Below, one piece after another: positions 1 through 63,567 of a stretch of 63,567 nucleotides of DNA. Source of the DNA: Clostridiales bacterium (GTDB taxonomy: Bacteria > Bacillota > Clostridia > Christensenellales > Aristaeellaceae); the NCBI GenBank assembly GCA_015056055.1, contig SVHC01000015.1:1-63567 (forward strand), written 5' to 3'. The position numbers and the translations under genes were made by a program. The notes under the pieces are model-generated. The model had not been told where the DNA came from, searched no databases, and saw only the letters and a program-made list of their open reading frames with translations. Positions within the stretch are counted from its first letter, which is position 1; each line of letters starts with the position of its first letter.

Positions 1-315
1 GTAGCATATAAAGAGATACCGAAAGAAGCGCTCTACCAACTCCTGTGCCTGCTGCTGTTTTTTGGCATCCCCGTTCCAAAGATCCAGCTTGAAGTTTTCA
101 TAGAGTACACCCTCGTGCGCCGTCTGCGCCTCTTCACCAAACGATTCAGCGCCGCTCGCACGGTCCATGCGCACCAGCGTCGGAGTAGCAGCCTGTGCAC
201 TCTGCGTAAAGCGTACCGTCCGGCAGGCCAGCGCATCCGTTTGATCGGAATCGTGATCCAGTGTCTGAATCATGCTCATGCTGGTACCAAAGTCGATCCC
301 CGCAACGATTTTCAT
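1..315 (-). CDS. Hsp70/DnaK-like ATPase, N-terminal part (runs off window)
   Basis: The frame is open to the window edge, giving 105 N-terminal residues. Residues 5-11 (AGIDFGTS) are the phosphate-1 loop of the actin/Hsp70 ATPase fold, at the very N-terminus as in Hsp70 proteins. The chosen ATG has a GGAGG site 8 bases upstream. The same frame continues upstream to an ATG at 453, but that start has only a weak Shine-Dalgarno. Substrate-binding domain and remaining ATPase motifs are outside the window, so it could be a stand-alone Hsp70-like ATPase rather than DnaK itself. It lies downstream of the restriction island on the same strand, separated by terminators. Confidence 0.7.
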   Translation of the reverse strand, partial: MKIVAGIDFGTSMSMIQTLDHDSDQTDALACRTVRFTQSAQAATPTLVRMDRASGAESFGEEAQTAHEGVLYENFKLDLWNGDAKKQQQAQELVERFFRYLFICY

Positions 316-579
316 ATCGGTATCCTCCTGCAGTTTCATACAGCCATCAATCACAGGCGCATCATCAGGAATCTCAGAACCGTTCGATATAACTTCGGTT
401 CGGACCCTACCCCATTTGCGTACCTTGAACGACTGTCTTCTTTCCTTCCCCATCAGAAAAATAATTTTGTTACCTTAGCTTGGTCTGGCTTTTCCCTAAA
501 GCTACGGGGCTGATTAAAACTTTTTTGTCTTTCGCCCTTCCCTTCCAGCCCGCTGTCTGGCACATCTGTTCAGCACTAA

Positions 580-623
580 CAAAAACTGTAGTTACGGTCT
601 TTCAACCATAACTGCAGTTTTTT
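580..623. terminator. Bidirectional intrinsic terminator
   Basis: An inverted repeat AAAAACTGTAGTTA / TAACTGCAGTTTTT with one G-T wobble encloses a 13-base loop, with T-runs available on both strands. On the minus strand it would stop transcription before the Hsp70-like gene. Confidence 0.7.
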
Positions 624-910
624 AATTATTCGAATTTTTATCCCTTATTTCCGGTCAAATTCTCTCTTATACCTATATTGTCCACTCTTCCTTCTATATT
701 CTGCGTGTGCTTTCCCATACTCTTAAATTCTTTTTTGAATACTTTGTCACAAGTTCATATCGCCTTTTCTCTTCAGCTTTCCCGCCTTGTCTGATGTATC
801 TGTTCAACACTGCATTTTGGTAGACCCCAGCGCGACGATAAACATTCACCCCACAACACTGAGAGCACATCATGTCGAAAATATTTCCCCGTATGCGATA
901 AGAACGTGAC

Positions 911-947
911 AAAAAGGTCTGACGGAAATAAATCCATCAGACCTTTT
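911..947 (-). terminator. Terminator of the type I RM operon
   Basis: The stem AAAAGGTCTGA / TCAGACCTTTT lies 57 bases after the hsdR stop and is followed on the minus strand by a run of five T residues. It ends the hsd operon. Confidence 0.85.
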
Positions 948-1003
948 CGCTTGTAATATATCATTGTAACTTTCAAATATAACCAATGCTCAGCCTTTAT
1001 CCC

Positions 1004-3982
1004 CTATACGCCGTTATGTGCCGCATTAAACTCCCTATACATCATCCCGGCCAGCGCCACCATATACGCATTATACTTGCTTCTATTCTGGAACAGGGAT
1101 GTATATGCTTCAGTCTGTTCCACATAGCCATCCATTGCGGCGGCATCAAAGGCTGTCGGGAATATGCTCTGAGCGAACACCTGAGGATCAGAGGTCTGTG
1201 CAACTTTCTCCAATTTTTTATCAGCTTTCAGACGCTCATGTAGAGCATAGAGGATTACACGATCGGCATCGCTGAATTCGCCGCTGAACAAATCATTGAT
1301 CTTCTGAATTACTTCTTCCAGCGGTTCTTTGGGTTCAGGGCGAACAGCGCCCTTTGCACTGGTGGGCGTATATTCGCCCGGTTCATTCTGCAAAACGATG
1401 TCGCCCTCGAAGGTCTTTTTCAGCCTGTAGAATTCCAGCCTCAACGCACCCTCTATGTCCATCATCTGTACCACATCCGCAGGCAACAGCTTCACCAGAT
1501 AGGAGCAGAAGACATATTCCTTCTGCATCTCCGCATCAAACATGCGGCACACCTGAGAAATATACCCATACCACTTGATGTAGGAGCGCACCTGACGGCG
1601 GAAATTATACCGGTCATCAATGTGCATGGCGTTGTATCGGTCTTGCACCGGTTTCAGCGTGGATGTCATCTTGCCCATGGCATTTTCATCCTGCTTTTTG
1701 CCGGAATAGTAGATGGCACAGAACGCCTCTACATCATTGAAGGAATAAATATTGTATTCCCTCAATTCCTTCTGCAGCTGATATATAAGGTCGGTATTGA
1801 CCTCCTGCGACAGGGACGTTTCCTGATAGAAGGGCTGGAACGCATCCTGAATATCCTCTGCCGTATTGGCAAAGTCCAGAACAAAGGTATCCTTCTTCCC
1901 AGGGCAAGTACGGTTCAGGCGGGAAAGCGTCTGCACGCATTTCACGCTGCGCAGCTTTTTGTCCACGATCATGGTATGCAGCAGTGGTTCATCAAAGCCA
2001 GTCTGATACTTCTCGGCAACGATGAGCACATTGAAGTTCTCATGGAATTCTGCCTTGGTCTGGTCTTCGGAAATATGGCTCCCGTCTTTGCGAACGTTCA
2101 GGCCGCTTTCGGTATATTCTTCGTCCCCATCTTTGACGGAGCCGGAGAAAGCCACCATGATATCAATACCGTTGTAGCCCTTTTCGGCGATATAGCGTTT
2201 CACCTCATGGAAGTAGCGCACAGCTGCCAGACGAGAGGACGTAACCACCATCATCTTTCCCTTGCCGCCGATGGCATGAGCAGTAGTGGAAAGGAATGTT
2301 TCTACGATGATCTGTGCCTTCTGCGAAATATTGTAGGGGTGCAGTTCCTCAAAACGGCGAATGACCTTTGCCGCGCGGGATGCCGGAACCTCGGGATTAT
2401 CCTTTATGGTCTTGGCAATCTTGAAGCAGGTCTGGTAGGTCATGTAATTCTGCAGCACATCCATGATAAAGCCTTCCTGAATGGCCTGTTTCATGGAATA
2501 GATATGGAACGGATGGAAGGAACCGTCCATGCGCTCTGTGCCGAACATTTCCAGCGTCTGCGCCTTAGGCGTAGCCGTGAAAGCAAAAAACGAAAGGTTT
2601 TTGTGCTTGCCGTGAACGATCATCTCCTGCAGGAGCTTATCATTCCTGTCGATTTCGTCTTCTTCCCTGCCTTCGATTTCCGCATATTCCCGCAGGGCAG
2701 CTTCCGTATCTGCAAGCGCCGTTTTCAACTTGATAGCAGAAGAACCGGACTGAGACGAATGTGCCTCATCCACGATGATGGCAAACCCCTTCCCCTTGGT
2801 ATCATCCACTTCCTGATAAATGACGGGGAATTTCTGCAGCGTGGTTACGATAATTCGGCTGCCGCCGTTGATGGCATCGCGCAGATCCTTCGAAGTCTTT
2901 CCTTCTCCGATGGTTTCCACCGTGCCAAGGGTATGGTCAAAGGAAGAGATGGTATCCTGCAGCTGCCTGTCCAATACGGTGCGATCGGTGACGATAATAA
3001 CCGACGCAAACACCGGTTTATTCATCTCATCATGCAGCGACGCCAGCCGATACGCTGTCCATGCGATGGAATTGGACTTGCCGGAACCGGCGCTGTGCTG
3101 AATCAGATAGTTTTTGCCCGTGCCGTTTGTACGCACATCGGCGATCAGCTTGCGCACGACATCCAGCTGATGGAAACGCGGAAAAATCAGCGTCTTGCTG
3201 TTCTTGCGGTGGATGAACTTCTGCACAATGTCCAGCGCGCTGTCCTTCTGAAGAACATTTTCCCACAGGTAGGCAGTGGGATAGCCGTCCGGGTTGGCAG
3301 GATTTCCCTTGCCGCCGTCGTTGCCTGCGCCACCCGATCCCTGATTGAAGGGCAGGAAGAAGGTATCACCCTTGTTCAGGCGAGTGGTCATAAATACGTC
3401 GGTATGGTCAACGCAGAAGTATGCCAGAATGCGCTTGTCGAACTGGAAGCACAGCTCGCGCGGGTCGCGGTCATACATCCACTGCTGCTTGGCGTTATCG
3501 ACGGTCTGCCCAGTGTACTGATTCTTCAGTTCCAATGCAAACAGCGGGATGCCGTTTACCACCAGCACCATATCCACGCTGTTGTTATTCGCAGCAGAAT
3601 AATGCCACTGCCGCACCACATTGCAGACGTTGGCAGCATACAGACCGGCAGCCGTCTTGTTCAGATGGCTTTCCGGCTTGAAGTAGCACACGCGGAACGT
3701 GATGCCCCGATGCTTGAAGCCATGCCGCAGCACGGACACCAGACCATCCGCATCGCAGGCATTGTTAAAAGCAACGATAAACTTCTTCACCGGGTCACTC
3801 TGGCAGGTATTCTCAAACCGCATCCATTCCTTGGGCTGAGTGGCCTTGATGAAGTCAATCAGGGTGCCCACATACAAACCCGCCGCCGGGTCATAGACGT
3901 CGTCGGTAGTGGTGTAGCCGCCTTGTTCCGATAAAAGAAACGACTCAATATCTTCTTCGAAGCGTTTTTCGGTGGTAATCAT
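1004..3982 (-). CDS. hsdR: Type I restriction enzyme subunit R (HsdR)
   Basis: This is the 992-residue motor and nuclease subunit of a type I restriction complex; it translocates DNA and cuts it at a distance when the site is unmethylated. The N-terminal nuclease region has the PD-(D/E)xK-type segment [11 protein letters not shown]. The helicase core shows Walker A ([10 protein letters not shown]), the DEAH box ([10 protein letters not shown]), motif III (FAFTATPKA) and motif VI (LSRLNRT). The start was moved in to the ATG at 3982 because GGAGGAG lies just upstream; it overlaps the stop of the preceding HEPN-like gene in an ATGA, indicating translational coupling. It ends in TAG and is followed by a terminator. 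Confidence 0.95.
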
Positions 3983-4806
3983 TCTGAATTCTCCTCCAAA
4001 TGCGTCAAAAAAACTGTCAAACTGTATAATGCAGACCAGACCTTGAAGCAATCTATCATAGTGACATCTCGTTGACTCATGCCATGGGACACAAAGTTAC
4101 GATTAATTATATCTGGTTCGTTCTGAAAGTCATCGCCATCAGCAAACAGCGTAACAAGACACTCCATAATATTCAAAAACCAAAGGTTGGTGAAGAGGAA
4201 TGCCTCTTCAAATTCCTGTTGCTTCTCATCATAAAACGCCTTGGCTGCAGACTCGCCTACCTTCAAACGTCCTTGCATACCATGTTTATCTTTTTTTCTG
4301 TATCCCATTCCAATGAACTCATGATCTATCAAGGCAAAAAGAATAAGGGTGCTCGCCTTGTACATCCCTCTTTGGAAGCACAAAAAAGCCTCGTCTAAAT
4401 CCTGCTGTTTTACGCCTTTCTCAGCGATGCTTCGCAGCATATCTGAAACGTTTTCAATAGTACAATATTGCATCATCATGTTGTCAGCTTCGACTTGAGA
4501 GTTCGGAAGCACATTGAATGTCTCCCTGACAGATTTTATATTAACCGTCCATCCATATTGCCCCCAACCCTTGTAGCAAACAATAAGCTTCTGTTTTTTC
4601 TCTTCATCATAGAGAGGAGAAGCTAACTCATATATAGCCTTACATATATAAACTCCTGTATCTTCACACCAAGCATTGAAATCACGATATATGTTTATCA
4701 CTTTCGCAGAAAACTGTGTTATGGCATAACATGCCCCTCCAAATTTCTCTGCGATGCCATTTTGTTGAATCAATGCCAAAAATCTCAAAAATTCAGGCAC
4801 CGTCAT
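3979..4806 (-). CDS. HEPN-like protein embedded in the RM operon
   Basis: A 275-residue soluble, helix-rich protein of no family I can name. Near the C-terminus is an RNFVSH motif (about R236-H241), which matches the R-x4-6-H active site of HEPN ribonucleases, followed by an amphipathic helix ([12 protein letters not shown]). A helical segment [16 protein letters not shown] around residues 145-160 resembles the HEPN helix pair. The ATG at 4806 has AAAGGAAG seven bases upstream; a TTG start 21 bases earlier is possible. It is translationally coupled to hsdR and follows a second Rx4H protein. The gene is visibly AT-richer than hsdR and hsdM, suggesting separate origin. RNase activity is inferred from the motif only. 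Confidence 0.7.
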
Positions 4807-4844
4807 GCTTCCACTTCCTTTTTTCAATGTCTCTCTAAAAACGC

Positions 4845-5405
4845 CTATTCCTTCTTCATTTCTGCGTCCCAGTCCATAATTGAAAAACGAATAAAATCAA
4901 ACTTATCTTTGTTCTTCTCGTAATAACCCTTTGCACAAGCTGTCAGAACGAAACAAAGATGACGGACAGAGACACGAATTCTCTTTTTCACAATTTTGTT
5001 GCCGTTTCTATCACATTCGGTCATAACTGAATAGCTTAGAGCACAGGTCTCGTATTCCTTCTTGCGCTCGGTTACAAGAACAAATTCGTCGATGTGGTTA
5101 TCATGTGCCTTGACTTTTATAGGTTCTATATCAAGCGTTCCCTGATGCAGAAAACAGTTGCGCAGGCTGTACACTACTTCGCCGCTCAGATAAGGCATCT
5201 GAGCTTTTTGGCATTCTTCGCAAGTGCAGCGTTCTGATACTCCGACATATGTATCGAACCAGTCAATATAACGCCTGCCATTCCTTTTTTCTGGCCATTC
5301 AGCTTTGCCGCATACATCAGGAATTGTCAGTGCCAATGCCAATGCGGAAAGAAGACATTCATTATCCAAGGCGCGGTTGATATCGTCAACGATTTTGTTA
5401 ATCAT
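4845..5405 (-). CDS. Small HEPN-like protein embedded in the RM operon
   Basis: A 186-residue protein whose N-terminal helix (about residues 7-27, rich in A and L: NECLLSALALAL) is followed by LRNCFLHQG, with R82 and H87 in the R-x4-H arrangement of HEPN RNases. A C-x-C-x2-C cluster lies at residues 60-65. The ATG has AAAGGATGGG upstream. It sits 38 bases before the other HEPN-like gene on the same strand, and both separate hsdS from hsdR. Known RM-linked anticodon nucleases such as PrrC and RloC also carry HEPN-type active sites and are encoded with type I RM genes; a similar backup-toxin role here is inference. Confidence 0.7.
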   Translation of the reverse strand: MINKIVDDINRALDNECLLSALALALTIPDVCGKAEWPEKRNGRRYIDWFDTYVGVSERCTCEECQKAQMPYLSGEVVYSLRNCFLHQGTLDIEPIKVKAHDNHIDEFVLVTERKKEYETCALSYSVMTECDRNGNKIVKKRIRVSVRHLCFVLTACAKGYYEKNKDKFDFIRFSIMDWDAEMKKE

Positions 5406-5482
5406 TTGTACCCATCCTTTTTCAATATTCTTGAAAAAAGAGATTTTTTAAGGGATCTGTACACGAGAACCTTCCGAAACAA

Positions 5483-5524
5483 TTACATGCCCGTTGTTGG
5501 GTCATAGACGTCGGTGGTATTCAT
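5483..5524 (-). pseudogene. Relic of an hsdR 5' region
   Basis: A 13-codon frame reads MNTTDVYDPTTGM then stop. It parallels the HsdR N-terminal stretch [14 protein letters not shown] in this same window, and the DNA shares the exact 14-mer GACGTCTATGACCC. No other part of hsdR is seen here. I read it as a scar left when genes were inserted between hsdS and hsdR, or by recombination with another allele. The surrounding 150 bases hold no other gene. Confidence 0.55.
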
Positions 5525-5556
5525 GTTCTACTTCTAATTGTACCAATGCTAAAGGA

Positions 5557-5991
5557 TTATAATTTCCCTAAAAAATAGCCAAGCGCTGCACCGATCAAAC
5601 AAAAAACAATATTCATAATGATATCACGTTTAAAGGCAGTCTTGTCATTCTTTCCAAGACTCTTATCAAGCAGCTTTGTTACAGCAGCTATTTGTTCGTG
5701 ATTCATGCTTGCAATCTGTTTGCTTGCTTCAGCTTCTTCTCTGAGTCTTTCGGTAAGTTTTTTCTGCTCATCAACCTGCTTTAATGCTTCCTCTATGACA
5801 GCTTTTGACTCTTGTAGTTTCTCCGTTACTTTGTCAAAGTTATCGGCTACAGAATTTGATGTGCTATTTCCAGAAGAACCTTTCAATATTGCACGTTTCA
5901 GTTCTTTGATATCCGTTCCTATCATCGAAGAAACAATGTTCGCAACTACATCATGGAAGACTTCGACGAGAATAACAAATACGCTTTTCAA
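5557..5991 (-). CDS. Coiled-coil protein with C-terminal membrane helix, in RM operon
   Basis: A 144-residue protein, family not recognised. Residues 1-22 are hydrophobic or amphipathic, 51-115 are charged heptad-like sequence typical of coiled coil (KVTEKLQESKAVIEEAL), and about 123-142 form one transmembrane helix ending in LGYFLGKL. It starts at TTG, with AAGGAGG seven bases upstream, and overlaps the hsdS stop as TTGA, so it is coupled to hsdS translation. It is AT-richer than hsdS and hsdM. Its place between hsdS and the HEPN-like pair makes a defence role plausible, for example a membrane partner or effector, but nothing in the sequence proves that. Confidence 0.7.
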   Translation of the reverse strand: MKSVFVILVEVFHDVVANIVSSMIGTDIKELKRAILKGSSGNSTSNSVADNFDKVTEKLQESKAVIEEALKQVDEQKKLTERLREEAEASKQIASMNHEQIAAVTKLLDKSLGKNDKTAFKRDIIMNIVFCLIGAALGYFLGKL

Positions 5992-7292
5992 TCAGTAACC
6001 TCCTTCTTCCCGGTGACATACTCGTAAATGAGGGACTTCTTATAGGTTTCCAGCTCGGTGAGCAGGGCGGTTTTCTTGGCGATGAGGTTATCGAGGGCGG
6101 CACACTTTTCGTCAATGTAGAAAGCGATTTCTTTCTGCTCCTCGATGGACGGAAGCAATACAGGCATGCTTTTCAGAAGGTCTTGTCCCAAACTTGCGCG
6201 TGTTACAAGGTTCATTTGCTTGGTCAAGTATGCCCGATGATGGCTACTTCTGAAATAGTATTTAGAGTATCCAGGATACAGCTTATCAGTGAACGGTCGT
6301 ACACGAATAAGGAATCCAGCAAAAGTCGCATCTGGGATAGTCTGCAAGCATACCGAAGAAAAGCCAACTTCTTCAATGGTTTCAGAGGTGCGTGTGAAGA
6401 AGATGTCGCCGCATTGAACGGAATATCGTTCCCGTTCATCATCTGTAGATTCAACCAGACCTGCCACAGACGTAGGCAAAGCATAGTTCTTGTATACATC
6501 GCCATAGCTAACAAAAGGGAAGCCCTGCCCGAAGTACTCGCCGCCTTTGCTTATTCCGTTTTGTGGCACACCAATGCTTCTCAGTCTGCATACTTCCCAC
6601 TCTTTCGGAATGGCTCCAATGAAATCGTAGCCACTATCCTTCATGGGTCTTGGGCCGCGCACGCCCTTGGTGACAGCCTCGGTGATGACCGCCTGTTTGA
6701 GCTTCTTGTATTCCTCAATGGTGGCCTTGGTGCGCTCGATGACAGCGTCAATCTCGGCACCCTTGCGGTCAAGGAAGGCAACAATTTTCCGTTGCTCACA
6801 CAGTGTAGGAAACAGGACAGGTTGATTTTTGAACTCACGAAAGCCAAGCGTCAGGCGGATACCGGCTCCCATATTATGAAGGGCCATTTTGCTTTCATAT
6901 CCTTTGAATAGATACGTTGCATATTCTGCATCAATCAGCTGTTCGTCAGGACGCAATGCTAAATAGGCAGAGGTAATAACACCTCTTTCTGCAACTAAGG
7001 CGACGCGCTGTGTTTTGAAGTCATAGTTCAGATTAAGGCCATTTATCATGACTGTGCCAGGTTCAACAATGGTATAGTTTGTGATTGTGTCGGCAACATA
7101 ATCATCGTCTTCGGCATTGAAGTTTGTCTTTGCTATAATCTTACCAAACTTAAACTGCAATGCGCGCGTTTCAATACCATCGGTATTCTTTTCTTTTACT
7201 TCAGAAAAGGCATAACGTGCAGGGCGAAGTTCCCAACACGCCGGAATTTCCCCAATCCACTCAATTCCTGAGTCTTTCATCTGCCGTGCCAT
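5988..7292 (-). CDS. hsdS: Type I RM specificity subunit S (HsdS)
   Basis: The 434-residue protein has the usual double layout: two target-recognition domains, each followed by a conserved helical region. The half-repeats can be seen in MKDSGIEWIGEIPACWE at the start and MKDSGYDFIGAIPKEWE in the middle (about residues 218-234), and in FLDRKGAEIDAVIERTK and YIDEKCAALDNLIAKK closing each half. It sets the DNA sequence that the complex methylates and cuts. Its start lies 2 bases after the hsdM stop and its stop overlaps the next gene, so it is tightly coupled. Confidence 0.95.
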   Translation of the reverse strand: MARQMKDSGIEWIGEIPACWELRPARYAFSEVKEKNTDGIETRALQFKFGKIIAKTNFNAEDDDYVADTITNYTIVEPGTVMINGLNLNYDFKTQRVALVAERGVITSAYLALRPDEQLIDAEYATYLFKGYESKMALHNMGAGIRLTLGFREFKNQPVLFPTLCEQRKIVAFLDRKGAEIDAVIERTKATIEEYKKLKQAVITEAVTKGVRGPRPMKDSGYDFIGAIPKEWEVCRLRSIGVPQNGISKGGEYFGQGFPFVSYGDVYKNYALPTSVAGLVESTDDERERYSVQCGDIFFTRTSETIEEVGFSSVCLQTIPDATFAGFLIRVRPFTDKLYPGYSKYYFRSSHHRAYLTKQMNLVTRASLGQDLLKSMPVLLPSIEEQKEIAFYIDEKCAALDNLIAKKTALLTELETYKKSLIYEYVTGKKEVTD

Positions 7293-7294
7293 GC

Positions 7295-9040
7295 TCAGCC
7301 CTCCTTGTGGAACAGGTTCTGCAGGGACGCGGCAATATCATTTTCCAGAGAGATGATGCGGAAAAGGATGTCGCCCGAGGCTTCCGGGGCCTGATACTCA
7401 TAGAAGTAGCGGGTCATGGGGATTTCGTAACCCACCTTGGTCTTGGTTTTGTCAATCCATGCGTCCGGCGCGTAGGGCAGCACCTCGCGGGCAAAGTAGG
7501 CGTCAATGTCCTCGGTCAGCGGCACGTTCTCCGTGTCCCGGCGGGAGGAATCTGCCACGGGCTTGCCCTTCTTCAGCACGGGCTTGCCGGTTTCGTCCAG
7601 CTGCGGACGCTCCACAACAATCTTGCTATAGCCGAATTCAGCGGTATCGAAAATCTTGCTCTCGCAATACACGCCCGCCTTGTCACCGAAGACACCCTCG
7701 GTGAATTCGCCGTAGGCCTTCACAATCAGGTCGCGACAACGGTCGGTGATGTCGTTGCGCTTGGTGCCGATAGACTTGCGGCGCGGCTCGTAGCAATGGG
7801 AAGCGTCGATCAGCTGAACCTTGCCCGCGCGATAGGAAGGCTTGCTCTTGGACAGCACCCAGATGTAGGTGCTGATGCCGGTGTTCATGAACTGGTCGGT
7901 GGACAGCTGAATGATGGCGTCCAGCCAGTCGTTTTCAAGGATGTACTGGCGGATGTTGGACGGACCGGAACCTGCATCACCAGAGAACAGCGGAGAGCCA
8001 TTCTGAACAATGGCCATTCTTCCATCTTCTGCAAGCTTTTTAAGGCCATTCAGCACGAACAACTGCTGACCATCGGAAATCTTGGGCAGACCCGGCGCAA
8101 AGCGTCCGTTCTCGCCCATCTCCGCTTCCTTTTCTACCGCCTTCTGTTCGCGCTTCCAGTCAATGCCGAAGGGCGGGTTGGAAATGATGCGGTCAAAGGT
8201 ATAGCCGCTGAACTGGTCTTCGGACAGAGTATCGCCGAACCGCATGTTGTTCGGGTCGCCGCCGCGAATCATCATATCCGCCTTGGCAATGGCAAAGGTA
8301 GACGGGTTGAATTCCTGTCCAAAGCAGGTAACGGTGGCATCTTCGTCCAGCGCGTGGATACGCTCTTCCATGCAGGAAAGCATCTGCGAAGTACCCATCG
8401 CCATATCGTAAACCGTGATGTTCTGCCCGTCAAAGCGGGTATCGCACAGCAGGATGTCGGTCATCAGGTAGATAATGTCGCGGGAGGTGAAGTGCGCTCC
8501 GGCTTCCTCACCGTAGGATTCATTGAAACGGCGGACAAGGTCTTCGAATACATAGCCGCAGTCCACGGCAGAAATCTTATCCGGGCCCAGATATCCCTTG
8601 GCGGAATTGAATTCCTTGATAACCAGATAGAGCGTATTGCTCTCCACCATGCGCTTTATGATGCTGTCAAACTCAAACTTGGCCAGCACGTCCTGTACAT
8701 TGGCAGAAAAGCCGGAGAGATAATCGCGGAAGTTGGCCTCAATGCTCTCCGGGTCAGCCAGCAGCGTTTCAAAGGTGTATTTTGACGTATTATAAAACCG
8801 ATAGCCGGAGGCACGGGTCAGGAAACCGTCCACAACCTCCATGTGCTTGACCTTCTCATACATGGAAAGTACCGCTTCATGAGTGGGCAGCAGACAATCA
8901 TGGAAACGCTTGACCACCGTCATCGGCAGAATGACCAGACCATATTCATGCGGCTTGAAGGGGCCGCGCAGCATATCTGCCACATTCCAGATAAGTGTCG
9001 CCTTTTCGGCAATATTCACGCCAACATTTGATACGGTCAT
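7295..9040 (-). CDS. hsdM: Type I RM DNA methyltransferase subunit M (HsdM)
   Basis: A 581-residue N6-adenine methyltransferase subunit. After an N-terminal helical domain, the SAM-binding motif I appears as YDMAMGTSQML, divergent from the usual G-x-G-G form, and the catalytic motif IV is SNPPFG, as expected for N6-adenine enzymes. The start was placed at ATG 9040 rather than at the longer frame, because this makes a TAATG junction with the upstream XRE gene and gives the expected HsdM N-terminus. With HsdS it methylates host DNA; with HsdR it forms the restriction complex. Confidence 0.95.
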   Translation of the reverse strand: MTVSNVGVNIAEKATLIWNVADMLRGPFKPHEYGLVILPMTVVKRFHDCLLPTHEAVLSMYEKVKHMEVVDGFLTRASGYRFYNTSKYTFETLLADPESIEANFRDYLSGFSANVQDVLAKFEFDSIIKRMVESNTLYLVIKEFNSAKGYLGPDKISAVDCGYVFEDLVRRFNESYGEEAGAHFTSRDIIYLMTDILLCDTRFDGQNITVYDMAMGTSQMLSCMEERIHALDEDATVTCFGQEFNPSTFAIAKADMMIRGGDPNNMRFGDTLSEDQFSGYTFDRIISNPPFGIDWKREQKAVEKEAEMGENGRFAPGLPKISDGQQLFVLNGLKKLAEDGRMAIVQNGSPLFSGDAGSGPSNIRQYILENDWLDAIIQLSTDQFMNTGISTYIWVLSKSKPSYRAGKVQLIDASHCYEPRRKSIGTKRNDITDRCRDLIVKAYGEFTEGVFGDKAGVYCESKIFDTAEFGYSKIVVERPQLDETGKPVLKKGKPVADSSRRDTENVPLTEDIDAYFAREVLPYAPDAWIDKTKTKVGYEIPMTRYFYEYQAPEASGDILFRIISLENDIAASLQNLFHKEG

Positions 9041-9270
9041 TACGCTTCTACCTCGCATTCTTTTGTTTCGGTAACGGGAATGTATTCCATAATGTCCCCG
9101 TAAGAGATCCCCAGCCCGGCACAAATCTTATTCAGAATCGCCATGCTGACCTCTTCGTTTCGGTTGATCTTTGTCCACGTGTTGGGCGAAATCCCGCATA
9201 TGCGGCGACAATCCGCCTTCGATATATCATGTTCCAGGCAATAGCGGAACAACGGCTTGTAACTGACCAT
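9040..9270 (-). CDS. XRE-family helix-turn-helix control protein of the RM operon
   Basis: A 76-residue Cro/CI-type DNA-binding protein. The helix-turn-helix lies around residues 16-40 (SKADCRRICGISPNTWTKI) and is followed by the typical LNKICAGLGISYGDIMEYI. The ATG at 9270 has AGGGGG upstream; a TTG 18 bases earlier is less likely. It is the first gene of the hsd operon and overlaps hsdM by one base. A palindrome covering the promoter just upstream suggests it controls its own operon, as C proteins and small XRE regulators do in other RM systems. Confidence 0.85.
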   Translation of the reverse strand: MVSYKPLFRYCLEHDISKADCRRICGISPNTWTKINRNEEVSMAILNKICAGLGISYGDIMEYIPVTETKECEVEA

Positions 9271-9289
9271 AGTCTGCCCCCTGCTCAAT

Positions 9290-9336
9290 TGTAAAAACTA
9301 TATTGTTATTGTATATTTTTTACACCCGCGCGTCAA
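9290..9336 (-). promoter_or_regulatory. hsd operon promoter with overlapping operator palindrome
   Basis: On the minus strand TTGACG (9331-9336) and TACAAT (9308-9313) are 17 bases apart, a good sigma-A promoter. An inverted repeat with 13-base arms (TGTAAAAAcTATA at 9290-9302 and its complement at 9312-9324, 12 of 13 matching, 9-base spacer) covers the -10 and start region. It is the natural binding site for the XRE protein. Confidence 0.75.
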
Positions 9337-9404
9337 GAGAAAATCGCAAAAGTGTGGGATTTCGTACCGTAGCTATAGGATTGTTATTACTCTATATTTC
9401 GCAC

Positions 9405-9442
9405 AAAAAAAGACCTTAAGAGACGAATCTCTCAAGGTCTTT
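9405..9442 (-). terminator. Terminator after the MeTr activation-domain gene
   Basis: The stem AAAGACCTTAAGAGA / TCTCTCAAGGTCTTT with a 4-base loop is followed on the minus strand by seven T residues. It separates the 9.5-11.2 kb genes from the hsd promoter. Confidence 0.85.
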
Positions 9443-9508
9443 CTCGCTATTCAGTTAGGCGATAACCATTTTCTGCGAAATGAGGATAATGGTCATTGCC
9501 TCGGAACA

Positions 9509-10153
9509 TTATCCATGATACGGGCTTCTGCGCGAAGGACAATCGAACCTGGTACACAAAGCGCAGTTGGAATATTCTTCCTCCGCTTCGAAGAGAATGC
9601 CGGATACGCTCTTCTTGGGAACCATCAGCATGGAGGGCGTAAGCGTTACGCCAATTTCCCCTTCCACATCGCCCAGAAGTGCAAACAACGGCTTCTGATT
9701 TACAATGGGCCACTGCGGAAGCGATCCGGGATTCATCGTGTACTTAGCTGCGGTATTATACGTTCTGCGGATTGTTTCAAACACGCCGCCGGTTACGCTG
9801 CGAAGGATGTCTTCCGCAACTTCCTCAATCCAGTAGCGGAATATCGGGTCCTCCTCATTCTGTGCCGCATCGTGCAGTTCCTTGCCGGCAGTAATTACGA
9901 AAGGATACACCTTCGTAAGCCCCTTAAAGTTTTTTGCAAGCAGTTCGCTTTCAAACCGCGTTTCACCCACAAAGACGGTCGTTTCGCCTTCTACCCTTAC
10001 ATCGCAGCAGGTGAAGGCCGCCTTTGGATTCGCTGCAGCAATTGCCGCACGGTAAACCGGCAGAAAATCCTCTGCATCATCCTCGTCCAGATGCAGTTTT
10101 GCACACAGTTTCTCCCAATCCGTTTCAAAGGGCAGATTTTTCAGCAGTTCCAT
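9509..10153 (-). CDS. Orphan methionine synthase reactivation-domain protein
   Basis: A 214-residue protein resembling the C-terminal activation domain of B12-dependent methionine synthase, as found in stand-alone form in many anaerobes. Visible family features are NPGSLPQWPIVNQK (about residues 140-153), then IGVTLTPSMLMVPKKSVSGI, and a cysteine-rich tail CALCTRFDC. The domain binds SAM and helps reductive reactivation of the cobalamin cofactor. No methionine synthase lies in this window. The ATG at 10153 has GGAGGAAAAGCT directly upstream and is preferred to an earlier start. The cysteine tail could bind metal or an Fe-S cluster, which is inference. Confidence 0.75.
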   Translation of the reverse strand: MELLKNLPFETDWEKLCAKLHLDEDDAEDFLPVYRAAIAAANPKAAFTCCDVRVEGETTVFVGETRFESELLAKNFKGLTKVYPFVITAGKELHDAAQNEEDPIFRYWIEEVAEDILRSVTGGVFETIRRTYNTAAKYTMNPGSLPQWPIVNQKPLFALLGDVEGEIGVTLTPSMLMVPKKSVSGILFEAEEEYSNCALCTRFDCPSRRSPYHG

Positions 10154-10175
10154 AGCTTTTCCTCCTTGCACAGTT

Positions 10176-10859
10176 TTATTTCAGTATGATCGAAGTCAAA
10201 TCTCGGATATCGCGGATTTCATATTCCACATGCATGTCTTCCGGAAGCTGCTTGCCTTTGGGATTGTACCAGCAGGCATCAATTCCGGCGCGATTCGCGG
10301 CCAGTATATCGCTGGTAAGACTGTCCCCGCACATCAGCGCATCTTCTTTGGAAACTCCTTCCAGCGTTTCAAGTGCTGCAAACAGCATTTTCGGATCGGG
10401 TTTTTGCGTACCGACTTCCTGCGATATGATTACAGAATGGAAATAGTGCCAGAGATTCCCCTTATCAAGCCTTCCTCTTTGCACGCGCCCAATACCATTG
10501 GTAACAAGAATTATGGGGAGTTTTCCTTTGATGGTATCAAGTACTTCCAGAGCGCCATCCAGCAAAATGCACTGTTTCGAAAGCGCGTCGGCATATTTTT
10601 CCCCGATCAGAACAGGATCCGCATCGACGCCATACAAGGCGAGATATTCGCGGAATCTGCGTACCTTTACCTCATCCTGCGTAATCAGTCCCTTTTCATA
10701 ATCACGCCAGCACTGTGCATTGATCGCAGAATAATTTTTCTGTGCATCCGCATCGCAAATGTTTACCAGCGCATTGATTTCATTTATAGCATTTTCCTCC
10801 GCTGCATGAAAGTCAAACAGCGTTTCATCCGCATCAATAAGCAAAGCCTTATATCGCAT
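10176..10859 (-). CDS. HAD-superfamily hydrolase, YjjG-like
   Basis: A 227-residue HAD phosphatase. Motif I appears as LIDADETLFDF with both nucleophile and acid aspartates, motif II as ILVTNG, the lysine motif in EVGTQKPDP, and motif IV as MCGDSLTSDI. The DADETLFDF start and overall length fit the YjjG/YfnB group of nucleotidases, which remove phosphate from noncanonical pyrimidine nucleotides, but the substrate cannot be read from the sequence. It is 22 bases upstream of the reactivation-domain gene and probably cotranscribed. The ATG has GGAGG upstream. Confidence 0.85.
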   Translation of the reverse strand: MRYKALLIDADETLFDFHAAEENAINEINALVNICDADAQKNYSAINAQCWRDYEKGLITQDEVKVRRFREYLALYGVDADPVLIGEKYADALSKQCILLDGALEVLDTIKGKLPIILVTNGIGRVQRGRLDKGNLWHYFHSVIISQEVGTQKPDPKMLFAALETLEGVSKEDALMCGDSLTSDILAANRAGIDACWYNPKGKQLPEDMHVEYEIRDIRDLTSIILK

Positions 10860-10882
10860 GCCGCAACCTCACCTCCATATAG

Positions 10883-10906
10883 AAAAACCGCCTTTCGGCG
10901 GTATAA
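10883..10906 (-). terminator. Terminator after the zinc-ribbon gene
   Basis: ACCGCC / GGCGGT hairpin with a TTTC-type loop, followed on the minus strand by TTTTT. It lies just after the zinc-ribbon stop and before the HAD start. Confidence 0.75.
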
Positions 10907-10921
10907 AAAGTCCTTTGACTC

Positions 10922-11206
10922 TTAGGAACGCTTCTTTGCGAAGCACTCGCTGCAAAAGATCGGGCGATCAGTCTTCGGTACGAAGGGAACGCGGGTAGCT
11001 GCACCGCACTCTGCGCAAACGGTTTCGTACATTTCGCGTTGCTCGGTGTTGCCGCCATTACGGCTGGCCTTACGGGCGTTACGGCAGTTCCTGCAACGGG
11101 TGGGCTCATTCATGAAGCCTTTTTCTGCATAGAATTCCTGCTCGCCAGCGCTGAATACGAATTCTGCACCGCAATCTTTGCATACCAGAGTCTTGTCCTC
11201 GAACAT
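10922..11206 (-). CDS. Small double zinc-ribbon protein
   Basis: A 94-residue protein with two cysteine ribbons: CKDC ... CRNC in the first half and CAEC ... CSEC in the second, each a likely four-cysteine zinc site. The tail FAKKRS is basic. Proteins of this layout are usually annotated as zinc-ribbon domain proteins of unknown role and may bind nucleic acid or ribosomes. The ATG at 11206 has GAGGAAG upstream. It begins directly downstream of the structured RNA at 11225-11462 and may be read from the same promoter. Confidence 0.8.
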   Translation of the reverse strand: MFEDKTLVCKDCGAEFVFSAGEQEFYAEKGFMNEPTRCRNCRNARKASRNGGNTEQREMYETVCAECGAATRVPFVPKTDRPIFCSECFAKKRS

Positions 11207-11224
11207 TGTTATACTTCCTCTCAA

Positions 11225-11462
11225 ACTGTAATAATGAGCCTACCCGACTGGCTGACCTGATCTTTACCCCCACAATCGCCGGCTGGAACGTTCGCTCATA
11301 GAGACTTATGCTCCCCCACTACTAGCCCTCTCAGTTTTATACTGGCCGGTCTTACTTCTAGAGCGCACTATGATCACCGGAATTTTCCCGGCTTACGTGG
11401 ATCGCTTTGCCTGCGCCTGGCATCGACTTTCAACCACAGACCCAATCAGAGTATGACCTTGC
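11225..11462 (-). ncRNA. Probable structured noncoding RNA (candidate raiA motif)
   Basis: No reading frame fits this 240-base stretch, but it has its own strong promoter and clear structure. The ends pair: TACTCTGATTGG (11442-11453) with CCAGTCGGGTA (11241-11251) gives about 11 pairs with one bulged base, closing the whole RNA. Internal hairpins include CCGGGAAAATTCCGG and CCAGTATAAAACTG. It lies between recD2 and a small zinc-ribbon gene. The metK-recD2 neighbourhood is where the Firmicutes raiA motif RNA often occurs near comFC and raiA, so that family is my first candidate; I could not check the consensus. It may also act as a long leader of the zinc-ribbon gene. Confidence 0.6.
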
Positions 11463-11464
11463 TT

Positions 11465-11493
11465 ATTATAATCCATTCACGCTATAAAAGCAA
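11465..11493 (-). promoter_or_regulatory. Sigma-A promoter of the structured RNA
   Basis: TTGCTT (11488-11493) and a perfect TATAAT (11465-11470) are separated by 17 bases on the minus strand, placing the start near 11458-11460 at the 5' edge of the structured RNA. Confidence 0.8.
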
Positions 11494-11537
11494 GCATTTT
11501 TTGCAGTTTATTTTATTCTTCTGCCATATAAAAGCCA

Positions 11538-13682
11538 CTATTCAGCCAGCCGCCTGTCCAGCGTGCTGTACCTGAGCTGTATGCGTTTATTGGAAACCAT
11601 CTGCCATATAGCGCCTTCACGCCCTACTATAACGACAAGCTTCTTCGCACGGGTAACAGCAGTATACAAAAGATTCCGATTCATAAGCATAGGCGGACCC
11701 GAAACCAAAGGAAGCACGACTGCTTCAAATTCGCTGCCCTGACTTTTATGAACGGAAATGCAATAGGCATGCTCCAATGCGTCAATATCGCTTTCGGAAT
11801 ATACCGCTTCGCGCCCGTCATCAAAAAGTACGGTTATTTCACGGTCTGCCTTTTGAATGTCCGTGATAAAGCCAATATCGCCGTTGAATACGCCTTCGCC
11901 GTCTTCGCCGTCTTTTTCCCACATAAGGTCATAATTGTTCTTTGTCTGCATGACCTTGTCTCCTATGCGGAAAATACTGTCACCGCGAACAAGTTCGGCT
12001 TTGCCGTTTTTTCTGGGATTCAGAGCTTCCTGCAGAAGGCGGTTCATTTCATATACGCCTGTCTCACCTTTTTTCATGGGTGCCATCACCTGAATATCCC
12101 TGAGGCTATCCAGCCCGGCAAATCCCGGAAGACGCGTTTTTACCAGCGCAAGAACACTCTGCGCAGCCAACGCGCCCGTATCCTTCCGCTCAAAAAAGAA
12201 GTTCGTTTCTTTTGTCCGAAGAACAGGCATCTCGCCGCCGTTGATTTTATGCGCATTCAGAACGATCATGCTCTCCTGCGCCTGACGATAAATCCGTGTA
12301 AGACGCGCAACAGGGAGCCTTCCGCACTGTATCAAATCGCTCAGTACGTTTCCCGCACCAACAGAGGGAAGCTGGTCCGCATCGCCGACCAATATGATGC
12401 GCGTTCCCAGAGCAATCGCACGAAGCAGACTGCGCATCAGGAAAATATCCACCATAGACATTTCATCCACAATGATTGCTCTGCAATCCAGCGGACTATC
12501 TTCATCACGCTGGAATTTGCCTTCTTCACCATTGTATTCCAGCATGCGGTGCACTGTGCGTGCGTTTCTGCCGGTGGATTCCGTAATTCGCTTTGCGGCT
12601 CTTCCTGTCGGAGCACAAAGCTCCACCTTATCACCCAGCATTCGAAGGATACACTGAATACAGGTGGTCTTGCCGGTACCCGGACCTCCGGTAATGATGG
12701 TAATGGGATTTTCCATACACATCTTTACGGCTTCCATCTGCTCTTCGCCCAGTTCCACATCCATGCGCGGAAGCGACGCAATCGGAGCAACGCCATGCTG
12801 CCAAAGACGCATAATTCTGCGTGCAACATCCTGTTCTGCCTCAAAGTATTCCGGAAGATAGAAATTCTTCTGCCCGTCCAACACCTCAAGATGGAGGCTG
12901 TCGGAAAATATCAGTTGCTGCAGCGGAATTTCCAGCATTTCATCTTCCACGTTCAAAAGCGCAGCAGCTGCTGTTCGAAGCTGCGCTTCCGGCAGGAACA
13001 TATGTCCTTCCGAAATTCCCGCTTCCACCAGCACATACCGTATTCCGCATTTTATGCGGTGCTCATCCTCCATGGAAAAACCTATGCTGCGTGCAATGGT
13101 ATCCACACTTTTGAAACCCACGCCGTCTATTTCATCCACAAGCCGATACGGGTCCTTTTCGAGAATATGCTTTGCCCCCATACCGAATTTCTTATAGATT
13201 TTCAGCGCAAGATTCATCGAAATATCGTATTCCTGCAAAAACAGGATGGTCGACTGCATCTCACGATGTTCAAGATAGGATTCGGCTATCATCTCGGCTC
13301 GTTTGCCTTTGATGCCCGGTACCTCGCACAAACGATCGGGATTCGTATCCAAAACATCCAGCACCGAATCGCCAAAATAGTCCACCAGAACCTTTGCCGT
13401 TTTGGGGCCAATTCCTCGAATCAATCCGGATGCCAGATAACGTTCAATCGCCGTTTTGGTTTTCGGACGCATTGTTTCGTAGGATTCCACCTTGATCTGT
13501 GCGCCGTAGTCCCTGTGCTCGGTCCACTCTCCCTGAATGGCAATCTGTTCACCGGCAGATAGAAAAGGCATCACGCCCACGGCGGCAACTTTTTGTTTGC
13601 CGTATCGGAGCGTGATGACCGTCCACCCGTTTTGCTCGTTGCGGAAGCGTATATCTTCTACAATGCCTTCAAAACGCGGCAT
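11538..13682 (-). CDS. recD2: ATP-dependent RecD-like DNA helicase RecD2
   Basis: A 714-residue superfamily 1B 5'-3' helicase. The N-terminal domain typical of RecD2 is followed by helix-hairpin-helix elements (SGLIRGIGPKTAKVL, CEVPGIKGKRAE). The motor has Walker A ITGGPGTGKTT (about residues 335-345), Walker B IIVDEMSMVD, motif III LVGDADQLPSVG and the C-terminal VHKSQGSEF. RecD2 acts in replication-fork and mismatch-linked repair without RecB or RecC. It starts 6 bases after metK stops on the same strand, so it is probably in the SAM-riboswitch-controlled transcript. Confidence 0.95.
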   Translation of the reverse strand: MPRFEGIVEDIRFRNEQNGWTVITLRYGKQKVAAVGVMPFLSAGEQIAIQGEWTEHRDYGAQIKVESYETMRPKTKTAIERYLASGLIRGIGPKTAKVLVDYFGDSVLDVLDTNPDRLCEVPGIKGKRAEMIAESYLEHREMQSTILFLQEYDISMNLALKIYKKFGMGAKHILEKDPYRLVDEIDGVGFKSVDTIARSIGFSMEDEHRIKCGIRYVLVEAGISEGHMFLPEAQLRTAAAALLNVEDEMLEIPLQQLIFSDSLHLEVLDGQKNFYLPEYFEAEQDVARRIMRLWQHGVAPIASLPRMDVELGEEQMEAVKMCMENPITIITGGPGTGKTTCIQCILRMLGDKVELCAPTGRAAKRITESTGRNARTVHRMLEYNGEEGKFQRDEDSPLDCRAIIVDEMSMVDIFLMRSLLRAIALGTRIILVGDADQLPSVGAGNVLSDLIQCGRLPVARLTRIYRQAQESMIVLNAHKINGGEMPVLRTKETNFFFERKDTGALAAQSVLALVKTRLPGFAGLDSLRDIQVMAPMKKGETGVYEMNRLLQEALNPRKNGKAELVRGDSIFRIGDKVMQTKNNYDLMWEKDGEDGEGVFNGDIGFITDIQKADREITVLFDDGREAVYSESDIDALEHAYCISVHKSQGSEFEAVVLPLVSGPPMLMNRNLLYTAVTRAKKLVVIVGREGAIWQMVSNKRIQLRYSTLDRRLAE

Positions 13683-13688
13683 GAATTT

Positions 13689-14849
13689 TTATCCTTTCAG
13701 TGCATCAACGAAATCCAGCTTCTCCCACGGGAGATCCAGATCGTTGCGGCCAAAGTGACCGTAGCTTGCAACCTGCGCATAGATCGGGCGACGCAGCTGC
13801 AGACGCTCAATAATGGCTGCCGGACGCAGGTCAAACGTCTTTGCAACCAGCTCTGCAATCTGATCGTCCGGCATAATACCGGTTCCAAACGTATCTACCA
13901 TAACAGATACCGGCTGAGCTACGCCGATGGCGTATGCGGCGCCGATTTCGCAGCGATGTGCCAGACCGGCTGCAACTACATTCTTTGCAGCATGGCGCAG
14001 TGCATATGCAGCAGAACGGTCAACCTTCGTCGGATCCTTACCGGAGAAAGCGCCGCCGCCGTGACGACCCATGCCGCCGTAAGTATCAACAATGATCTTG
14101 CGGCCGGTGAGACCGGAGTCACCAACCGGACCGCCGACAACAAAGCGACCGGTGGGATTGATATAGTACTTGGTGTTCTCATCCAGCATATCTGCCGGAA
14201 GAACCGCACGAATAACCAGCTCCATCATGTCGCGCTCGATGGTTTCGTGGGTTACATCTTCGCTGTGCTGAGTGGAAAGAACAACCGTGTCAATGCGTAC
14301 AGGACGATTGTCCTCGTATTCAACGGTAACCTGAGCCTTGCCGTCAGGACGCAGATAGGAAACAAGGCCGTCCTTTCTTACTTCTGCCAGACGGCGCGTA
14401 AGCTTGTGGGCTGCGCTGATGGGCAGCGGCATATATTCTTCCGTTTCGTCGCATGCATAGCCGAACATCATGCCCTGATCGCCTGCGCCGATATCGAACT
14501 TACCCTGATCGCGGGTTTCCAGTGCATCATTTACGCCCATGGCGATGTCAGGGGACTGCTCGTCCACAGATACCAGAACCGCGCAGGAGTTACCGTCAAA
14601 GCCGCACTGGGCATTGTCATAACCAATCTGAGTAACCTTTTCACGGGCAATCTTATCGATCTGCACATGGCAGTTCGTGCTGATTTCCCCCATTACGAGC
14701 ACCATACCGGTGGTAGCAATGCATTCGCATGCAACGCGTGCAGCAGGATCCTTTGCAAGAATTGCATCAAGAACGGCGTCCGAAATCTGGTCGCACACTT
14801 TGTCCGGATGTCCTTCGGTAACCGATTCAGAGGTAAACAGCTTTCTCAT
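13689..14849 (-). CDS. metK: S-adenosylmethionine synthetase
   Basis: A 386-residue enzyme making S-adenosylmethionine from methionine and ATP. It shows the family signatures [19 protein letters not shown] at the N-terminus, [12 protein letters not shown] (about residues 110-121) and [16 protein letters not shown] in the second half. The ATG at 14849 was chosen over a start 24 bases upstream because [10 protein letters not shown] is the usual family N-terminus and AAGGAATAGG precedes it. A SAM-I riboswitch with a terminator lies upstream, so product feedback on transcription is expected. recD2 follows after 6 bases. Confidence 0.97.
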
Positions 14850-14932
14850 GTTCCTATTCCTTTCTTTTTCCACCGTGGTATTCTGTCATCCGCAATTCGG
14901 GAACATGACTGCTCCCTTACGCTCTGTAAGCA

Positions 14933-14959
14933 TAAAAAATGCGAGCCGACGAGGCTCGC
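14933..14959 (-). terminator. Expression-platform terminator of the SAM riboswitch
   Basis: The stem GCGAGCC / GGCTCGC with a short loop is followed on the minus strand by ATTTTTT. It lies 15 bases past the aptamer and 84 bases before the metK start, the standard place for SAM-dependent termination. Confidence 0.9.
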
Positions 14960-14973
14960 CAAATAACAGCCGC

Positions 14974-15071
14974 GTCTTATTTTTCAGCTTGCGCTGTGGG
15001 AATTGGCACCAAGCCCTCTGGCCGGTTGCCGTGGTTTCATAGAGCCCATCTCTCCGCCACTCTGCATAAGA
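14974..15071 (-). promoter_or_regulatory. SAM-I (S-box) riboswitch aptamer
   Basis: The minus strand carries the conserved S-box order: CTTATGCAGAGTGGCGGAG, then GATGGGCTCTATGAA, CCACGGCAACC, GGTGCCAATTCC and a closing AATAAGAC that pairs with the 5' CTTAT. These are the core elements of the SAM-I family. It controls metK and probably recD2: SAM binding should favour the terminator hairpin that follows. Confidence 0.95.
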
Positions 15072-15097
15072 CAGTTTCGTATGGAATTATCATCTAC

Positions 15098-15126
15098 ACT
15101 ATATCGTATATTTCTATGTTTGTCAA
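15098..15126 (-). promoter_or_regulatory. Promoter of the metK leader
   Basis: TTGACA (15121-15126) and TATAGT (15098-15103) are 17 bases apart on the minus strand, about 30 bases before the aptamer begins. Confidence 0.85.
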
Positions 15127-15136
15127 CGGAATTATG

Positions 15137-15165
15137 TTGCAGTTTGTCGATAAGAATGCTATAAT
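15137..15165 (+). promoter_or_regulatory. Promoter of the nitroreductase-udk unit
   Basis: TTGCAG (15137-15142) and TATAAT (15160-15165) with 17 bases between, 35 bases before the start codon. It diverges from the metK promoter, with only 10 bases between the two -35 boxes. Confidence 0.8.
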
Positions 15166-15199
15166 TTGATGTATTAACGAAGCATAGGAGGTTTTTACC

Positions 15200-15730
15200 A
15201 TGGTGAATCCCGTTCTGAATGCAATTTTTGAGCGTCGCAGCATCCGCAGCTATCAGGATACCCAGCTTACGGACGAGCAGATCAAAACCCTGATGGAGGT
15301 TGCCGTAGCTTCCCCCAGCGCACGCAACTCCCAGCCGTGGCATTTCTCTTTTGTGCAGAACGCAGATCTTCTGGCTGAAATCCGTGACGCCGTAGCCGAA
15401 TCGCTCGACAGGCCGGATTTTGACGTATTTTATAAGGCCCCGACTGTTATTTTTATTTCCCGCTCTACCACCGAAAATCAGGCCTACGGCGCAATGGACT
15501 GCGGCATCGCAGTGGAAAACCTTGCTATCGCGGCACATGCAATGGGTCTCGGCAGCGTTATCCTCGGAATGCCCCGCTCTGCATTTACCTCGCCTAAGGC
15601 AGACGAATTCCGTAAGGCTCTGAACTTCCCGGAAGGATATGATTTTGCTATCGCTCTCGCCGTCGGCTATGCCGCCGCAACCAAAGACGCGCATCCCGTG
15701 GACGAAGGCAAGATCAGCCGCATTCTGTAA
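15200..15730 (+). CDS. Nitroreductase-family FMN oxidoreductase
   Basis: A 176-residue flavoprotein of the nitroreductase superfamily. The FMN-binding signature RRSIRSYQD at residues 12-20 and SPSARNSQPWHF (about 38-49) are clear, as is the GLGS motif in AMGLGSVILG. Such enzymes reduce nitro compounds, quinones or flavins with NAD(P)H; the physiological substrate is not evident. The ATG has AGGAGG upstream. The next gene starts 2 bases after its stop, so the two form an operon. Confidence 0.9.
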   Translation: MVNPVLNAIFERRSIRSYQDTQLTDEQIKTLMEVAVASPSARNSQPWHFSFVQNADLLAEIRDAVAESLDRPDFDVFYKAPTVIFISRSTTENQAYGAMDCGIAVENLAIAAHAMGLGSVILGMPRSAFTSPKADEFRKALNFPEGYDFAIALAVGYAAATKDAHPVDEGKISRIL

Positions 15731-15732
15731 CC

Positions 15733-16344
15733 ATGCTTATTATTGGTATATGCGGCGCGAGCGGAAGCGGAAAAACCACGCTCGCCGAAGAGCTTGCTTC
15801 CACAGTTAAGCATCCTCCCGTTCTGCTTAGGCAGGATACCTACTATCGCAATTATTCGCATCTGGATTTTGAAGAGCGCCGCAAATTGAATTACGACGAG
15901 CCTTCCATTTTCGATCACGATGCAATGTATCAGGATCTCTGCGACCTTTGTGCCGGAAAGCCTGTTCCCAGGCGCGAATATGATTTTGCCGCACACTGCG
16001 TAGCTCCTTCCTCCGGCTGGATTTCGCCTGCCGAAGTTATCATCATTGAAGGCATTCATTCCTTTTATGATGCTCGCATCCGCGAAATGATGGATTTCAA
16101 GTTGTTCGTAAAGGTTGATCCGGACATTTGTCTTCTCAGAAGAATGTAGCGCGATATCCGTGATCGTGGGCGTGATGTTGATGATATTTCGCGCCAGTAT
16201 CTTGACACCGTAAAGCCGATGTACGAACAGTATATCCGCGGCTATGCTGACTACGCCGATGCCATCATCTCCCACGGCGGCAAAAATCAAAAAATCGTTG
16301 ATATCCTTGGCCACTATATCAATACCCGCCTGATTGAAGCATAA
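15733..16344 (+). pseudogene. udk: Uridine kinase gene interrupted by an in-frame amber codon
   Basis: The frame encodes a uridine kinase of about 203 residues: P-loop GASGSGKTTL at residues 8-17, then RQDTYYRNYSHL, and after the stop RDIRDRGRDVDDISRQYL and the conserved tail HGGKNQKIVDI. One TAG at 16147-16149 (codon 139) falls between RRM and RDIRDRG, where the family has a polar residue such as K or Q. The frame is otherwise intact on both sides, so this is a single recent change, most simply CAG or AAG to TAG. Unless read through, it gives a 138-residue product lacking the C-terminal part. Its last 26 bases overlap convergent spoIIP. Confidence 0.8.
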
Positions 16345-17230
16345 GCTGATCAGCCAGTGCCTCTGCCAGATATGGTATGCAGGCCAGCGCTTCCTGAAGC
16401 GTATTTTCATTATGCCCAACTTCAATCAGAACCGCCGGCGTTCCTACATGCTGGTTATACCGATTGCTTTTCACCATCACATCCCGGCACAAGCCGGGAT
16501 GTTTTTCATTGAGCCGTTCTGTAACCGCACAGGCAAAATCATAGTTTGATGCAACATCCGGCTTTACAGTGAAGTTTCCGCCATCTCCAATCAGAAACAT
16601 CAGCCCTGCCACATCCTGCCCATTCACAAAAGCCGCCCGCTCTTCACCGGAAGTGTAAGCATCTCTATGAAGATCAATGTATAAATCAAACGGTTCTTCA
16701 TAGGAAAGCACCGTATTCAGCGAGCGTTCGTATGCCGTATTGAAATTCGGCATTTCATTATCTGTAACGTCATGCACCACTTCAAAACCATACAATTCCA
16801 GTATAGCACCGAGTTCTGCGCCCACCCTTACCACAGAATAATCCTTGTCCGCTGTGCGCCATGCACCCGTTTCCACATATTCATCGCCATCCACCTGTGC
16901 ATAGGCTTCATGTGTATGCGTATGATAGATCAGTATGCGCAGTTTCTTTCCTATATTTTCCGTTTCGGGCTCCGGTATATCTTCTTCCCGAACAACAGCA
17001 AGCGGCAATGGCTCGTCCTTCGACGCTTCTTCATCAATTTCAGGCAAGACGAAAGAGGAGGCATAAATTGCCTCCTCCATTTCCATTGCAACCAGGCTCG
17101 CATCTGTATTTTCCGTAGAAGCATTTCCGATCATCCTGCCGCCAAAAATCACAAGCAACAGAATCACAAGCAATGCCGCAGCAGCCCACAGCATCAGATG
17201 CGAAGCTTTCAGTACTTTGATTCGAATCAC
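16319..17230 (-). CDS. spoIIP: Stage II sporulation protein P
   Basis: A 303-residue membrane-anchored peptidoglycan hydrolase of the SpoIIDMP engulfment machinery, acting at the septal membrane of the mother cell. One transmembrane helix lies at residues 12-30, followed by an acidic linker. The catalytic SpoIIP domain shows YHTHTHEAY (about residues 100-108), DLHRDAY and EVGHNEN, in which His and Glu residues bind zinc. Length fits the shorter family members. It is the last gene of the long minus-strand block and overlaps the 3' end of udk on the other strand. Confidence 0.93.
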   Translation of the reverse strand: MIRIKVLKASHLMLWAAAALLVILLLVIFGGRMIGNASTENTDASLVAMEMEEAIYASSFVLPEIDEEASKDEPLPLAVVREEDIPEPETENIGKKLRILIYHTHTHEAYAQVDGDEYVETGAWRTADKDYSVVRVGAELGAILELYGFEVVHDVTDNEMPNFNTAYERSLNTVLSYEEPFDLYIDLHRDAYTSGEERAAFVNGQDVAGLMFLIGDGGNFTVKPDVASNYDFACAVTERLNEKHPGLCRDVMVKSNRYNQHVGTPAVLIEVGHNENTLQEALACIPYLAEALADQLMLQSGGY

Positions 17231-17284
17231 ACGAAACCACCCCGTCCCTTTTTCTTGGTACAGGATATTCGCGTGGTAATGACC

Positions 17285-17983
17285 TTATTCCATCCTGTTC
17301 AGTTCGGCTTCAATTTTTGCCGCCACAGTTTCCACCTGCGAAGCATAATCACCGTCTTCAAACATAACGCTGTTTCCGATTTCGATTCTATCCTTCGGAT
17401 ACATCTTCATGGTCACAAACTCCAGATGTTTTCCGGTTTTGGCCATATACATGCGCTCCAGAATCAAAAAACCACGGTAAATCTCGCCCACATCGCCGTC
17501 TGCCTGCGTATAGTTCACATCCGGGAAAATCAAAAGGCTTTCGCCATTCAGAAGCGCCTGTATACTTTCACGAATCGTAGACATGGACTTCGCGCTGTTC
17601 CTGTACACCGGAATCGAACGCATGGAACGCACAACCTTGGGAGCAGAAAATGCGCTCAGGCGGGCAAGAATCCATGCAATGGGCTTGGGTTTTCCACCGC
17701 GCTCGGTAAAGGTATATCCGTATGTATGCTCGAAACAGATTTTTTCATCGCAGAACACATAATAAATCCACGGACGGAAATTGCCCTTGAGATTCAGGAG
17801 TGTGTAAAGCGGGCCGGAATTATCGGCATGCCGACACAAATAGACTGCCGGGCGCGGCATGGAAGCTTCGTCCGGAACTTTGCGTATCGGAAACAAAGGG
17901 CACAGAACCATCTGTACAAACTTGAAAAACGGACCCGTCTGCCTTTTGAATTCCACTTCGCGCTTGTTATCATTTTTACGCAT
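17285..17983 (-). CDS. Divergent PlsC-like acyltransferase
   Basis: A 232-residue protein of the lysophospholipid acyltransferase fold. The block order is recognisable: LCRHADNSGP (residues about 49-58) in place of the usual NHxxxxD, then RSIPVYR, then LLIFPDVNYT in place of FPEGTRS. The His is kept but the H-x4-D aspartate is not in register, so activity or substrate may differ from true PlsC. A hydrophobic patch near residues 20-32 may touch the membrane. It lies between recN and spoIIP on the same strand. Confidence 0.7.
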   Translation of the reverse strand: MRKNDNKREVEFKRQTGPFFKFVQMVLCPLFPIRKVPDEASMPRPAVYLCRHADNSGPLYTLLNLKGNFRPWIYYVFCDEKICFEHTYGYTFTERGGKPKPIAWILARLSAFSAPKVVRSMRSIPVYRNSAKSMSTIRESIQALLNGESLLIFPDVNYTQADGDVGEIYRGFLILERMYMAKTGKHLEFVTMKMYPKDRIEIGNSVMFEDGDYASQVETVAAKIEAELNRME

Positions 17984-18020
17984 TTGTATTCACAACCCTT
18001 TTTACATCATCTGCGCCGTT

Positions 18021-19706
18021 TTATTCACCATCTCCATGCGCCTCATCCAGCAGGTGAGCCGCATGCATTGCGCTGGTTTCGCCGCTTCCGCCAATCAGAC
18101 GCGCAAGCTCGCAAATTCGCCCTTCTCTTTCCAGTCTGCGCACGTTTGAGCCGGTACGTCCATCCATCACTCTTTTTTCAACGACAAAATGCGCATCTCC
18201 CATCGCCGCAATCTGCGGAAGATGTGTTATGCACAATACCTGACCGCGACGCGCAATTTTCCGCAGCTTTTCCGCCACAGTCTGCGCCATTCGACCGGAT
18301 ACGCCTGTATCGATTTCGTCAAAGACCATGGAGTCAACGCCGCCCAGCGTGGCAGACATTGCCTTCATGCCCAGCATAATGCGCGAAAGTTCGCCGCCGG
18401 ATGCCGTCATTCTAAGCGGTTTCAAAGGTTCACCCAAGTTCGGCGAAATCATAAATTCCACGCTGTCGAGTCCTTTTGCAGTGAAATCGCTTTCGGACGT
18501 TATCCTTGCTTCAAATATGGTGCCCTTCATGCCAAGTTCGGAAAGCTCGCTCACCAGCTGTTTTTCGAAATCAGCAGCAATCTGTTTGCGCGAAAGCGTA
18601 AGCTTTTCGCACAAAGCATGCAATTCCTTTTCCTGAACGGCAATGATTCCGCGCAATTCTTCTGCGCGCTCATCGCTTCTTTCCAGCGAATTGTATTCCA
18701 GCTTTGCCTTTGCAAGGAATTCCAGAATATCGCGGATTTCCGGCCCGTATTTGCGTTCCAGTTTATGAATTGCATCCAGACGATCGCCAATTTTTTCGAC
18801 CGCGCGTTCATCGTACTCCATTGTTTCCAGAAGGTCCTGCAATTCGTAACCGATTTCGCGGACATTGACCGCCATATCGTTAATCCGGCCTTGCAATTGA
18901 CCAAATCTATCATCCAGACCCGTAATTGATGCCATCGCATTCGCAGCACGCGCCAGAAGTTCCTGTGCGGGATGCGTTTTTCCGCTGCCGGCATACAGAA
19001 GGGAATATGCGCTTTTTATGCCTTCCGCAATCTTTTCGGAATTCTGCATAATTTTGTATTTCTGGGTAAGCGCTTCTTCCTCGCCGTCTTTCAGCTTTGC
19101 TTCCTCAATCTCTGCAATCTGATAGGCAAGCATATCGCTTCTGCGTGCACGCTCAGCTGCATCCATCTGCGTCTTTTCCAGTTCGCTGCGTGCGCTTCTG
19201 AGTGCATAATACGCTTCCCTGACCTTTTCGCACAAAGCTGCATGCTCTTCTCCACCAAATTCATCCAGAAATTCAATATGTTTCTGCGGATTGATCAGTG
19301 CCTGATGCTCATGCTGCCCATGCACATCCATCAAAAGCGCTGTAAGACGCCTCAGTTGAGAAAGCGGCAGCATCACACCCGAAACACGGCTCACGCTTTT
19401 TCCTGACCGCGTCATTTCGCGCATAACTCCAATAATCCCATCTTCGGCGTCAATGCCCAGTTCCTGTAAAAGCGCCTGAGCAGCTATATTTTCCGATACG
19501 TCAAAAAGCGCCTGTACCGACGCCTTTTCAGCGCCGGTACGTATAAGTTCGCGTTCAGCACGTCCGCCAAGCATGAGATTCACAGAATCAACAATGATTG
19601 ATTTACCCGCGCCGGTTTCACCCGTAAGAACGTTCAGTCCCGCCGAAAATTCCACGCGCAGTTCTTCAATCAATGCTATATTTTTGATCGTCAGCTCAAG
19701 CAGCAT
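18021..19706 (-). CDS. recN: DNA repair protein RecN
   Basis: A 561-residue SMC-like ATPase for double-strand break repair. The N-terminal half has LTGETGAGKSIIVDS (Walker A, about residues 27-41), the middle is long coiled coil, and the C-terminal half has the ABC signature ASGGELSRIMLG, Walker B SMVFDEIDTGVSG and ITHLPQIAAMGDAH. The order argR-recN is common in Firmicutes. The gap to argR is 13 bases, so cotranscription is likely. Confidence 0.97.
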   Translation of the reverse strand: MLLELTIKNIALIEELRVEFSAGLNVLTGETGAGKSIIVDSVNLMLGGRAERELIRTGAEKASVQALFDVSENIAAQALLQELGIDAEDGIIGVMREMTRSGKSVSRVSGVMLPLSQLRRLTALLMDVHGQHEHQALINPQKHIEFLDEFGGEEHAALCEKVREAYYALRSARSELEKTQMDAAERARRSDMLAYQIAEIEEAKLKDGEEEALTQKYKIMQNSEKIAEGIKSAYSLLYAGSGKTHPAQELLARAANAMASITGLDDRFGQLQGRINDMAVNVREIGYELQDLLETMEYDERAVEKIGDRLDAIHKLERKYGPEIRDILEFLAKAKLEYNSLERSDERAEELRGIIAVQEKELHALCEKLTLSRKQIAADFEKQLVSELSELGMKGTIFEARITSESDFTAKGLDSVEFMISPNLGEPLKPLRMTASGGELSRIMLGMKAMSATLGGVDSMVFDEIDTGVSGRMAQTVAEKLRKIARRGQVLCITHLPQIAAMGDAHFVVEKRVMDGRTGSNVRRLEREGRICELARLIGGSGETSAMHAAHLLDEAHGDGE

Positions 19707-19719
19707 CTGTATTCCTCCG

Positions 19720-20175
19720 CTATTTCTTTGTCATCAGCGAGCGGAATCGCCCTATTACGGTTTCAACCACTTCGTCGGACTGTGCAACAACCAGAATTGT
19801 ATTATCGCCTGCAATGCAGCCGATGATTTCCGGCCACTTCAGGCTGTCAATCGCCTCCGCCGCCGCATTCGCAGAAGCAGGCAGCGTCTTAATCACGATC
19901 AGATTTTTTGCTCCAACAATAGACAGAACCGATTCAGAAAAAATGCGGATAAAGCGCTCGCTCATTCCCTTTTCTGCGCGCTCTGCAGTAGCATATTTAT
20001 ATCCGCCGTTTTCAGCAAGAACTTTCAAAAGTCTAAGTTCCTTAATATCCCTCGAAACCGTAGCCTGCGTCACATGCACCCCGTGATTCTTCAGCTCTTC
20101 TGCAAGTTCTTCCTGTGTTTCTATATCTTTGGATTCGATGATTTCCAGAATCATCGCATGCCGCATCGTCTTCAA
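19720..20175 (-). CDS. argR: Arginine repressor ArgR/AhrC
   Basis: A 151-residue regulator with an N-terminal winged helix-turn-helix (TQEELAEELKNHG and TQATVSRDIKEL, residues about 20-46) and a C-terminal arginine-binding hexamerisation domain with GCIAGDNTILVV. It controls arginine biosynthesis and breakdown. TTG at 20175 with GAGGGG nine bases upstream is the likely start; an ATG 9 bases in is the alternative. It ends in TAG. No ARG box was sought beyond this window. Confidence 0.95.
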   Translation of the reverse strand: MKTMRHAMILEIIESKDIETQEELAEELKNHGVHVTQATVSRDIKELRLLKVLAENGGYKYATAERAEKGMSERFIRIFSESVLSIVGAKNLIVIKTLPASANAAAEAIDSLKWPEIIGCIAGDNTILVVAQSDEVVETVIGRFRSLMTKK

Positions 20176-20200
20176 TGTGTTACGCCCCTCTCTATATCAA

Positions 20201-21001
20201 TCACCATTCCGAAAGTTTTTCTTTCAGTCGGCGGTAGAAATTCTGCTCTCCCAACCGCAGAAACTTCACCGTTTTTTCCGATTTGCGCATCACAATCTCG
20301 CTTATAGGCGTCTGTGCAACCTTTCCGTCGCAAAGAACCTGTGCGCTGTCTGTGTCCCCAATCACGCGCAATCGAATCGTATCTTCTGCAGAAACCACAA
20401 CCGGACGTGAAGCCATCGTGTGCGGACAAATCGGAGTCAGCACAAATGCATTCACGCTCGGTGCAATAATAGGCCCGCCTGCCGACAGGGAGTACGCCGT
20501 TGACCCTGTTACGGTAGACGCGATGATGCCGTCACCAGAAATTCGGGAGACCATGCATCCGTTTACTTCAGCTTCAATCGTCAACACTCTTCCGGAGAAA
20601 GCAGTGCGAACAATCGATATTTCGTTCAGCGCAGCAATTTTCTTTCCGTCTACGCAGCCTTCAATCAGCATGCGTTCATCTTCGACAAATTTGCCGCGCA
20701 ACAGTATAGGAATACATTCATCCAAATTCGTCGGTTCAATTTCCGACAAAAAACCCATGTGGCCCAGATTAATGCCCAAAATGGGTATATTGCCACCCAG
20801 AGCAATGTCCAGTGCCGCAAGAATCGTTCCATCGCCGCCCAATACGCACAGAGCCTCGCAGTCAATGAGCTTTTCCCCATCTTCCGGAAGCACACGAATG
20901 CATTTGCAGCCACATTGGGAAAACAATTTTTCCAAATGCTGTGCTACTTTTTCACTCTCGCGTTTTGTCGGATTCATGAAAATACCGATTGTATTCCACA
21001 T
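20201..21001 (-). CDS. nadK: NAD kinase
   Basis: A 266-residue ATP-NAD kinase making NADP. It has the GGDGT catalytic motif in CVLGGDGTILAALD (about residues 52-65), NLGHMGFLSE, and the glycine-rich TGSTAYSLSAGGP segment. No extra domain is present. It is part of the dxs-tlyA-nadK-argR-recN series typical of Clostridia, with 58 bases between it and tlyA. Confidence 0.95.
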   Translation of the reverse strand: MWNTIGIFMNPTKRESEKVAQHLEKLFSQCGCKCIRVLPEDGEKLIDCEALCVLGGDGTILAALDIALGGNIPILGINLGHMGFLSEIEPTNLDECIPILLRGKFVEDERMLIEGCVDGKKIAALNEISIVRTAFSGRVLTIEAEVNGCMVSRISGDGIIASTVTGSTAYSLSAGGPIIAPSVNAFVLTPICPHTMASRPVVVSAEDTIRLRVIGDTDSAQVLCDGKVAQTPISEIVMRKSEKTVKFLRLGEQNFYRRLKEKLSEW

Positions 21002-21059
21002 TTGGCTCCCACCTAAAATAGTATATCAAATTACACAATACAAACAAGCATCTCGAGCA

Positions 21060-21863
21060 TTATTTAATAAAATTGTCATGTGCCTCATCAATTATGTTAC
21101 ATATATGTAACTCATCGATATTTGAAACACAGCCCTTGCGCATCACAATCAAAAACTCCATGTTTCCCTCCGGACCGGTGATCGGTGAATAATCCAGGCC
21201 CTCGACCTTCCATCCACTCTCGCCCGAATTCACAAATTCCACAATATCGCTGACAACTTGCCTGTGCACCATCTTGTCGCGCACAACGCCCTTCTCACCC
21301 ACATCTTCTTTGCGCGCTTCAAACTGCGGCTTAATCAGCGCCACAAATCGTGCATCCTCTGCCATCAGAGAGAAGCACACCGGAAGAATCAGTTTCAGCG
21401 ATATAAAGGAAACATCCGTAGCGCCGAATTCCAGCGACTTATCAAACATATCCATCGTAAGATAGCGCGCGTTCTGGCGTTCCATCACTTTTACGCGGGC
21501 ATCGCTCCTGAGTCTGTAATCCAGCTGATTGTATCCGACATCCACCGAATACACCTTTTCCGCGCCTGCACGAAGCATTACATCCGTAAACCCACCGGTA
21601 GATGCGCCTACATCAATGCACGTTTTGCCACGCACATCAATATCAAACACTTCTATTGCCTTTTTCAGCTTTTTGGCGCCACGGCTCACATATGGAGTCA
21701 TCTCTCCGCGCACCTCCAGCCGCTCATTTGGCTTAACCGGCTGGGAAGGTTTTTCTACCTTCCGCTCGTTTATATACACGCGTCCTGCCATTACAAGCGC
21801 ACGGGCAAGAGCAATGTTTTCCGCCTTTCCCTCCGCTACAAGCCTTTCGTCAACGCGCGTCAT
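21060..21863 (-). CDS. tlyA: TlyA-family rRNA 2'-O-methyltransferase / hemolysin-like protein
   Basis: A 267-residue protein with an N-terminal S4 RNA-binding domain (RVDERLVAEG ... AGRVYINERKVEKPSQ) and an FtsJ-like methyltransferase domain with the SAM site CIDVGASTGGFTDVML (about residues 83-98) and LIKPQFEA. TlyA proteins 2'-O-methylate cytidines in rRNA. The start at 21863 overlaps the dxs stop by 4 bases (ATGA). The C-terminus has a short extension (about residues 247-267, beyond MRKGC) that is not typical. Confidence 0.92.
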   Translation of the reverse strand: MTRVDERLVAEGKAENIALARALVMAGRVYINERKVEKPSQPVKPNERLEVRGEMTPYVSRGAKKLKKAIEVFDIDVRGKTCIDVGASTGGFTDVMLRAGAEKVYSVDVGYNQLDYRLRSDARVKVMERQNARYLTMDMFDKSLEFGATDVSFISLKLILPVCFSLMAEDARFVALIKPQFEARKEDVGEKGVVRDKMVHRQVVSDIVEFVNSGESGWKVEGLDYSPITGPEGNMEFLIVMRKGCVSNIDELHICNIIDEAHDNFIK

Positions 21864-23689
21864 CGCTTCCACCTCTCCACAATTTTTCCGGCAACTGCCG
21901 ACGGAGTCAGCCCGACCATTTCAAGCTGTTCATTTACACTCGCCTGAGGCAGGAATTCATCCGGAATACCCAGCGCAAGCACATCCATATCGGTAGCCGC
22001 AAGTGCTTCCATAACTGCGCTTCCAAATCCTCCAAGCAGTGTATTGTCCTCCAGCGTTACAATCAAAGAATGTTCCTCAGTCAGTTTCAAAAGCAGATTC
22101 TCGTCCAGCGGCTTTATAAACCGTGCATCCACGACCGTACATTCCACGCCTTTTTCCTTCAGCAACTCGGCAGTTTCCACAGCAATTCCTATCATGCGCC
22201 CGGCAGCAAGAATTGCAACGCCGTTTCCTGAGCGTATCACTTCCCACTCGCCAACAGACAGCGCCTCTCCGCCGCCGCCTTTCACGCATTCCTTGGAATA
22301 GCGTATAGCCATCGGCCCATCATATGTCAGTGCCAGATCAAGAAGGCGTTTCAAATCCCCTTCATTTCTCGGAGAGCAAACCACCATACCCGGAATCTGA
22401 CGCAGATAGCTCAAATCAAATACGCCCTGATGCGTTTCGCCATCCGGTCCGGTAAGTCCCGCGCGGTCCAGCATAAAAACTACGCCCGCTTTGTTCATCG
22501 CAGCATCCATCATGATCTGATCATAGGCACGCTGTAAAAACGTGGAATAGATGCAGACAAACGGTTTCATTCCACCAAGCGCCATTCCGGACGCCATAGT
22601 TACAGCATGCTCCTCCGCAATACCTACATCAAAAAAGCGTGCAGGATGCTCTTTTTGAAAAGCACTCATTCCCGTTCCTGCAGGCATTGCAGCCGTAATT
22701 ACCGCGATGCGGGAATCTTTCTTTGCCTTTTCTGCAAGATATTGACCGGCAATCTTTCCGCTCTCGCTCACTCCGCTGACGGACTCCACATAAAAAGGCG
22801 CAACACCATGAAATTTGTCCGGCCTGTTTTCTGCCGGCGCATAGCCTTTGCCCTTTTGCGTAATCACATGTAAAAGCACGGGGTTTTCCTGTTTTTTGGC
22901 ATGTTCGAATATTGTACGCATACTTGCAATGTCATGTCCGTCAATCGGGCCATAGTATTCCATTCCAAGCGCTTCGAAGAACTTCCCTTCCACCAGCGCA
23001 CCTTTCAGCAAATCTCTCAGTCTTTCCAGCAGTTTGGCAAGCGGAGAACCCAAAACCGGTATCTTCGAAAGCAATTCCCGAATAAAACGCTTGACAGAAC
23101 GGTAAACACCGCTCTGCCTTAAATTGGTAAGATATCCCGAAAGCGCACCCACGTTCGGCGCAATAGACATTTCATTGTCGTTCAGAATCACAATCAGCGG
23201 AATCTGCGAATCTCCCGCGTCATTCAACGCCTCGTAGCACATACCTCCGGTCAATGCGCCATCGCCTACCACAGCAACAGCATACCTTTTTTCCCCACGC
23301 AGCTTAAATGCACGCGCCATGCCGACTGCAGCTGAAATTGCCGTCGACGCATGTCCAACGCAGAATGAATCATATTCGCTTTCGGAAATACGCGGAAATC
23401 CGCTGAGTCCATCTTTCTGACGCAGCGCAAAAAACCTATCGTATCTGCCCGTTACCAGCTTATGAACATACGACTGATGCCCCACGTCGAACACGATCTT
23501 ATCGTTCGGTGCATCGAATGCGCAGTGTAGTGCAAGCGTAAGCTCCACGGCGCCAAGATTTGATGCCAGATGGCCTCCTCTATCGGATACCACCTGAATC
23601 AACACCTCTCGTATTTCCTCCGCAAGTTTTTCAAGTTCACTTTCAGAAAGAACCTGAAGATCACGGGGCGAGTGTATTTTCTCCAGCAT
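21860..23689 (-). CDS. dxs: 1-deoxy-D-xylulose-5-phosphate synthase
   Basis: A 609-residue thiamine-diphosphate enzyme, first step of the MEP isoprenoid pathway. It has SHLASNLGAVELT-type N-terminal sequence, the ThDP motif VVGDGALTGGMCYEAL ... LNDNEMSI (about residues 140-175), and the transketolase pyrimidine domain with DRAGLTGPDGETHQGVFD. It sits between yuiD/ispA and tlyA, so isoprenoid genes cluster here. Confidence 0.97.
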   Translation of the reverse strand: MLEKIHSPRDLQVLSESELEKLAEEIREVLIQVVSDRGGHLASNLGAVELTLALHCAFDAPNDKIVFDVGHQSYVHKLVTGRYDRFFALRQKDGLSGFPRISESEYDSFCVGHASTAISAAVGMARAFKLRGEKRYAVAVVGDGALTGGMCYEALNDAGDSQIPLIVILNDNEMSIAPNVGALSGYLTNLRQSGVYRSVKRFIRELLSKIPVLGSPLAKLLERLRDLLKGALVEGKFFEALGMEYYGPIDGHDIASMRTIFEHAKKQENPVLLHVITQKGKGYAPAENRPDKFHGVAPFYVESVSGVSESGKIAGQYLAEKAKKDSRIAVITAAMPAGTGMSAFQKEHPARFFDVGIAEEHAVTMASGMALGGMKPFVCIYSTFLQRAYDQIMMDAAMNKAGVVFMLDRAGLTGPDGETHQGVFDLSYLRQIPGMVVCSPRNEGDLKRLLDLALTYDGPMAIRYSKECVKGGGGEALSVGEWEVIRSGNGVAILAAGRMIGIAVETAELLKEKGVECTVVDARFIKPLDENLLLKLTEEHSLIVTLEDNTLLGGFGSAVMEALAATDMDVLALGIPDEFLPQASVNEQLEMVGLTPSAVAGKIVERWKR

Positions 23690-23698
23690 TGAATTTTC

Positions 23699-24151
23699 CT
23701 ACCTTATAGCTATAAGTGCCACCGCAATTCCCAGCAGCATTCCGATAAGCACCTGGAAAGGAGTATGTCCCAATATCTCCTTAAGACGTTCAACCGTTTT
23801 GTTCAGATCTCCGTTGTGAATCAGTTCATCCAGCATTTCATTGATCTTAATCGCATGATTTCCTACTGCACGACGCACACCGGAAGCATCCGTCATAACG
23901 ATCATTGCCAGAATACTGCTGATTGCAAATTCAGGGCTGTCAAAACCTCTTATAATACCTATAGACGTTGCAAGCGCACTGACGGTTGCCGAATGAGAAC
24001 TCGGCATTCCCCCCAGTTCAAATATAATTTTCCAGCTAAAGCGTTTTTCCTTTAGCCAGACACGCGGAATCTTTAATGCCTGCGCCAAAAACCATGCAGC
24101 AAGACAGGTCCATAAAATCCTGTTTCCAAAAAATTCCTGGAATACATTCAT
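23699..24151 (-). CDS. yuiD: Divergent PAP2 family protein (YuiD/DUF212)
   Basis: A 150-residue membrane protein of the DUF212 family, distantly related to PAP2 phosphatases. It has the signature GGMPSSHSATVSALA at about residues 47-61, ASGVRRAVGNHA, and HTPFQVLIGMLLGIAVA at the end. Placed between ispA and dxs, it may act on isoprenoid diphosphates; that is inferred from context. The stop is TAG. Confidence 0.9.
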   Translation of the reverse strand: MNVFQEFFGNRILWTCLAAWFLAQALKIPRVWLKEKRFSWKIIFELGGMPSSHSATVSALATSIGIIRGFDSPEFAISSILAMIVMTDASGVRRAVGNHAIKINEMLDELIHNGDLNKTVERLKEILGHTPFQVLIGMLLGIAVALIAIR

Positions 24152-24158
24152 CGAATCC

Positions 24159-25031
24159 CTACTTTCTGCGTTGCAGCATATCGTCTACCAGATGTATAAA
24201 CGGCTCAGCCGCGCTTCCAAAGTGCGAAATCGCCCGGACTGCCTCGTCATGGAATTCCTTCGCACGTACACGCGCACCTTCTATTCCATAAACACGCACG
24301 GCCGTAAGTTTCTCTTCCTCAGCATCCTTGCCGATGCTCTTCCCCAGTTCTTCGGGCGTAGAGAACACGTCCAGAAGATCATCCACGTACTGAAACAGCA
24401 TACCGAACGCTTCCGCATAATCCGTAAGCGCCTGCATTGCTCTTTCATCCGCTCCGCAGAAACGACCCGCTGCGCGCATAGCGCCGCGGAACATGCCGCA
24501 GGTTTTGCCCATATGAATTCTGCCCAGCAGCGTTTCATCCGCATCAGCCTTGCCTTCGCTCGCCAGATCCAGCGACTGACCCAGAATCATATATTTTACG
24601 CCTGCACCCTGTGCAATCTCGGATGCAGCCTGAACGCGCTGCACAATTTCTTCAGTATGCGCAGCGGCATCATCAAGCATACGCTCATAGGCATAATTCA
24701 GCAGACCGTCACCCGCAAGAACCGCCTGTCCTTCGCCGTACACAACATGGTTGGTCGGCCTTCCGCGACGCAGAGAATCATTATCCATCGCAGGGAGGTC
24801 ATCGTGGATCAGCGAATAGGTATGCAGCATCTCCAACGCACACGCGTACTCCATTGCTTCTTCCCATCTGCCGCCCAGCATCTCAACCGCAGCAAGCAGC
24901 ATGCAGGGGCGCAAACGCTTTCCACCAGCAAGCAGGCTGTAACGCATGGCATCACACAGCGGCGGATCCTTTTCCGCCGGAATGATTGCCGCAAGACGTT
25001 CTTCAACTGCACTTAAATATTTTTTCAGCAT
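24159..25031 (-). CDS. ispA: Polyprenyl (farnesyl) diphosphate synthase
   Basis: A 290-residue trans-prenyltransferase. The first aspartate-rich motif is HDDLPAMDNDSLRRGRPT (around residue 82) and the second is YVDDLLDV (about residue 216). GGKRLRP lies near residue 42. The length and five-residue spacing of the first motif fit short-chain farnesyl/geranyl synthases. The ATG at 25031 is used, as GGTG lies seven bases upstream; a GTG three codons earlier is possible. It follows xseB by 21 bases. Confidence 0.95.
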   Translation of the reverse strand: MLKKYLSAVEERLAAIIPAEKDPPLCDAMRYSLLAGGKRLRPCMLLAAVEMLGGRWEEAMEYACALEMLHTYSLIHDDLPAMDNDSLRRGRPTNHVVYGEGQAVLAGDGLLNYAYERMLDDAAAHTEEIVQRVQAASEIAQGAGVKYMILGQSLDLASEGKADADETLLGRIHMGKTCGMFRGAMRAAGRFCGADERAMQALTDYAEAFGMLFQYVDDLLDVFSTPEELGKSIGKDAEEEKLTAVRVYGIEGARVRAKEFHDEAVRAISHFGSAAEPFIHLVDDMLQRRK

Positions 25032-25052
25032 AGTATTCACCGCTTTTCGCGT

Positions 25053-25253
25053 TTATATTTCAACTTCGCCATTTTGGGTAAGCATGGTCATCCGCGCTTC
25101 GCCCTCATCCAGCATTTTTTTCAATTGCTTATAAAGTTCCGCGCCGCGCTGATACGCGTCAAAGGATTCGTCCAAAGGAAGCTGGCCCCCCTCCAGTTCA
25201 CGCACGATGGATTCCAGATCAGCCATTCCCTGTTCAAAAGTCATCTTTTTCAT
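25053..25253 (-). CDS. xseB: Exodeoxyribonuclease VII small subunit
   Basis: A 66-residue helical protein with the family pattern FEQGMADLESIVRELEGG ... LPLDESFDAYQRGAELYKQL. It binds the long XseA coiled coil to form ExoVII, which degrades single-stranded DNA. Its ATG overlaps the xseA stop as ATGA. Confidence 0.97.
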   Translation of the reverse strand: MKKMTFEQGMADLESIVRELEGGQLPLDESFDAYQRGAELYKQLKKMLDEGEARMTMLTQNGEVEI

Positions 25254-26461
25254 TTCTTCTCCTTCGTCACGGCGTTTACGCTCGCTTCCGCGCGGCCGCC
25301 ATGCATACGCAAAACAATTTTTTCGCCCGGATTCAAACCTTCTGCCGATGCAACAGGCACGCCGTCCTTTTCAACTACAGCATAACCGCGCTCAATTACG
25401 GCAGCAGGATTCAACGCTTCCAGCGAACGCTGCAAAAGTTCAAGCTTCGCACTTTCCTTCTGCAGTCTTTTCTGCATTGCCAGAATATTTTTTTGTCCAA
25501 GCTGTCCCAGCGCATTTCGCCGGTTTTCGATAAGAATCTTTCCCGGCATCGTAAACACACTGGATGCCCGCAGCGCCATAAGTCTCGCCCGCAGGTAATC
25601 CAGCCGATTTTTCAGCGCGCGACCGCTTCGAATCATCAGCGCAGTCAGCGTATCTTCAATGTCTTCCAATACAGGAACAGCAAGTTCTGCACCGTTTGAC
25701 GGCGTAGCCGCACGAACATCCGCTGCAAAATCCGCTATCGTAAAGTCGATTTCATGCCCGACGCATGATACCACCGGAATCTCGGATGCGCGAATTGCTC
25801 TGGCGACAACTTCTTCATTAAACGCCCACAGGTCCTCAATGGAACCGCCGCCGCGTCCGACCAGAATAACATCCACGCCGCCGCGTGCATTCAGCCTCTC
25901 AATCGCGCGCGCGATTTCCTCCGCCGCACCTTCGCCCTGCACCGCACATGGTGACAGCACGATATTGATGCGCGGATTGCGTGCACGGCTTACGCGGATA
26001 ATATCCTGAAAGGCAGCTCCGCCGCTTGCCGTTGCCACACCAACGGTTGTAGGCATCATGGGAAGCGGACGCTTTATAGCGGGATCAAACAGTCCTTCGT
26101 CCGCAAGCTTTTTCTTTCTGCGTTCAAATTCCTGATATAAGTCTCCCGCGCCGGATTCGCGCATGGACTCTACATACAGCTGATAGGTTCCGTCGCGCAC
26201 GAATACGGATGCACTGCCGACTGCTGTAACCTTCGTTCCCTCTTTGGGCGTAAAGTCCAGCGTCTGCGCGCTTTGACGGAACATCACGCACGATATACGC
26301 GCCTTGTCATCCTTAAGCGTAAAATACTTATGCCCGCTTATATGATGCTTGAAGCCGGAAATTTCCCCCTCCACCCGCACACTGCGCAAAAGAGGATCGC
26401 CCGCCAACTGCCGTCTGACATATTCATTGAGCTGGCTGACTGTAAGCGTCCAATCAGCCAC
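25250..26461 (-). CDS. xseA: Exodeoxyribonuclease VII large subunit
   Basis: A 403-residue subunit with an N-terminal OB fold ([14 protein letters not shown] ... VEGEISGFK), the catalytic core with [16 protein letters not shown] (about residues 200-215) and [12 protein letters not shown], and a C-terminal coiled coil. GTG at 26461 is preferred because GAGG lies nine bases upstream; it overlaps the folD stop by 8 bases. A TTG 15 bases earlier lacks a site. Confidence 0.95.
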
Positions 26462-27284
26462 GGCATGCTGCCTCAAATGTATTTTTCAGGAGCATTGCAA
26501 TCGTCATGGGACCAACTCCGCCCGGAACAGGCGTAATCCAGCCGGCCTTTTCGCATGCCGCTTCATAATCAACATCGCCCGCAAGCGTTCCGTCATCCAG
26601 GCGGTTAATGCCTACGTCGATGACCGCAGCGCCGGGCTTGATCATATCGCCCGTGATAAAGCGCGGCTTTCCGATTGCAGCAACGAGAATATCCGCTTCA
26701 CGGCAGATTTCCTTCAGGTTCTTGGTGCGGGAATGGCACACCGTAACGGTGCAGTTTTCCTGCAGAAGCAAAAGAGCCATGGGCTTGCCTACGATATTCG
26801 AACGTCCTACCACAACCGCATTTGCGCCGGTCAGCGGAACATTTGCGCGTTTGAGCAGTTCGATGCAGCCCTGAGGAGTGCATGCAACAGGAGCCGGACG
26901 GCCCAGCATCAGGGCGCCTGCATTGCGGACATGGAAACCATCGACATCCTTATCCGGATCGATTGCGGAAAGAATCTCCGCCTCATCCAGATGCTTCGGC
27001 AGCGGCAACTGCACGAGAATACCGTGGATTTCCTTATCATTATTCAGTTCGGCAATAATGCCCAGCAGCTCTTCCTTCGTGGTTTCTGCGGGCAGACGCA
27101 GCGTGCGGGAATAGAATCCCGCATCCTTGCAGCCGCGTGCCTTGTTGCGGACATATACCGCAGATGCAGGATCATCGCCTACCAGAATTACACAAAGGCC
27201 GGGAGTAATACCTGCCTTTTCGGCAGCCTCGCGCAGTTCTTCGCGAATTTCTTTTGCAATCTGTTTTCCATCAATTATCGTCAT
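26454..27284 (-). CDS. folD: Bifunctional methylenetetrahydrofolate dehydrogenase/cyclohydrolase
   Basis: A 276-residue enzyme interconverting methylene-, methenyl- and formyl-tetrahydrofolate. Visible motifs are [13 protein letters not shown] (about residues 38-50, with the catalytic Lys), [25 protein letters not shown] and the C-terminal [12 protein letters not shown]. It starts at ATG 27284 with AAGGAGAAT upstream. Together with fhs at 49.4 kb it supplies the folate C1 branch. Confidence 0.97.
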
Positions 27285-28218
27285 TGTTATTCTCCTTTGC
27301 AAGTGTATCCCAGCCGATCAGGGCTACACCTACTGCATTATCTCCGGAATATTCGCGGCGTCCCCAGTGCACATCGGCACAAACGCCTCTTTTCTTCATA
27401 CGCTGCGGTACCATCTCGCGCAAAAGTGCGCTGGATGCAACGCCCCCGCCCAACAGAACCTTTTTGATTCCCGTCTGCCGGACAGAAATTTCAATCAATT
27501 TGGTCACAGCACGCGAAAGATAAGAATACACCTCCACAGCAACCTGCGCATAGGGTTCGCCCGCTGCGATCATTCGCATAGCCTGCGCCTCTGCCCCGGA
27601 AAAACTGATCTGATTTTCCCTGTACGAAAGCGGCATGACATGACTCGCCTTTGCCTTCCGCGCAAGTTCCTCCATACCCGGTCCTGCCGGAAATGCAAGA
27701 CCCATGGCAACGCCTGCCCGGTCCACCAGCTGACCTGCATGGATATCGCTCGTTGCACCAAGAAGCGTTGTTTTCAGTCCTTCTTCAACCAGAACAGCCT
27801 CCGTAGTGCCGCCGGAAAGGTGAATCGCAATAAAAGGCTCTTCTCCGATTCCCGACTCCACCATAGCTGCGCGAATGTGCCCCTGCTGGTGACTGGTTTC
27901 AATCATCCGTATGCCCTGCGCAGTCGCAATCGAACGCGCCGAACATACCCCCGCAAGAAACACAGGCATATAGGAACCTTCCACATTCCTCGGGCGTGTG
28001 CTGACGCAAACGGCATCCACCACGCCGGGTGAATACGCAAACAGCGCCCCCAGTAAATCCGGTAGGCGCTCTATGTGCTGAAACAAGGCTTCTGACTGAC
28101 GAAGCCCTCTTTCTCCCAACTGCACAGACAACAGTCTGCGCTGCTGGAATATCTGCCCATCATCTATCAGGGCAACAGAAGTTGTATAGCAGCTTGTATC
28201 TATACCAAGCACGCGCAC
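27271..28218 (-). CDS. Kae1/TsaD-like protein (TsaD paralogue)
   Basis: A 315-residue ASKHA-fold protein related to TsaD. It opens with [19 protein letters not shown], keeps the metal-binding H-x3-H as HQQGH (about residues 129-133), and has [11 protein letters not shown] and [12 protein letters not shown]. True TsaD is usually about 340 residues; this shorter form occurs in Clostridia next to xseA, folD and nusB. Whether it makes tRNA t6A is unclear, so I leave the symbol blank. It overlaps folD by 14 bases. Confidence 0.8.
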
Positions 28219-28221
28219 GGC

Positions 28222-28617
28222 TTAATTCCTCGCACGGCTTATGCTTCCCAGCACGCCGTTTACGAATGCACCGGCGCGATCCGTGGAATATGTTTTTGCA
28301 AGCTCTACCGCTTCGTTCAGGATAACAGGATCCGGCTCTTCCTTCTGCAGAAGCTCATATACAGCCACACGCAGAATGGAAAAATCCACGCGGCTGATAC
28401 GCTCCAGTTTCCAACCCACGGCATATTTTTCAATCCAGCCGTCGATCTCGGCGCGGCGCTCTTTAACGCCTGCGACAATTCCTTCGATATATCCGCGTTC
28501 CTTATCCTCGCACGGTACTTCAACCAATCCAATAATCGTATCTTCGCCGCCGTTTCCGCCCATTTCCCATTCGTAAACGAGCTTCATTGCAGCGGCACGT
28601 GCCGCAGTTCTGTCCAT
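28222..28617 (-). CDS. nusB: Transcription antitermination factor NusB
   Basis: A 131-residue all-helical RNA-binding protein. Family features are ARAAAMKLVYEWEM at the N-terminus, RISRVDFSILRVAVYELL around residue 83, and the C-terminal ILNEAVELAKTYSTDRAGAFVNGVLG. It joins NusE, NusA and NusG on rRNA leader transcripts. Its place after the Asp23/AmaP/DUF2273 genes is common in Clostridia. Confidence 0.95.
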   Translation of the reverse strand: MDRTAARAAAMKLVYEWEMGGNGGEDTIIGLVEVPCEDKERGYIEGIVAGVKERRAEIDGWIEKYAVGWKLERISRVDFSILRVAVYELLQKEEPDPVILNEAVELAKTYSTDRAGAFVNGVLGSISRARN

Positions 28618-28657
28618 CGGACAGCCTCCTTAAATCCATCTTACGATAATATCTGTA

Positions 28658-28900
28658 TTATTCTGCCCTTTCGCGGCGCTTGTTCAGCAGATTCGAAATC
28701 CAGCGGAGCACAAACATAGGCAAATAGCATCCGCCACCAATCCACCAGCCAAGTGCACCGAGCACAATCACCAGAAGGGCTTTCCAGAATCCGATCAGCA
28801 GCATAAGAACCGCAGCAGCAACGCCAACCAGAGCACCGGCAATCCGGCGATATGTCAGCGCGTTTAAGCGAACCTCGCGCTCGTTTTCACGCGTTTCCAT
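28658..28900 (-). CDS. DUF2273 small membrane protein
   Basis: An 80-residue protein with two transmembrane helices (about residues 20-38 and 42-66) and the YRRIAGALVGVAAAVLMLLIG and LGALGWWIGGG segments typical of DUF2273. Such proteins are encoded with Asp23 and AmaP and are thought to belong to the envelope stress complex. Its start overlaps the amaP end by 14 bases. Confidence 0.88.
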   Translation of the reverse strand: METRENEREVRLNALTYRRIAGALVGVAAAVLMLLIGFWKALLVIVLGALGWWIGGGCYLPMFVLRWISNLLNKRRERAE

Positions 28901-29582
28901 CGTTATCTACTCCTTCTGCATTGTCCTGTTCTTCTGCCGTTTCTTCGATTGCATATTCCTCCGGCTGCTGCTCATCGCGGATAACCGGTTCTGACTCATA
29001 ATAGATTTCTTCCACCGGAGTCTTGCTCTCCGCGGGCACAATCGGAGCGGAAATAATCTTATCCGATGTAGGAAGAATATCCGTGATGATTACCTTGATA
29101 TTTTTGACTTCTATGCCGGAATAGCTCTCAATATGGGAGCGGATTACGCGCTGAAGTTCGGCCGTGGTATCCGGGATATTGTGTTCCCCTTTGATTGCCA
29201 TCTTCACTCGCAGAGAAACAGAGTCCGCATGTTCAATCACGCGGATGGCTTTGCACGTTACACCATCAATGACAGATGCAGCCTTGCTTGCAAGGCCATG
29301 CAGTGCCGTCACGGAAATCAGCACATCGCCATTATCCGTGTTCTGAATGCCTACAAATCCGGTGCGGCGCGAACGCGTCCATTTCAGATTCCTGTAAACA
29401 ATGAACAGTCCCCACAGTGCAAATACGCCCAGACACGGAAGCAACGTATATTTCGACATGTTAAGGAGATCTTCAATATTAATCCATTTCAGAAAAACAT
29501 TCAGACCCAGAAAAACACATGCTGTCGCCGCAATCAGTGCATAAAACGCAGTCAGAATTCTTTCGGGAAGACGAGGTCTCAT
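28887..29582 (-). CDS. amaP: Alkaline shock response membrane anchor protein AmaP
   Basis: A 231-residue protein with two N-terminal transmembrane helices (about residues 9-30 and 45-63) followed by an Asp23-like alpha/beta region (NGDVLISVTALHGLASKAA ... VKMAIKGEHNIPDTTAELQ). It anchors Asp23 at the membrane. The acidic C-terminal tail is longer than in many homologues. It overlaps the asp23 stop by 4 bases. Confidence 0.9.
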   Translation of the reverse strand: MRPRLPERILTAFYALIAATACVFLGLNVFLKWINIEDLLNMSKYTLLPCLGVFALWGLFIVYRNLKWTRSRRTGFVGIQNTDNGDVLISVTALHGLASKAASVIDGVTCKAIRVIEHADSVSLRVKMAIKGEHNIPDTTAELQRVIRSHIESYSGIEVKNIKVIITDILPTSDKIISAPIVPAESKTPVEEIYYESEPVIRDEQQPEEYAIEETAEEQDNAEGVDNDGNA

Positions 29583-30181
29583 ACCTCTTCAACTCCCTCT
29601 TCGGCTTCTTCAACGTTTACTTCGTATTCGGTACCGTCCGCACCTTCGGGTACTTCCGAAAACTCATCGACTACAGGTGCCGCTTCAATTACAGTTTCTT
29701 CCTGTGCGGGGTCTTCCGCCTGTGCCTCAGCCTCGCGCTGTGCTTCCAGCATACGCTGCTGCTGTTCTTCCAGTTCCTGTGCTGCACGATTTTCCTTTTC
29801 AAAGCTCAGACCCTGAATATGCACATCAACACTCTGCACATCAAGACCACTCATCGTTTCAATGGCCTTCTTGACATTTTCCTGAATATTGGCAGCAACA
29901 TCCGGCACCGTAGAGCCGTACTCTATGATTATAGACACATCGACAAGCACACGATTATTCTCGATAGCAATCTTTACTCCCTTGGTAAAGTTCCTCGAGT
30001 TCTGCATCATCCTGCGCGAAAAAATATCCGCAATGCCGTTGTTGTTACCAGCCATGCTGGCAACACCTTCAACTTCCGTGGCGGCAAGTCCTGCCATCTT
30101 TGCAACTACATCCGTTGCAAAACTCACAGTTCCGTTAGGGTTGTCGTTCCACTGGACGCTCGTCGGCGTATTATCATTCAT
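29579..30181 (-). CDS. asp23: Asp23/Gls24 family envelope stress protein
   Basis: A 200-residue protein. Residues 15-125 form the Asp23 domain (GTVSFATDVVAKMAGLAATEVEG ... VDVSIIIEYGSTVPDVAANIQENVKKAIE split over the domain). A Q/E-rich charged tail of some 70 residues follows and is probably disordered. It is the first gene of the long block and has its own promoter at 30211-30239 and an ACGGAGGTG site. It likely works with AmaP and the DUF2273 protein. Confidence 0.92.
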   Translation of the reverse strand: MNDNTPTSVQWNDNPNGTVSFATDVVAKMAGLAATEVEGVASMAGNNNGIADIFSRRMMQNSRNFTKGVKIAIENNRVLVDVSIIIEYGSTVPDVAANIQENVKKAIETMSGLDVQSVDVHIQGLSFEKENRAAQELEEQQQRMLEAQREAEAQAEDPAQEETVIEAAPVVDEFSEVPEGADGTEYEVNVEEAEEGVEEV

Positions 30182-30210
30182 AATATATGCACCTCCGTTC
30201 TTTACCCTAT

Positions 30211-30239
30211 ATTATAGCAGATTTTTTCTCTGTACGCAA
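30211..30239 (-). promoter_or_regulatory. asp23 operon promoter
   Basis: TTGCGT (30234-30239) and TATAAT (30211-30216) are 17 bases apart on the minus strand, 29 bases before the asp23 start. It may drive much of the block down to recN. Confidence 0.85.
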
Positions 30240-30248
30240 ACCCCTGGG

Positions 30249-30743
30249 CTAATTTAACGGAATGATTTTTATATTTCCGCCAATCAAGCCCGTTTCCCGG
30301 CACACAAGTTCCAGAATTATGTCTGCATCTGCCTGAGAAAGCGCCTCTGTGCGCACAAGAATATTGGCGCAGTCCTCGCTGACCGTAGCAAGCGCCTCAT
30401 CAAAGCCCCGTGCGCGCAGCACTCCCTCGATATTCATTTCCTGCTCCGCGCGTGCGTAAATATCCATAATCCTGCGCTGCGCCGCCAGACGTACTTCACT
30501 TTGTGCATTTTCATTCGCGGAAATTTCTTTCAGGCTTTGAATCTCTGCCGCCCGCAGCTGTTCACGTTCCAGAATAAATTCCTCAATATCAGACCGTGCC
30601 GACACCAGTATCGCCGTTGTTTCTGCATCAGGTTCTTCCACAGGTTTCTCCGAAATCATCACCGACACAAAACACAGTGCCGTAAGAAGCACCGTCGCTG
30701 CAAGCGTGACCAGATTTCGGTATCGCCGGGTCTTATCAGACAA
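30249..30743 (-). CDS. spoIIIAH: Stage III sporulation protein AH
   Basis: A 164-residue mother-cell protein whose C-terminal YscJ/FliF-like domain meets forespore SpoIIQ to form the intercellular channel. One transmembrane helix lies at residues 10-29; the linker is helical (EEFILEREQLRAAEIQSL); the ring-building domain ends with ILVRTEALSQADADIILELV. It is the last gene of the spoIIIA operon, 4 bases after spoIIIAG. Confidence 0.9.
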   Translation of the reverse strand: MSDKTRRYRNLVTLAATVLLTALCFVSVMISEKPVEEPDAETTAILVSARSDIEEFILEREQLRAAEIQSLKEISANENAQSEVRLAAQRRIMDIYARAEQEMNIEGVLRARGFDEALATVSEDCANILVRTEALSQADADIILELVCRETGLIGGNIKIIPLN

Positions 30744-30747
30744 ATAT

Positions 30748-31086
30748 CTATTCCTCCTTCATATCCATAACTTCGATTCTTTCAAGTTCAACACCCAGCA
30801 CAGCATGCGCCGCTTCGCCGATTTCAAGCCGAACGCGCAAATCTTCCGCACCTTCGGCCACAATCAGCACACCTTCGATTTCATCGTCCTCATCATAAAT
30901 CACTACGCGCACCTCGCCTGCACCCTTCACCCATGAAAGTGCCTGTGCAAGCCGCGCTTCAATCGCCGTATTCTGCGCGCCGCCTTCATTTTCGCGCAGC
31001 ATCACCAGCATAACGAGCACAAGCAAGGCAAGCGGCATCATCCATTCTATGCCGCGTATCCCACGCAGTTTATTCCAGATTTTCAT
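30748..31086 (-). CDS. spoIIIAG: Stage III sporulation protein AG
   Basis: A 112-residue protein with one transmembrane helix (about residues 13-30, WMMPLALLVLVMLVML) and a short ring-building domain (LSWVKGAGEVRVVIYDE). It is much shorter than the roughly 200-residue B. subtilis protein, lacking most of the insert in the ring domain. Its ATG overlaps the stop of the upstream spoIIIAF-like gene as ATGA. SpoIIIAG forms the large ring of the channel. Confidence 0.85.
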   Translation of the reverse strand: MKIWNKLRGIRGIEWMMPLALLVLVMLVMLRENEGGAQNTAIEARLAQALSWVKGAGEVRVVIYDEDDEIEGVLIVAEGAEDLRVRLEIGEAAHAVLGVELERIEVMDMKEE

Positions 31087-31253
31087 TTTCCCAAAAGAGC
31101 CATAAGCCCATCCGCAATCACACCCGCAGTCATGAGTCCGACAATTGCATTAAATCCCTTCTGAGCACGTCCTTCCTCCAGAAAATGCTCACACACAGCC
31201 GAAATTGCTGCAATGGTCACAATTTTTGCGACACAGGCAGATAAGAGCTCCAT
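31083..31253 (-). CDS. spoIIIAF: Minimal SpoIIIAF-like membrane protein
   Basis: A 56-residue gene between spoIIIAE and spoIIIAG, exactly where spoIIIAF belongs. It begins MELLSACVAKIVTIAAISAV and ends in a second hydrophobic stretch (FNAIVGLMTAGVIADGLMAL), matching only the two-helix membrane part of SpoIIIAF. The soluble ring-building domain, over 100 residues in B. subtilis, is absent. AGGAGGAATAC precedes the ATG and the stop overlaps spoIIIAG, so the frame is clearly expressed and not a broken remnant. Confidence 0.75.
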   Translation of the reverse strand: MELLSACVAKIVTIAAISAVCEHFLEEGRAQKGFNAIVGLMTAGVIADGLMALLGK

Positions 31254-31274
31254 GTATTCCTCCTGTCTTCTTGA

Positions 31275-32372
31275 TTATATTACACTGCTTCCATGTGCCA
31301 ACGTCGCCCCGAGCAAAAGCATTCCCAGCACCATCGAAGAAATCACCACCGCTAAAAGCATGGTCATTACATCGCCGAACCGTTCCAGCATCCCGCCAAG
31401 TTTTCCTGTTGAAACCGGTTCCAGCATCGCCGAAGTCACCCGGCAGGCAATAAGAGGCACAGCGATTTTCAAAACTGGCCTCAGGCAAAGCACCGCGAGC
31501 ATCACAATTCCGGTCACTCCCGATGCATTCTTCACCAGTTTTGCACTTCCCACAATCATGTCCACCGTTCCGGCAACTTCTCCGCCGACGACAGGAATCA
31601 GCGTATCCGCAGCATAGCGCGCTGTTTTGACCATTGCGGAATCATATGTTCCTCCAAGCAGTTCCTGAACTTTCAAAATGCCCAGAAACAAACCAATCAG
31701 CGTTATCATCATCCGGTTACACACATTTTTCAGCAGTTCAAACAGCTTGCTCAACCGTATGCGCGAACTGATTTCGCACGCAGAAGCAATACCCGCTGCG
31801 CAAGAGCACAACCCGAGTCCCATGCCCGACGCAACGGAAGTGATAACTCCGCTCACAATCGCCGCCGCAGGCGTCAGCATCGCTGCGCTTCCTGTGCCGC
31901 CCGCTGCCGCAAACAGCGCTGTCAAAAGCGGGAACACCGTTTCCACCAAACGTTTCATTGCGTCCAGCGTTTTTCGCGCTGTTTCATACGCCGTACAAAA
32001 TTCCGCAAGCAAAAACGCTGACACAATCAGCACACCCATCCATTCCAGCGTATGTTCCCTCTGCGATGCAAACTGCCCAATCAAGGCGCATAACAGCACC
32101 GGAGCCGCAAGCATACCCACCAGCATTGCGGCGTCGTTAAGTTCTTCCCGGGCGGCATCCGATACAGCCTGCAATGCGCCGGGAATATCCCAGCCTCCAA
32201 GTCCCACAAGCGAAAGCACCATTTCTTTCACATCAAGCGTCATGCCCTGCGAGTCAGCATACTCCTGCCAGGCGGAATAATCAATTGATTCCGCAGCACG
32301 CGCCGCATCTTCCTCCGCCTGCGCAGCGGGATAGCAAAGAAACAGCAGCATCATAATCAGCAGTATCTTCAT
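31275..32372 (-). CDS. spoIIIAE: Stage III sporulation protein AE
   Basis: A 365-residue polytopic membrane protein with a signal peptide (residues 1-19, cut after AQA), a short exported segment and about eight hydrophobic helices. The conserved region TLIPVVGGEVAGTVDMIVGS (about residues 236-255) is characteristic. It is part of the export machinery in the mother-cell membrane. It overlaps spoIIIAD by 4 bases. Confidence 0.93.
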   Translation of the reverse strand: MKILLIMMLLFLCYPAAQAEEDAARAAESIDYSAWQEYADSQGMTLDVKEMVLSLVGLGGWDIPGALQAVSDAAREELNDAAMLVGMLAAPVLLCALIGQFASQREHTLEWMGVLIVSAFLLAEFCTAYETARKTLDAMKRLVETVFPLLTALFAAAGGTGSAAMLTPAAAIVSGVITSVASGMGLGLCSCAAGIASACEISSRIRLSKLFELLKNVCNRMMITLIGLFLGILKVQELLGGTYDSAMVKTARYAADTLIPVVGGEVAGTVDMIVGSAKLVKNASGVTGIVMLAVLCLRPVLKIAVPLIACRVTSAMLEPVSTGKLGGMLERFGDVMTMLLAVVISSMVLGMLLLGATLAHGSSVI

Positions 32373-32755
32373 CGCAGCAGCAAAACAATGCGTTCCACCA
32401 CGCTCGTTAAAACCGGAGCAGCCATCGCCGTAAGCGCAATTCTTGCGGCTGCATCGATTCGAACTGCCAGAGCCGCTTCACCGCTGTCGCGGCAAATGGC
32501 CGCGCCAAATTCCGTTAAGAGGCACACGCCCGCCGCGCGCAAAAGCAGCGCAATCGCCTCGGATGAAAAGTCCGCATATTCCGATAAATCCCGCATAAGC
32601 TGCACAGCTGCATGCATGTCCTCTTTTGACAAAAGCAATGCTCCAACTCCTGCAGCCAGCGAAACAGCCATTGCCATCTCAGGCCTGTTCACCCGCAGCG
32701 CCGCACACACGCATGCGACCGCTACCAGCAAAATTACAATCCGAACCGCCGCCAT
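32369..32755 (-). CDS. spoIIIAD: Stage III sporulation protein AD
   Basis: A 128-residue membrane protein with four or so hydrophobic helices. The C-terminal half has EFGAAICRDSGEAALAVRID, the conserved block of the family. It is distantly related to SpoIIIAC and lies one base after it. Expected under the mother-cell factor sigma-E. Confidence 0.9.
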   Translation of the reverse strand: MAAVRIVILLVAVACVCAALRVNRPEMAMAVSLAAGVGALLLSKEDMHAAVQLMRDLSEYADFSSEAIALLLRAAGVCLLTEFGAAICRDSGEAALAVRIDAAARIALTAMAAPVLTSVVERIVLLLR

Positions 32756-32756
32756 A

Positions 32757-32954
32757 TCAGTACAGCTGGAAAATCGCCTTTACATCCGTGAAAAAATCGG
32801 CGATCATATTCACAACCAGAATCAAAACGATCACAAGCCCGGCAAGCGTGGTAAGCGTAGCAATCTCTTCGCGTCCGGCGCGGTTCAGAACCTGCGCAAG
32901 CACGGAAATCAGAATACCGATTGCCGCAATTTTGAAAATCATATCTATATTCAC
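32757..32954 (-). CDS. spoIIIAC: Stage III sporulation protein AC
   Basis: A 65-residue two-helix membrane protein, MNIDMIFKIAAIGILISVL followed by VLNRAGREEIATLTTLAG and a second hydrophobic helix. The length and the AGREE segment are typical of the family. It lies between spoIIIAB and spoIIIAD in the usual order. Confidence 0.93.
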   Translation of the reverse strand: MNIDMIFKIAAIGILISVLAQVLNRAGREEIATLTTLAGLVIVLILVVNMIADFFTDVKAIFQLY

Positions 32955-32966
32955 GCCGCACCTCCG

Positions 32967-33467
32967 TCAAAACAGCATAATCACAAGCGCTGCACCCGTT
33001 AAGGCACCCAGCGCAGTGTATAAGCGCATCTTTTCACTGCAGACTTTTCCCGCGCCTTGTCTGATTCTTTCAAGTTCCGTCCTTGTTCCCTCGAATAGAG
33101 TTTCCTGTTCCCTCACGCCGCTGCTGCCCAGCTGTGAAAAAAATGCCTCCAGCGCATGCAGTTCTTCCTCCTCGATACAGGCTATATCCGCACCGCATAC
33201 CCTTTTTCCGCACACAATTCCCCATGCATGCAGAGCATCATCCTCGCCCATTTCTTTTCCCATTTCGGAAAATACGTTCCAGTTGCTGTGCAAAAAAGCC
33301 TCGCCGAGAGGCAATCTCTGAAGCAGCATCCGGTTTTTGAGCATTTCCATTTCCTTCAATACAGCATCCAAAAAGCGAATCCTTCTGACCTGTACCATTG
33401 CCGCGCTGCGACCGGCCCATGTGCACATTCCGATAAGAGCCACACCGAGCATTATCCGAACCGTCAC
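32967..33467 (-). CDS. spoIIIAB: Stage III sporulation protein AB
   Basis: A 166-residue protein with hydrophobic ends and a charged helical middle. Family features are RIRFLDAVLKEMEMLKNRM near residue 30 and LPLGEAF, and a C-terminal helix (LGALTGAALVIMLF). It resembles the GspF part of type II secretion systems. It follows spoIIIAA by 12 bases. Confidence 0.9.
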   Translation of the reverse strand: MTVRIMLGVALIGMCTWAGRSAAMVQVRRIRFLDAVLKEMEMLKNRMLLQRLPLGEAFLHSNWNVFSEMGKEMGEDDALHAWGIVCGKRVCGADIACIEEEELHALEAFFSQLGSSGVREQETLFEGTRTELERIRQGAGKVCSEKMRLYTALGALTGAALVIMLF

Positions 33468-33479
33468 TCAAACCACCTC

Positions 33480-34361
33480 TCACCAAAGTGTCCGCGTTTC
33501 TTTCAGATTTCCCGGAAAATTGCCCAGCACGGCAATGTGTCGAAATGCACCTGCTTGGATCAATTGCGCAATCACCACCCGCTTTTCCGCCGTTTCAAAG
33601 CTTTCGGCGTGTGCCGATGCAACCACCTTAACTCCGCAGCGCGCAGCATCCAGTACCGCATCTGCATCCAAATGATTTCCCACCTCGTCCGTTACCAGCA
33701 CATCCGGTGCACATGCGCGAATCAATTGTCCCATCGCCACCGCTTTCGGGCAGTTATCCATCACATCCGTGCGTTCACCCACATCAAATGCAGGAATCCC
33801 GTTTCTGCAGGCCGCAATCTCGCTGCGTTCATCCGCCACAGCCACATTCATACCCGAATCGCTCATAAAGCGTGCTGCATCCCGCAAAAGCGTTGTTTTC
33901 CCCATGCCCGGCGGCGCAAGAATCAAAACATTTCCGGAATTGCCCGTCAGAATCTCCTCCAGTTTCTGCGCGCATCCTTTGATTTCCCGCGCTGCTCTTA
34001 TGCACACGGAGCCTATATGTATAAGGCTTTCTATCTGTTCGCCATTCATGGCATACCTTCCGCAGACGCCCACACGGCACCCATCCTCCAGGGTAAAAAA
34101 GCCTTCCTTCAGCTCGTTCTCCCACGCATAGAGCGAATGTCTCAGCATCCGTGCCAGAATTGCACAAAGCGCTTTTTCCTCAAGTCGTTCTGATGAAAGC
34201 AATTCACCGCCGTCCGCATACCGCAGCTGTACTCGTCTTCCTGCTCGCAGGCGCACTTCTGTAAGCAGTTCTGTTTTTACCTCGTCTGAAATTTTTACCG
34301 GCAGCATGTCCAGCACATCTTCAATCACGCTTTTCCCCTCCGGCAAATATACGTTTTCCAT
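33480..34361 (-). CDS. spoIIIAA: Stage III sporulation protein AA
   Basis: A 293-residue AAA+ ATPase, the motor-like component of the SpoIIIA complex. Walker A is LAPPGMGKTTLLRD (about residues 149-162), followed by VADERSEIA, and Walker B VLVTDEVG. The N-terminal LTEVRLRAGRRVQL is typical. It is the first gene of the operon; no convincing sigma-E promoter could be assigned by eye in the 42 bases between its start and the mutY terminator. Confidence 0.95.
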   Translation of the reverse strand: MENVYLPEGKSVIEDVLDMLPVKISDEVKTELLTEVRLRAGRRVQLRYADGGELLSSERLEEKALCAILARMLRHSLYAWENELKEGFFTLEDGCRVGVCGRYAMNGEQIESLIHIGSVCIRAAREIKGCAQKLEEILTGNSGNVLILAPPGMGKTTLLRDAARFMSDSGMNVAVADERSEIAACRNGIPAFDVGERTDVMDNCPKAVAMGQLIRACAPDVLVTDEVGNHLDADAVLDAARCGVKVVASAHAESFETAEKRVVIAQLIQAGAFRHIAVLGNFPGNLKETRTLW

Positions 34362-34403
34362 TATATGGCGGAGGCATCAAAAATAATGCTTGAATTTGGG
34401 CAC

Positions 34404-34444
34404 AAAAAACGCTTCGGTCTTCTTCATTTGAAAACCGAAGCGTT
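34404..34444 (-). terminator. Terminator after mutY
   Basis: AACGCTTCGGT pairs with ACCGAAGCGTT around a 14-base loop, followed on the minus strand by TTTTTT. It separates mutY from the spoIIIA operon. Confidence 0.85.
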
Positions 34445-34448
34445 CCAA

Positions 34449-35483
34449 TCAAATCCCAGTCTTTTTATATGCAAATTCCCAGAACGGTTTCATTGCACTG
34501 GGGAAACACGCCTTTTCCAGCATTTGCCTGTCTGCCCACTCCCATTCGCCGCCGCATTCTCCGGCTTCAAACCAGAAGCCCTTCATTTTCCAGATGCGAT
34601 GGGTAAACACATGCTCGTGCGTACATATCTCACCTTTGAATACGGCATTTATGCCCATTTCTGCAAGGCACTCCTTTACGGAAGCGGCATCACGCGCATT
34701 CACAAAGCCCGGAAACTCATATAATCCCGCCAGCATTCCCTTTTCGGGGCGTTTGCGCACAAGTACGCGCCCTTTGCAGATTACAACTGCCACACCGCGC
34801 TGTTCCGCCTTTTTTTCAGGCTTTTCTGCCTTTATGGGAAGCTTTTCCGCGCAGCCCTCGGCATATGCGCGGCAAAAATCCTGAACAGGACACTGCGCAC
34901 AGCGCGGCTTTTTAGGCAGGCATACCATCGCTCCCAAATCCATCAAAGCCTGATTGTAATCGCCGCATCTTTCCTCCGGCATATTCGAAAGCGCAAGGGG
35001 ATACAAATCCATCGGCGTCTTTATCGGTGTATGGATGGAAAAAAGTCGCGTAAGCACGCGCACCTGATTTCCGTCAAGCGCCGGCACGCGCTCACCGAAT
35101 GCAATGGAAGCAATCGCTCCGGACGCATAGTTTCCGATCCCCGGAAGCGCAAGCAGCCCTTCTGCGCTGCGCGGCAAATTCCCGTCATATTTTGTAACAA
35201 TCTCCTGCGCCGCACGGTGGATGTTACGCGCCCTGGAATAATATCCCAAGCCCTCCCAAAGCTTATATACCTCATCAAGCGCCGAATCCGCAAGCGTCCC
35301 GGCATCCGGAAAACGTTCCAGAAAGCGCGCATAATACCCTTTCACTGCCTCAGTTCTTGTCTGCTGCAGCATAATCTCGCTTATCCATATTTTATACGGA
35401 TCCTGTTCTCCACGCCAAGGCAGACTTCGGTCGTTTTTATCGAACCATTCCAGGAGTCTCTTTTGAAATTTCGTATTTCTCAC
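34449..35483 (-). CDS. mutY: A/G-specific adenine glycosylase MutY
   Basis: A 344-residue base-excision enzyme removing A opposite 8-oxoG. It has LPWR, the catalytic-Glu motif ISEIMLQQTRTEAV (about residues 29-42), the HhH LPGIGNYASGAI, ALDGNQVRVL with the catalytic Asp, the four-cysteine cluster ending CAQCPVQDFC, and a C-terminal NUDIX-like domain. The longest frame adds 70 residues unlike any MutY; I chose GTG at 35483, which gives the usual length though its GGAG site is close. It overlaps the LysM gene by 47 bases. Confidence 0.93.
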   Translation of the reverse strand: MRNTKFQKRLLEWFDKNDRSLPWRGEQDPYKIWISEIMLQQTRTEAVKGYYARFLERFPDAGTLADSALDEVYKLWEGLGYYSRARNIHRAAQEIVTKYDGNLPRSAEGLLALPGIGNYASGAIASIAFGERVPALDGNQVRVLTRLFSIHTPIKTPMDLYPLALSNMPEERCGDYNQALMDLGAMVCLPKKPRCAQCPVQDFCRAYAEGCAEKLPIKAEKPEKKAEQRGVAVVICKGRVLVRKRPEKGMLAGLYEFPGFVNARDAASVKECLAEMGINAVFKGEICTHEHVFTHRIWKMKGFWFEAGECGGEWEWADRQMLEKACFPSAMKPFWEFAYKKTGI

Positions 35484-36030
35484 GCTCCGAATACAGTATT
35501 TGCATGCCGGGAAGAAGCGGGCCCCAAAGACGATTCTCCCGGCGAAGTTCTTCTTCGCTGCATCCCCATTTTTTTGCCAGCTCACAAAGCGAATCCATAG
35601 GAGCAGCCGCATATACTTTTTCATTTTGCAAGGGGATTTGCACAATAAATTCCGCTCCGGAAGGAATTTTTCCATCAGAGCAGCCGGATGCAAGGCAAAT
35701 AAGCCTCACCGGAAGACGATATTTACGCGCAAGGGAAGCCGCATTATCGCCCTCTTTCACACGCACATGCACACAGGCACGTGCTTCCTCTGCCAATATA
35801 TTTACCCCGATACACGGGCATATGAAACCGTCTTTTTCGCAAAAATCCTTATCGGGAATAACAATTTCTCTTCCCGGCATCATCCACGCATCAGAACAAA
35901 TTCTGTTGGCGCGCAGAATTGCACAGTACGGCACACCGTAGCGCGCGCTCAGACTCTGCGGCGTGTCTTTTTCGCCTATTATGTGCCTTTGCAATCCCAT
36001 TCCCCCTGAAAAAACATCGTTTAAAACCAT
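35437..36030 (-). CDS. LysM-repeat protein
   Basis: A 197-residue protein with about three LysM-like units: HIIGEKDTPQSLSARYGVP (from about residue 16), VRVKEGDNAASLARKYRLP (about 90) and a weaker one MDSLCELAKKWGCSEEEL (about 144). No signal peptide or catalytic domain is seen. LysM units bind peptidoglycan or, in spore proteins, help coat assembly; which applies is unclear. Start at 36030 or at an ATG 30 bases in. It overlaps mutY. Confidence 0.75.
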   Translation of the reverse strand: MVLNDVFSGGMGLQRHIIGEKDTPQSLSARYGVPYCAILRANRICSDAWMMPGREIVIPDKDFCEKDGFICPCIGVNILAEEARACVHVRVKEGDNAASLARKYRLPVRLICLASGCSDGKIPSGAEFIVQIPLQNEKVYAAAPMDSLCELAKKWGCSEEELRRENRLWGPLLPGMQILYSEREKYEISKETPGMVR

Positions 36031-36166
36031 TCCATCCTATGCTCCGAAAGGGGATTTCACGACTGATTGTAACATATTTCGCAGCAGTTAAATTGTTAAT
36101 TTTCTATTTCTAAATAATTTCAACGTAAATTGAAACCAATTTTCACTTTTTTCCGTCAAAGGAGCG

Positions 36167-36195
36167 TTGACGGAACGGGCATTTTGTAGTATTAT
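36167..36195 (+). promoter_or_regulatory. Promoter of the nine-repeat membrane protein
   Basis: TTGACG (36167-36172) and TATTAT (36190-36195) with 17 bases between. The -35 overlaps a small inverted repeat CCGTCAA / TTGACGG (36153-36173), which could be an operator. Confidence 0.7.
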
Positions 36196-36253
36196 AAGAA
36201 TGCATTCATAATGGTCATTACAGAGTTACCCAAAGAACACAGGAGTGGAGAAC

Positions 36254-38533
36254 ATGGGAAATATTAAAAAAATCGGTCAGTTTGAATATCGTTTCTCGAA
36301 GGAACGTGGTTTCGAGTGGCGAATGGGCGACGGTGAAGTTCATCGTATGCAGCTTCCTTTCGGCAAAAATGCCCAGCAGGACGCTTATGACAACGGTTAT
36401 GACGATGGATATGATAACCGCGGCTACAACAATGGCGGCAATCGCTATAACGATCAGTACAATGACGGCTATGCCCGTAACGGATACAACAATTCTGCCC
36501 GTTACGACGACAACGATTATTATGACGACGATGAAGAATTCGAAAACAAGCCCGAAGGTCTTCTCGGCATTCTGTATGAGTACGAGTGGCTGATGTGGAT
36601 TCTTCTTATCGTTCTTCCGCCGCTGGGTATCTGGCTGCTCTGGAAGCGCGAGCGTTTTGACATCGTAATCCGCAGCATTGTATCCGCCGTATCGGCTATC
36701 TGGTTTATCGTACTCCTTGTACTGCTTTTCGGCAATGTTGGCGGTTCCAATGACCAGACTACCCCCAACATGCACACCGGCGGCAATATTACGCAGCAGG
36801 CTGCATCTCCGACTGCTCCCAGCGGAACCGCAATCCTGCAGCCCACCGCTACCCCGAAGCCGACGGCTCCCGTCAATAGCAGTGCAACCCCCACCGCTAC
36901 CGCACGTCCTGCAAATCCCGGCGCCAACACCGGAACCGGCACGGAAGCAGAAAATGCAAATGCCACCGTTTATGCCCGCGTGGACGGCAAATGGTACCAC
37001 AAGCTCAAGCTCTGCTCTCAGTCCGGTATGACCGCTGAAGGTCAGGCTATGACCCTGCAGGCTGCCACCAACAACGGAAAGACCGCATGCCCCTACTGCA
37101 TCGGCACTTCCACCGGCGACAATTCCGCTAAGACTTACTATTATCGCGATGACAGCAGCGATTACCACGTAGTCAGCAACTGCCGCGGCATGAAGGACGC
37201 AACCGCCCACACCGAGGCCGAAGCTCTTGCTTCCGGCAAGGGTGTATGCCGCACCTGCATCGGCTACTATGCTACTCCCGGCGGAGACTACTATCACACC
37301 CGCGCCAACTGCGATGGTATGACCGGCGCTCAGCTTTACACCATCGCCGAGATCAAGGCTTTCGAAAAGCCGCACACCGCATGCCCGAAGTGCGCAGGCG
37401 GTACCGTGAAAAAGACCGTTACTTCCCTGACCGACACGGTTTATATGACCGCCGGCGGTAAGGACTTCCACACGCAGTCCAACTGTCAGGGTATGGAAAA
37501 CGCCAAGGCAGTTACCGTTGAAGATGCACGTTACATCCATAACAAGGGTGTCTGCAAGCTGTGTGTAGAACTCGACTTCTCCAACGTAAAGGTTGAAACC
37601 AATCCTTCCAAGGTCAAGAATTCCAGCTACGTGTACGCACGTCAGGGCGCTCAGTACTATCACATCAACAAAGATTGTGACGAGATCGCCAACCGTTCCT
37701 CCTATATCGTAACCGTCAAGTTTGCACTTGCACAGGATATGACTCCGTGCCCGACCTGCATTCTCTACGCAAGCAACAATAACATCGATGCCACCCCGGC
37801 TCCCGGTCAGCCCGATGCCTTCAGCGCAAAGGACGTTAAGTGGTATTCTGCTAAGGGCGATAAGTACTTCCACGTAAAGGAAAAATGTTCCAATACAAAG
37901 AGTTCCCTGACCGCCACTTCCCCGGCCGTAATTCAGGACCGCAATCAGGATCCCTGCCCGCTGTGCATCGGTGTTAAGAAGATCGGCAATGTATATGCCC
38001 ACTCCAGCGGCAAATACTTCCATTCCACCACCAACTGTGACGAAGCAAGCGGCTGCATCGAAGTTTCCCTGTTCAAGGCTCTCGCCTACAACAAGGCTCC
38101 CTGCCCGCTGTGCATCCTGAATGAGAACCTGACTACCAATCCCATTGCACAGGCAACTCCTACCGCAGCACCTTCCACCACTTATATGTACCTCGACGTT
38201 GACCTCGTATACCATAAGAAGTCTTCCTGCAGCGCAGTCCCCTCCACCACTCAGAAAATTGCACTGCCGGTAGCAATCGAGCGCTTTACTCCCTGCTCCG
38301 TCTGCAACCCGCCGACGAAGGTTGAGGAAGCTCCCGAAAATACCAACAGCAACACTTTCGTATACGTCACCTTTGAGGACATTAAGTACAACGATTACTA
38401 CCACAAGACCAACTCTTGTCCGGATGCCGGCATCAACTCCGGCAACAGCACCCGCGTAACGCTTGCATGGGCTCTCAAGGCCGATTACGATCGCTGCCCG
38501 AAGTGCAATCCTCCTGCAAGCTACGACGACTAA
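36254..38533 (+). CDS. Membrane protein with nine H-x4-C / C-x2-C repeats
   Basis: A 759-residue protein. Residues 1-100 are soluble and rich in D, N, Y and G; two helices span about 111-130 and 139-160, with a basic loop (KRER) between; 165-235 is a P/T/A/G linker. Then come nine repeats from 239 to 751. Each has Y/F-H-x4-C then C-x2-C: His at 249, 305, 348, 406, 470, 540, 590, 654 and 717; the next Cys always five residues on; the C-x2-C 21-25 residues later. The unit resembles the small CCCH metal-binding motif found singly at the ends of some nucleases and in Ada-like domains. A zinc-binding array at the cell surface is inference. ATG 36254 follows AGGAG. Confidence 0.8.
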   Translation: MGNIKKIGQFEYRFSKERGFEWRMGDGEVHRMQLPFGKNAQQDAYDNGYDDGYDNRGYNNGGNRYNDQYNDGYARNGYNNSARYDDNDYYDDDEEFENKPEGLLGILYEYEWLMWILLIVLPPLGIWLLWKRERFDIVIRSIVSAVSAIWFIVLLVLLFGNVGGSNDQTTPNMHTGGNITQQAASPTAPSGTAILQPTATPKPTAPVNSSATPTATARPANPGANTGTGTEAENANATVYARVDGKWYHKLKLCSQSGMTAEGQAMTLQAATNNGKTACPYCIGTSTGDNSAKTYYYRDDSSDYHVVSNCRGMKDATAHTEAEALASGKGVCRTCIGYYATPGGDYYHTRANCDGMTGAQLYTIAEIKAFEKPHTACPKCAGGTVKKTVTSLTDTVYMTAGGKDFHTQSNCQGMENAKAVTVEDARYIHNKGVCKLCVELDFSNVKVETNPSKVKNSSYVYARQGAQYYHINKDCDEIANRSSYIVTVKFALAQDMTPCPTCILYASNNNIDATPAPGQPDAFSAKDVKWYSAKGDKYFHVKEKCSNTKSSLTATSPAVIQDRNQDPCPLCIGVKKIGNVYAHSSGKYFHSTTNCDEASGCIEVSLFKALAYNKAPCPLCILNENLTTNPIAQATPTAAPSTTYMYLDVDLVYHKKSSCSAVPSTTQKIALPVAIERFTPCSVCNPPTKVEEAPENTNSNTFVYVTFEDIKYNDYYHKTNSCPDAGINSGNSTRVTLAWALKADYDRCPKCNPPASYDD

Positions 38534-38543
38534 GTTATCACAT

Positions 38544-38576
38544 CAAAGGCTCTCACCATTTTGTGGGAGCCTTTTT
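38544..38576 (+). terminator. Terminator of the nine-repeat gene
   Basis: AAAGGCTCTCAC pairs with GTGGGAGCCTTT (one mismatch, loop of about 6), followed by TTT. Confidence 0.85.
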
Positions 38577-38587
38577 CATGCCTGCGA

Positions 38588-38616
38588 TTTACTTTTACCA
38601 TTTTATATAGTATAAT
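38588..38616 (+). promoter_or_regulatory. Promoter of the isomerase-SDR unit
   Basis: TTTACT (38588-38593) and a perfect TATAAT (38611-38616) with 17 bases between, 29 bases before the GTG start. Confidence 0.7.
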
Positions 38617-38645
38617 TAAAAAAATGCATGCTAGGAGTGATTGCC

Positions 38646-39491
38646 GTGTTTCAGTTCCCTATCGGCGTAATTCTTGATTCTTTCCGCAAGCCTATTCCGG
38701 AAGCTCTCGCCACCGCAAAGGAAATCGGTGTTCAGGGCATTCAGGTTTATTCCACTTACGGAGAACTTTCTCCCGAAAAACTTACCGGTTCCAAACGCCG
38801 CGAATTCCTTGATATGGTAAAATCCCACGGTCTTTCCGTTTCCGCTCTGTGCGGCGATCTGGGGCACGGATTCGGCAATCCCGAAAAGAATCCAAAGCTC
38901 ATCGAAGCTTCCAAGCGTATTCTTGACCTGGCCAAAGAACTGGAAACCGATATCGTCACCACCCACATCGGCGTTGTTCCGGTTGATCCGGCTCATCCGC
39001 GCTATAAGATCATGCAGGATGCATGCGGCGCTCTGGCCGAATATGCCGACAGCCTCAATGCACACTTTGCCATCGAAACCGGCCCCGAAACCAGCCTTGT
39101 GCTGAAAGGTTTCCTTGATTCCCTCCACTCCACCGGCGTGGCCGTAAACCTTGATCCTGCCAACCTCAAGATGGTCACCGGCGACGATCCCGTTCAGGCT
39201 GTTTACACGCTGAAGGATTATATTGTTCATACCCATGCCAAGGACGGCCGCAAGCTGCTTGATCGTGATCCCGAAATCATCTACGGCCTGCGTACGGACG
39301 ACTCCGTCGTTGAAGATCAGGCATTCATCGAGCTTCCGCTCGGCAAGGGCGATGTAGACTTCCCCGCCTGGATGCGTGCACTGGAAGATATCGGTTACCG
39401 CGGTTTCCTGACGATCGAGCGCGAAGTCGGCAACGACCCGACCGCCGATATCCGCACCGCAGCCGATTTCCTGCGCAACATCATGGCATAA
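38646..39491 (+). CDS. Sugar phosphate isomerase/epimerase family protein
   Basis: A 281-residue TIM-barrel protein of the xylose isomerase-like superfamily. Recognisable are the metal-ligand strands THIGVVP (about residues 108-114), IETGPE (about 143-148), NLDPANL and HTHAKDG (about 198-204), and the closing TIERE. The substrate cannot be told. GTG at 38646 is chosen since AGGAG lies eight bases upstream; the ATG at 38628 would put that site inside the gene. It probably forms an operon with the SDR 15 bases downstream. Confidence 0.85.
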   Translation: MFQFPIGVILDSFRKPIPEALATAKEIGVQGIQVYSTYGELSPEKLTGSKRREFLDMVKSHGLSVSALCGDLGHGFGNPEKNPKLIEASKRILDLAKELETDIVTTHIGVVPVDPAHPRYKIMQDACGALAEYADSLNAHFAIETGPETSLVLKGFLDSLHSTGVAVNLDPANLKMVTGDDPVQAVYTLKDYIVHTHAKDGRKLLDRDPEIIYGLRTDDSVVEDQAFIELPLGKGDVDFPAWMRALEDIGYRGFLTIEREVGNDPTADIRTAADFLRNIMA

Positions 39492-39506
39492 CGCGAGGTG
39501 TATTCC

Positions 39507-40262
39507 ATGCCCTGTGCAGTTATTACCGGCGCTTCTTCCGGCCTTGGTCAGGAATATGCACGCTATATCGCAAAAACGCACCCGGAAATCGATCAGTTTT
39601 ATTTTATTGCCCGCCGCGCAGATCGCCTTGAAAAGCTGCGCGATGAATTGGGCTGCAAGGCTGTGATCCTTCCCCTTGATCTTACCGATGAGGCAAGTTA
39701 TACAGCCATCGCTGAGCGCTTCATGCAGGATCAGCCGGATATTCGCCTCCTCGTATGCAACGCAGGCTGCGGCAGATTCGGAAAATTTGAGGATATTGAT
39801 ATCGCCGCGCAGTATGGTATGGTAGACCTTAACTGCCGCGCACTTACTGCAACCACACAGCTTGCTCTGCCCTATATGCATTCCGGCAGCGCAATTATCG
39901 AGGTCTGCTCCATCGCAGCCTTCGTACCCACTCCCAACATGGCGGTTTACTGCTCCACCAAGGCATATGTGTTCAGTCTGGCAAAGGCATTGCGCCATGA
40001 ACTCAAGCCCCGCGGAGTAAATGTTCTGGCGGTATGCCCCTGTCCGATGGATACGGAATTCCTCGATATAGCCGGAATCAACGGCAAAAAAAGTTCGTTC
40101 GATATACTGCCGCGTGTCAGTCCCAAACTGATCGTGCGCAAATCTGTGGAGCGCGCATTCGCCGGAAAAGCCGTATATACAGGAAAACTTCTGTATAAGT
40201 TCTACCGTGTGCTCGGAAAGCTTCTGCCGCACAATTGGCTCATGAAGATCACAACCGTATGA
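39507..40262 (+). CDS. Short-chain dehydrogenase/reductase
   Basis: A 251-residue NAD(P)-dependent oxidoreductase with the Rossmann motif TGASSGLG (residues 7-14), the adenine-site NAG at about 85, and the catalytic Ser-Tyr-Lys as CSIAAF then YCSTK (about residues 152-156). A hydrophobic C-terminal segment (LLYKFYRVLGKLL) resembles the membrane-associated dehydrogenases that act on ketoacyl or sterol-like substrates. ATG 39507 follows GAGG by eight bases. Confidence 0.88.
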   Translation: MPCAVITGASSGLGQEYARYIAKTHPEIDQFYFIARRADRLEKLRDELGCKAVILPLDLTDEASYTAIAERFMQDQPDIRLLVCNAGCGRFGKFEDIDIAAQYGMVDLNCRALTATTQLALPYMHSGSAIIEVCSIAAFVPTPNMAVYCSTKAYVFSLAKALRHELKPRGVNVLAVCPCPMDTEFLDIAGINGKKSSFDILPRVSPKLIVRKSVERAFAGKAVYTGKLLYKFYRVLGKLLPHNWLMKITTV

Positions 40263-40267
40263 GTGCT

Positions 40268-40304
40268 CAAAACGCCGCTTTCACACTGAAAAGCGGCGTT
40301 TTTC
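40268..40304. terminator. Bidirectional terminator between convergent genes
   Basis: AAACGCCGCTTT / AAAGCGGCGTTT hairpin (one bulged base) followed by TTTTT on the plus strand; T residues also follow on the minus strand. It ends the SDR gene and the converging small gene at 40312. Confidence 0.85.
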
Positions 40305-40311
40305 TTGGTTC

Positions 40312-40725
40312 TTATTCTTCTACAAATACCATATCACCCTCGTGATATATCTCTATGTTGCATTCGCAAAAGGAGTCGTCAACCGTAATGTATCCACTGT
40401 AATTCGTTCTGTTGTATCCATAGGTTTCATCCAGAATCGTAAAATTGGGTTTGGGATTACTCCTTATAAATTCCCTTAATTCCATTTTGCTTCCGCTGAA
40501 TGAACCCGTGTTTCCATTCACAGACAACAGATATGCATAGCTGAAATCCCATCCAACTTTATGGAATTCCACATGCCCCTCCACCTGTTCACATGGAGAT
40601 GTGCATCTTACCATACCGGACTGCATCCGCATGACGATATCATCCCCCGATATTTCAAAGGCACTTACATTCATATCATGCAGGCTGTACGGAGCATGAA
40701 TATTTTCCCGTATTGTTCGTTTCAT
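40312..40725 (-). CDS. Hypothetical protein
   Basis: A 137-residue protein of no recognised family. It begins with YSLHDMNVSAFEISGDDIVM, the LHD and alternating beta pattern seen in small proteins of unknown function in Firmicutes, and has four cysteines. No signal peptide or membrane helix. A single gene with terminators on both sides. AAGATATG-type weak ribosome binding site. Confidence 0.55.
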   Translation of the reverse strand: MKRTIRENIHAPYSLHDMNVSAFEISGDDIVMRMQSGMVRCTSPCEQVEGHVEFHKVGWDFSYAYLLSVNGNTGSFSGSKMELREFIRSNPKPNFTILDETYGYNRTNYSGYITVDDSFCECNIEIYHEGDMVFVEE

Positions 40726-40775
40726 ATCTTTCTATCTTTCCAAAGATCCGATATTCTTGCCATTAAAGAAAATCA

Positions 40776-40801
40776 GCGTGCGGAAGTTTCCCTCCGCACG
40801 C
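40776..40801 (-). terminator. Probable terminator of the cad-suf operon
   Basis: GCGTGCGGA pairs with TCCGCACGC around a loop of eight. On the minus strand the stem is followed by TGATTTTCTTT. It lies 7 bases after the sufB stop. Confidence 0.65.
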
Positions 40802-40807
40802 CTGTTT

Positions 40808-41725
40808 TTATGCCAGGAATCCTGCAATAATGCGTTCTTCCGCTTCTGCTTCCGTAAGACCCAGCGTACGCAGCTTCATAATCTGCTCGCCTGCAATCTT
40901 GCCGATAGCTGCCTCATGAATCAATCCTGCATCCTGATGCGTTGCCTCCAGCGCAGGCGCCGCAACTACGGTGCCGTTTTCCGCAAGGATCGCGTCGCAC
41001 TCGGAATGGCCGGTGCAGCGGTTCTTGCCGCGCATAATCGAGTTGAATACCTGATGCGAGTTGCCGCGCGCAACAGAGCGGGAAATCAGGTCCGTACCCG
41101 AATCTTCGCCTTCCAGCGTCACATCAAAATCGGTCTGTGCAGTTTCATCCGCATCGGTCATGATACGTTCGCGTACAACCAGCTTTGCACGTGCTTTGAG
41201 CACCGCGCTGGTCTTGCGGATGGAATTATGTACACCGCGAATCTGGACGGTGTCCATTTCCAGGCTTGCATCTTCCTCAAGGAAAATGTCCGTTACCGGG
41301 TCAATGCGGCGGTCGGCGTTATCAGCACCGGTTCCGATATGCTTTTCCTGATAGAGCACATGTGCACCCTTGCCAAGGAAAAATCTGTGAATACCATTGT
41401 GACGTGCCTGCTCGCCCTCTTCTGCGTGCACGCCGCAGCCGGCCACAATCGTGATGTCAGCACCTTCGCCGATCATAAAATCATTGTATACCAGATCATC
41501 AATACCGCCGTGCGTTACGCAGGCCGGAATATACACCGTTTCGCCCTTCGTATTGGCCTTTACGGTTACGACCAAGCCCGGTGCATCACTCTTAGAATCA
41601 ATGGACACATTTTCACTGGACTGGCGTGCCGCGCAGGAACCGTCCTCACGCAGGGAATATGCACCGTCAAAATTTTCCGGCATATCCGCAATCAGCTGGA
41701 GAAGCCTGTTCGTTTCTTTTTTCAT
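40808..41725 (-). CDS. sufB: SufB/SufD-family Fe-S cluster scaffold (SmsB type)
   Basis: A 305-residue beta-helix protein of the SufBD family, shorter than SufB (about 470). The core is kept: RGVHNSIRKTSAVLKARAKL, GRARGNSHQVFNS-like RSVARGNSHQVFNS, GTGHSECDAI-like CTGHSECDAILAENG, THQDAGLIHEAAIGKIAGEQ (about residues 263-282). Length and two-gene layout fit the minimal SmsCB system of anaerobes. No SufS or SufU is seen nearby. It overlaps sufC by 4 bases and is the last gene of a transcription unit that begins with an ArsR regulator. Confidence 0.88.
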   Translation of the reverse strand: MKKETNRLLQLIADMPENFDGAYSLREDGSCAARQSSENVSIDSKSDAPGLVVTVKANTKGETVYIPACVTHGGIDDLVYNDFMIGEGADITIVAGCGVHAEEGEQARHNGIHRFFLGKGAHVLYQEKHIGTGADNADRRIDPVTDIFLEEDASLEMDTVQIRGVHNSIRKTSAVLKARAKLVVRERIMTDADETAQTDFDVTLEGEDSGTDLISRSVARGNSHQVFNSIMRGKNRCTGHSECDAILAENGTVVAAPALEATHQDAGLIHEAAIGKIAGEQIMKLRTLGLTEAEAEERIIAGFLA

Positions 41726-42447
41726 TTGCGCAGATTCTCCTTTCCGAGCGGGCAGCGAACCGCATATTCATCCGAAAGCAGCATGGGCAAAATTTCATCC
41801 TTCGGGCCCTGTGCACGCACACGACCGTTGGCAATTACGACGATTTCATCCGCAATGGAAAGAATTCTTTCCTGATGGGAGATGATCAGAAGCGTACCGT
41901 TATCTTCGCGACGAAGGTTCTGGAATGCCTCTACAAGCTTCGAGAAGCTCCACAGATCGATTCCGGCCTCAGGCTCATCAAACAGCGAGAGCTTGGCCTT
42001 TCTCGCAAGCACGGAGGCAATTTCGATACGCTTCATCTCGCCGCCGGAAAGGCTTGCATTCAGCTCACGATCCATGTATTCATTGGCGCACAGACCGACC
42101 TTACCCAGCAGTTCGCAAACACGCTTTTCCTCCAGTTTCTCGCCTGCTGCAAGCTCCAGAAGATCTCTGGTGCAAAGACCCTTAAAGCGCACAGGATGCT
42201 GGAACGCATATGCAATGCCTTTACGCGCGCGGGTAGTCACGTCCATATCCGTGATGTTCTCGCCGTCAAACCAGATTTCACCCGAAGACGGAGTCTGCAG
42301 ACCTGCAACCAGCTTGGCCAGCGTTGTTTTTCCGCCGCCATTCGGACCGGTTACAACCACAAGTCGGTTCTCCGGTATCTCCAAAGAAATGTCGCTGATG
42401 ATGTCGTTTCCTTCGAAACCAAACGCGACATGTTTTAAAGTCAGCAT
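41722..42447 (-). CDS. sufC: SufC-like ATPase of Fe-S cluster assembly (SmsC type)
   Basis: A 241-residue ABC ATPase: Walker A VTGPNGGGKTTL (about residues 33-44), signature LSGGEMKRIEIA, Walker B LSLFDEPEAGIDLW, and H-loop ISHQER. The EAGIDLW stretch is typical of SufC. With the SufBD protein it forms the ATP-driven scaffold for Fe-S clusters. The start lies 4 bases downstream of the P-type ATPase stop, with AAGGAAGGAAT overlapping that gene's end, so it is cotranscribed with it. Confidence 0.9.
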   Translation of the reverse strand: MLTLKHVAFGFEGNDIISDISLEIPENRLVVVTGPNGGGKTTLAKLVAGLQTPSSGEIWFDGENITDMDVTTRARKGIAYAFQHPVRFKGLCTRDLLELAAGEKLEEKRVCELLGKVGLCANEYMDRELNASLSGGEMKRIEIASVLARKAKLSLFDEPEAGIDLWSFSKLVEAFQNLRREDNGTLLIISHQERILSIADEIVVIANGRVRAQGPKDEILPMLLSDEYAVRCPLGKENLRK

Positions 42448-42451
42448 ATGT

Positions 42452-44314
42452 CTATTCCTTCCTTCGTATTCCCATATTCAACGCTCGCATGGCGTTTAAA
42501 ATTGCAATTACCGAAACGCCTACATCCGCAAATACAGCTTCCCACATTCCGGATATGCCAAGCGCTCCCAATACCATTACCAATACTTTTATTGCTATCG
42601 CAAAGACGATATTCTGATGCACGATACGCATTGTCCGCCGGGATATATCGATAGCATGCGCAACTTTTGCAGGATCATCGTCCATAAGCACAATATCCGC
42701 AGCCTCTATCGCAGCATCCGAACCCATCGCACCCATTGCAATTCCGACATCGCAGCGCGCAAGCACGGGAGCATCGTTAATACCGTCGCCTACAAAGACC
42801 AGATTTCCATCTTTCCCCGGTTCTGCCATAAGCCGCTCTACATGAGCAACCTTATCGGCTGGAAGCAGCTTACTATATATCTCGTACACGCCGAGATGTC
42901 TGGAAAGCACTTCGGCAGCAGCCTGCGAATCACCCGTCAGCATTACGATTTTTCGGGTTCCCTGCTCGCGCAGCATGGTTATCGCCTTCTGCGCATTGGC
43001 TTTTTCTTCATCTGCCAGAATTATACAGCCCGCATACTTCCCTGCAACTGCAACATGCACGCAGGTTCCTTCATCGTCTGTATCCGGGATTTTCAAGCCG
43101 TTTTCTGCCATAAGCCTTGCATTTCCGGCCAGAATTTCTGCGCCGTCAACCACTGCACGCACACCGTATCCGGCAATCTCGCTCGCCGAACCAATCCTGC
43201 CCGGGTCAATCGGCATTTTATAAACATTTCGCAAAGCAGCCGATATAGGATGCGTGGAAATGCTCTCTGCCAGTGCGGCCGCCTCCAGAAGCTTTTCTTC
43301 CGTGAAACCGCCGCACGGCCATATTTCCGATACGATAAACGAACCTGTTGTGAGCGTTCCGGTCTTGTCAAAGACGACCGTATCCGCTTTTGCCAAAGCT
43401 TCCAGATAATTTCCGCCCTTGATCAGAATTCCTTTTTTCGAAGCGGCGCCAATTCCGCCAAAGAAGCTCAGCGGAACGGAAATCACCAATGCGCACGGAC
43501 ACGAAACCACCAGGAAAATCAGCGCCCTGTGAATCCATTCGTTCCATACGCCGCCCATAAACAGCGGAGGAATCACCGCAAGCAGTATTGCCGCGCCTAC
43601 AACCGCGGGCGTATACCAGCGCGCAAACCGCGTGATAAACCGTTCTGCCTTTGCCTTCTTTTCGGCGGAATTCTCCACCAGTTCAAGAATCCTTGCAACC
43701 GTGGAATCTTCGTAGCATTTTTCTGTCTTTACGCGCAAAAGCCCGCTTTTGTTGATGCAGCCGCTTACAACCGCATCGCCGGGTGCAACGCTCCTGGGAA
43801 GCGATTCGCCCGTCAGTGCTGCGGTATCAATCATGGAAACGCCTTCCAGCACGATTCCATCCAGCGGAATCTTTTCGCCCGCACGGATGACAATCACACT
43901 GCCGACCTCCACCTCATCCGGTGAAACCTGAACAATCTGTCCATCCGCTTCAAGGTTTGCCCACTCCGGATTGATATCCATAAGCGCCGCTATGGATTTG
44001 CGCGAACGCCCGACAGCATAACTCTGGAACAGTTCACCCACCTGATAAAACAGCATTACCGCAACAGCCTCAGGATATTTCCCCGTCAGAAATGCGCCGA
44101 CAGTCGCAAGCGCCATCAGAAAGTTTTCATCAAACATCTGACCGTGCGCAATGTTGCGCACAGCGCGCCAGAGAACATCCCATCCGATCACCGCATAGGC
44201 AACCAGAAATACGGGCAATGCAAAGATCCCCCGTATTTGCAGCAAAACTGCTATCCCCAGTATTATAGCACTAAAAGCGATTCGTATCCACATCTTTTTG
44301 TATTTATTTGACAC
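42452..44314 (-). CDS. cadA: Heavy-metal-translocating P-type ATPase (CadA/ZntA type)
   Basis: A 620-residue P1B ATPase. It has no N-terminal HMA domain; two helices come first. Core motifs are TGES, SCPCALVIS (CPC metal site, around residue 270), VFDKTGTLTTG (around 313) with the phosphorylated Asp, HP in STHPIS, and GDGINDAPVLA. CPC with this layout indicates export of Zn, Cd or Pb. The missing HMA domain is encoded just upstream as a separate gene. GTG start with AAAGGAG nine bases upstream; the stop is TAG. Confidence 0.92.
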   Translation of the reverse strand: MSNKYKKMWIRIAFSAIILGIAVLLQIRGIFALPVFLVAYAVIGWDVLWRAVRNIAHGQMFDENFLMALATVGAFLTGKYPEAVAVMLFYQVGELFQSYAVGRSRKSIAALMDINPEWANLEADGQIVQVSPDEVEVGSVIVIRAGEKIPLDGIVLEGVSMIDTAALTGESLPRSVAPGDAVVSGCINKSGLLRVKTEKCYEDSTVARILELVENSAEKKAKAERFITRFARWYTPAVVGAAILLAVIPPLFMGGVWNEWIHRALIFLVVSCPCALVISVPLSFFGGIGAASKKGILIKGGNYLEALAKADTVVFDKTGTLTTGSFIVSEIWPCGGFTEEKLLEAAALAESISTHPISAALRNVYKMPIDPGRIGSASEIAGYGVRAVVDGAEILAGNARLMAENGLKIPDTDDEGTCVHVAVAGKYAGCIILADEEKANAQKAITMLREQGTRKIVMLTGDSQAAAEVLSRHLGVYEIYSKLLPADKVAHVERLMAEPGKDGNLVFVGDGINDAPVLARCDVGIAMGAMGSDAAIEAADIVLMDDDPAKVAHAIDISRRTMRIVHQNIVFAIAIKVLVMVLGALGISGMWEAVFADVGVSVIAILNAMRALNMGIRRKE

Positions 44315-44344
44315 GATCGCTCACTCCTTTCAGTTTTTAACAAT

Positions 44345-44563
44345 TCATTTTACAATGCAGCAGGCAGAATCCACCCTTTTAATGGCCTTTTCCGCGTTTT
44401 TCAGGATTTCATCAAAGCGCGCATCGTCTGCGGTGATGGTCATTTTCTGCATCATAAAATTGATGGATACCGATTCCACACCATCCAGCTTTGCAATTGC
44501 CTCTTCCATTTTGCGGGCGCAGTTCGCGCAATCCAGATCCTGCAGCTTGAATACCTTCTTCAT
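44345..44563 (-). CDS. Free-standing HMA metal-binding protein
   Basis: A 72-residue heavy-metal-associated domain with the metal loop LDCANCARKME (CxxC at residues 12-15) and a further CC near the C-terminus (SACCIVK). It corresponds to the N-terminal domain that the adjacent ATPase lacks, so it is likely its chaperone. It lies 14 bases after the ArsR gene. Confidence 0.9.
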   Translation of the reverse strand: MKKVFKLQDLDCANCARKMEEAIAKLDGVESVSINFMMQKMTITADDARFDEILKNAEKAIKRVDSACCIVK

Positions 44564-44577
44564 TTGTTTTCCCTCCG

Positions 44578-44943
44578 TTATTCTTCTACATGCTCCATGC
44601 CCTGATTGATAATCCGCCGGACGTGATCATCCAGCAGCGAATAAAACACCGTTTTTCCTTCGCGGCGCGATTTTACCATCTTATTGACCTTCAGAATCCG
44701 AAGCTGATGTGAAACTGCCGTCTGCGAAAGGCCCAGAAGCTGCGCAATATCACATACGCAAAGTTCCGCTTCGAACAATGCATACAGTATGCGAATTCTC
44801 GTGGTATCGCCAAACACTTTAAAAAGTTCCGCCAGATCATAAAGCACATCTTCTTCCGGCATTGCTTCCTTTACGCGGCGAACCGTGTCCTCATGCACCA
44901 AAAGATAGCCGCATTTTTCCATTTGTTCCGTCTGCTCAGTCAT
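44578..44943 (-). CDS. ArsR-family metal-responsive repressor (CadC/SmtB type)
   Basis: A 121-residue winged helix regulator. The metal site in the alpha-3 region is ELCVCD (about residues 58-63) and the recognition helix is GLSQTAVSHQLRIL. The N-terminal segment carries C11, possibly a further ligand as in CadC. ATG at 44943 with AAAGGG upstream. It is the first gene of the efflux operon and its likely operator is immediately upstream, so autorepression relieved by Zn, Cd or Pb is expected. Confidence 0.9.
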   Translation of the reverse strand: MTEQTEQMEKCGYLLVHEDTVRRVKEAMPEEDVLYDLAELFKVFGDTTRIRILYALFEAELCVCDIAQLLGLSQTAVSHQLRILKVNKMVKSRREGKTVFYSLLDDHVRRIINQGMEHVEE

Positions 44944-44958
44944 TTTGAAACACCCTTT

Positions 44959-45007
44959 CATATGAGCATCTGTTCATATGTTAGCACAAATAAAACGCTT
45001 TTGTCAA
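44959..45007 (-). promoter_or_regulatory. Metal-operon promoter and ArsR/SmtB operator
   Basis: TTGACA (45002-45007) and TAACAT (44978-44983) are 18 bases apart on the minus strand. A perfect inverted repeat CATATGA-N8-TCATATG (44959-44980) covers the -10 and start region, the type bound by CadC/SmtB regulators. Confidence 0.8.
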
Positions 45008-45017
45008 GCGTTTTATT
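44989..45017 (-). terminator. Terminator of capA-like gene, overlapping the next promoter
   Basis: A perfect 12-base stem AATAAAACGCTT / AAGCGTTTTATT with a 5-base loop, 23 bases after the CapA-like stop, followed by TTATTTG on the minus strand. The -35 box of the metal operon is within its loop and stem. Confidence 0.75.
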
Positions 45018-45040
45018 CAACACATATTCTGTTTTGAATG

Positions 45041-46408
45041 CTATCCCTCTATCGGAACAGCCACATCCGTTCCCATGTGATCCAGAATTCTTTCCCATGC
45101 ACCTATGACCTTATTCTGGATACCCGGGCTCATTCCATCCGGCCGCTCCTCCAGCCACTGACCCGCGGCAACGATTTTATAGAAATATTTTCCGTTTCCG
45201 CCGCGGCAGATATAGGTCGGAATGTATTTGGGAGAAACGATCTCGTATCCCCTTTCTGCCTTCTGGATGGTAAATTCAAATATAATGCCTGCATCACACT
45301 GCTCATTGCGCTTATCCGCAAGGAAATTTCCCAACGAATAAAGCACAAGCGTGCGCCCCTTAGTTCCGTCATCACGCGTTGTTTCCAGCCACTGCGCCGG
45401 CTGAACGGTATGCGGATGACCGCCAATGATTACGTCAGCGCCCGCTGCTGCAATTCTTTCGGCATAATACAACTGCGTATCATCCGGATACAAATCATAC
45501 TCCGTACCCCAGTGTGCATATACCACTACGACATCAGCGCCGGCATTGCGCGCTTTTCGGATATCCGCAGCAAAGTCTGCATCTTTCAGGAAACGGATTC
45601 CGTACGTTACCGCATCGGAATCGCAGTGTTTTTCCATGCGGTTTGCCGATTCGGTATAGTTCAGAAAACCAACGGATATTCCGTTTACATCGACAATTTT
45701 CGCCTTGTCCCGCTCCGTTTGTGAACGTGCGCCGCCCACAAAATTCATGCTGTACTTTTCACAGTTTGCAATCGTGCCCTTCAATCCGTCAAAATACGCA
45801 TCAAGTGCATGATTGTTGCCAAGCGTAAGCATGTCCACACCGCTCACCCTCAGAGCCGCAATCAGCTCAGGCGGCGTATTGAAATTGGGATACCCCGCAT
45901 AGGGCCGCTTTTCATTACCGCACAAAGCACCGTCTATATTGGCGATTGTGTAATCCGCATCCGACAGACTTTCCGCAATATGCTCAAATATAGGCGTAAA
46001 ATCGTATGCCTTATCCTGCTTATTGTAAGCACCTTCCAGAACATTGGTATGCACGACAAGATCACCCGCGAACCGGATACGTGCGTTCTGCGGCGTCGGT
46101 TCCGGGGTCGGCACAGGCGTTGGAACAGGCGTCGGAGTCGGTGTGGGCTCTGCAGTAGGTTCCGGAGTCGGCGTAGCAAGCGGCTGCGCCTGCGCTGCCA
46201 ATACCTGCGCAGACAGAACCTGAATTCCGGTGTCTTCCTTTCCTTCCTCCCCGGAGTTCATGGTCGTAAACAAAAGAAACACGCCAAGCACTACCGAAAG
46301 CATGCACAAAACAGCGCCGGAAGCACTGATCTGTCCCCTGCGCTTTGCTCGCCTGGTATTCTTTTTTGCTGCTATTTTTTTCCTGTTCATGGCATTTATT
46401 ATACGCAT
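45041..46408 (-). CDS. CapA-family (poly-gamma-glutamate synthesis-like) exported protein
   Basis: A 455-residue protein: a basic N-terminus, one transmembrane helix (about residues 33-50), a linker of repeated TP, EP and VP pairs (about 78-105), then the CapA metallophosphatase-like domain with FAGDLVVH, NIDGALCG, LGNNHALD, YAHWGTEYD and IGGHPHTVQP. CapA proteins are tied to poly-gamma-glutamate capsule synthesis but most homologues lack a proven role. No capB or capC is nearby. No clear ribosome binding site precedes either ATG at 46408 or 46390, so the start is uncertain. Confidence 0.85.
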   Translation of the reverse strand: MRIINAMNRKKIAAKKNTRRAKRRGQISASGAVLCMLSVVLGVFLLFTTMNSGEEGKEDTGIQVLSAQVLAAQAQPLATPTPEPTAEPTPTPTPVPTPVPTPEPTPQNARIRFAGDLVVHTNVLEGAYNKQDKAYDFTPIFEHIAESLSDADYTIANIDGALCGNEKRPYAGYPNFNTPPELIAALRVSGVDMLTLGNNHALDAYFDGLKGTIANCEKYSMNFVGGARSQTERDKAKIVDVNGISVGFLNYTESANRMEKHCDSDAVTYGIRFLKDADFAADIRKARNAGADVVVVYAHWGTEYDLYPDDTQLYYAERIAAAGADVIIGGHPHTVQPAQWLETTRDDGTKGRTLVLYSLGNFLADKRNEQCDAGIIFEFTIQKAERGYEIVSPKYIPTYICRGGNGKYFYKIVAAGQWLEERPDGMSPGIQNKVIGAWERILDHMGTDVAVPIEG

Positions 46409-46529
46409 AATACATTTTATATGGCATACGTTTTTCTAACATATCTGTGAATGTACTGTGACAAGAAAAATCCGCTTTTATGGCATACAAAAAGCTCCCC
46501 TCGTAAAGGTGTGGCTCCATAAAGCAGTT

Positions 46530-46561
46530 GCACTCCCAGCAGTTTGATTTGCCGGGAGTGC
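46530..46561 (+). repeat. Hairpin upstream of the GNAT leader promoter
   Basis: GCACTCCC pairs with GGGAGTGC across a 16-base loop. It ends two bases before the -35 box. It has no following T-run; it may be an operator or an old terminator. Confidence 0.45.
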
Positions 46562-46563
46562 TC

Positions 46564-46592
46564 TTGTGAAGATCACTGCCATGTGATATAAT
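46564..46592 (+). promoter_or_regulatory. Promoter of the leader peptide-GNAT transcript
   Basis: TTGTGA (46564-46569) and TATAAT (46587-46592) with 17 bases between, 34 bases before the leader ATG. Confidence 0.8.
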
Positions 46593-46625
46593 ACTACAAA
46601 TTCAAAACAGAAAGGGTGGTTTTTT

Positions 46626-46664
46626 ATGAAAATGAGTCGTGTATGGAGGGTTCACGCTTCCTAA
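46626..46664 (+). CDS. Leader peptide (12 residues) of the GNAT gene
   Basis: The frame reads MKMSRVWRVHAS and stops with TAA. AAGGGTGG lies six bases before the ATG, a better site than most genes here, so it is likely translated. Its last codons lie in an RNA hairpin that precedes the acetyltransferase. Short leaders of this kind control several antibiotic-resistance genes through ribosome stalling; that role is inferred. Confidence 0.6.
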   Translation: MKMSRVWRVHAS

Positions 46665-46687
46665 CCCTCCGAATGAAATTTTGGAGG
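46645..46687 (+). promoter_or_regulatory. Possible translational attenuator before the GNAT gene
   Basis: Three segments compete: GGAGGGTT (46645-46652, in the leader), AACCCTCC (46663-46670) and the GNAT ribosome site GGAGG (46683-46687). Segment 2 pairs perfectly with segment 1 over 8 bases, leaving the ribosome site free, or with segment 3 over 5 bases, hiding it. Confidence 0.5.
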
Positions 46688-46694
46688 AAACAAA

Positions 46695-47624
46695 ATGGAA
46701 AACCAAATCACTATCCGTGAAGCAGTCACCGAAAACGAAGTTGCGCTATTCTGGGAGCAACTTCACACCTATTACAAACGGGATATGTTTCCCGACTCAA
46801 ACGCAGAGGAAAGAGATTACTTCCTCGGTAATGAATACCGATCCACGATGCAGGAGATCCATGACAGACCGCAGGATCGATGCTACTATCTGTTCTTTCA
46901 GCAGAACGGACAAAACATAGGCTTTGCTTTACCGGTGATCTACACCTCCGAGGATGGCAAATGCTTTATCATGGAATACTGCGTGTATCCGGAATATCGC
47001 GGAAACGGTGCAGGCAAAGAATGTGCCACTGTTCTGTTGAATTGGGCAGAAGAAAGCGGCGCACTCTATGCCGAATTGAATTATGGCGGTAACGATCACC
47101 GCCTGCACTTTTGGAAAAGCGTAGGCTTTATCGAGAACGGAGTTGACGAATGGGGCGAGCCATTGATGATCTTGCCACCCAAAGACGAAGTGCCATTTGC
47201 CGTGGAGCGATTGACTGAGCCAACCGAATGGCAGCTTTTAAAATTGGAAAACGGATTCAAAAAAGACATAGGTGAAGAATCGCTCACGGTGGAAAAGCAG
47301 AAACAGCTTCAACAAGCAATCAAAGACGGCAAGATTACTTTCTTTGTAGCAAAGCGTGGATGCCGTGCTGTTGGCATGTGTAGCGTTGCCAGATGCTATT
47401 CTACCTTCTCTTGCTCGGATACAGGCGTATATGAGGATTTTTACATCGAACCGGCTTTCCGTGGCAAAGGTATTGCTCGTAAACTGGCAAAGGCAGCGCA
47501 AGTTTGGTGCACGGATCATGGCATATCGAGCTTAACGGTATGCTGCGCTCCGTGTGATGAAAAGATGTATCAAGCACTCGGCTTTGACATTGGCTTAGGT
47601 ACAACCCTGGCACATATTGAATAA
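46695..47624 (+). CDS. Tandem GNAT acetyltransferase
   Basis: A 309-residue protein with two GNAT domains. Each has the acetyl-CoA-binding motif A: EYCVYPEYRGNGAGKE in the first (about residues 95-110) and DFYIEPAFRGKGIARKL in the second (about 250-266). The substrate is unknown; two-domain GNATs include antibiotic-modifying enzymes. GGAGG lies seven bases before the ATG. The gene has its own promoter and leader peptide, and lies alone between a CapA gene and uraA, as acquired genes often do. Confidence 0.85.
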   Translation: MENQITIREAVTENEVALFWEQLHTYYKRDMFPDSNAEERDYFLGNEYRSTMQEIHDRPQDRCYYLFFQQNGQNIGFALPVIYTSEDGKCFIMEYCVYPEYRGNGAGKECATVLLNWAEESGALYAELNYGGNDHRLHFWKSVGFIENGVDEWGEPLMILPPKDEVPFAVERLTEPTEWQLLKLENGFKKDIGEESLTVEKQKQLQQAIKDGKITFFVAKRGCRAVGMCSVARCYSTFSCSDTGVYEDFYIEPAFRGKGIARKLAKAAQVWCTDHGISSLTVCCAPCDEKMYQALGFDIGLGTTLAHIE

Positions 47625-47662
47625 CTGGCACAAGGGAACCTTTCTACACCGATATACATTGC

Positions 47663-47700
47663 AAAAAATCCGACCTGTGATTGTAACCACAGGCCGGATT
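47663..47700 (-). terminator. Terminator after the uracil permease
   Basis: AATCCG-CCTGTG pairs with CACAGG-CGGATT around one internal mismatch; on the minus strand it is followed by TTTTTT. It may also help stop the converging GNAT transcript. Confidence 0.8.
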
Positions 47701-47753
47701 AACCGTTTTATGAATCCCCATCTAAGCGGAGAGCTTTTGAACAAGCCAGTATA

Positions 47754-49130
47754 TTACACCTTGAAGTTGACAGATTCGTCGCCCTGAGCATTCTTACCGA
47801 ATACATAATCGTTGCCCGGCAGAACTGCGTTGAGGATGATGCCGACCAGAGCGCCGACAGCCAGACCGGAGAGGGAAATGGTAACGCTGCCGATGGTGAA
47901 AGACAGAGCGCCGTTGATGGACTGCATGGTATCGGCACCCAGTGCGCTGGAGAAGTGGATACCCAGAGTAAGACCCATGATGAGAGCTGCAATGATAACA
48001 TTGCGGTTCTTGGTGAAGTCAACCTGATTTTCAACCACGTTGCGTACGCCAACGGCAGAGATCATGCCGTACAGAATCAGAGAAACACCGCCGATGGTGG
48101 CTGCCGGCATGCAGGAAACCAGTGCAGCGAATTTCGGGCTGAAGGAGAACAGGATCGCCAGAACCGCAGCAATGCGGACAACAACGGGATCAAATACCTT
48201 GGTCAGCGCGAGAACGCCGGTGTTTTCGCCGTAGGTCGTGTTGGCGGGAGCACCAAACAGAGCCGCCAGAGAGGTAGCAAGACCGTCGCCCAGCAGAGTG
48301 CGATGCAGACCGGGCTTTTCAACGAAATTCTCGCCAACCGTAGAGGAGATCGCGCACATATCGCCGATATGCTCAACCATGGTTGCCAGTGCAATGGGAG
48401 CCATGGTGAAGATAGCGCTTGCAATTGCGCCGCCGTTTCCGTTCTTGAAGAGGGAGAATACCGTGTCTTCCATCTTGAACGGAATGCCGATCCATGCAGC
48501 TTCGGAAAGAGCGGCGACCTTTGCGGGATCCAGCTGACCAAAGATGGCGGCTGCCGCATAGGAACCGACAACACCCAGAAGAATCGGGATGATCTTGATC
48601 ATTCCCTTGCCCCAGATGTTGCATACCACAACGATCACGATGGCCAGAAGAGCGATCCACCAGTTGGTTACGCAGTTGTTGATAGCGGAATTGGCCAGAG
48701 TCAGGCCGATGCAAATGATGACCGGACCGGTAACGATCGGCGGGAAGAAGCGCATTACAGCCTTGGTGCCGAACGCCTTTACCAATGCGGAGAGCGCAAC
48801 ATACAGAACGCCCGCGCATACAACACCGATGCCCGCATAGGGGATGAAATTCGCAATATCTGCATAAGTGCCGCACATTGCATTTACAGCAGCATAGCCG
48901 CCGATAAAAGCAAAGGAAGAACCGAGGAATGCGGGAACCTTGCCCTTGGTCAGAAAGTGGAACAGCAGCGTACCGAGACCGGCAAACAGCAGCGTAGCGG
49001 ATACGCTAAGTCCGGTCAGCGCAGGCACAAGCACCGTTGCGCCGAACATAGCGAACATGTGCTGGAAGCCAAGTAACAGCATTTTGGGATAACCCAAGGT
49101 CTTTGCATTGCGAATTCCTTTTTCAGACAT
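47754..49130 (-). CDS. uraA: Uracil permease (NCS2 family)
   Basis: A 458-residue membrane transporter with about 12-14 helices. It has the UraA-type sequence GFQHMFAMFGATVLVPALTG (residues 21-40), FLGSSFAFIGG, and the NCS2 signature region EHIGDMCAIS and GAPANTTYGENTGVLALT (about residues 287-304), where the Glu residues bind uracil. It is a single gene with AAGGAGAGG upstream. The leader region was examined for PyrR-binding or purine-riboswitch patterns and none was seen. Confidence 0.93.
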   Translation of the reverse strand: MSEKGIRNAKTLGYPKMLLLGFQHMFAMFGATVLVPALTGLSVSATLLFAGLGTLLFHFLTKGKVPAFLGSSFAFIGGYAAVNAMCGTYADIANFIPYAGIGVVCAGVLYVALSALVKAFGTKAVMRFFPPIVTGPVIICIGLTLANSAINNCVTNWWIALLAIVIVVVCNIWGKGMIKIIPILLGVVGSYAAAAIFGQLDPAKVAALSEAAWIGIPFKMEDTVFSLFKNGNGGAIASAIFTMAPIALATMVEHIGDMCAISSTVGENFVEKPGLHRTLLGDGLATSLAALFGAPANTTYGENTGVLALTKVFDPVVVRIAAVLAILFSFSPKFAALVSCMPAATIGGVSLILYGMISAVGVRNVVENQVDFTKNRNVIIAALIMGLTLGIHFSSALGADTMQSINGALSFTIGSVTISLSGLAVGALVGIILNAVLPGNDYVFGKNAQGDESVNFKV

Positions 49131-49445
49131 TGAAATTCCTCTCCTTCATCACTTGTCGTATGTGCCGCCAATCGCGAATCTTCCGTGCATCTGCGGCAAA
49201 AGGACACACAGAAATGCCGCCGGAAATCCATTGCTTTCATTCCGACCGCACTACATTTAGAAAACCACAAATTCATGCAAAAGTCAATATAAAACCCTAT
49301 AATTTACCGAAATTCAAATCACATTTCATCTTATCCACGCCATATTCCTGCCACATTCCTACCAATTTATCGATTGCCATTTTTGCCGAAATATGCTAAA
49401 CTATATCCATATGGATTCGTCACATAAATCGAGGAGGTATTATCA
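49131..49445. other. Intergenic region between uraA and fhs
   Basis: 315 bases between divergent genes. On the plus strand TTGCCA (49374-49379) and TAAACT (49397-49402), 17 bases apart, make a fair promoter for fhs. On the minus strand TTGACT (49282-49287) is a possible uraA -35 with a poor -10. The uraA leader, about 130 bases, has GGCGGC and TTGCCGC segments that can pair but no terminator was recognised. Confidence 0.5.
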
Positions 49446-51068
49446 ATGCTTACCGATATTCAGATTGCACAAAGCGTGAAACCGCGTCCCATTTGGGAAA
49501 TTGCCGCAAAGCTTGGCATCGGCGAAGACGATCTTGAACTCTATGGCCGCTATAAGGCGAAGATCAACCTTGTTCCCGGCGAAAATGTTTCCGGAAAACT
49601 GATCCTCGTAACCGCTATCTCCCCCACGCCTGCCGGCGAAGGCAAGACCACCACTTCCATCGGTCTTGCAGACGCCATGACCCGCATCGGCAAAAAGACC
49701 TGCCTTGCACTGCGCGAGCCTTCCCTCGGTCCGGTATTCGGCGTTAAGGGCGGCGCAGCAGGCGGCGGTTGGGCTCAGGTTATTCCCATGGAGGATATCA
49801 ACCTGCACTTTACCGGCGACCTTCACGCCATCGGCGCAGCTAACAATCTCCTCGCTGCCATGATCGATAACCACATCACCCAGGGCAATACTCTCGGCAT
49901 TGATCCGCGCCGTATTACCTGGAAGCGCTGCATCGATATGAACGATCGTCAGCTGCGCAATATCGTTTCCGGCCTGGGCGGCACGGCAAACGGCATGCCC
50001 CGTGAGGACGGATTCGACATCACCGTTGCAAGCGAAATCATGGCAACGCTCTGCCTCAGCCTGAATATCATCGACCTGAAGGAGCGCCTTGCCCGCATCG
50101 TCATCGGCTATACCTATGCAGGCGATCCCGTAACCGCAGGCGATCTTAAGGCACAGGGCGCACTGTGCGCACTTTTGAAGGATGCCATTAAACCCAACCT
50201 CGTCCAGACGCTGGAAGGCACTCCCGCTCTCGTACACGGCGGTCCGTTCGCCAATATTGCACACGGCTGCAACAGCCTTGCCGCAACCCGTCTGGCTCTG
50301 TCCCTTTCGGATTATGTTGTTACCGAGGCCGGTTTCGGCGCAGACCTTGGCGCAGAAAAATTCCTTGATATCAAGTGCCGTGCAGGCAATCTCAAGCCCA
50401 ATGCATGCGTCGTGGTCGCAAGCGTCCGCGCACTCAAGCATCACGGCGACGGCGATCTGGAAAAGGGCATCCCGAACCTTATCCGCCATCTGGAAAACAT
50501 CGCCAAGTATTCCATTCCCACTGTTGTTGCCATCAACCGCTTCCCGGATGATACCCCCGAAGAGCTCGCACTGGTCGACGAAAAGTGCCGCGAAATCGGC
50601 GTAAACGTTGCTCTGAGCGAAGTCTGGGGCAAGGGCGGCGAAGGCGGCAAGGATCTGGCAGAGCGCGTTGTTGCACTGTGCGAAGAGGAAAGCGGCTACG
50701 CTCCCCTCTATCCCAGTGACATGCCCCTCAAGGCCAAGATCGAAACCATCGTTCGCGAAATCTACCGCGGCGACGGCGTGGATATTGCTCCGGCAGCCCT
50801 CAAGCAGCTGCGTAAGCTGGAAAAGCTTGGCTTCGGTAATCTTCCCGTCTGCCTTGCAAAGACCCAGTATTCCTTCTCCGATGATCCCAAGAAGCTCGGC
50901 GCACCGACCGGTTTCCGCGTAGGCGTTCGCTCCGTGAAGCTGTGCGCAGGCGCAGGTTTCGTAGTCGGCCTCACCGGTGATATCATGACAATGCCCGGTC
51001 TGCCGAAGGTACCCGCCGCCGAAAATATCGACGTTGACGAAAACGGCGTCATCAGCGGTCTCTTCTAA
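49446..51068 (+). CDS. fhs: Formate-tetrahydrofolate ligase
   Basis: A 540-residue ATP-dependent enzyme making 10-formyl-tetrahydrofolate, used in purine synthesis and, in acetogens, in the methyl branch of the Wood-Ljungdahl pathway. It has the P-loop [18 protein letters not shown] (about residues 61-78), [19 protein letters not shown], and [15 protein letters not shown]. The ATG has GAGGAGG upstream. The antisense strand shows a long open frame, a codon-bias shadow. Confidence 0.97.
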
Positions 51069-51089
51069 AAAAACAGTTATATATAAAAT

Positions 51090-51122
51090 TGAAGCAGCGT
51101 GGCTCAAAGTCACGCTGCTTTG
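51090..51122 (+). terminator. Terminator of fhs
   Basis: AAGCAGCGTG pairs with CACGCTGCTT around a 9-base loop, followed by TGTTTT. Confidence 0.85.
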
Positions 51123-51124
51123 TT

Positions 51125-51153
51125 TTGCTTAGCTCGATTTGGTTTATTATATA
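51125..51153 (+). promoter_or_regulatory. Possible promoter of the FMN reductase
   Basis: TTGCTT (51125-51130) and TATATA (51148-51153) with 17 bases between, directly after the fhs terminator. Confidence 0.5.
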
Positions 51154-51200
51154 GAATATAGAATTTTCCACTTCAAACTCAGATATCGGGAGATAATTAT

Positions 51201-51749
51201 ATGAAAAAGATATTGATAGTCGTAGGTTCCCTTCGAAAAAACTCTTTCAATCATCAGTTGGCTATGTGCGCAAAAGGCATTCTGGAAAAGCACGCAGAAG
51301 TTGACTTTCTATCCTTTTCCGATTTGCCCTTTATGAATCAGGACATCGAATTCCCCACGCCTGAAAGCGTGGCAAGAGTACGTCAGGCCGTTCATGATGC
51401 TGACGGCATCTGGATGTTCTCCCCGGAATACAATTATCAGATTCCGGGCGTACTGAAAAATCTTCTGGACTGGCTGTCACGCCCGCTTATTCCCGGCGAC
51501 CCGCAGCGAAATTCTGCTGTAAAGGGAAAGCCCGTTACCATTTCAAGCGTCGCGGGCAGAAGCGCGGGCGCAGGTGTCCGAAAGAATCTGAGTGCTCTGC
51601 TTGAAATCATGTCGATGCGTATTATAGGAGGTATGGGCACAGGCGTTTCTCTGGAAGCAGAATCCTTTCAGACCGGAGAGCTGATTCTCTCCGAAAAGCA
51701 TGTAGAGGAACTGCATGCACAGGCGGAAGCGTTTCTGAATGCGCTGTAA
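51201..51749 (+). CDS. NADPH-dependent FMN reductase family protein
   Basis: A 182-residue flavodoxin-like oxidoreductase. It begins KKILIVVGSLRKNSFNHQLA, the FMN phosphate loop GSLRKNS, and has SPEYNYQIPGVLKNLLDWLSR (about residues 74-94), both typical of the YieF/ChrR-like NADPH:FMN or quinone reductases. Substrate unknown. Preceded by GGGAGATAATT. Confidence 0.92.
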   Translation: MKKILIVVGSLRKNSFNHQLAMCAKGILEKHAEVDFLSFSDLPFMNQDIEFPTPESVARVRQAVHDADGIWMFSPEYNYQIPGVLKNLLDWLSRPLIPGDPQRNSAVKGKPVTISSVAGRSAGAGVRKNLSALLEIMSMRIIGGMGTGVSLEAESFQTGELILSEKHVEELHAQAEAFLNAL

Positions 51750-51768
51750 TAGAATTAGAAGCAACACA

Positions 51769-51798
51769 AAACGCAGGGTCGTAAAACCCTGCGTTTTA
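51769..51798. terminator. Bidirectional terminator between convergent genes
   Basis: AAAACGCAGGGT pairs with ACCCTGCGTTTT around a 6-base loop. The A-flank and T-flank serve both the FMN reductase and the converging CBS gene. Confidence 0.88.
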
Positions 51799-51801
51799 TC
51801 T

Positions 51802-53058
51802 TTATCCTTCGGCAGCAACAGTATTTTCCTGCTGTGTAATACGAATCTTCTGCACGCGGCGTCCTTCAACTTCCGTTACAACAACGTGCGCACCTTCGTA
51901 ATCAAATGCATCTCCGACATCTGCAATGCGGCCCAGCTTTTCATTTACCCAGCCGCTGACAGTGGAACTATCGCTCTCCTCGGAGAATTCAAAGTGTTCC
52001 ATCATCTTGTCCAGGCTCATGCTGCACTGAACTTCGTGCGTTCCATCGGGCAGTTCCTTGATATCCTCAACAACCTCGTCATGCTCGTCCCAGATTTCGC
52101 CGACCAGCTCTTCCAGAATATCTTCCATCGTCACGATACCGCTGGTTCCGCCGTATTCATCCGTTACAACGGCAATATGGGATTTGCTTTTCTGCAGATA
52201 GCGAAGAAGCGCGGAAATCTTCATCGTAGGCGTTACGCACGCAACCGGAGTCATGTACTTTTCCAGCACAAAGTTTCCACGATTGGAGAAAAATTCCTTC
52301 TCATGCAGTACGCCGATGATATTGTCGATCTGTTCATGATATACAGGCAGTCGCGAATAACCCGATTCACGGAAAGCCAGTTCGATATCCTTAATCGTAT
52401 CGGTATCCTCGATTGCCACAACATCCACGCGCGGCGTGAGAATATCCTGCACTTCAAGGTCATTGAATTCAATTGCCGAGCGGATCAGTTCGCTTTCATG
52501 CTCATCCAGACCGCCTTCGCTCTCCGCCTCGTCAACAATCGTAAGCAGCTCTTCTTCGGTGATGCCCGTTTCATCGCCGGACTCAAACACGCGTGCCAGC
52601 ATTCTGCGCCAGAAGCCGAGCAGTGCATTGATGGGCGTGAAAATAAAATTCAGCATGGAAAGAACCGGCGCAAAACGCATTGCAAAGGTATCCGCATGTT
52701 CACGTGCCAGCGTTTTGGGTGAAATCTCACCAAACAGCAGAATTGCCACCGTCATCACAACGGTTGAAAGCGTAACGCCAGAATCCCCAAAGAAACCTAC
52801 AAACAACACCGTCGCCAGAGAAGACGAAAGAATATTCACGATGTTATTGCCAATCAGAATCGTGGATATAAGCAGGTCATACTTCTCCGCCAGATTCAAA
52901 GCGCGCGCCGCGCTTCTGTTTCCTGCATTTGCAAGACTCTTCAAACGAATCTTGTTCGCACAGGAAAACGCCGTTTCACTTGCAGAGAAAAATGCCGAAA
53001 GCGCCGTCAATACAATCAATACTACAACAATCCAGATACTACTACCGCCGCCGTCCAT
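51802..53058 (-). CDS. CNNM/HlyC-type membrane protein with CBS domains
   Basis: A 418-residue protein: an N-terminal DUF21 membrane domain with about three to four helices ([33 protein letters not shown]), a tandem CBS pair ([17 protein letters not shown] near residue 270, and [31 protein letters not shown]), and a C-terminal CorC/HlyC domain. Relatives include CorB/CNNM magnesium or cobalt exporters; the older name hemolysin is misleading. The ATG lacks a close ribosome site (AAGGAG is 15 bases away). Confidence 0.92.
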
Positions 53059-53175
53059 AAGGGGACAAACACACTCCTTGTTTTATATTACAGAACTGAG
53101 TATACAGAAAAGAACGTAAAAAGTCAAGGAAGGTCACGCTGTTTGCATAATCTATACCGTATATTGCCGATTTCG

Positions 53176-53204
53176 TTGCGTCGAATTCGTTTTTGTGCTA
53201 TAAT
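53176..53204 (+). promoter_or_regulatory. Promoter of the BtuF/C/D-like ABC operon
   Basis: TTGCGT (53176-53181) and TATAAT (53199-53204) with 17 bases between, 34 bases before the ATG. The short leader leaves no room for a cobalamin riboswitch. Confidence 0.8.
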
Positions 53205-53238
53205 TCCCGTGGAAATATGCTTATAAGGATTGGCACAC

Positions 53239-54174
53239 ATGCATCGAAAACTGTTTTCTTTTATTTTGATCCTATTGTTCCTGCTGCCCGCCGCGCAAAG
53301 CGAAGCAGACTTGATCCCCCTCGAAATTACGGATTCCACGGGCCGCACGGTAATGTTTGACAAATCTCCGGAACGCGTTGTCGCGCTTTCCGCTTCCATT
53401 GCCGAAGCATGGCTCCTTGCAGGAGGAACTCTCTGCGGCGTAACTGACGATGCGTTTGAGCGCGGTCTTGAAATCGCCCCCGAAACGCCTGTCATCGGTA
53501 CCATAAAAGCCCCCAGCGCCGAAGTTCTGGTTTCTCTTGCTCCCGACCTTATCCTGCTGACGGACGATACGGTAAGCCATGTCGAACTGGTGAAGCTGCT
53601 CGACGATATGCGCATTCCCTATCTTGCCATTTCGCTGGATACTTTTGAGGATTACCGACTTGCCATGGAGGCATTTACGCAGCTTACCGCTTCACCCGAA
53701 CGGTACGACCTGTATGTAAACAATATTCAAAAAGAAATCGCTTTCCTGCTTGAGCGCATTCCTCCAGATGCCGCATCACCTTCCGCACTGTTTCTGCGCG
53801 CATTCTCCTCCGGCGTGAAGGTTAAGGCACATGACCACATCGTATGCGATATTCTGGAAGAAATCGGCGCGAATAATATCGCAGCCGGAAATCCCTATCT
53901 GGAAGAAATGAGCCTTGAAGCCATCGCAAAAGAAGACCCGGAATACATATTTGTGGTTGCCATGGGCGATGAAGAAAAGGCCATTGCCTATCTTGACAAT
54001 ATGATTCAGACCAATCCCATTTGGCAGGCGCTTTCTGCCGTCCGGAACGAGCGCCTGATTGTTCTGAGTCAAGAACTTTACCACTATAAGCCCAACCACC
54101 GCTGGGCCGAATCCTATTCTACCCTGCTGGAGATTCTCTATCCCGATGTATATATTAAAGAGGAACAAAAGTAA
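53239..54174 (+). CDS. Periplasmic-binding-type ABC receptor (iron-siderophore/cobalamin class)
   Basis: A 311-residue receptor of the BtuF/FhuD fold. A signal peptide covers residues 1-20 (LFSFILILLFLLPAAQS); no lipobox cysteine follows, which is unusual in a Gram-positive, so anchoring is unclear. The domain begins ITDSTGRTVMFDKSPERVVALS, typical of the class, and has ALAPDLILL-like VSLAPDLILLT. It starts the operon with the permease and ATPase. AAGGA lies nine bases before the ATG. The ligand could be a siderophore, haem or cobamide. Confidence 0.88.
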   Translation: MHRKLFSFILILLFLLPAAQSEADLIPLEITDSTGRTVMFDKSPERVVALSASIAEAWLLAGGTLCGVTDDAFERGLEIAPETPVIGTIKAPSAEVLVSLAPDLILLTDDTVSHVELVKLLDDMRIPYLAISLDTFEDYRLAMEAFTQLTASPERYDLYVNNIQKEIAFLLERIPPDAASPSALFLRAFSSGVKVKAHDHIVCDILEEIGANNIAAGNPYLEEMSLEAIAKEDPEYIFVVAMGDEEKAIAYLDNMIQTNPIWQALSAVRNERLIVLSQELYHYKPNHRWAESYSTLLEILYPDVYIKEEQK

Positions 54175-55162
54175 ATCAATTTGCCTTGTTCTGGGCCTGA
54201 CTGTTCTTGTTCTGTGCGCGTGTTTTTCCATGTGCATGGGCGCATCAGGCCTCTCTTTTGTGCGCATAAATCAGGTTTTGCACGGCGAACCGCTTACCGC
54301 CGTAGAAATCAGTATCCTTCTGCACATCCGCCTGCCCCGTATTCTTGCCGCATGCCTTTGCGGCGCGGCGCTGGCAGTTTCGGGTCTGCTTCTGCAATCC
54401 GCGCTTGGAAACGCACTTGCATCCCCGGGTACAATCGGCGTAAATTCCGGCGCCGGATTTGCCGTGGTCTGTTCGGCGGCTTTGCTGCCCGCCCTTCCTT
54501 TCGGAAAGGTTCCCTTTGCATTCGTTGGCGCGCTCGTTACTGCGCTTACCATCTATGCCATCGCCGGAAAAACCGGTGGGTCGCGCATCGCAATCGTGCT
54601 TGCAGGTGTTGCAGTATCCAGCCTGTTTTCCGCAGGGAGCGACGCCATTATCACGCTGTTTCCGGATTCCGTCGCGGACAGAACCGCATTTTCCATCGGA
54701 GGTTTTGGAAACATTACGCTTTCTTCCGTAAAGATGATTGTTCCTTTTGTTGCTGTAGGAATCATCGGTTCGTTTCTGCTTGCTCCATATATGAACCTGC
54801 TTTCTCTCGGGGATGAAATTGCGTCTTCCCTCGGCATAAACGTCAAGGCGTGCCGATTTATCGCTATTGTGCTGGCTTCCCTGCTTGCGGCATCCGCCGT
54901 CAGCATTGCAGGTCTGTTGGGCTTTATTGGCCTGCTGGCTCCGCATATGGTTCGCATGCTTTCCGGCCATGATGCCCGCTGGCAGATTCCGTTCAGCGCG
55001 CTCGGCGGCGCAATCCTTTTGCTTCTGTGCGATACGATTGCGCGAACGGCATTTGCCCCGTATGAATTGCCCGTTGGAATCGTGCTTTCCTTCCTGGGCG
55101 CGCCCTTCTTCCTGTATCTGCTGTTCAACCGGAAAAAGGGGGATTTGCATGATTCGGTTTAA
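54146..55162 (+). CDS. FecCD/BtuC-family ABC permease
   Basis: A 338-residue permease with about ten helices. The signature RLPRILAACLCGAALAVSGLLLQ (split as RLPRILAACL and GAALAVSGLLLQ, about residues 53-75), NALASPGTIGVNSGAGF, and GFIGLLAPHMVRML (about residues 259-272) identify the BtuC/FecCD family. It overlaps the receptor gene by 29 bases, and the ATPase gene begins 14 bases before its end. Confidence 0.93.
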   Translation: MYILKRNKSKSICLVLGLTVLVLCACFSMCMGASGLSFVRINQVLHGEPLTAVEISILLHIRLPRILAACLCGAALAVSGLLLQSALGNALASPGTIGVNSGAGFAVVCSAALLPALPFGKVPFAFVGALVTALTIYAIAGKTGGSRIAIVLAGVAVSSLFSAGSDAIITLFPDSVADRTAFSIGGFGNITLSSVKMIVPFVAVGIIGSFLLAPYMNLLSLGDEIASSLGINVKACRFIAIVLASLLAASAVSIAGLLGFIGLLAPHMVRMLSGHDARWQIPFSALGGAILLLLCDTIARTAFAPYELPVGIVLSFLGAPFFLYLLFNRKKGDLHDSV

Positions 55163-55907
55163 AAACCTCTCGCTTTCCTACGGCAAAAATACCATTCTGA
55201 AGGAAATTTCCTCACACATTCCGAAGGGCGAATTCACCTGCATTCTCGGCAGAAACGGCAGCGGAAAATCCTCTCTTCTGCGTGCGGTCATGGGGCTTAT
55301 CCCCTATACCGGAGAAATTCTGCTTGGCGGTGTTCCCGCGAATCAGCTATCTGCCCGAGTACGTGCACAGCAAATCGCCTACCTGCCGCAAAGTTACCCG
55401 GTACCGAATATTGACGTTCACTCTTTGATTGCGCACGGAAGATTTCCGCATACCGGCATTTCGCATCGTCTTTCCGCAAGCGACGAAAAGCTTGTTCTTG
55501 AAGCTGCGCAGGAAACCGGCGTCACGCATCTTCTTGAAAGAATGCTCCCTTCCCTTTCGGGCGGAGAACGTCAGCGCGCTTATCTTGCAATGATCACTGC
55601 GCAGAATGCCGATACCATTCTTCTGGATGAACCCGCTTCTTCGCTGGATATCTCCTATCAGGCTGAAACGCTTTTGCTTCTTTCGCGTCTTCACAAACGC
55701 GGAAAGACCGTCGCCATGGTTGCACATGATTTGCCGCAGGCATTTACCTATGCAACGCATATCATTCTGATCGACGGCGGTACGATTCGCTCAGAAGGTT
55801 CTCCGTCTGAAATCTGGAACCACCCTGCCATCCGCGAAGCCTTTGGAGCAGGTCTTCTTCCTGCACAGTCATCGGATTCCTTTTATAAATATCATCTAAT
55901 ACGGTAA
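55149..55907 (+). CDS. ABC transporter ATPase (FepC/BtuD type)
   Basis: A 252-residue ATPase: Walker A ILGRNGSGKSSLL (about residues 32-44), Q-loop IAYLPQ, signature LSGGERQRAYLA, Walker B ILLDEPASSLDISYQ, and H-loop VAHDLPQA. A much longer open frame extends upstream across the permease gene and is not used; the ATG at 55149 gives the usual length. It completes the importer. Confidence 0.95.
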   Translation: MIRFKNLSLSYGKNTILKEISSHIPKGEFTCILGRNGSGKSSLLRAVMGLIPYTGEILLGGVPANQLSARVRAQQIAYLPQSYPVPNIDVHSLIAHGRFPHTGISHRLSASDEKLVLEAAQETGVTHLLERMLPSLSGGERQRAYLAMITAQNADTILLDEPASSLDISYQAETLLLLSRLHKRGKTVAMVAHDLPQAFTYATHIILIDGGTIRSEGSPSEIWNHPAIREAFGAGLLPAQSSDSFYKYHLIR

Positions 55908-55933
55908 TTCTCTGTTGAAATCTTCATATGCAC

Positions 55934-55962
55934 TTGAATTTCTTACATTTTTCTGTGATAAT
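55934..55962 (+). promoter_or_regulatory. ilvA promoter
   Basis: TTGAAT (55934-55939) and GATAAT (55957-55962) with 17 bases between, 38 bases before the ATG. Confidence 0.6.
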
Positions 55963-55999
55963 ATAGGTATGCTATAAATTGGCATCGGGAGGCATTTCT

Positions 56000-57208
56000 A
56001 TGAATACTGTTACACTCGGTATGATTCTGGAAGCACGCGAACGCTTAAAGGCAGTTGTGCGCAAAACCGATCTTATAAATTCCCGTCAGCTTCGCCAGCT
56101 CGTCGGTACCGAAGTATATCTGAAGGCTGAATGTCTGCAGCATACCGGTTCTTTCAAGCTCCGCGGCGCTTATAATATGATTTCCCAGCTCACGCCCGAA
56201 CAGAAGGCATGCGGCGTTATTGCATCTTCCGCAGGCAACCATGCACAGGGCGTTGCTCTTGCCGCGCAGAGTTTTGGCGTGAAAGCCACCATCGTAATGC
56301 CCGCAGGCGCTCCGCTTGCAAAGGTAGCCGCTACCCGTGAACTGGGTGCGGAAGTCGTGCTGCACGGCGCAGTATATGATGATGCCTTCAACAAAGCAAT
56401 GGAACTGCAGAAAGAAACGGGCGCAACCTTTGTGCACCCGTTCAATGATCCGCTTGTAATTGCCGGTCAGGGTTCTGTCGGCGTTGAAATTCTGGATAAA
56501 CTGCCGGACGTCGATCAGGTAATTGTCCCCATCGGCGGCGGCGGATTGATTTCCGGCGTAGCGATCGCAATAAAAGAGCTTCGTCCTTCCGTCAAAATTA
56601 TCGGTGTTCAGGCGGCAGGCGCAGCCAGCATGGCGCAGTCCATTTCCGAAGGCAAGCCCGTTCAGCTTTCCTCCGCCAGCACCATTGCAGACGGTATCGC
56701 CGTAAAGCGCCCGGGCGATCTTACCTATGAAATCGTAAACAAGTATGTCGATGAAGTCGTAACCGTGGACGAGGACGAAATCGCAGCCGGTATTCTTACG
56801 CTTCTGGAAAAGTGCAAGCTGACCGCAGAAGGCGCAGGCGCGGTTCCCGTAGCAGCTCTGATTCACGGCAAGATCAAGCCCGAAGGCAAAATTTGCTGCC
56901 TTGTATCCGGCGGCAATATCGACGTAAATATGCTGCAGCGCATCGTCGACCGCGGTCTTGCAAAGAGCGGACGTATCGGAAAGATCAAGCTTTTGCTGCC
57001 CGATAAGCCCGGTATGCTCACCGGCATGCTGAACGTTATCGCAAAATCCGGCGCAAATGTTCTGTCCATCGGCCATGACCGCGTGTACAACAACAGCGCA
57101 CTGAATACCGCCCATGTGGAATTGACCATTGAAACGCACAATCGCGATCACCTGAATGAGGTCCTGAGCCAGCTGGCCGAAAACGGCTACGAGGTACTGG
57201 GAGCCTAA
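56000..57208 (+). CDS. ilvA: Threonine ammonia-lyase (with ACT domain)
   Basis: A 402-residue PLP enzyme converting threonine to 2-oxobutanoate. The PLP lysine is K53 in HTGSFKLRGA; SSAGNHAQGVAL and the phosphate-binding GGGG in VPIGGGGLISG follow. A C-terminal ACT-like domain begins near residue 330 (KLLLPDKPGMLTGML). This single-ACT layout fits the catabolic or short biosynthetic class. ATG 56000 has GGGAGG upstream; the longest frame starts 21 bases earlier without a site. A strong terminator follows. Confidence 0.94.
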   Translation: MNTVTLGMILEARERLKAVVRKTDLINSRQLRQLVGTEVYLKAECLQHTGSFKLRGAYNMISQLTPEQKACGVIASSAGNHAQGVALAAQSFGVKATIVMPAGAPLAKVAATRELGAEVVLHGAVYDDAFNKAMELQKETGATFVHPFNDPLVIAGQGSVGVEILDKLPDVDQVIVPIGGGGLISGVAIAIKELRPSVKIIGVQAAGAASMAQSISEGKPVQLSSASTIADGIAVKRPGDLTYEIVNKYVDEVVTVDEDEIAAGILTLLEKCKLTAEGAGAVPVAALIHGKIKPEGKICCLVSGGNIDVNMLQRIVDRGLAKSGRIGKIKLLLPDKPGMLTGMLNVIAKSGANVLSIGHDRVYNNSALNTAHVELTIETHNRDHLNEVLSQLAENGYEVLGA

Positions 57209-57252
57209 GCACAAAAAAAGAGTAGCCTTCCGGCTTACTTTACCAACGAACT

Positions 57253-57290
57253 GAGCCCGGAGCGCAATGCTCCGGGCTTCTTTATAAAAA
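57253..57290 (+). terminator. Terminator of ilvA
   Basis: GCCCGGAGC / GCTCCGGGC with a 5-base loop, followed by TTCTTT. The same hairpin sequence is found again at 59059-59092. Confidence 0.9.
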
Positions 57291-57305
57291 AATTTCTGCG
57301 GCATA

Positions 57306-57349
57306 TTAAACTATGCTCCTTCCATGCGTCTAAAGAGTGTAACGTTACA
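57306..57349 (+). promoter_or_regulatory. ECF-type autoregulated promoter and palindrome
   Basis: TTAAAC (57306-57311), 15 bases, then CGTCTAA (57327-57333) resembles the AAC / CGTC promoters read by ECF sigma factors. The 12-base perfect palindrome TGTAACGTTACA (57338-57349) follows at about the start site. Confidence 0.6.
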
Positions 57350-57361
57350 AGAGGTGATCGA

Positions 57362-57817
57362 ATGGACAGAAATGAATTTGCTTCTCGGGTGGTAGAGCAA
57401 ACAGACCGCATGTACAGAGTTGCATATGTTCTGCTTCACAATAACGAGGATTGCCGTGACGCAATGCAGGAAGCCGCTCTGAAGGCATGGGAGAAGCGTT
57501 CCACGCTGCGCGAACCGCAGTATTTTGCAACATGGTTGATCAGAATTCTGATCAATGAATGCCGCAACATCCAACGCAAGCGCAAACGCATCCTCCCCAT
57601 CAACGAAATGGTAATTCCTGCCGTTCCGGCACATGATCCCACGTTAATGATTGCGCTGCAAAACCTTCCGGAAAAGCTCAGACTCCCCTTGGTGATGCAC
57701 GCAATCGAAGGAATGACCTATGAAGAAATCGCTCGTACGTTAAAACTGCCGCGTTCGACCATCACCGGCCGGATACAACGTGCAAAACAACAATTAAAGA
57801 AGGAGCTGGAGGTTTGA
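57362..57817 (+). CDS. ECF-family RNA polymerase sigma factor
   Basis: A 151-residue sigma factor. Region 2 covers residues 1-70 (YRVAYVLLHNNEDCRDAMQEA and FATWLIRILINECRN) and region 4 covers about 98-150 (LRLPLVMHAIEGMTYEEIA, LKLPRSTITGRIQRAKQQL). No extra domain. The next gene overlaps or abuts its stop and encodes a membrane-anchored partner. The promoter upstream has an ECF form, so autoregulation is likely. GAGGTG lies before the ATG. Confidence 0.93.
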   Translation: MDRNEFASRVVEQTDRMYRVAYVLLHNNEDCRDAMQEAALKAWEKRSTLREPQYFATWLIRILINECRNIQRKRKRILPINEMVIPAVPAHDPTLMIALQNLPEKLRLPLVMHAIEGMTYEEIARTLKLPRSTITGRIQRAKQQLKKELEV

Positions 57818-57819
57818 GC

Positions 57820-59022
57820 ATGAGCAATAGAAACGACATCAATCTGCGCGGAGCGATTCCTGAAACGCCGGATATGTGCCGCAATGCTGTGCTGTTGGCC
57901 GTCAGCACGTATCGGGAGGAACGAACTATGAAAAGAACTTATAAGGTAGTGCTGATCGCAGCAATCATTTGCATATTGATGTGCGGCGCAGCATTTGCAA
58001 TTGCGCAATATTACAGTGTTCGCGATCATGTCGCTCACGGAAATCCCAGCACGACATTTGAAGCAGCCATTGTACCAGTGGAAAAAACCATCAACAGTCA
58101 CGGGCTTTCTATGACATTCGGCGATGCGGTGTGCGACGGAAAAAATCTCGTCTTCACAATGGATATCGTGCCGGATACGGAGGCTGAACCCATCTACGTC
58201 TATCCCACTCTCAGCGCAGTCTGCAATGGAAAGACAATCGATATCTATCATTCCGGCTTCGATTTCTCCTATGGGCGTGGTGCGATCATTCCCAGCCTGA
58301 ATTCCGATGAACCGATGGTAAGCAGCAATCGCGGCTTCGAAGTAGAATTACCCGAACCGATTGAGTCCGGAACTATCGACTGGACCTATACGCTGTCCCT
58401 CTATAAGCCTACCGCTAAGCTGGTAGCCGTTGACTACGCGCCGGTCTGGGATGAAGAGACCGTCAGCAGCTGGCCTGAATACTATCGTACGATGCAGGCA
58501 AACGGCGAAATCGGTGTATTTGCAGGCAATAGCATTGGTGATTATCTGAATGCTCTGATCGACGAAAAGAATCTCACCGAAGCTGAAAAGGCAGTAAAAA
58601 GCGGAATGTTTGAACTGGTCGATACCATCGAGTTTGATTTCACTACCGAACTTTCCGACGAACAGAATCTGGTCAAAGAAACCACGCATAGCTTCGATGG
58701 TTATACCGTCGCGGTTAAATCCATTACCAACAGCTTTATGCAGGTGAATTATGAACTTGAAGTGGTTTTCGATGAAGCTCAACCCAGTGAACACAACCTG
58801 ATTCAATCCTATGTTCTCGCTGATCAAGACGGCAATATCATGCCGTGGCGCAATTCCACACTTTCGCTGGCAGAGGATGCCAAAACCTGCACGGTATGGG
58901 GCAGCGTGGAGCGCATTACCGACGCTCCGCTGACGAAGATCACCTTTACCCTTTCCAATGATCCAACCACCAATATCAGAGAAGAGAATATGCCGTCGTT
59001 TACAATTGAAATTGGCAAATAA
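57820..59022 (+). CDS. Membrane-anchored DUF4179-type protein, probable anti-sigma factor
   Basis: A 400-residue protein: a 40-residue cytoplasmic N-terminus, one transmembrane helix (about residues 43-63) and a large extracellular domain rich in beta pattern. The VEKTINSHGLSMTFGDAVCDGKNLVF region resembles DUF4179-type domains found next to ECF sigma genes in Firmicutes. The cytoplasmic part is short for a full anti-sigma domain, so how it binds sigma is not evident. ATG at 57820 follows GGAGG and lies 2 bases after the sigma stop. Confidence 0.75.
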   Translation: MSNRNDINLRGAIPETPDMCRNAVLLAVSTYREERTMKRTYKVVLIAAIICILMCGAAFAIAQYYSVRDHVAHGNPSTTFEAAIVPVEKTINSHGLSMTFGDAVCDGKNLVFTMDIVPDTEAEPIYVYPTLSAVCNGKTIDIYHSGFDFSYGRGAIIPSLNSDEPMVSSNRGFEVELPEPIESGTIDWTYTLSLYKPTAKLVAVDYAPVWDEETVSSWPEYYRTMQANGEIGVFAGNSIGDYLNALIDEKNLTEAEKAVKSGMFELVDTIEFDFTTELSDEQNLVKETTHSFDGYTVAVKSITNSFMQVNYELEVVFDEAQPSEHNLIQSYVLADQDGNIMPWRNSTLSLAEDAKTCTVWGSVERITDAPLTKITFTLSNDPTTNIREENMPSFTIEIGK

Positions 59023-59058
59023 AATGCTGTTCGGAGTGTTGCACTTCAGCAGAAGTCC

Positions 59059-59092
59059 GTGCCCGGAGCGCAATGCTCCGGGCTTCTTTATA
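59059..59092 (+). terminator. Terminator of the sigma/anti-sigma operon
   Basis: GCCCGGAGC / GCTCCGGGC hairpin with a 5-base loop and TTCTTTATA, identical over about 30 bases to the ilvA terminator. Confidence 0.9.
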
Positions 59093-59100
59093 CTAAAATA

Positions 59101-59130
59101 CCCACCTTACTGAGTATCGGTAAGGCGGGT
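59101..59130 (-). terminator. Terminator after the MFS gene
   Basis: ACCTTAC-type stem: CCCACCTTAC pairs with GTAAGGCGGG with one mismatch; on the minus strand it is followed by TATTTTAG. Confidence 0.7.
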
Positions 59131-59146
59131 AGATATAGATTTCGAT

Positions 59147-60310
59147 TTATTTGCGCACCTTTTTCAAAAGCCACTCGTACATCCAGACCATAACGCCCAG
59201 AATAGCGAGCATATATACCGGGTAAAGCGCCACGCTGATGTTGTTCGCAATCAGGCCAAACAAGGGCGGCATAGCGATAATGCCGACATAGGCGCTTGCC
59301 ATCTGCACGCCGATGATCGCCTGCGACTTATCCGCGCCGAAGTTTGCCGGAGTAGAATGAATGATGCAGGGATAAATCGGAGCGCAGCCAAGACCGATAA
59401 GTACAAGACCGACAAGTCCAACAATATCGCCCAGCGGAAGCAGCATCGCGGCAATGCCGACCGCAACGACCACAAATCCGGCGCGAATCATCTGGTCATC
59501 CGTAAACTTATTGGCTAGGAAGCCGCCGAGAATGCGTCCGCCGGTCAGACCGATCAAAAACAGCGAGGCAAATTTTGCAGCCACGTCCTCCGCAATGCCC
59601 TTATGAAGAACCAGATAGCTGCTGCCCCACAGCATTGCCGTTTGTTCCAGTGCGCAGTAGCAGAAGAACGAAATCATCAGCTGCTTTGCGCCGGGAATGC
59701 GAAAAATCTCTGCCAGAGATAATACCTTATCCGATTCGGCATTTCCTGCTTCCAAAGAAGTGTTCCTCTTTTTCCACAGCGGCAGAGAACAGACGATCAC
59801 AACCATGATGGCAAGCTGCGCCCAGCCGATTGCGCGGTAGCCCGCGTTCCACGTCAGTCCGTTTTTCAGTGCGTTGCCCAGTACATACGGACCGATAATT
59901 GCACCGATTCCCCACATGGCATGCAGCCAGCTCATATCGCGGCTTGTATAATGCAGGGCCACATAATTGTTGAGCGCGGCATCCACGCTGCCTGCGCCGA
60001 GACCGAACGGAATCGCCCACACGATCATATGCCAATATTCCGTAGCACCCGAATATACAAACAGCAAAAGCGATGTGAGCAGTACGCTGGCCGCGGTTAC
60101 GATCCCTGCACCGAACCTTCGCGTAAGCCGGTCGCTCAAAAGGCTGGATGTTACGGTACCGACAGCGACCAGCATGGATATACCGCCCGCAAAAGACACC
60201 GGAACGCCGAATCCTTCATACATGGTGGGCCATGCCGCACCCAGCAATGCATCCGGAAGCCCCAGACTGATAAAAGCCAGATAGATAACAATCAGCAGAA
60301 TGTATGCCAT
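59147..60310 (-). CDS. Major facilitator superfamily transporter
   Basis: A 387-residue transporter with 12 hydrophobic helices. The A-motif-like loop SDRLTRRFGAG lies between helices 2 and 3 (about residues 59-69), and a second-half counterpart is GRILGGFLANKFTD (about 253-266). The substrate is unknown; the sequence resembles sugar or small-solute MFS members with FucP-like GLPDALLGAAWP at the start. It follows the serine hydrolase gene by 1 base, so the two are cotranscribed. Confidence 0.9.
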   Translation of the reverse strand: MAYILLIVIYLAFISLGLPDALLGAAWPTMYEGFGVPVSFAGGISMLVAVGTVTSSLLSDRLTRRFGAGIVTAASVLLTSLLLFVYSGATEYWHMIVWAIPFGLGAGSVDAALNNYVALHYTSRDMSWLHAMWGIGAIIGPYVLGNALKNGLTWNAGYRAIGWAQLAIMVVIVCSLPLWKKRNTSLEAGNAESDKVLSLAEIFRIPGAKQLMISFFCYCALEQTAMLWGSSYLVLHKGIAEDVAAKFASLFLIGLTGGRILGGFLANKFTDDQMIRAGFVVVAVGIAAMLLPLGDIVGLVGLVLIGLGCAPIYPCIIHSTPANFGADKSQAIIGVQMASAYVGIIAMPPLFGLIANNISVALYPVYMLAILGVMVWMYEWLLKKVRK

Positions 60311-60311
60311 T

Positions 60312-61727
60312 TTATTCTTCCTCCAGTGAATAGATCCTGCTGCCTACCCTTACGCCCCACGCATGCCCATTCCGGATAAAAAACTCCAGTCGGCTGCGCA
60401 GTTTTTCGGGATTCTTTGCATCCATTGCAAGGAAACGCGTTCCTCCGCAGTAGACGAGATTGGTATCATTATCGCTGACAACGGCGCAGAGCTTTCCTTC
60501 CTTCACAGATACCTTCACGATGGAAGGAATACCCTCATGGCTGACATAGCGTCCTTCAAGCATATCGGGGTCGGAGAAGTCCCTTCCGACAGAGATGAAC
60601 CAGCGATGCGAAGTTTCCAGCGGAAGTCCCATTACGGCATTGTAGAGCGTCCACATAATGTCGTCCATATCCTCGTCGCCCTGATTGCAAAGCACGGCAA
60701 AACCGTAACCCTCACCCAGAATCAGACCGCCCTTGGTGGATACGCCGTGCAGACCGCCGGAATGCTCGCAAATCACGCGGCCGCATTTCACGCGCTTGTT
60801 GAGTCCCAGACCGTATACGGAAATTTCCGATGCAGGAATTGCAGGGCCGACAAGTGCATCCACCGCAGCGCGCGGAAGAACCTGCTTGCCTTCATGCATA
60901 CCGCCGTTGGAGAGGCAGCGATAGTATGCCGCCATATCGCGCGCCGTAGATTTTACCATTGCACAGCCGCGGAACGGAGGCAGAATGCTCCAATGGTCAT
61001 CACAGACCACTTCACCGTTTTCGATTTCAAACAGCGATGTGATGTTGCCGCCGGAAAGCTCCCTTGCGCTTACGCAATCGTCATCCATGATGGTGCGCGT
61101 CATACCGATGGGCTTAAAGATGCGCTCCATGCAGAATTCTTCCAGCGGAATACCCGCCGCCATGTCCACAACATACGACAGAATGGCATATCCTTCGTTG
61201 CTGTAGCTCATATGCTCGCCCGGAGCACCTACAGTGGGATACGGGCATGCGGCAATATAATCAATAATCTGATCGATCGTGTTCATTGCGTTGGGCGCGC
61301 TTTTGCGCATGGCATCGATCCATTCGCCCTCGCGATTTACGCTGTTTACGGCAATGGACCACTCCAGCGGTTCCATGGGCGGAATGCTGCTGGTGTGCAT
61401 TGCAAGCATGCGCAGGGTTACTGCATCGCGTGCGGCGCCCGGCACGGAGAATTTGGGGAAATATTTATATACCGGGTCATCGTAGCTCAGCTTGCCCTCT
61501 GCCTCCAGAATGGCAACCGCCAGCGCAGTGATGGATTTTGACATGGAAGCAATGCCAAACATGGTATCCGGGTCGGGCGCAATGCTCTTTTGCGCATCGC
61601 GGAATCCGTAGCCCTTCTCAAAAACAATGCCCTCAGGACCCTTTACGCAGACGGAAACGCCGCTCAGTCTGTCGCGCTTTACAAGTTCCTGAATGCGCTC
61701 GTCCACAGCTTTTGTATCAAAAAACAT
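60312..61727 (-). CDS. Serine hydrolase of the beta-lactamase class C-like family
   Basis: A 471-residue enzyme. The nucleophile motif is S-x-x-K in ASMSK (S61-K64), the second motif is YSN at 175-177, and the third HSG appears in CEHSGGLHG (about residues 319-327). A C-terminal domain of about 110 residues follows, as in esterases and peptidases of this family. No signal peptide, so it acts in the cytoplasm. Its partner gene is an MFS transporter, suggesting import and cleavage of an ester or small peptide. Confidence 0.88.
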   Translation of the reverse strand: MFFDTKAVDERIQELVKRDRLSGVSVCVKGPEGIVFEKGYGFRDAQKSIAPDPDTMFGIASMSKSITALAVAILEAEGKLSYDDPVYKYFPKFSVPGAARDAVTLRMLAMHTSSIPPMEPLEWSIAVNSVNREGEWIDAMRKSAPNAMNTIDQIIDYIAACPYPTVGAPGEHMSYSNEGYAILSYVVDMAAGIPLEEFCMERIFKPIGMTRTIMDDDCVSARELSGGNITSLFEIENGEVVCDDHWSILPPFRGCAMVKSTARDMAAYYRCLSNGGMHEGKQVLPRAAVDALVGPAIPASEISVYGLGLNKRVKCGRVICEHSGGLHGVSTKGGLILGEGYGFAVLCNQGDEDMDDIMWTLYNAVMGLPLETSHRWFISVGRDFSDPDMLEGRYVSHEGIPSIVKVSVKEGKLCAVVSDNDTNLVYCGGTRFLAMDAKNPEKLRSRLEFFIRNGHAWGVRVGSRIYSLEEE

Positions 61728-61759
61728 ATTGAAGCACCTCTGATAACAATATCGCCTGT

Positions 61760-61788
61760 ATTGTACACCATATAGATGAAATTTTCAA
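61760..61788 (-). promoter_or_regulatory. Promoter of the serine hydrolase-MFS operon
   Basis: TTGAAA (61783-61788) and TACAAT (61760-61765) on the minus strand with 17 bases between, 32 bases before the ATG. Confidence 0.8.
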
Positions 61789-61849
61789 TTCCCGGTTGGT
61801 ATTTTATTCAACGCAAGGCGCCAAACCATGAAACAGCGCTTTCTTTATA

Positions 61850-61879
61850 TTGACATTCTTCGCATAAAAATGGTATATT
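61850..61879 (+). promoter_or_regulatory. Promoter of the MATE gene
   Basis: TTGACA (61850-61855) and TATATT (61874-61879) with 18 bases between, 33 bases before the ATG. Confidence 0.75.
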
Positions 61880-61912
61880 CTTAATCAGAAATATAAAAAG
61901 GTGGAATGATGC

Positions 61913-63349
61913 ATGGCAAAACCAAAGCTTGATCTTACCAATGAAAACCAATCCCCTTTTAAAGTTATTCTATGGCTTGCATGGCCGCTTTTTCTGGAAC
62001 AGATTCTCTCCACGCTCGTAAGCTTTGCGGATACGGCGATGGTCGGCACGCTCGGCAAAACGGCAACCGCCGCGGTATCCATTTCCAACTCCTTTGTATT
62101 TCTGATCAACGGCGCGGTAATGGCGCTGGGCGTCGGTATCACGGCGTATGTCGCACGCAGCGTAGGCGCGAAGGACTATACCGCCGCCAAGGCATATATC
62201 CGCCATTCATTGTTATTGCTTGCAATGGTCGGCCTTCCCCTCGCACTGATTCCCGCCATCCTCTATCGCCAGATTCCTCTGTGGATGGGCGCAGGCGCGG
62301 ATTTCCTGGACCAGGCGCAGGACTATCTGTTGATCACATCGGTATTCCGACTGTTCACCATGGCGATGATGATACTGGGTTCCGTATTCCGAGGCCGCGG
62401 CGATACAAAAACACCGCTGCGCATCAATATCATCGTGAACATTCTGAACGTTGTCGGCAACTATCTGCTCATTCACGGAAACCACACCATCCACCTCAAT
62501 TTCGATGCGCTGAACATTCACTGGGCGATCCCCATGATCGGCGCGGGTCTTGGTGTACGCGGTGCAGCGCTGTCCACCGGCATTTCCTGGCTGCTCGGCG
62601 GCGGAACGCTTGCAGTGATGCTCTTCACCAAAAAGGATCCGACGCAGATTTCCATCCGCGATTCCTTTAAGCCTGATCTTGCGATCATCAAGCGCGTTGT
62701 CGCCATCTCCATCCCCGCCATGCTGGAGCGCATCTGCATGTCCTCCTCGGGCATCGTGGTTACCAAATCCATTGCTACTCTCGGAACCGTAGCCGTCGCG
62801 GCAAACACCGTTTATGCTACGGCGGAATCCCTTTCCTTCATGCCCGGCTTCGCATTTGCAACGGCAGCCACCACGCTGGTCGGTCAGTCGCTGGGCGCTA
62901 AAAAGCCCGACCTTGCCAAGCGCTATGTGCGCTATACCGTGCTGATCGGTCTTGTGGTCATGACACTTGCGGGTCTGTGCCTGTTTGTATTCTCCAATCC
63001 GCTGGTCAAAATCATCAACGGTGATGCCGATGTTGTTGAACTGGCCGAACGCTGCCTGCGCATCGTTGCATTCGTTCAGCCCATTCAGGTGATCGCATGG
63101 ATTCTGGCCGGTGCACTGCGCGGTGCAGGCGATACCAAATGGCCCTTCTACATCACCGCAGCCGGCAACTGGCTCGTTCGCGCGCTGGGCGCGGTTCTGT
63201 GCATCCGCGTGTTCAACATGGGACTTCCGGAAGCCGTTATCTGCATGTCCGCCGATCAGGCCGTCCGCGCCGTATTCATGTATCTGCGCTATCGCACCGG
63301 CCGCTGGATCGGTGTTCTTCACGAGAACAAGTCCGCAGAAGCCGCATAA
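61913..63349 (+). CDS. MATE family efflux transporter
   Basis: A 478-residue exporter with 12 helices in two halves. Typical features are WLAWPLFLEQILSTLVSFAD near the start (about residues 22-41), GLGVRGAALSTGISWLLG, and GFAFATAATTLVGQSLGAKKP (about 307-327). It exports drugs or cations using an ion gradient. AAAAGGTGG lies before the ATG. The stem-loop region of a possible insertion element begins 7 bases after its stop. Confidence 0.93.
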   Translation: MAKPKLDLTNENQSPFKVILWLAWPLFLEQILSTLVSFADTAMVGTLGKTATAAVSISNSFVFLINGAVMALGVGITAYVARSVGAKDYTAAKAYIRHSLLLLAMVGLPLALIPAILYRQIPLWMGAGADFLDQAQDYLLITSVFRLFTMAMMILGSVFRGRGDTKTPLRINIIVNILNVVGNYLLIHGNHTIHLNFDALNIHWAIPMIGAGLGVRGAALSTGISWLLGGGTLAVMLFTKKDPTQISIRDSFKPDLAIIKRVVAISIPAMLERICMSSSGIVVTKSIATLGTVAVAANTVYATAESLSFMPGFAFATAATTLVGQSLGAKKPDLAKRYVRYTVLIGLVVMTLAGLCLFVFSNPLVKIINGDADVVELAERCLRIVAFVQPIQVIAWILAGALRGAGDTKWPFYITAAGNWLVRALGAVLCIRVFNMGLPEAVICMSADQAVRAVFMYLRYRTGRWIGVLHENKSAEAA

Positions 63350-63355
63350 GTCATG

Positions 63356-63480
63356 TACCACCAGCTAAGCTGATGGCTTGATTAAGCCCTATAAGGGCAT
63401 GGTACTGGCGGCGCTACCCGCGCTCTGAAAACCTGCCAGTCGCAAAACATTTCAGGCGGCCACCCTCATCGGGTGGCTGT
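63356..63480. other. Stem-loop region, possible IS200/IS605-type element end
   Basis: Within 125 bases lie three hairpins: CCACCAGC-TAA-GCTGATGG (one mismatch), GCCCT-ATA-AGGGC, and GCCACCC-TCATC-GGGTGGC. Such imperfect palindromes mark the ends of IS200/IS605 elements and the RNA after tnpB. The last one could also act as the MATE terminator on the plus strand. Confidence 0.4.
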
Positions 63481-63482
63481 CT

Positions 63483-63567
63483 TTACTTGCCCTCTTCTAC
63501 CGGCGCACCCGTAAACGGGTCTATGTACTCCTTCATACTGATTTGTTCTGCAATATGATCTTCTTCT
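63483..63567 (-). CDS. C-terminal fragment of an unidentified protein (runs off window)
   Basis: A minus-strand frame open to the window edge encodes 27 residues ending EYIDPFTGAPVEEGK and a TAA. The DPFTG-x-P ending is natural-looking, but too little is present to name a family. It could be the end of a transposon-encoded protein, given the stem-loops directly after it. Confidence 0.4.
   Translation of the reverse strand, partial: EEDHIAEQISMKEYIDPFTGAPVEEGK

Follow-up and report, generated by a model that had tools for sequence, protein, structure and literature searches.

To our knowledge, few tandem Cys/His zinc modules have been described outside bacterial cells. The closest known domain to the repeat reported here is the N-terminal zinc domain of Ada (PF02805; structures 1adn, 1wpk, 1zgw and 1u8b), in which Cys38 is the nucleophile and methyl acceptor, and an Arg between the third and the fourth cysteine contacts DNA. 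At the level of the whole protein, the nearest counterparts are the streptococcal Pht proteins, which according to PMC3842936 are surface proteins composed of several small zinc units; zinc-binding cell-wall proteins are also the topic of PMC12445094. The likeness to Pht is one of description rather than of sequence comparison, and the HxxHxH ligands of Pht are absent here: among the 15 His residues of our protein none are paired three residues apart, so that no such triad can be formed. A search of the open-licence part of PubMed Central found no account of a long position-conserved array of this kind, of the repeat, of the domain or of the lineage, which agrees with an earlier note on this DNA, made from the sequence alone, whose author did not recognise such an array.

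A protein with nine HCCC units

The window analysed here is a stretch of 63,567 nucleotides from a Clostridiales genome. An open reading frame of 759 aa occupies positions 36254..38533 of its forward strand, on which all features of the gene given below also lie; it begins with ATG at 36254, and its stop codon ends at 38533, exactly as delimited in the earlier note. A likely ribosome-binding site, AGGAG (36241..36245, read from the sequence), stands just 5' of the ATG, and an alternative, longer frame with a GTG start at 36245 would overlap it. A promoter-like TTGACG-17-TATTAT (36167..36195) is a weak candidate, matching the consensus only, as the region contains 7 sites of this kind compared with a mean of 2.8 in shuffled sequences.

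No significant domain was detected in this protein with Pfam or NCBIfam, and searches of PDB sequences with the protein or the unit profile returned only chance-level matches, to ribosomal proteins and a glutaredoxin. According to the full-length predicted model, whose quality is moderate only (mean pLDDT 69.1, pTM 0.31), it consists of a small N-terminal beta domain (residues 1–32, 36254..36349, block pLDDT 74–81), a disordered acidic Tyr-rich linker (residues 36–98, 36359..36547, pLDDT <50), two helices that we take as membrane helices (residues 111–132, kinked, and 137–161; 36584..36736) with a basic loop between them and a conserved PLGI..LW motif, a disordered P/T/S-rich linker (residues 163–232, 36740..36949, pLDDT <50 except at residue 213), and nine Ada-like HCCC units, all of which are modelled with three strands and a short helix. 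The pair of helices and the disordered linker had both been predicted in the earlier note. The N-terminal domain faintly resembles DUF4236, and we rejected its membership in that family: it has no Pfam match (PF14020 cut-off of 27 bits not reached), hhalign gave 22.8% against two DUF4236 sequences only, and the sole PF14020 match in the window's genome is a different protein.

The motif H-x4-C-x(21-25)-C-x2-C is present in all nine units, with exact H-x4-C spacing and gaps of 24, 21, 23, 22, 23, 22, 21, 21 and 25 residues before C-x2-C in units 1 to 9, respectively. Units 1 (36965..37102), 2 (37133..37261), 3 (37265..37396), 4 (37436..37567), 5 (37628..37762), 6 (37841..37969) and 7 (37991..38116) were identified both by the motif and in the scan of class genomes; unit 8 (38180..38305) carries the motif and fell below the cut in that scan while being found in the scan of its own genome, and unit 9 (38351..38512) carries the motif and was found in both scans. 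The potential ligands amount to 9 His and 27 Cys, the latter comprising all but one of the 28 cysteines of the protein; the remaining one, Cys601, lies inside unit 7. When the array was shuffled 10,000 times, the mean number of motif matches was 0.0061 and the maximum 1, and the rest of the window contains 2 isolated matches in six frames. The nine units and 36 ligands counted in the earlier note thus stand.

Resemblance to the Ada zinc domain

A separate model of unit 2 with its flanks reached pLDDT 91, and its best matches in the PDB, at weak scores, were entries of the Ada N-terminal domain, to which it aligns from residue 22 onward only. The two share the order of the four ligands, their rough spacing, and a helix followed by C-x2-C at the end, and they may share the fold, to judge from the model. 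The unit differs from Ada in having His in place of Cys38 as the first ligand and one residue more in H-x4-C, and the units occur in tandem, without a DNA-repair partner domain and probably outside the cell. Neither the window protein (no match up to E 10) nor eight tested relatives reached the PF02805 cut-off of 23 bits, and the C-x3-C...C-x2-C four-Cys set of Ada, including Cys38, is absent, as position 1 is His in each of 620 complete distinct units. The unit and Ada are linked by domains with H-x3-C spacing, many of which exceed the Pfam cut-off for Ada_Zn_binding; this bridging set comprises 29 domains from 29 loci (none in L212, two in L206), was collected with a pattern that admitted only H-x3-C or H-x4-C, and includes at least two loci, L110 and L121, below that cut-off. 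The two domains of L206 are Ada-like units of different types within one protein (VYVT...KYH and YVGN...KFH). The unit is probably a variant of a known fold, and we infer that it descends from Ada through such intermediates. The resemblance to Ada and the replacement of Cys38 by His had escaped the earlier note. With the nucleophile lost, the units are predicted from their sequences to have no methylphosphotriester repair activity.

The earlier statement that the unit occurs singly in other proteins is borne out by genomes of the same class, where it was found in 60 of 291, with one match only in 44 of those 60. It was also detected in 30 of 398 genomes of the phylum sample, which overlaps that of the class, and in neither sample did any genome other than the window's own have more than four matches. 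We surveyed the architectures of 29 loci (L073–L101), the best-scoring part of the class-genome list, in which the partners of the unit were Cu_amine_oxidN1 with Endonuclea_NS_2 (six), Lactamase_B (three), SNase, SH3_3, a surface Ig-like domain, an AAA helicase-like domain and DUF4236 (one each), and M78 (one above and one just below the cut-off, a third by eye), other proteins having no matches. Of 31 units, 20 have the spacing H-x4-C and 10 the spacing H-x3-C. In the 30 frames read, the units lie at or near the C terminus, and a simple hydropathy scan found a hydrophobic segment before the unit in 28, the exceptions being short (106 and 105 aa). These tails are the same module as in the window array, but fused singly to an enzyme or a wall-type domain. 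Another anchored single-unit architecture, and a second case of DUF4236 combined with the unit, is encoded on contig 49 of the window's own genome (L110:763-1665), where DUF4236 is accompanied by hydrophobic segments, a P/T linker and one Ada-type unit with H-x3-C.

Such partners raise the question whether an Ada-type array might capture extracellular nucleic acids, holding environmental DNA for adhesion, feeding or uptake. The proteins that end in a single unit do include some with a DNA/RNA endonuclease domain (L077, L079, L080, L085, L086 and L087), a thermonuclease homologue (L091) and MBL-fold proteins (L084, L090 and L100), and many arrays are strongly basic, with a charge of up to +96. 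However, other arrays are acidic, down to -42, that of the window is near neutral (+3), and the SH3_3, Ig-like and M78 partners have no evident link to nucleic acids. Moreover, the residues between Cys3 and Cys4 are mostly Pro-x in the units, as opposed to Lys-Arg, Lys-Lys or Leu-Arg in seven Ada sequences. We therefore regard nucleic-acid capture as improbable.

Ligand exchange and array order in relatives

The window protein was matched in 16 of 61 genomes at E 0.001, its own included, and a scan of named records yielded 63 loci, nearly all titled as metagenome-assembled genomes of Clostridia, Clostridiales or Eubacteriales, several with ruminant gut sites in the record titles. The two samples overlap in part (L122 and L061 show 100% identity across the query), and 4 of the 63 loci (L177, L182, L183 and L184) have no unit-bearing frame of at least 80 aa. 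The nearest relative, from Candidatus Alectryocaccomicrobium excrementavium (L166), likewise has nine units; G001, labelled as the same genus, is 54% identical to the window protein. Three more proteins of the window's genome, carrying 3, 1 and 1 units, have a two-helix region that looks similar by eye. None of 20 candidate stretches from a scan of genome contigs with the window protein was confirmed, and weak Pfam matches of the relatives (PAS_9, PilJ_C and zinc-ribbon models), all below the cut-offs, were set aside. Since the plasmid search gave one weak match, restricted to the helix region, and none of 24 candidates from viral contigs was confirmed, a mobile origin is not supported.

With the unit profile, 64 proteins, including four of the window's genome, were found to contain 666 units in total; 625 of these units are distinct, 5 of which are incomplete. 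All 620 complete ones have His1, Cys3 and Cys4, while the residue at ligand 2 is Cys in 557, His in 49, Asp in 12, and Asn and Phe in one each, so that 61 of the 63 units without Cys at this site have His or Asp, with C-x2-C retained. The exchange can be followed at single positions of the array in 34 proteins: ligand 2 is Cys in 10, Asp in 11 and His in 13 at position 10, Cys in 30, Asp in 2 and His in 2 at position 11, and His in 30 and Cys in 4 at position 12. These exchanges are not independent events, the sequences being related, and profile matches favour units that keep their ligands. His at ligand 2 also occurs outside the array family, in L096 (727-1629), a protein with two hydrophobic segments, an Ig-like segment recognised by eye and a unit of the form H-x5-H...C-x2-C. 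The earlier note had regarded non-conservation of the repeat Cys and His in homologues as fatal to its proposal; the ligands turn out to be nearly invariant.

As ligand 2 exchanges among residues that have metal binding in common, which disulfides would forbid, the pattern fits metal sites rather than disulfides, and by analogy with Ada the metal is likely to be zinc. A device for redox reactions or crosslinking, with surface disulfides within or between molecules, could draw on 27 unit cysteines in a probably extracellular position and on C-P-x-C, which recalls thiol-redox motifs (the glutaredoxin match on this motif being at chance level). Yet His1 is invariant, and three cysteines per unit would leave one unpaired. 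Together with the same-position replacement of ligand 2 by His or Asp while the other three ligands are kept, this makes such a device very improbable; we rejected the disulfide and redox readings on the exchange at ligand 2, which speaks equally against two roles listed in the earlier note, redox sensing and cell-wall crosslinking, the latter insofar as it would run through cysteines.

Counting repeats across relatives, as the earlier note had proposed, gave exactly 13 units in 34 of 60 other unit-bearing proteins (from 59 loci, some of the proteins being fragments); the remainder range from 2, in a fragment, to 16, beside a masked stretch, and include a group of five-unit paralogs (L168–L174 and L181). 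The 13-unit group, the largest among the relatives, and the conserved order of its units had gone unnoticed. Within this group, 9,980 of 14,586 comparisons gave a best foreign match at the corresponding position (chance, 1 in 13), and only 12 of 442 units had a closer counterpart elsewhere in their own protein, although the test is softened by the relatedness of the proteins and by the competition of 33 foreign with 12 own units, which favours foreign matches. The positions of the array seem to be old and separately kept, and since the units match by position, we set aside repeat shuffling for the 13-unit group. The nine units of the window protein can be assigned consecutively to the nine units of L166, but not cleanly to the 13 positions. 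Two loci, L063 (4113-6239, 3 units) and L064 (3589-5559, 5 units), encode by eye an anti-sigma-like N-terminal region, for which Pfam gave no match, and one membrane helix; a sensing role is possible for this architecture.

Topology, gene neighbourhood and possible function

Membrane topology was assessed in 60 of the 64 proteins, those with the motif (L002, L135 and the fragments in L143 and L175 were omitted). The loop between the helices has 4.3 Lys/Arg on average (range 2 to 5), whereas the N flank has means of 1.3 Lys/Arg and 7.4 Asp/Glu and is net acidic in all proteins but L004 and L006, and the C flank has a mean of 0.28 Lys/Arg. By the positive-inside rule, the basic loop suggests that both ends of the protein are outside the cell, as the earlier note had argued from one sequence, a conclusion tempered by the length of the N-terminal tail, which has no signal peptide, and by basic N flanks in some paralogs. 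The lack of a signal peptide and these basic flanks would favour the opposite arrangement, with both termini in the cytoplasm and the array binding intracellular partners, as would the faint likeness of the N-terminal domain to DUF4236, a domain that in L076 and L110 has basic flanks and lies before the helices. Against it stand the charge pattern of loop and N flank, the P/T/S stalk, the secreted type of the single-unit relatives according to the hydropathy scan, and the Ig-like segment after a similar two-helix anchor in L096 (no Pfam match), and we consider intracellular units unlikely.

A CapA-like frame lies divergently upstream of the array gene, 203–1034 bp away, in 40 of the 43 loci of the main group with at least 1.29 kb of upstream sequence (8 five-unit paralog loci and 8 with less than 1 kb were left out), and MutY is also present in 36 of the 43; the CapA-like protein was called by Pfam (PGA_cap) in L162 and by tblastn in the others, and the loci without it are L159, L166 and L175. 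Such a common gene context suggests vertical inheritance. The genes next to that of the array in the window encode MutY and a LysM protein, and no divergent CapA-like gene is adjacent. A PGA_cap gene at 45041..46408 on the reverse strand (PF09587 over the cut-off at 45314-46078), 6.6 kb downstream of the array gene, encodes a protein with 34% identity to the CapA-like protein of L162 and is possibly the counterpart of the divergent gene of orthologous loci; two further PGA_cap genes are found elsewhere in the genome. The window also holds at least part of a sporulation locus, with a SpoIIIAA gene (Pfam Spore_III_AA) at 33480-34361 on the reverse strand. Three of the eight five-unit paralog loci (L170, L171 and L174) have a gene for an MBL-fold secreted protein, recognised by eye, as the first or second gene upstream in the same orientation.

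These neighbours bear on the possibility that the array is a surface zinc reservoir, whose units scavenge zinc and supply an uptake system with it, a role that has been proposed for Pht. Nine to thirteen sites per molecule and the likely surface location would suit this role, for which a zinc scavenger made of small repeats (PMC3842936) provides a precedent. However, the conserved neighbours are MutY and the CapA-like protein, and inspection of the 25 largest neighbour clusters by eye, antisense artefacts accounting for several of them, revealed no zinc transport gene, so that the metal storage considered in the earlier note is without genomic support. Furthermore, HCCC sites within folds are normally tight and structural, mere capacity needs no position-specific units, and the Pht-type motif is missing. 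A reservoir, which ranks with nucleic-acid capture and an intracellular location among the main alternatives, is thus unlikely.

The reading that we prefer, and hold to be about evenly balanced between right and wrong, is that of a membrane-anchored surface protein whose HCCC zinc modules, derived from Ada, together serve as a scaffold or as a multivalent array for binding. The two helices with their short basic loop inside would place the tail outside the cell, where the disordered linker would act as a stalk that carries the small, metal-stabilised modules one after another. Each of these modules would be related to the N-terminal domain of Ada but shorter than it, with one zinc ion held by His-Cys-Cys-Cys; as the first ligand is His rather than the nucleophile, the fold and the site would be kept and the methyl-acceptor chemistry lost. 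In domains of ~45 residues, the metal sites would be structural and take the place of a hydrophobic core; the modules would jointly provide multivalent surface binding or a scaffold, perhaps in cooperation with the CapA-like protein encoded nearby. A more specific scenario, which we offer only tentatively, is that a DNA-repair zinc fold was recruited to the outside, its reactive Cys changed to His, and that this module, by then in general use on the surface of Clostridia, expanded in one lineage into an array of 9 to 13 units, each position separately conserved, which with a CapA-like partner would serve as a multivalent receptor for a polymer of the surface or the host.

Small metal-held modules are a cheap means of building long extracellular proteins. 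If our reading is true, uncultured Clostridia from the guts of animals would possess a surface repeat family that is new; its orthologous sites would document how Cys, His and Asp have naturally replaced one another as a single metal ligand, and its units would exemplify an Ada-type domain that no longer performs the reaction characteristic of Ada.
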